Shown here one piece after another: positions 1-13,950 of a stretch of 13,950 bases of DNA. Positions within the stretch are counted from its first letter, which is position 1; the number at the start of each line of letters is the position of its first letter. The position numbers and the translations under genes were made by a program. The DNA is taken from contig SKSV01000089.1 in NCBI GenBank assembly GCA_007122815.1, positions 1-13,950 on the forward strand. Reading direction: 5' to 3'. This DNA is from Trueperaceae bacterium (GTDB lineage Bacteria > Deinococcota > Deinococci > Deinococcales > Trueperaceae). The notes below the pieces were generated by a model. The model was given only the letters and a program-made list of their open reading frames with translations, did not search any database and was not told the DNA's origin.

Positions 1-200
1 TCCCCCGTTTCGAACGGAGTGACGCACGGCTACGCCTCCTCGCGAGACCCGACCCGTGCCGGCAAGAGCCTTGTGACACGGCGCGTGAGCGATAAGCCCC
101 CGTGCAGTATGATCCCTGATGAGCACCCCACGAGAGTTCCGAAGTGGGAGGATTGGGGTACTCGTAGCGCCTCTAGTGGGGGCACGAGCAGGCGGCGCCC

Positions 201-216
201 GCCATAACGTTATGGC
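201..216. promoter_or_regulatory. Candidate parS site (left copy)
   Basis: GCCATAACGTTATGGC is a perfect 16-bp palindrome, here extended by one more pair to 18 bp (200-217). An identical 16-mer occurs at 2917-2932, and I saw no third copy. ParB family proteins commonly bind 16-bp palindromes close to their own genes, and this copy lies about 210 bp upstream of parA. The canonical chromosomal parS (TGTTTCACGTGAAACA) is not seen in the window. Role as parS is inferred from symmetry, length, duplication and location. An operator for another dimeric regulator is the main alternative. Confidence 0.55.
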
Positions 217-240
217 GAACTGGGAACCGCGCGGTACTCG

Positions 241-260
241 CGGCACGCCAAGGCGTGCCG
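241..260. promoter_or_regulatory. Inverted repeat upstream of parA, possible operator
   Basis: CGGCACGCC and GGCGTGCCG form a perfect 9-bp inverted repeat around a 2-nt AA centre. The centre is too short for a stable RNA hairpin loop, so a dimeric DNA-binding protein is more likely than a terminator. It lies 24 bp right of the candidate parS and about 165 bp before parA. Partition operons are usually autoregulated by ParA or ParB, so an operator role is reasonable but unproven. Confidence 0.35.
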
Positions 261-336
261 ACCGGCCTCTAGGCGCTCACCTCGATGGCTCTCACGCGCC
301 ACGGCACCTCGGCGCGGTTCGCGCGTCGCCGATGGG

Positions 337-369
337 TAGAATGCGGCACCGCATTCATGCGGCTCCGCA
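337..369 (+). promoter_or_regulatory. Possible parA promoter -10 overlapped by paired inverted repeats
   Basis: TAGAAT (337-342) resembles a -10 element and would place transcription start near 349, giving parAB a leader of about 75 nt. It overlaps the inverted repeat GAATGCGG-CA-CCGCATTC (339-356). A related repeat, TGCGG-CT-CCGCA (358-369), follows. The two share 12 of 13 bases (ATGCGGCACCGCA at 341-353 and ATGCGGCTCCGCA at 357-369) at a 16-bp offset. An operator overlapping a -10 is the usual layout of a repressor site. No convincing -35 is visible, so the promoter call is weak and the repeat call is stronger. Confidence 0.35.
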
Positions 370-425
370 CGAGTGTGGCTCTGCACGGTCGCTGGACGAG
401 GCGCCCAGATCGGGGATTCGATGCG

Positions 426-1235
426 ATGGTCGTGCTGACCTACTTCAACCATGCCGGCGGGGTGGCGAAGACGAGCACCATCCGAGACGTGGGCTACGTG
501 CTGGCAGAGTCTGGCCGCCGCGTTCTGTTGATCGACATGGACCCGCAGGCGAACCTGACGAAGTGGCTCGGCGTCGACGACGACATCGAGCTCGAGGAGA
601 CGGTCTACCCCGCCGTCATCGGCGCGGCCGACGACGAGGATCCCGCCGCGGAAGCCGACCTAGCGCTGCCAAGCCCGAGGCGGGTCCACGGCATGGACCT
701 CATTCCCGCGCACCTCAACATTGCGATCATCGAGCGCGAGATCCTCAGCGTCTTCATGGGCGTGGTTAGGTTGCGCGAGGCGGTCCGAAGGTTGGATGGC
801 TACGACCTCGTGCTGATCGACCCCCCACCGAGCCTGGGGCAGCTCTCGGCGCTGGCCGTGGTGGCGGCTGACCGCGTGGTGGTCCCACTGCCGACCAACC
901 GAAAGGGTCTCGATGGGATCCAGACCGTGATCAAGATGGTGCGCGAGTACCGCAAGGCGGCGCCAGGGCTCGACGTCGCGTTGTTCGTCCTCACCCAGCA
1001 CGACCGCCGGACGCGCCACGACAGAGAGAGCTTCGAGATCATCGCTGCTCAGTTGCCAGCGTTGGCGCCCATCTCGTCTCCCCTCTCGAGTCGGCCCGCC
1101 TACTACAGCGACGCCCAGGTTCAAGGCATGCCGATACCGGTCTACGCTCCTGGCAGCGACGCCGACAGGGAGATCCGGCAGGTCGCGAGCGAGCTCCTTG
1201 CCGCGCTCGGGGAGAAGACTGATGGCGGCCCGTAA
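426..1235 (+). CDS. parA: ParA-family partition ATPase, plasmid-type variant
   Basis: This 269-residue protein is a ParA/MinD-type P-loop ATPase, which would drive DNA segregation with ParB. The nucleotide site is visible: a Walker A variant at residues 8-18 (NHAGGVAKTST), the D-M-D-P-Q segment at 37-41, and D-P-P-P at 132-135. In the canonical KGGVGKTT the first lysine is the signature lysine of deviant Walker A ATPases; here that position is Ala10, and the third glycine of the loop is Ala14. I recall similar AGGV-KT loops in ParA proteins of Deinococcus and cyanobacterial plasmids. The ATG at 426 is chosen because the fold begins at once (VVLTYF); the frame is open further upstream, but that translation is non-homologous looking and arginine-rich. 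A weak GGGGA lies about 8 nt before the start. Its end overlaps parB by 14 nt. Confidence 0.9.
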   Translation: MVVLTYFNHAGGVAKTSTIRDVGYVLAESGRRVLLIDMDPQANLTKWLGVDDDIELEETVYPAVIGAADDEDPAAEADLALPSPRRVHGMDLIPAHLNIAIIEREILSVFMGVVRLREAVRRLDGYDLVLIDPPPSLGQLSALAVVAADRVVVPLPTNRKGLDGIQTVIKMVREYRKAAPGLDVALFVLTQHDRRTRHDRESFEIIAAQLPALAPISSPLSSRPAYYSDAQVQGMPIPVYAPGSDADREIRQVASELLAALGEKTDGGP

Positions 1236-2166
1236 GCGGCGAGGCGACATCGACCGCGCAGCGGTGTTCGAAGCGATCCTGGGTGATCTAGGCCGTGGTC
1301 AGGCGGAGGCGCCAGCGCCGCCGGCTAGGATCCCGCTCGACGCGATCCGGCTGAACGAGCAGCAACCGAGACACCACATGGACCCCACCGCCCTGGCTCA
1401 ACTGACGGCGTCTGTGCGCCAACGGGGTGTGCTAGAGCCGGTGCTGGTACGCCGGGTCGACGACGAGTACGAGCTCGTTGCTGGTGAACGGCGCACGCAA
1501 GCCGCTAGAGAGGCAGGCTTGCTCGAGATCCCAGCCATCGTCCTGGAGCTAGACGACAGGGAGGCTCTCGAGATCTCCATCATCGAGAACCTCCAGCGCG
1601 AGGACTTGAACGCAGTCGAGGAGACCGAGGCGGTGCTCGCCCTGTTGGGCTTGACCCTCGACCTCGACCCCTCGGGGGTCATGGCCCTACTCAACGACGT
1701 CTACCAGCGTGACCGTGGGCGCGCGGGCGACGACAGCTTCAGCGAAGAGCAACGAGAGACGGCGGTCGAGTTGTTCGAGCGCATGGGACGTTTCACGCCG
1801 TCGTCGTTCTTCGTCAACCGCGTGCCGATCCTGTCCTTCCAGGAGGATCTGCTCGAGGCTGTACGCACCGGCCGGATCGCCTTCACCAAGGCGCAAGCGA
1901 TAGCCAGGCTCGAGTCGCCAGAGCAGCGACGTGCGCTACTCGGCGAGGCGATCGAGCAGAACCTGAGCCTCAGCCAGATCCGACGCCGCATCACGGAGAT
2001 GCGCGCGGACGAGGCCGTGGAACAGCCGATCGGAGAGCGTGTCGTACTGGCCCTCAACTCCGCCAAGCGGCTGCTCTCTCGGCGCAGGGTCGCTGCGCTC
2101 CCCGAGGACCAACGGTTGAGGCTGGCCGAGTTGCTCGAGGAAGTGCAGCGCGTGCTAGAGAGCTGA
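1222..2166 (+). CDS. parB: ParB/Spo0J-family partition protein, plasmid-type variant
   Basis: This 314-residue protein is the likely centromere-binding partner of ParA. The N-terminal CTP-binding domain is clear: QQPRHHMD (47-54), LVAGERRTQAAREAG (85-99, the GERR motif) and IIENLQREDLNAVEETEA (120-137). After that it departs from chromosomal ParB. The usual short helix-turn-helix that follows ENLQRE is replaced by a longer segment at about 150-230 (ALLNDVYQRDRG, then SFFVNRVPIL, then GRIAFTKAQAIARL). I recall this architecture from cyanobacterial and Deinococcus plasmid ParBs. A basic, coiled C-terminus (280-314) probably dimerises. The ATG at 1222 has GGGGAG 7 nt upstream and overlaps the parA end, indicating translational coupling. 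A TTG 24 nt earlier is in frame but has no such site. Its binding sites may be the palindromes at 201-216 and 2917-2932. Confidence 0.9.
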   Translation: MAARKRRGDIDRAAVFEAILGDLGRGQAEAPAPPARIPLDAIRLNEQQPRHHMDPTALAQLTASVRQRGVLEPVLVRRVDDEYELVAGERRTQAAREAGLLEIPAIVLELDDREALEISIIENLQREDLNAVEETEAVLALLGLTLDLDPSGVMALLNDVYQRDRGRAGDDSFSEEQRETAVELFERMGRFTPSSFFVNRVPILSFQEDLLEAVRTGRIAFTKAQAIARLESPEQRRALLGEAIEQNLSLSQIRRRITEMRADEAVEQPIGERVVLALNSAKRLLSRRRVAALPEDQRLRLAELLEEVQRVLES

Positions 2167-2353
2167 GGCAGCTGGGCCGCCGTGGGACACCGTCGCGGAG
2201 CATCGTGTTGACGGGTGCGCCGCTCGGTCCATTGGGCCGGGGAGGTACCCTAGCTTTCCCACTTCTGCTGCGCGAAACTGAGTGGCGTGTCGGTCGGACC
2301 GGTGCCCACTCGTCGTTCTCGACGGGCGCTCGGCGCCACAGACCCAGGCGCGT

Positions 2354-2369
2354 AGACGGCGTACCGTCT
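2354..2369. promoter_or_regulatory. Inverted repeat just before the bcp ribosome-binding site
   Basis: AGACGG and CCGTCT form a perfect 6-bp inverted repeat around CGTA, ending 5 nt before the GGGAGG ribosome-binding site (2374-2379) of the peroxiredoxin gene. It could be an operator or, in RNA, a 4-nt-loop hairpin affecting ribosome access. No matching copy was seen elsewhere and I cannot assign a regulator. Confidence 0.3.
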
Positions 2370-2385
2370 TCACGGGAGGTATGGG

Positions 2386-2853
2386 ATGCTGAACGTAGGC
2401 GACAAGGCCCCCTCGTTCGAGCTCGGCGACCACGAGGGCAAGCGGCACAAGCTCGATGACTACCGCGGTGGCTGGTTGGTCGTGTACTTCTACCCGAAGG
2501 ACGACACGCCCGGTTGCACGAAGGAGGCGTGCGGGTTCAGGGACTCGCTCGCCGACTTCGCCGATCTCGACGCCGCGGTGCTAGGCGTATCGGCGGACGA
2601 TGCCTCGGCCCACCAGGAGTTCGCCAAGAAGTACGAACTGAACTTCCCGCTTCTGGTCGACCCCGACAAGTCGATGCTCGAGGCCTACGGCGCTTGGGGC
2701 GAGAAGACGCGCTACGGGAAGACGCACTTAGGGGTGAACCGCATCACGTACGTGATCGATCCAGACGGCAACGTCGCCAAGGCCTGGTCCGCTGTGAAGG
2801 CTGAAGGTCACGCCGACGAGGTTCGCACAGCGTTGGCCGAGCTGCAGGCTTGA
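2386..2853 (+). CDS. bcp: Thioredoxin-dependent peroxiredoxin, BCP/PrxQ type
   Basis: This 155-residue cytosolic peroxidase would reduce hydrogen peroxide and organic hydroperoxides using thioredoxin-supplied electrons. It reads end to end as an AhpC/TSA-type Prx: VGDKAPSFEL at the start, then DDTPGCTKEACGFRD with the peroxidatic Cys44 and a resolving Cys49 five residues later, the atypical 2-Cys arrangement of E. coli BCP. GVNRITYVIDPDGNV (about 115-129) is the conserved late beta strand region. Length matches the family. The ATG at 2386 has GGGAGG 6 nt upstream; an overlapping ATG at 2381 is out of frame. It stands alone, 219 bp after parB and converging on the iron importer, so a shared operon with parAB is possible but not indicated by spacing. 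Confidence 0.95.
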   Translation: MLNVGDKAPSFELGDHEGKRHKLDDYRGGWLVVYFYPKDDTPGCTKEACGFRDSLADFADLDAAVLGVSADDASAHQEFAKKYELNFPLLVDPDKSMLEAYGAWGEKTRYGKTHLGVNRITYVIDPDGNVAKAWSAVKAEGHADEVRTALAELQA

Positions 2854-2916
2854 TCTGGCGGGCGCCAGGGGCGCTGCCTAGAACAGCGAGGTCGCGCTGG
2901 TTGTGTCGAGGCGGTT

Positions 2917-2932
2917 GCCATAACGTTATGGC
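2917..2932. promoter_or_regulatory. Candidate parS site (right copy)
   Basis: This is an exact second copy of GCCATAACGTTATGGC, about 2.7 kb from the first and also outside any gene. The two copies match over 17 nt when the following G is included and differ beyond that, so conservation stops at the limits of the palindrome. That pattern suggests selection for a protein-binding site rather than recent duplication of a longer element. Together the copies bracket parA, parB and bcp. Confidence 0.55.
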
Positions 2933-3158
2933 GGGATGCGATGGCGCGCGTGCGCGCCTGGGAGCCGGGTGGACGCGATCGTCGGCGGGGGAGAGCTAGC
3001 GGCAACGGGCGCGCTGCGGCGTGTTCAGGTTGAGTCGGCTTCGGCGCGTGCCTGGGGTAGCGCGGGGATGGCCTGCGAGCGACGCCGGCGTCACCGTCGA
3101 TCGCGTAGTGAGCGCTCCACGTATCGTGGTTGTGCCGATGCGGAGCTAGTGCGACCAA

Positions 3159-3210
3159 GGTAGGGGAGAGGTCGAGCGCTGCAGCGGCGGTGGCGTCGGG
3201 GTAGGGGAGA
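3159..3210. repeat. Short direct repeat GGTAGGGGAGA
   Basis: The 11-mer GGTAGGGGAGA occurs at 3159-3169 and 3200-3210, 41 bp apart, within the gene-free region. It is purine-rich on the plus strand and looks like a ribosome-binding sequence, but no credible gene follows either copy. Function unknown. Confidence 0.4.
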
Positions 3211-3311
3211 CCGCGAAGCGCCGGAAACCGTGCGCACGCAACCTCGCGAGGGTGCCTCGTGTGACGCGGACGCGAAGTGCGTGCTCGCGCACCGTTTCTG
3301 GAGACCCAGGC

Positions 3312-4412
3312 TCAGGCTCTCTTGGCGGCGTGCTGCCCTGACCTCGACTCCAGCGGTACCGCGGCCCCGCGCACGTGGACCGGGAGGACGTCCCCGACCT
3401 GAACCGAGCACTCGGGTCCGGTCTGCACGATGAGCCTCAGGCGCTCTCCGTCGGAGAGCTGGCAGGTGTAGGTGAGATCGTGACCCTTGAACTCGCGCTG
3501 GAGCACGCGGACTTCGGCGCCGCTGCCGTTGGGGCTGAACGCGATCGCCTCGGGCCTGACGGAGAGCATGACCTGCCCGTGCGCCGGGCGCGTCAGCGCG
3601 AGGTCTCCCAGGGGAGTACGTGCAGCGCTACCTTGACCATCACCGCGGATCAGGTTCGTTCGACCGAGGAAGCTCGCCACGAAGGCGGTCTCGGGTCGGC
3701 CGTAGACACCTTCGGGAGTACCGACCTGCTCCAGCCGCCCCGAGCGCATCAGCGCGATGCGGTCCGCGAATGTCATGGCCTCCTCCTGATCGTGGGTGAC
3801 CAAGATGGCGGTGGTACCCGTGCGCTTGAGGATCTGCCTCACCTCGGCGCGGGTCGAGCCGCGCAGCGCGGCATCGAGGTTGCTGAACGGTTCGTCCAGC
3901 AAGATGACCGTGGGAGCGGGCGCCAGGGCGCGAGCGAGGGCGACGCGTTGCTGCTGGCCGCCGGAGAGCTGGTGCGGGTAGCGGCCCGCGAAGATCGTGA
4001 GACCCACCAGGTCGAGGACCGCGTCGGCTTGTGCGAGGCGAGCGACCTTGGTCCCCTCGCGGAGACCGAAAGCGACGTTCTGACGCACGGTCAGGTGCGG
4101 GAACAGGGCGTAATCCTGGAACACGAAGCCGAGACGGCGGTTCTCGGGTTCGACCCATGTGCCGGCGTCGGCGACCGTACGGCCGGCGATACGCACGCTA
4201 CCGGCGTCGGGCATCTCGAAGCCCGCGATCAACCGCAGCAGCGTCGTCTTGCCGCAGCCTGAGGGGCCCAGCAGGCAGAGGATCTCTCCGGACGCCACGT
4301 CGAGGTCGAGCTGCTCGACCGCGGCGTGGTCGCTGCGGCCGTAGCGCTTCGAGACGGCCCGCAGCTCCAGAACGGGCTTGGGCCGGTGGGGGAGAGTTAC
4401 TTCACCGTCCAT
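3312..4412 (-). CDS. fbpC: Ferric iron ABC transporter ATP-binding protein
   Basis: This 366-residue protein is the ATPase of an iron(III) importer. The nucleotide-binding domain is complete: Walker A GPSGCGKTT (49-57), Q-loop Gln99 in FQDYALFPH, signature LSGGQ (149-153), Walker B VILLDE (169-174) and switch His207. A TOBE-type C-terminal regulatory domain follows (about 265-350, including LSVRPEAIAFSP). The FVFQDYALFPHLTVRQNVAFGL run and TOBE tail place it in the Fbp/spermidine/molybdate group; the adjacent genes decide for ferric iron. The ATG at 4412 is the first usable start, since an in-frame TAG lies 15 nt upstream of it. It is the last gene of the operon, 69 nt after the permease stop, with no strong ribosome-binding site. 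Substrate class is inferred from context. Confidence 0.9.
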   Translation of the reverse strand: MDGEVTLPHRPKPVLELRAVSKRYGRSDHAAVEQLDLDVASGEILCLLGPSGCGKTTLLRLIAGFEMPDAGSVRIAGRTVADAGTWVEPENRRLGFVFQDYALFPHLTVRQNVAFGLREGTKVARLAQADAVLDLVGLTIFAGRYPHQLSGGQQQRVALARALAPAPTVILLDEPFSNLDAALRGSTRAEVRQILKRTGTTAILVTHDQEEAMTFADRIALMRSGRLEQVGTPEGVYGRPETAFVASFLGRTNLIRGDGQGSAARTPLGDLALTRPAHGQVMLSVRPEAIAFSPNGSGAEVRVLQREFKGHDLTYTCQLSDGERLRLIVQTGPECSVQVGDVLPVHVRGAAVPLESRSGQHAAKRA

Positions 4413-4481
4413 CGCAGCGCCCGCAGTCTAACGGCCATTCCCGACACGTAGGGTAGGTCTTGCGTCATGTAGCGGCGCCTC

Positions 4482-6068
4482 TCACCTGCGTCCCTCGTAG
4501 CTCACGAGCAGGCCGACGAAGAGGCTCGAGAACAGGACTATCGCCAGCGCGAAAGGCGCGGCCTCGGCCATCATGCCTTCCGACGTGCGCGTGAACACCC
4601 GCACCGCCAAGGTCGTGAAGCCCGTGGGCGCGAGCAAGAACGTGAGCGGCAGCTCCTTCATCGCGACCATCAACACCAAGGCCGTACCGGCGATGACGGG
4701 CCTACGGATCAGCGGGAAGGTCGTCTGGAAGAAGGCTACGAAAGGAACGCGCCCCAGCGAGCGCGCCGCTTCCTCCAAGCGCGGGGGTACCTGCATCAAG
4801 GCCGATCGTATGGGGCCTATCGCGAGCGCCAGGAAGCTGATGACGTACGCGACGATCAGGATCGTCGTGGTCTGGTACAGCCACGGGACGGTGCGGAGCG
4901 AGAAGAACACCAGCGCCAGCGCCAACGAGACCGGCGGGATGGCGTAACCGAGGTAGGCGAGGCGCTCTATCACGCGGCTGCCCCGCAGACGTACTCGAGC
5001 CGCCAGGTACGCGATGGGCATGGCCGCGAGAGCGGTTACGATGGCGGCCGGAGCCGCCACCGAGGCGGTGCGAACGAAGGCCTCGCCGACAGACTGCCAA
5101 GCTGCGAGGCTCGGCGGTGCCAGCAAGATCCAGGACCCCAACACCAGGAACGGCAAGCCGAGCGCGGCGAGCAGCACCAGCGCGACGTAGGCGTACGCCA
5201 GCGGCGCCCAACCCTTGAGCTTGGTGATGACCACCGCGCGCTGTGAGCCGCTGCCCGTGCGGGCGTACCTGCGCCTTCCCAGCAGGCGCCCCTCGGTAGC
5301 GACTATCAAGAGCGTCAGGCCCAAGAGGAGGAGCGAGAGCAGAGCCGCGTAGGTGCGGTCGAAGGCCGAGGAGTACTGGAGGTAGATCGCGTAGGAGAAC
5401 GCCTCGAAGCGCATCAGCGCCACTACCCCGAAGTCGCCTAGCACGTAGAGCGAGATGACCAGCCAACCCGCCAGGAGCGCGGGCCTGAGTTGCGGCAGGA
5501 TCACACGCGTCACCACGGCGCGGCTCGAGTGCCCGAGGCTCCTGGCGCTCTCCTCGAGGCTCGGGTCCAACCCGAGCAGGGCTGCGCGGACGTTGAGGAA
5601 CAGGTACGGGTAGGTGTACAGGGCCAACGCCGCCACGGCCCCCCAGTAACCGCTCGGGCGCGGGACGATCGTGCCCGTCAGCTGCGTGACGAAGCCGTTG
5701 GAGCCGCCGAGGCTGATGAGCGCGTACGCCACGACGTAACCGGGGATCGCCAGCGGGACCACCGACAGGATCGTGACCCACCGCCTCCAGGGCAGGTCGG
5801 AGCGCACCGTTAGCCAAGCCAGCGGGACGGCCATCACGGTGGTCAGCGCCAGGACACCGCCAGTGAGCGACAAGGTGTTGACCAGCAGCGTCCAGGTCCG
5901 CTCGCGCAGGACCAAGCGCTGCACCGTGGCCAGGTCGCCGTCGAAGGCGCGCAATGCCAGGTACACGATCGGCACCAGCGTGCCGATCCCGGCCACGATG
6001 GCCGGGATCAACACGAACCAGGGGAGGCGCCGCGCGCGGCGCGCCCAGATCAGCGGCGAGCTCGTCAG
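4482..6068 (-). CDS. fbpB: Ferric iron ABC transporter permease (double-domain)
   Basis: This inner-membrane permease contains two fused binding-protein-dependent permease domains, the FbpB/SfuB arrangement, with about 12 transmembrane segments. Each half carries the EAA loop that contacts the ATPase: LEESARSLGHS in the first and LEEAARSLGRV in the second (153-163 and 413-423 when counted from the GTG at 6014). A GTG at 6014 is the first standard start, but it falls inside the first membrane helix and has no ribosome-binding site. The frame continues upstream as LTSSPLIWARRARRLPWF, a basic cytoplasmic leader typical of these permeases, to a CTG at 6068 that overlaps the fbpA stop as CTGA. GGGAGGT lies about 9 nt before that CTG. 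I therefore extend the gene to 6068 (528 residues). The start is inferred; the family is clear. Confidence 0.88.
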   Translation of the reverse strand: MTSSPLIWARRARRLPWFVLIPAIVAGIGTLVPIVYLALRAFDGDLATVQRLVLRERTWTLLVNTLSLTGGVLALTTVMAVPLAWLTVRSDLPWRRWVTILSVVPLAIPGYVVAYALISLGGSNGFVTQLTGTIVPRPSGYWGAVAALALYTYPYLFLNVRAALLGLDPSLEESARSLGHSSRAVVTRVILPQLRPALLAGWLVISLYVLGDFGVVALMRFEAFSYAIYLQYSSAFDRTYAALLSLLLLGLTLLIVATEGRLLGRRRYARTGSGSQRAVVITKLKGWAPLAYAYVALVLLAALGLPFLVLGSWILLAPPSLAAWQSVGEAFVRTASVAAPAAIVTALAAMPIAYLAARVRLRGSRVIERLAYLGYAIPPVSLALALVFFSLRTVPWLYQTTTILIVAYVISFLALAIGPIRSALMQVPPRLEEAARSLGRVPFVAFFQTTFPLIRRPVIAGTALVLMVAMKELPLTFLLAPTGFTTLAVRVFTRTSEGMMAEAAPFALAIVLFSSLFVGLLVSYEGRR

Positions 6069-7054
6069 AGGAGGCCTACCTCCCGCAGTAGCTCGAGGGT
6101 CCCCTCGAGGTCTTCCAGGACGTCGAGGTCGACGTCAGGAGAGGCGGCCAGCAGAGCGTCGAAGCTCGCCAACGCTCCGGCGGGTTCGACACCAGGCACC
6201 ACCGGGTACTCGAAGACGACGTTGGTGAAGTACTCTTGCGAGTCCTCCTGGAGCATGAAGCTCAGGAACGCCTCGGCAGCCTCTCGGTCGTCGCTGGTGT
6301 CCACGATCCCGGCGCCGGCGACGTTCACGAGGTTCCCGACGTCGCCGTCCCCGAAGAAGCCTTGCGCGACAGGGTACGCGGGGTCGTTGGCGAGGAAGCG
6401 CAACAGGTAGTAGTTGTTGACGAGGGCGTAGTCTACCTCGCCCGCGGCGATCGCCTCGACCTGCGTCGTGTTGTTGCGGTAGGCCTGCACGTCGTTCGCG
6501 ATCATGCCACGCAGCCAGGCTTCGGTTGCGGTCTCGCCGTGTACCACGCGCATCGCGGTCACGAAGGCCTGGAAGGAGCCGTTGGTGGGCGCCCAGGCGA
6601 CGCGGCCGCGGTACTGGGGCTCGGTGAGGTCGAACACCGTGGCGGGCCACGGCGTCTCAACGCTGCGTTCGGGGCTGTACGCGAGCACGCGTGCCCTACC
6701 GCTGGTGGCGACCCAGAGGCCACCGCGACTGGTGTAGATGCCCGGCAGCCCGGCAGTGAGCTCTTCAGGCAGCGCCGACAGTCGCCCGGCCTGCGATAGC
6801 GCACCCAGGGCGCCAGCGTCCTGCCCCCAGAACACGTCCGCTGGGCTCGCGCGGCCTTCCTCGAGGATGAGGACCGCGAGCTCGGCGGTGCCCCCGTAGC
6901 GCACGCTGACCTCGATGCCGGTCTCGGCGGTGAAGCGCTCGACTATCGGCTGGACCAGCGCCTCGCCGCGGCCAGAGTAGAGCGTCAGGCTCTGGGCGCT
7001 GGCCAAGCTCCCGATGGTAAGGAGCAGTGAGATCGTCAGGAGGCGTCTGGTCAT
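6065..7054 (-). CDS. fbpA: Ferric iron periplasmic-type binding protein
   Basis: This 329-residue protein captures Fe(III) outside the membrane and delivers it to the permease. A Sec signal peptide is evident: basic MTRR, a hydrophobic stretch and a likely signal peptidase I site after Ala20 (ASA before QS); there is no lipobox Cys. The mature start LTLYSGRGEALVQPIVERF matches the FbpA/FutA/IdiA group. YRNNTTQVEAIAAGEVDYALVNNYY (192-216) ends in the paired tyrosines (Tyr215, Tyr216) that bind iron in this family. The ATG at 7054 has GGAAAGGG about 10 nt upstream. It is the first gene of the operon and overlaps the proposed permease start by 4 nt. A palindrome at 7105-7125 in its promoter region probably regulates the operon. 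Confidence 0.92.
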   Translation of the reverse strand: MTRRLLTISLLLTIGSLASAQSLTLYSGRGEALVQPIVERFTAETGIEVSVRYGGTAELAVLILEEGRASPADVFWGQDAGALGALSQAGRLSALPEELTAGLPGIYTSRGGLWVATSGRARVLAYSPERSVETPWPATVFDLTEPQYRGRVAWAPTNGSFQAFVTAMRVVHGETATEAWLRGMIANDVQAYRNNTTQVEAIAAGEVDYALVNNYYLLRFLANDPAYPVAQGFFGDGDVGNLVNVAGAGIVDTSDDREAAEAFLSFMLQEDSQEYFTNVVFEYPVVPGVEPAGALASFDALLAASPDVDLDVLEDLEGTLELLREVGLL

Positions 7055-7104
7055 CGGAGATCATCCCTTTCCTGGCGCCGCAACGCCGGGTCGACACCCC
7101 TAAT

Positions 7105-7125
7105 ACCCGAGTAAAGGACTCGGGT
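7105..7125. promoter_or_regulatory. Palindrome with Rrf2/IscR-like layout, probable iron operator
   Basis: ACCCGAGT and ACTCGGGT form a perfect 8-bp inverted repeat around AAAGG, 51 bp before the fbpA start. With flanking ATA on the left and TTT on the right, the site has the length and half-site spacing of the IscR type 1 operator (ATA-SYY-GACT, five central bases, AGTC-RRS-TAT). It differs mainly by GAGT/ACTC in place of GACT/AGTC. Rrf2 family regulators sense Fe-S clusters or iron. On the minus strand TATTAG (7105-7100) lies at the edge of the site and could be the fbpA -10. The regulator itself is not in the window. A plus-strand terminator is a weaker alternative (TTTCGGTT follows). Confidence 0.55.
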
Positions 7126-7201
7126 TTCGGTTGGATCGATGCTACGTGGAGCCCGTCAGGACGTCAAGGGGCGCCCGACGTCCCCGCCTTGGCCGACGAC
7201 C

Positions 7202-7207
7202 TATACT
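7202..7207 (+). promoter_or_regulatory. Possible -10 element (TATACT) for the plus-strand operon
   Basis: TATACT is one base from the consensus and lies 12 nt before the ATG at 7219, so transcription would begin at or near GTG 7213 or ATG 7219, yielding a nearly leaderless mRNA. No ribosome-binding sequence precedes the ATG, which agrees. No clear -35 is found 16-18 bp upstream. Leaderless genes with a -10 this close to the start are common in Deinococcus. Confidence 0.4.
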
Positions 7208-7218
7208 GCAGCGTGGCT

Positions 7219-8136
7219 ATGCTCGACCAGAGCGCTTACCAACGCGCGCGCGCCTTCCTCGAAGGCTGCCGTGAGTTGGAGCGGGCCGTCTGCGACTTCG
7301 TACTCGACGGCGGTCCGGTCTGGCGTGTCGTCGATGCCCTCGAGGTGTTCCAGAACCCGGACGGGGGCTTCGGGCACGGCCTCGAGCCTGACCTGCTGTG
7401 CGGCAGCTCGAGCGCTGTCGCCACGGCGGCCGCGTTGCGGAGGATCACCGAGGTAGCGGCGCCGCCGAGCCACGCGATGGTGGCGAACGCGATCGCTTGG
7501 ACGCAACGAACTCTCGACCCTCACGAGCGGACGTGGCGCATCGTGCCGACGGACGCCGGCACCGCTCCGCACGCGCCCTGGTGGGATCAGGAGGGCCTGG
7601 AGGAACGCTTCAACGGCTTCACCCTCAACCCCAAGGCAGACCTGGTCGCTCACCTCTACGCGATAGACGAGAACGCGGACGGTTGGCTCGACCGGCTAGC
7701 CGAAGACGTCTCTCGCGAACTCGAGAACAGGGTCGCGGCCAACGTCGCCCTCGACATGCACGAGATCGGCGGTTGTGTTGCTCTGCTCGACGCACCGCAC
7801 GTCCCGGTGCAGGTCAGGCGCAGGCTGCACGAGTTGCTGGCGCCCCTGGTAGACGCCAACGTGGCGCGCGACGCCGGCGCCTGGAGCAGCTACTCCCTGC
7901 GGCCTCTCGCGGCGGCGCCCAAGCCCGGCTGTGCGTTCGCAGGCCAACTCTCCGAGGTCGTGCATGCCGAACTCGACTACCTTATCGCGGAGCAGGCTGA
8001 GGACGGTGGCTGGTGGCCCACCTGGTCTTGGGATCGGGACGAGGAGGTGTGGCTGCGCCAGCGTCAGGTCTGGGCGGGCGTGCTCACGGTCGATGCCCTG
8101 ACGCGGCTCGAGGCCTACGGGAGGCTCGAACGCTGA
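7219..8136 (+). CDS. Alpha/alpha-toroid (prenyltransferase/squalene cyclase-like) protein
   Basis: This 305-residue soluble protein has the look of the terpenoid cyclase/prenyltransferase toroid fold. The repeat signature NPDGGFGHGLEPD (46-58) is strong, and a second DGGWWPTWSW motif lies at 262-271 near the C-terminus. HAPWW around residue 116 is also typical of a family of uncharacterised bacterial proteins of this size that I recall. It lacks an obvious DxDD acid motif of a squalene cyclase, so catalysis cannot be claimed. The ATG at 7219 is chosen because the domain starts there and TATACT lies 12 nt upstream; the frame stays open to an ATG at 7027, which would lie inside fbpA and cross the operator. 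It is the first of three same-strand genes. Role unknown. Confidence 0.75.
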   Translation: MLDQSAYQRARAFLEGCRELERAVCDFVLDGGPVWRVVDALEVFQNPDGGFGHGLEPDLLCGSSSAVATAAALRRITEVAAPPSHAMVANAIAWTQRTLDPHERTWRIVPTDAGTAPHAPWWDQEGLEERFNGFTLNPKADLVAHLYAIDENADGWLDRLAEDVSRELENRVAANVALDMHEIGGCVALLDAPHVPVQVRRRLHELLAPLVDANVARDAGAWSSYSLRPLAAAPKPGCAFAGQLSEVVHAELDYLIAEQAEDGGWWPTWSWDRDEEVWLRQRQVWAGVLTVDALTRLEAYGRLER

Positions 8137-8137
8137 C

Positions 8138-8737
8138 GTGTGGGCGGCTCTGCGAGGCTTGAACGGAGACCAGCTGGCCGTGATCGAGGCCCTGAGTGAG
8201 CCCGTTTGTGCGGTGTGCTCACGTGCCGAAGGCGAAGCTCGACGCTCTCTGGAAGGAGTGCTCCGCGACGGGGTCAACGACGTCTCCCTGCGCAACGACT
8301 GGCGTCGACGCGGTGGGCTCTGCGCCCGGCACTGGCGCGTCTGGCGGCACCTCGAGTCTCCGCCACTCTCCACCGCCATCTTGCTCGAGGACCTGTTGGG
8401 CACTTACCTGGAGGGCGCTACCGTCCCCGCAGGGCCGTGTCCCGCCTGCGCTGTCGTGGAGCGCTCCGAGAAGCGCGCCTTGACGGCTTTGAGGCGGCTA
8501 CCGGCCAAGCACCTAGACGCTGCGCTCGAGAGCGGACCTGGCTTGCTCTGCCTGCGGCACCTCGAGTCACTCCCTGACGGAGAGGTCCGCCAGCGCTTCC
8601 GTGAGCGCCTGGAGGAGTTGCGCGCCCACCTCAGAGAGCAGATCCGCACCAGCGATCACCGCTTCGTGAACGAGCGCAAGGGACCGCATGCCGACGCCTG
8701 GCTGCGCGCTCTACGGGTCTTCGGGGGAGATGTCTGA
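8138..8737 (+). CDS. Cys/His-rich DUF6062-like protein
   Basis: This protein of about 199 residues carries two copies of the same metal-binding pattern. The first is C24-x2-C27 with GLCARH (Cys62, His65); the second is C101-x2-C104 with LLCLRH (Cys138, His141). Each set could hold one zinc ion. The C-terminus, with HRFVNERKGPHADAWLRAL (about 174-192), resembles the ending of DUF6062 proteins as I remember them. It begins one base after the toroid gene stop, with a GTG start and GGGAGG 13 nt upstream, so it is co-transcribed and probably coupled. A GTG at 8180 is an alternative start that loses no Cys. It is not a known enzyme; a metal-binding or regulatory role is inference. Confidence 0.7.
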   Translation: MWAALRGLNGDQLAVIEALSEPVCAVCSRAEGEARRSLEGVLRDGVNDVSLRNDWRRRGGLCARHWRVWRHLESPPLSTAILLEDLLGTYLEGATVPAGPCPACAVVERSEKRALTALRRLPAKHLDAALESGPGLLCLRHLESLPDGEVRQRFRERLEELRAHLREQIRTSDHRFVNERKGPHADAWLRALRVFGGDV

Positions 8738-8801
8738 CGAAGGTCGCTCTCGCCAGTTCGGCGTGCATCCCGAGGACCGGCGAGACTAGGCCACCTGGAG
8801 G

Positions 8802-10706
8802 GTGATGGATCACGAATTCGATGCCCGCGCTCTCCGGCGTGACGCGCTCCTGACGACGGTCACGGGCGCCGGCCTCCTATCAGGGGTGATCACCGGCCTG
8901 ACGGATGCGGCACCATGGCTCGTGGGCGCGGGGTACCTGATCGCCTACCTGGCGGGAGGCCTGCCCGCGGCGACCGAGGCGCTGAGGTCGTTGAGCAAGG
9001 GCAGGCTCGACATCGACCTGCTGATGGTGACCGCCGCGTTGGCGGCAGCGGCGGTGGGCGAGGCCCGGGACGGTGCGATCCTGCTCTTCCTGTTCAGCCT
9101 CGCCGGCACGTTGGAGAACTACGCGATGGGGCGCACCAAGCGCGCCGTGGACGCTCTCCTGCAACTCCGACCCGACGTCGCACGGCGCCGGCGTGAAGAC
9201 GGTGGCACGGACACGGTGGCCGTGGACGAGCTCCGTATCGGCGACGTAGTCCTCGTTTCCCCGGGAGAGCGCCTACCCTCTGACGGTCGTGTGGCCGAGG
9301 GAAGCAGCGCCGTCGACCAGGCCGCCATCACCGGTGAGAGCGTGCCCGTTGACAAGCAAGTCGGTGACGACGTCTTCGCGGCGACCGTCAACGGACAAGG
9401 GGCTATCGCCATCGAGGTCACGAAGCTGGCGGGCGAGACCACCGTGGCGCGCATGATCGCCCTCGTCACCGAGGCCCGCTCTCAGCGCTCACCCAGCCAG
9501 CGGATCGGGGAGTGGTTCGGACGGCGCTACACGGTGCTCGTGTTGGCCGGCAGCGCGCTGGCCCTCTTGGTGCTCCTAGGGATCGGGCGCGAGTTCGGCA
9601 GCGCGCTCTACACCACCGCGACGTTGCTCGTGGCGGCGAGCCCGTGCGCCGTGGTGATCAGCGTTCCGGCGGCGGTGCTATCGGCGCTCGCGGCGGCGGC
9701 GCGAGGAGGGGTGCTCTTCAAGGGCGGCGGTGCCTTGGAGACCCTCGGCAGGAGCGTCACGCTGGCGTTCGACAAGACGGGCACGCTCACCTCCGGTCGC
9801 CTAGTGGTGACCGAGGTCGTCTCGGCAGTGGGCTCTACCGACGCACTGTTGGCGCTGGCCGGAGCGCTCGAGGAGCGCTCGGAGCATCCGATCGCGAAGG
9901 CGGTCCTGAACGAGGTTGAGCGGCGCGGGGTCACGCCTGGGCGCGCGCTAGGAACGACGGCCGTGCCCGGTCAGGGCGTGCAAGCCAGCGTCGACGGGCG
10001 CAACGTGTGGGCGGGGACGCGTAGGCTCATGGACTCGCTCGGGCTCGTGCTACCCCAGGAGCTCGAGGAGCCCGTGCGTGCGATGGAATCGCGCGGTGTG
10101 TCGCTGATGCTCGTCGGTGACGAGACTGCCGTGCGCGGAGCGCTGGCGGTGGAGGACACCGTGCGACCGAGCGCCGCCGAAGCCGTGGCAGGCCTCAGGG
10201 CGGCCGGCGTACGTCGCGTCGCCATGCTCACGGGAGACCACGACGGCGTCGCCATGGCGGTGGCCACACGGGTCGGCTTGGCACGCGAGGACGTCCACGC
10301 CAACTTGTTGCCCGAGGACAAGCTGCGCGTCGTGTCGGCCCTGCGTGAGGAGGGGCCGGTTGCCTATGTCGGTGACGGTGTCAACGACGCCGCCGCCCTG
10401 GCGCGGGCGGACGTCGGCATCGCCATGGGGGCCGCCGGCAGCGACGTGGCCATCGAGACGGCCGACGTGGCACTGCTCGCTGACGACCTCGGACGTCTCG
10501 AGGTCGCGTACCGCCTGTCGCGGCGCGCCAACCGCATCGTGCGCCAGAACCTGGCGTTCGCCGTCTCCGCCATGGTGGTCCTGGTCGCCCTCACGCTCTT
10601 CGGCGGTCTGACGCTGCCGCTAGCGGTCGTCGGTCACGAGGGCGGAACGCTGCTGGTGGTCGCCAACGGCTTGAGGCTCCTTATACCTCAGCGCGCCTCG
10701 GCCTGA
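8802..10706 (+). CDS. P1B-4-type heavy-metal translocating P-type ATPase
   Basis: This 634-residue inner-membrane pump exports transition metal ions using ATP. Hallmarks are complete: actuator TGES (177-180), membrane metal site SPC (280-282), phosphorylation site Asp324 in DKTGT, His362-Pro363 of the nucleotide domain, GDGVNDAAAL from 524 and HEGG (612-615) in the last membrane segment. SPC plus HEGG, together with the absence of an N-terminal metal-binding domain, define subgroup P1B-4, whose characterised members (CoaT, CtpD, PfeT, FrvA) move Co(II) or Fe(II). Start GTG 8802 or the adjacent ATG 8805; GGAGG ends only 3 nt before the ATG, so the ATG is slightly preferred. It follows the DUF6062-like gene by 64 nt. 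Substrate is uncertain, but the neighbouring Fe importer makes Fe(II) efflux attractive. Confidence 0.93.
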   Translation: MMDHEFDARALRRDALLTTVTGAGLLSGVITGLTDAAPWLVGAGYLIAYLAGGLPAATEALRSLSKGRLDIDLLMVTAALAAAAVGEARDGAILLFLFSLAGTLENYAMGRTKRAVDALLQLRPDVARRRREDGGTDTVAVDELRIGDVVLVSPGERLPSDGRVAEGSSAVDQAAITGESVPVDKQVGDDVFAATVNGQGAIAIEVTKLAGETTVARMIALVTEARSQRSPSQRIGEWFGRRYTVLVLAGSALALLVLLGIGREFGSALYTTATLLVAASPCAVVISVPAAVLSALAAAARGGVLFKGGGALETLGRSVTLAFDKTGTLTSGRLVVTEVVSAVGSTDALLALAGALEERSEHPIAKAVLNEVERRGVTPGRALGTTAVPGQGVQASVDGRNVWAGTRRLMDSLGLVLPQELEEPVRAMESRGVSLMLVGDETAVRGALAVEDTVRPSAAEAVAGLRAAGVRRVAMLTGDHDGVAMAVATRVGLAREDVHANLLPEDKLRVVSALREEGPVAYVGDGVNDAAALARADVGIAMGAAGSDVAIETADVALLADDLGRLEVAYRLSRRANRIVRQNLAFAVSAMVVLVALTLFGGLTLPLAVVGHEGGTLLVVANGLRLLIPQRASA

Positions 10707-10722
10707 GCGGGCCAGTCACTGC

Positions 10723-11574
10723 TCACCCCGGACCGAGAGACGCTAGCGCCGTGATGCCAGCCACCATCAGGGCTGCGGCGACCGCCTTCCGCCAGGCCCG
10801 ATCACGTTCGCCCAGCACGAACACGCCCACGAGCATCAGGGCGACCAGACGAACCTGAGCGACCAGGATCACGTCGCCGGCGCTGCCGCCGGCCTGGAAC
10901 GCCAGGATGATGAGCCATTGTGTGAGGGCGAAGGTGGCGGCAACGGTCCACGCGGTGGGGCTCCAGAGCGCCGGCATCACCAGCTCGCGCCGGCCCGGCC
11001 GAGCGAGCACGAGCATGCCGACGCCGGTGAGGACCAGGTTGAGCGCCGTGTAGCCGAGCGGGTCGAAGGGCGCGCTGATGGCCTTGTCCACGACGTTGCC
11101 GGCACCGAACGCGACCGCCGCTCCCAGCGCTAGCAGCTGCTGTGCGCTGAACCTTAGGCGCCGCGGCTTCTCGGCGATGGTGACGAGCGAGAGGAGGATC
11201 AGGACGCCGCCTATGAGCGACGCCGCCGGTAACGCCTCACGCAGCACCAGCGTCCCGCCTACCACCGTCCATAGCGCCGACGAGCGCAGGAACAGGTCGA
11301 TCTCGGAGAGCTGGGAGCGAGCGAGCGCGGCGAAGTAGAGCAGGTTGGCGAGCACGTACACGCCGGTCATCAGCGCCAGCTGGGGGATCCGCTCGGCGGC
11401 GGGACTGAGGTCGGCGCCGAGGAACGGCAGGAGACCGAGACAGAGCAGGCCTCCGCTCAGGTGGACGACACCGCCGAACACCGCGGGTCGCAGAGAAGCG
11501 ACGAGACGCTTCGCGGACCAGACGTTCAAGGCGCTAGCGGCGCCGGCAGCCAGGGCGAACCCCAACCAGCTCAA
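10723..11574 (-). CDS. EamA/DMT-superfamily permease
   Basis: This 283-residue membrane protein has about ten hydrophobic helices arranged as two similar halves (about 1-140 and 148-283), the EamA drug/metabolite transporter plan. Each half ends in the usual REALPAASLIGGVLI or GERDRAWRKAVAAAL segment followed by a final helix. Substrates in this family range from amino acids and nucleosides to toxins and cannot be told from the sequence. The start is TTG at 11574: GGAGGT (11580-11585) sits 5 nt upstream, an excellent ribosome-binding site. The TTG overlaps the stop of the upstream short frame as TTGA. It converges with the P-type ATPase, the two stops only 16 nt apart, with no visible terminator hairpin with a T run between them. 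Confidence 0.88.
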   Translation of the reverse strand: MSWLGFALAAGAASALNVWSAKRLVASLRPAVFGGVVHLSGGLLCLGLLPFLGADLSPAAERIPQLALMTGVYVLANLLYFAALARSQLSEIDLFLRSSALWTVVGGTLVLREALPAASLIGGVLILLSLVTIAEKPRRLRFSAQQLLALGAAVAFGAGNVVDKAISAPFDPLGYTALNLVLTGVGMLVLARPGRRELVMPALWSPTAWTVAATFALTQWLIILAFQAGGSAGDVILVAQVRLVALMLVGVFVLGERDRAWRKAVAAALMVAGITALASLGPG

Positions 11575-11759
11575 CCACTACCTCCGGCCGCGCGAACCCG
11601 ATCGAGCGACGTGTCGCGTGCCAGCTCGGTGGTGCCGGAGGGGAGATCGGGTGCGAACACGATGGCCTCGAGAAACGTGCTCCTGCCCGTACCGTTCGCG
11701 ATGAACGACAGCGTTACTGTGGCGTCACTGCGTATCTGACTCAGAGGTCCTACGCTCAC
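11571..11759 (-). CDS. Possible small protein between rarA fusion and EamA permease
   Basis: This frame of 62 codons starts at GTG 11759, which overlaps the stop of the rarA fusion as GTGA, and ends in a TGA that overlaps the permease TTG start as TTGA. Double 4-nt overlaps are typical of translationally coupled genes. GC content by codon position (first about 66 percent, second about 60, third about 69 by hand count) leans toward coding. The peptide (beginning MSVGPLSQIRSD) has no signal peptide, membrane segment or family I recognise, and no clear ribosome-binding site precedes the GTG. It could be a real coupled small protein, a decayed remnant, or an open frame by chance in GC-rich DNA. 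Confidence 0.4.
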   Translation of the reverse strand: MSVGPLSQIRSDATVTLSFIANGTGRSTFLEAIVFAPDLPSGTTELARDTSLDRVRAAGGSG

Positions 11760-13950
11760 GATCGCCACCGCGCTCGGAGCGTCACCACGGTCGAACGCCA
11801 GGGCACCACCCGGTCGGCGAGCTGCGTACGGTAACGCCGCGCGACCAGCCGCGCCGAGTCGTCTCCGAGGGCGGCGCGCAACGCCTCCCCGTAAGGCCCC
11901 GGCGCGTCCTCGGTCCCGAGCCAGCGATCGAGTGCGGCCGCGGTGATCCGCTGGTCGGCGACGACGGCCGCCTCGCCCACGTACACGTCGCTCCAGCCGG
12001 CCTCCTCCGCGAGCGCACGGAGCCGCTGCGGTGTCCATGCCGCGGTCTCGCCTGCGTCGTAGAGATCCGCCTCGGCCGAGCGCACCTGCTCACCCAGCGC
12101 TTCGGCGTCGGTCCATTCGATGAGTTCTGAGAGGCGCTGGGCGCGGCTTGAATCCCCCTCGGCGAGGGCGACCGACCCGCCTGGTGCCATGATCCCGCCG
12201 AGCCCGGCGAGCCAGCGCACCGGGTCGCCGATGCCGCTCAGCACCGAGCGGCCGAGCGCGCGGTCGAAGCGCAGCGCTCGCGTGGGCTCGAGGCTCGCCA
12301 GGGCGTCGGTCACGGCCTCGGTGGTGGCTTCGACCACCAAGGGCCGCTCCAACGCCGAGAGCCGCGCGGCCTGCTGGCGCAACGTGTCGGCATGGCGCGT
12401 GTCTGCCGTGACGGCCACCACCTGGCCCTCGGGCGTGCGCCGCACCGCCTCCCAGGTCAGCAGCCCGCTTCCGGCGGCGAGGTCGAGCACCACGTGGTGC
12501 CGTGCCAAGTCGGCGGCGTCTACGAGCGCGTCGCGCACCGCCGCGAGACGGGCTCCCGCTGCGGAGACCGTGCGCTCCAGCCAGCGCTCTCGAGCCCTAT
12601 CGACGGGACCCGTCGTCAGCGACTCGGCCGGGGCATGGGCGTCGTGCTCGAGCATCGCTGCGAGCTGCGCCTCGCGGCGCCGCGCCACGTCGTCGCGGAT
12701 GCGGCGCTCGGCCCCCTGATCGCTCGGTTGGTAGAAGACCTTGCCCTGAAGTGCTCCCGGGAGGTACTGCTGCGCCACCCAGTGATCGCGGTACGCGTGC
12801 GGGTAGGCGTAACCGGCGCCGTGACCGAAACCCTCGGCGTCACGGTTGCCGTCGCGCAAGTGGTTAGGGACCTCCGCCTCGCGCTCTGACCGCACCGTCT
12901 CGAGCGCGTCGAAGAAACCCATCGTGCTGTTGGACTTCGCGGCGGTCGCCAGGTACAGCGTCGCCTGCGCCAGGTGGTAACGACCCTCCGGCAGGCCCAC
13001 GTAGTCGTAAGCCTGCGCCGCGGCGGCGACCACGCCGAGAGCCTGCGGGTCTGCGAGACCTACGTCCTCGCTCGCCAGGATCAGCAGACGGCGCAGGATG
13101 AAGCGCGGGTCCTCACCTGCGTAAACCATCTTGGCGAGCCAGTACAGCGCGGCGTCCGCGTCGGAGCCACGAACGCTCTTGATGAACGCGCTGATGGTGT
13201 CGAAGTGGGCGTCGCCCTCCTTGTCGTAGAGCACCGCGCGCTGCTGGATCGACTCCTCAGCCACCTCCCGAGTCACGTGCACCACCCCGTCCGCCCCTGG
13301 CTCGGTGGTGATGACCGCCAGCTCGAGGGCGTTCAGCACGGCCCGGGCGTCGCCGTTCGCGACGTTGACGAGGTGCTCGAGCGCGTCCTCGTCGACGCGG
13401 GTGTCGAAGGCGCCGAGCCCGCGTCCGCGATCGCGAAGCGCCTGCTCGGCCACGCGGCGCAGCTCGCTGGCGTCGTGTGGCTTGAGCTGGAAGATGCGGC
13501 TCCTTGACACGAGCGCCTTGTTGACCTCGAAGTAGGGGTTCTCGGTGGTCGCCCCGATGAGCACCAAGGTGCCGTTCTCGACCCAAGGCAGCAGCGCGTC
13601 CTGCTGTGCCTTGTTGAAGCGGTGCACCTCGTCGACGAAGAGGATGGTGCGTTGCCCGGCGCGCTGGCGCTGCTGCGCCTCGGCGACCGCGTCACGGATG
13701 TCCTTCACCCCACCGAGCACCGCGTTGATCGCCATGAAGTGAGCCCTGGTCGAGTTGGCGATGACGCGCGCGAGCGTGGTCTTGCCGGTCCCCGGAGGCC
13801 CGTAGAAGATCACCGACGAGAGCTGATCGGCGGCGATGGCCCTGCGCAGCAGGCGACCGTGCCCGAGGATGTGGTCCTGCCCTATGAACTCGTCGAGTGT
13901 GCGGGGCCGCATGCGCGCAGCTAGCGGCTCGTCTTGCGGGCGCGCGAACA
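11756..13950 (-). CDS. rarA: RarA (MgsA) AAA+ ATPase fused to methyltransferase-like domain, 5' end beyond window
   Basis: The N-terminal two thirds is RarA/MgsA/WRNIP1, an AAA+ ATPase acting at stalled replication forks. Counting from the ATG at 13912: MRPRTLDEFIGQ, Walker A GPPGTGKTT (38-46), Walker B ILFVDEVHRF (90-99), sensor GATTENPYF (120-128), LVSRSRIF (134-141), and the C-terminal helical region through GKVFYQPSDQG (about 395-412). A second domain (about 430-718) has a Rossmann motif I, VVLDLAAGSGLLTWEAVRR (from about 474), as in class I SAM methyltransferases. This fusion is known, chiefly from cyanobacteria, as a RarA/unknown-domain protein. The frame stays open upstream of 13912 as FARPQDEPLAAR, exactly the leader RarA proteins have, so the gene begins past 13950. 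Methyltransferase activity is unproven. Confidence 0.92.
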   Translation of the reverse strand, partial: FARPQDEPLAARMRPRTLDEFIGQDHILGHGRLLRRAIAADQLSSVIFYGPPGTGKTTLARVIANSTRAHFMAINAVLGGVKDIRDAVAEAQQRQRAGQRTILFVDEVHRFNKAQQDALLPWVENGTLVLIGATTENPYFEVNKALVSRSRIFQLKPHDASELRRVAEQALRDRGRGLGAFDTRVDEDALEHLVNVANGDARAVLNALELAVITTEPGADGVVHVTREVAEESIQQRAVLYDKEGDAHFDTISAFIKSVRGSDADAALYWLAKMVYAGEDPRFILRRLLILASEDVGLADPQALGVVAAAAQAYDYVGLPEGRYHLAQATLYLATAAKSNSTMGFFDALETVRSEREAEVPNHLRDGNRDAEGFGHGAGYAYPHAYRDHWVAQQYLPGALQGKVFYQPSDQGAERRIRDDVARRREAQLAAMLEHDAHAPAESLTTGPVDRARERWLERTVSAAGARLAAVRDALVDAADLARHHVVLDLAAGSGLLTWEAVRRTPEGQVVAVTADTRHADTLRQQAARLSALERPLVVEATTEAVTDALASLEPTRALRFDRALGRSVLSGIGDPVRWLAGLGGIMAPGGSVALAEGDSSRAQRLSELIEWTDAEALGEQVRSAEADLYDAGETAAWTPQRLRALAEEAGWSDVYVGEAAVVADQRITAAALDRWLGTEDAPGPYGEALRAALGDDSARLVARRYRTQLADRVVPWRSTVVTLRARWRS

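Follow-up and report, generated by a model that had tools for sequence, protein, structure and literature searches.

Two identical 16-bp palindromes flanking a parA-parB-bcp locus in a Trueperaceae bacterium are very likely parS sites, serving as centromeres for the neighboring plasmid-type ParABS system, which would maintain a secondary replicon in Trueperaceae-like bacteria. By homology, the putative site is part of a far wider ParB family whose candidate sites have an AACGTT core and variable arms and usually lie within the parB coding frame itself.

Palindromes and genes of the par locus

The window, meaning the whole 13,950-nt stretch of DNA analyzed, contains GCCATAACGTTATGGC as exact matches at positions 201 to 216 and 2917 to 2932, together with the following features:

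201..216, no strand: putative parS copy 1, the 16-bp core of an 18-bp palindrome (200-217), 210 bp 5' of the parA start
217..240, no strand: tentative iteron-like element, abutting parS copy 1 and similar to repeats beside parS in relative G004
426..1235, + strand: parA, a ParA/AAA_31 ATPase with Walker A sequence NHAGGVAKTS, signature lysine absent
1222..2166, + strand: parB, encoding a CTPase-type ParB_N domain along with an HTH_ParB match that is weak and partial; its start overlaps the 3' end of parA
1660..1764, + strand: coding region of the ParB insert (residues ~147-181) between the CTPase-type and HTH domains, delimited by sequence alignment only
1725..1744, no strand: counterpart of the in-gene parS of relatives, centered between the D171 and S172 codons, as judged from alignment and sequence
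2386..2853, + strand: bcp/PrxQ-type peroxiredoxin gene, 3' of parAB
2917..2932, no strand: putative parS copy 2, directly 3' of bcp, starting 67 bp after the last bcp sense codon

Both copies lie between genes, the first 5' of parA and the second 3' of bcp, and a comparison of their flanks agreed with the preliminary description that identity ends one base beyond the 16-mer. Its further view, that such a pair was improbable by chance, was borne out: at up to 3 mismatches the window (69% GC) contains 2 matches where 0.01 would be expected, and none of 200 dinucleotide-shuffled sequences yielded two. Perfect palindromes of at least 16 bp number three in the window, these being both copies and a GC-only palindrome at 6027. 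Throughout the host assembly (G000; 2,430,151 bases in 439 contigs, 72.7% complete, with the window on contig C47), the two window sites are the only matches at up to 2 mismatches.

The ENLQR motif of ParB has a role in CTP binding, and residues E122, N123, L124, and R126 of this motif in the window ParB, along with G88, E89, R90, and R91 of the GERR motif, were invariant in 14 aligned rows. A role in CTP binding is also assigned to GERR in the review literature. The protein matched PF02195 (1e-28) and, as a weak and divergent match, PF17762 (HTH_ParB; 3.5e-06, profile positions 36 to 100 of 102). Overlap of the two genes points to cotranscription of parA and parB. The window ParA matched PF13614 (2.4e-32), and the signature lysine is also missing from all 41 relatives with a ParA match, as it is from McdA (PMC6328274); another ParA of the host assembly has NQKGGVGKT, unlike the window protein. 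A CTPase-type ParB domain, HTH_ParB, a ParA-type ATPase in the operon, and a few-copy palindrome clustered at parAB were all found, as in Type I ParABS systems with an HTH-ParB, of which the window system would be a variant and not a standard member, given the deviant Walker A without lysine.

The canonical chromosomal parS consensus is the 16-bp sequence TGTTNCACGTGAAACA (PMC4409726). Canonical ParB-parS systems resemble the window system in having a 16-bp palindrome with an ACGT center, few copies near parAB, and the same ParB domains, but the palindrome arms differ, in line with the earlier observation that the 16-mer is unlike canonical parS. At up to 2 mismatches, canonical sites of the host assembly occur on contigs C369 and C358 and none on the window contig, and one of the canonical-parS contigs also bears a second ParB.

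Distribution in the host family and replicon type

When the genome and its relatives were searched, the 16-mer clustered at orthologous parAB loci. Among 39 genomes of the host family, it was present in 17 of 18 with this ParB versus 0 of 21 without it (Fisher p 3.5e-10, ignoring relatedness), and the remaining ParB carrier has two degenerate copies. Allowing up to 1 mismatch, the 17 carriers contain 42 sites: 38 share a contig with parB, 2 (G028) are next to bcp on a separate contig, and 2 (G001) are on another contig, assigned by spacing alone. At the same threshold, all matches in 111 genomes of the class were on contigs carrying parB or bcp, save the two in G001. Conservation is confined to the 16 bp: a profile of the 44 sites found with up to 2 mismatches allowed gave 1.5 to 2.0 bits within the 16 columns and at most 0.77 outside, the two G001 sites (L161) having no defined orientation in this profile. 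Such clustering and co-occurrence with ParB support the original proposal of candidate noncanonical parS sites.

Bracketing of parAB stood in the window but did not prove general, being one of two layouts among relatives; two copies bracket the genes, or two or three copies lie 5' of parA in other genera. In all 17 carriers, the copy nearest to parA lay 154 to 304 bp 5' of it (up to 1 mismatch). In relatives whose contigs extend that far, bcp lies 3' of parAB, at a distance of up to ~3 kb (g16).

In 14 of the 18 ParB carriers, the contig with parB also encodes a Rep3-type initiator, ~1 kb away in most relatives, so the par locus resembles the rep-par unit of a secondary replicon. Rep3 is on another contig in three carriers, including the host assembly, whose window contig ends before Rep3, and was not found in one; five family genomes have Rep3 without this ParB. 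RepA (PF10134) of the Thermus/Deinococcus type was considered as the partner and rejected, as it occurs in just 1 of 39 family genomes and Rep3 fits instead. Three relatives have iteron-like repeats next to the upstream site; because a repeat search of window positions 1 to 425 found no direct repeats, the element at 217 to 240 is labeled tentative. A GC-skew minimum falls near the locus in G020 and ~14 kb off in G025, with no clear minimum there in four other contigs, a pattern that gives no clear indication of an origin at the locus.

From these features we infer a mechanism in which ParB dimers would bind the 16-bp palindrome through the HTH domain, load there as CTP clamps, and then spread, with the resulting complexes moved by ParA to achieve segregation. 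Together with the Rep3-family initiator, this ParABS would maintain a secondary replicon in hosts that also have canonical ParABS.

A palindrome inside parB in related plasmid systems

Thermaceae and cyanobacterial plasmids encode homologous ParBs whose genes contain an AACGTT-core palindrome at one codon position, within the insert that separates the CTPase-type domain from the HTH domain. This insert, in the window ParB as in the relatives, has no partner in the solved ParBs aligned and appears dispensable. Across 52 genes, mean complementarity at this position reached 9.33/10, compared with 5.14 at the next-best position and a background of 2.6; a second set, comprising 95 cyanobacterial genes, gave 8.77/10, compared with 4.94 and a background of 2.5. 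The 52-gene column was chosen by scanning, whereas for the 95 genes it was set in advance and also ranked first in a scan; the 95-gene set and the 56-gene set are not wholly independent, as at least one Nostoc plasmid (L216, L359) is apparently in both. For some genomes only 16 candidates were scored, and paralogues may be missed.

The palindrome arms covary, with 0 of 2,000 shuffles reaching the pairing at positions 4 to 10 (147 sites collapsed to 120 distinct 24-mers). Pairing continues through the center, which in the 52-gene set is AACGTT, with GACGTC in two genes and AGCGCT in one. Because the AAC/GTT core is nearly constant and the arms change together, residue pairs coded by reverse complements surround the central N-V in the protein (H-M, Q-L, D-I, and R-S/T/A). 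The idea that arms serve as mutually exclusive address labels within a cell was rejected: among 14 genomes with at least two sites each, 4 of 60 within-genome pairs shared the central 16-mer versus 1.27 expected by permutation.

AACGTT palindromes outside parB differed from their own in-gene site at no more than 1 of 20 positions in 24 of 30 cases, versus 2.8% of 3,840 cross comparisons (span searched, mostly ~1.5 kb per side, or 2.5 to 5 kb for plasmid records). For example, the in-gene site of pAQ6 from Picosynechococcus PCC 7002 recurs three times in the 4 kb examined. An in-gene site scoring at least 8/10 was absent from 22 of 151 relative loci, and in 12 of these 22 no external AACGTT site was found in the stretches searched. 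In some lineages, namely Trueperaceae and several Deinococcus plasmids, external copies occur in place of the in-gene site. The window parB retains the insert, though with no palindrome at its xNV codon position, and the Trueperaceae site would have come to lie outside parB probably after loss of the in-gene copy. Shared features remain in the AACGTT core, the ParB homology, and the exact 16-mer, which lies inside the gene of a ParB homologue in 4 of 4 Thermaceae-like genomes that carry it. A tree of 121 rows, for which every other cyanobacterial row was taken and short rows were dropped, was built by a quick method; 41 of its 118 inner branches are open.

We consider it likely that this plasmid ParB family, spanning Thermaceae, cyanobacteria, and one Rubrobacter, encodes its own putative centromere at a fixed place in parB, and that the parS of the Thermus thermophilus megaplasmid was probably misassigned. 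The parABSm system of T. thermophilus pTT27 resembles the window system in its ParB (40 to 41% identity) and in being a second system beside the chromosomal one, with a partition site inside parBm (PMC4409726; PMC10085754), whereas the window sites lie outside parB. Its published parSm, AAGGACGCGTCCTT, is backed by EMSA (PMC4409726), lies at codon ~220, and occurs in 3 of 55 genes of the family, where palindromicity at that position is not conserved (2.16/7); neither window site equals it. The family palindrome of HB27 is TAGGGACAACGTTGTTCCTA, at codon ~160 and 181 bp from AAGGACGCGTCCTT; the published parSm may be the wrong palindrome.

An in-gene parS as such is already known, since parS1 of the Streptomyces SCP1 parABS1 system lies within parB1; that 13-bp site, mapped by ChIP-seq, comes from one plasmid, and the portion of the report consulted describes no fixed, covarying family position (PMC13245405). 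The repABC parS, GTTNNNNGCNNNNAAC, likewise combines constant core letters with variable positions and sometimes lies in coding sequence or at the repB 5' end, but has another consensus and another replication gene, repC (PMC9040568). In the same phylum, chromosome II and the megaplasmid of Deinococcus radiodurans are also secondary replicons with their own ParBs, but their parS-like sites are arrays of 18-bp direct repeats, or iterons (PMC7671480).

Alternative roles and implications

Could the palindrome serve chiefly as an operator through which parAB is autoregulated, with ParB or another repressor binding it? The position of the nearest copy 5' of parA in the 17 carriers would suit an operator, as would the many external cyanobacterial copies 690 to 1,125 bp before the parB start, around the inferred parA start. 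This reading is nevertheless unlikely, as further copies lie 3' of bcp and in most relatives the site is within parB, distant from the parA promoter; a dual role as operator and centromere is possible. Rep3 and iteron-like repeats adjoining the upstream site in relatives could instead suggest a replication-origin element, such as a Rep3 initiator or DnaA site. However, the core tracks ParB whether the initiator is Rep3, as in Trueperaceae, or replication initiator protein A, as in plasmids of Thermus and Deinococcus, and the downstream and in-gene copies fall outside origin repeats, leaving this role very improbable.

Complementary, covarying arms would also fit the stem of an RNA hairpin acting as a control element or terminator, yet pairing runs through the center, where an RNA loop could not use it, and sites occur in both coding and intergenic DNA and on both sides of the operon; we give this explanation almost no weight. 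Equally little can be given to a chance repeat or the target of an unrelated regulator. Such an origin would agree with the exact 16-mer in four contigs of a 2.9-million-contig viral collection, in which nine window proteins, including ParA and ParB, had no match (two of the four contigs only in part), but it is strongly disfavored by the 17/18 versus 0/21 co-occurrence, the clustering, and the in-gene homologue. A viral link was itself set aside as chance, and a search of viral contigs with a cyanobacterial ParB confirmed no relative. Two of the four contigs carry the 16-mer in one common viral reading frame, read as SHNVMAS.

The centromeres of many plasmids are difficult to read from sequence. 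If the in-gene reading of parS is true, the parB gene would give a candidate site for many cyanobacterial and Thermaceae plasmids, making the whole family readable. Candidate sites such as that of pAQ6 could then be used to test ParB binding, build stable vectors, and predict plasmid incompatibility in cyanobacteria. One gene would then hold lock and key together, and because protein and site change together in that gene, the evolution of ParB specificity would become testable.

Twin palindromes at the Trueperaceae parAB locus

GCCATAACGTTATGGC occurs only twice in the window, even when up to 3 mismatches are allowed, compared to 0.01 matches expected, and two matches appeared in 0 of 200 dinucleotide shuffles. 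This bears out the proposal, made in the preliminary description, that two identical 16-mers bracketing parA-parB-bcp are unlikely to arise by chance. Both copies lie between genes:

201-216, candidate parS copy 1, intergenic, 210 bp upstream of parA
426-1235 (+), parA
1222-2166 (+), parB
2386-2853 (+), bcp
2917-2932, candidate parS copy 2, intergenic, 67 bp past the last bcp sense codon
3312-7054, ABC transporter cluster (ATPase, fused permease, binding protein)

Across the whole assembly (G000; 2.43 Mb, 439 contigs, 72.7% complete), the same two sites at the parAB locus were the only matches to GCCATAACGTTATGGC at ≤2 mismatches. The best NCBIfam matches of the ABC cluster were to aminoethylphosphonate-type families, below the cutoffs of those families.

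Searching 111 genomes of the class at ≤1 mismatch identified the 16-mer in 21. Near relatives were metagenome-assembled genomes labeled Trueperaceae, Deinococcales, Deinococci, or Deinococcota. Within the host family, 18 of 39 genomes encode a ParB orthologue (E value of 1e-34 or better, 52 to 100% identity), and the 16-mer was present in 17 of these 18 versus 0 of the other 21 (Fisher P = 3.5e-10, without correction for relatedness). The remaining ParB genome, G036, carries two sites that each differ from the 16-mer at 2 positions, one 1,136 bp upstream of parA and the other 17 bp past bcp. Of 42 sites in the 17 carriers (≤1 mismatch), 38 were on the parB contig, 2 were on a bcp-bearing contig (G028), and 2 were on a contig of G001 lacking both genes, placed at the locus by spacing alone because they are 319 bp apart, the same distance as between the downstream pair of copies in G003 and in G004. 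Across 44 sites (≤2 mismatches), information was 1.5 to 2.0 bits per column within the 16 bases and ≤0.77 in the flanks. The preliminary description was right in its main point, that the 16-mers are candidate parS sites of the adjacent ParAB. Bracketing of parA-parB-bcp held for the window genus and g16, where a single copy precedes parA and one or two follow bcp, but not for genera g5, g15, and g8 (except G036), where two or three copies all lie upstream of parA. In G002, whose contig breaks off, a single copy was found.

A second ParB and a Rep3 initiator

In a 61-genome search, all 16 carriers covered had a second ParB match and canonical parS sites (≤2 mismatches). In G000, both this ParB and one canonical parS are on C369, a contig other than the window, and are taken as the chromosomal system. 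A Rep3-family initiator (PF01051; PF21205 also matched in both proteins scanned) was on the parB contig in 14 of 18 carriers, divergent from parA, with the domain edge 1.0 to 1.4 kb from the nearest parS. Rep3 was on another contig in three carriers (G000, G036, and G110), was not found in G010, and was also present in five family genomes without a ParB orthologue. Degenerate direct repeats separated Rep3 and parS in 3 of 3 relatives examined; a repeat search of window positions 1 to 425 found no direct repeat. G013, a single-contig genome from the genus of G025, lacks the ParB orthologue, and a 20-kb parAB query from G025 gave no match longer than ~340 bases in G013 among the matches listed (40 of 303 candidates scored). 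We infer that the parAB-parS locus is the rep-par module of a secondary replicon. GC skew had a minimum close to the locus in G020 and ~14 kb from it in G025, and four other contigs gave no clear minimum at the locus. The G000 Rep3 lies near the right end of contig C391 (L229; 5,275 bases), which the window contig may adjoin; no overlap of 20 to 199 bases was found between their ends.

In the partner ParAs, the deviant Walker A motif is missing its signature lysine. The sequence was HAGGVAKT in the window ParA (426-1235) and in the family loci (17/17), HAGG in Thermus-type (10/10), Deinococcus (4/4), and Rubrobacter (1/1) loci, and NQ[SA]GGV in 9 of 11 cyanobacterial loci, the other two giving no ParA match. 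The other ParA of G000 has NQKGGVGKT. This lysine is also absent from McdA, a known protein of the ParA type, according to the available part of PMC6328274.

A covarying palindrome inside parB

Outside the host family, the exact 16-mer was found in four genomes of one genus (g20 of f4: G039, G088, G105, and G106), in each case inside a parB homolog, encoding GHNVMA. We take this genus to be Thermus or one close to it, since another member, G098, has a parB nearly identical to the T. thermophilus HB27 gene. Palindromes with the same AACGTT core were found in parB or next to parAB of further relatives. A first set of 56 ParB genes (30 class-search loci, two further class loci, and 24 annotated plasmid records) was aligned as protein, and complementarity of 10 bases on each side was scored at every codon position and phase. 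In an xNV motif, the position that follows the N codon averaged 9.33 of 10 pairs in 52 genes (four were gapped, and two of the 52 scored 4 or less), compared to a mean of 2.63 (standard deviation [SD], 0.69) over 842 positions and 5.14 at the second-best position. For a second set, with the position fixed beforehand, 145 cyanobacterial genomes were evenly drawn, 51 had a match at 1e-50 or better, and all 95 listed genes were scored; the two sets overlap by apparently at least one plasmid. The mean was 8.77 of 10 (10 in 54 genes, 9 in 17, 8 in 9, and 7 or below in 15), against a background of 2.47 (SD, 0.59) and a second-best position of 4.94.

Among 120 distinct 24-mers, positions 1 to 3 from the center were nearly invariant, with symmetrical core changes in three genes (GAC|GTC twice, AGC|GCT once). 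Positions 4 to 10 were complementary in 98 to 109 of the 120, with three or four kinds of pair at each position, whereas shuffles averaged 40 to 83; 0 of 2,000 shuffles reached the observed pairing, and these shuffles ignore relatedness, yet many arm types were common to both gene sets. Coding constraint alone would not be enough for joint change of both arms. When the protein was kept and codons were shuffled 200 times per gene, the observed length of in-gene palindromes that were the gene's longest and ≥16 bp was reached in 0 to 7 shuffles, and the longest palindrome of genes without such a site was matched in at least 35.

Further AACGTT palindromes lie outside parB at 26 of 129 loci with in-gene sites, and 24 of these 30 palindromes differed at no more than 1 of 20 bases from the in-gene site of the same locus, compared to 2.8% of 3,840 comparisons with other loci. 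Such a pattern would be expected of multiple sites for a single DNA-binding protein. Four of six mismatching copies came from Thermus-type loci (L172 twice, L190, and L192), and another parB piece lies close to L192 (G093). Among the 22 loci that lack an in-gene site, 10 had an external AACGTT site and 12 had none in the stretch fetched. Two Deinococcus plasmids, L166 and L167, carry one and four external copies of CTCTTAACGTTAAGAG, and their parB is gapped at the in-gene position. Loci L348 and L174, without AACGTT sites, have other palindromes before parB (TGAGTAAGATCGATCTTACTCA twice; TGTTCATACCGGTATGAACA), perhaps sites of other specificity.

In each of five solved ParB/Noc chains with displayed alignments, the family profile matched two segments, the CTPase-type domain and the helix-turn-helix domain, separated by ~32 to 38 profile positions versus ≤6 residues of the chain. 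The in-gene site falls within this insert. The window ParB has the insert, with no palindrome at that place. In the tree, the 18 Trueperaceae sequences clustered (98) among rows mostly with in-gene sites, next to L034 (86), which has one; a single loss on the Trueperaceae stem would account for this arrangement.

The pTT27 site and a proposed mechanism

In the available part of PMC4409726, the published HB27 parSm is AAGGACGCGTCCTT, supported by electrophoretic mobility shift assays (EMSA) with competitors and by ParBm-GFP foci in E. coli, for which the authors favor a site supplied by parBm itself; the accessible text of PMC10085754 retains AAGGACGCGTCCTT as parSm. In pTT27 of HB27 (NC_005838.1), parSm and the family palindrome, TAGGGACAACGTTGTTCCTA (9/10 paired), occur once each, both in parBm, at 79160 and 79341, 181 bp apart. 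Family-wide palindromicity was found only at the position of TAGGGACAACGTTGTTCCTA; the parSm column had none (2.16 of 7 across 55 genes; exact in 3), and 35 of 200 codon-shuffled versions of HB27 parB contained a palindrome as long as parSm. In HB8, the family 20-mer recurs unchanged 0.76 kb past parB. The foci fit either site; the EMSA favors the published AAGGACGCGTCCTT (PMC4409726, same part).

Judged by title and abstract start, no paper retrieved for ATAACGTTAT concerned partition, and none was retrieved on AACGTT with ParB and palindrome or on parS with cyanobacterial plasmid and centromere. Among the matches listed, in a search of mostly open-access papers, no title or abstract described a family-wide in-gene parS; this is not proof of novelty. 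In B. subtilis, one parS lies within spo0J. An in-gene parS is already known in SCP1 parB1 (PMC13245405, available part), as are parS sites in repABC coding sequence (PMC9040568, available part).

The sequences show the site, its placement, its conservation, its co-occurrence with ParB, and its covariation. We infer that ParB most likely binds the palindrome, would load there as a clamp and then spread, and that ParA would move the ParB-DNA complex as in known ParABS systems, leading to segregation; parAB may, in addition, be repressed through the copy upstream of parA. Real interest attaches to the wider point of what would be a centromere encoded within parB itself, across a plasmid ParB family.
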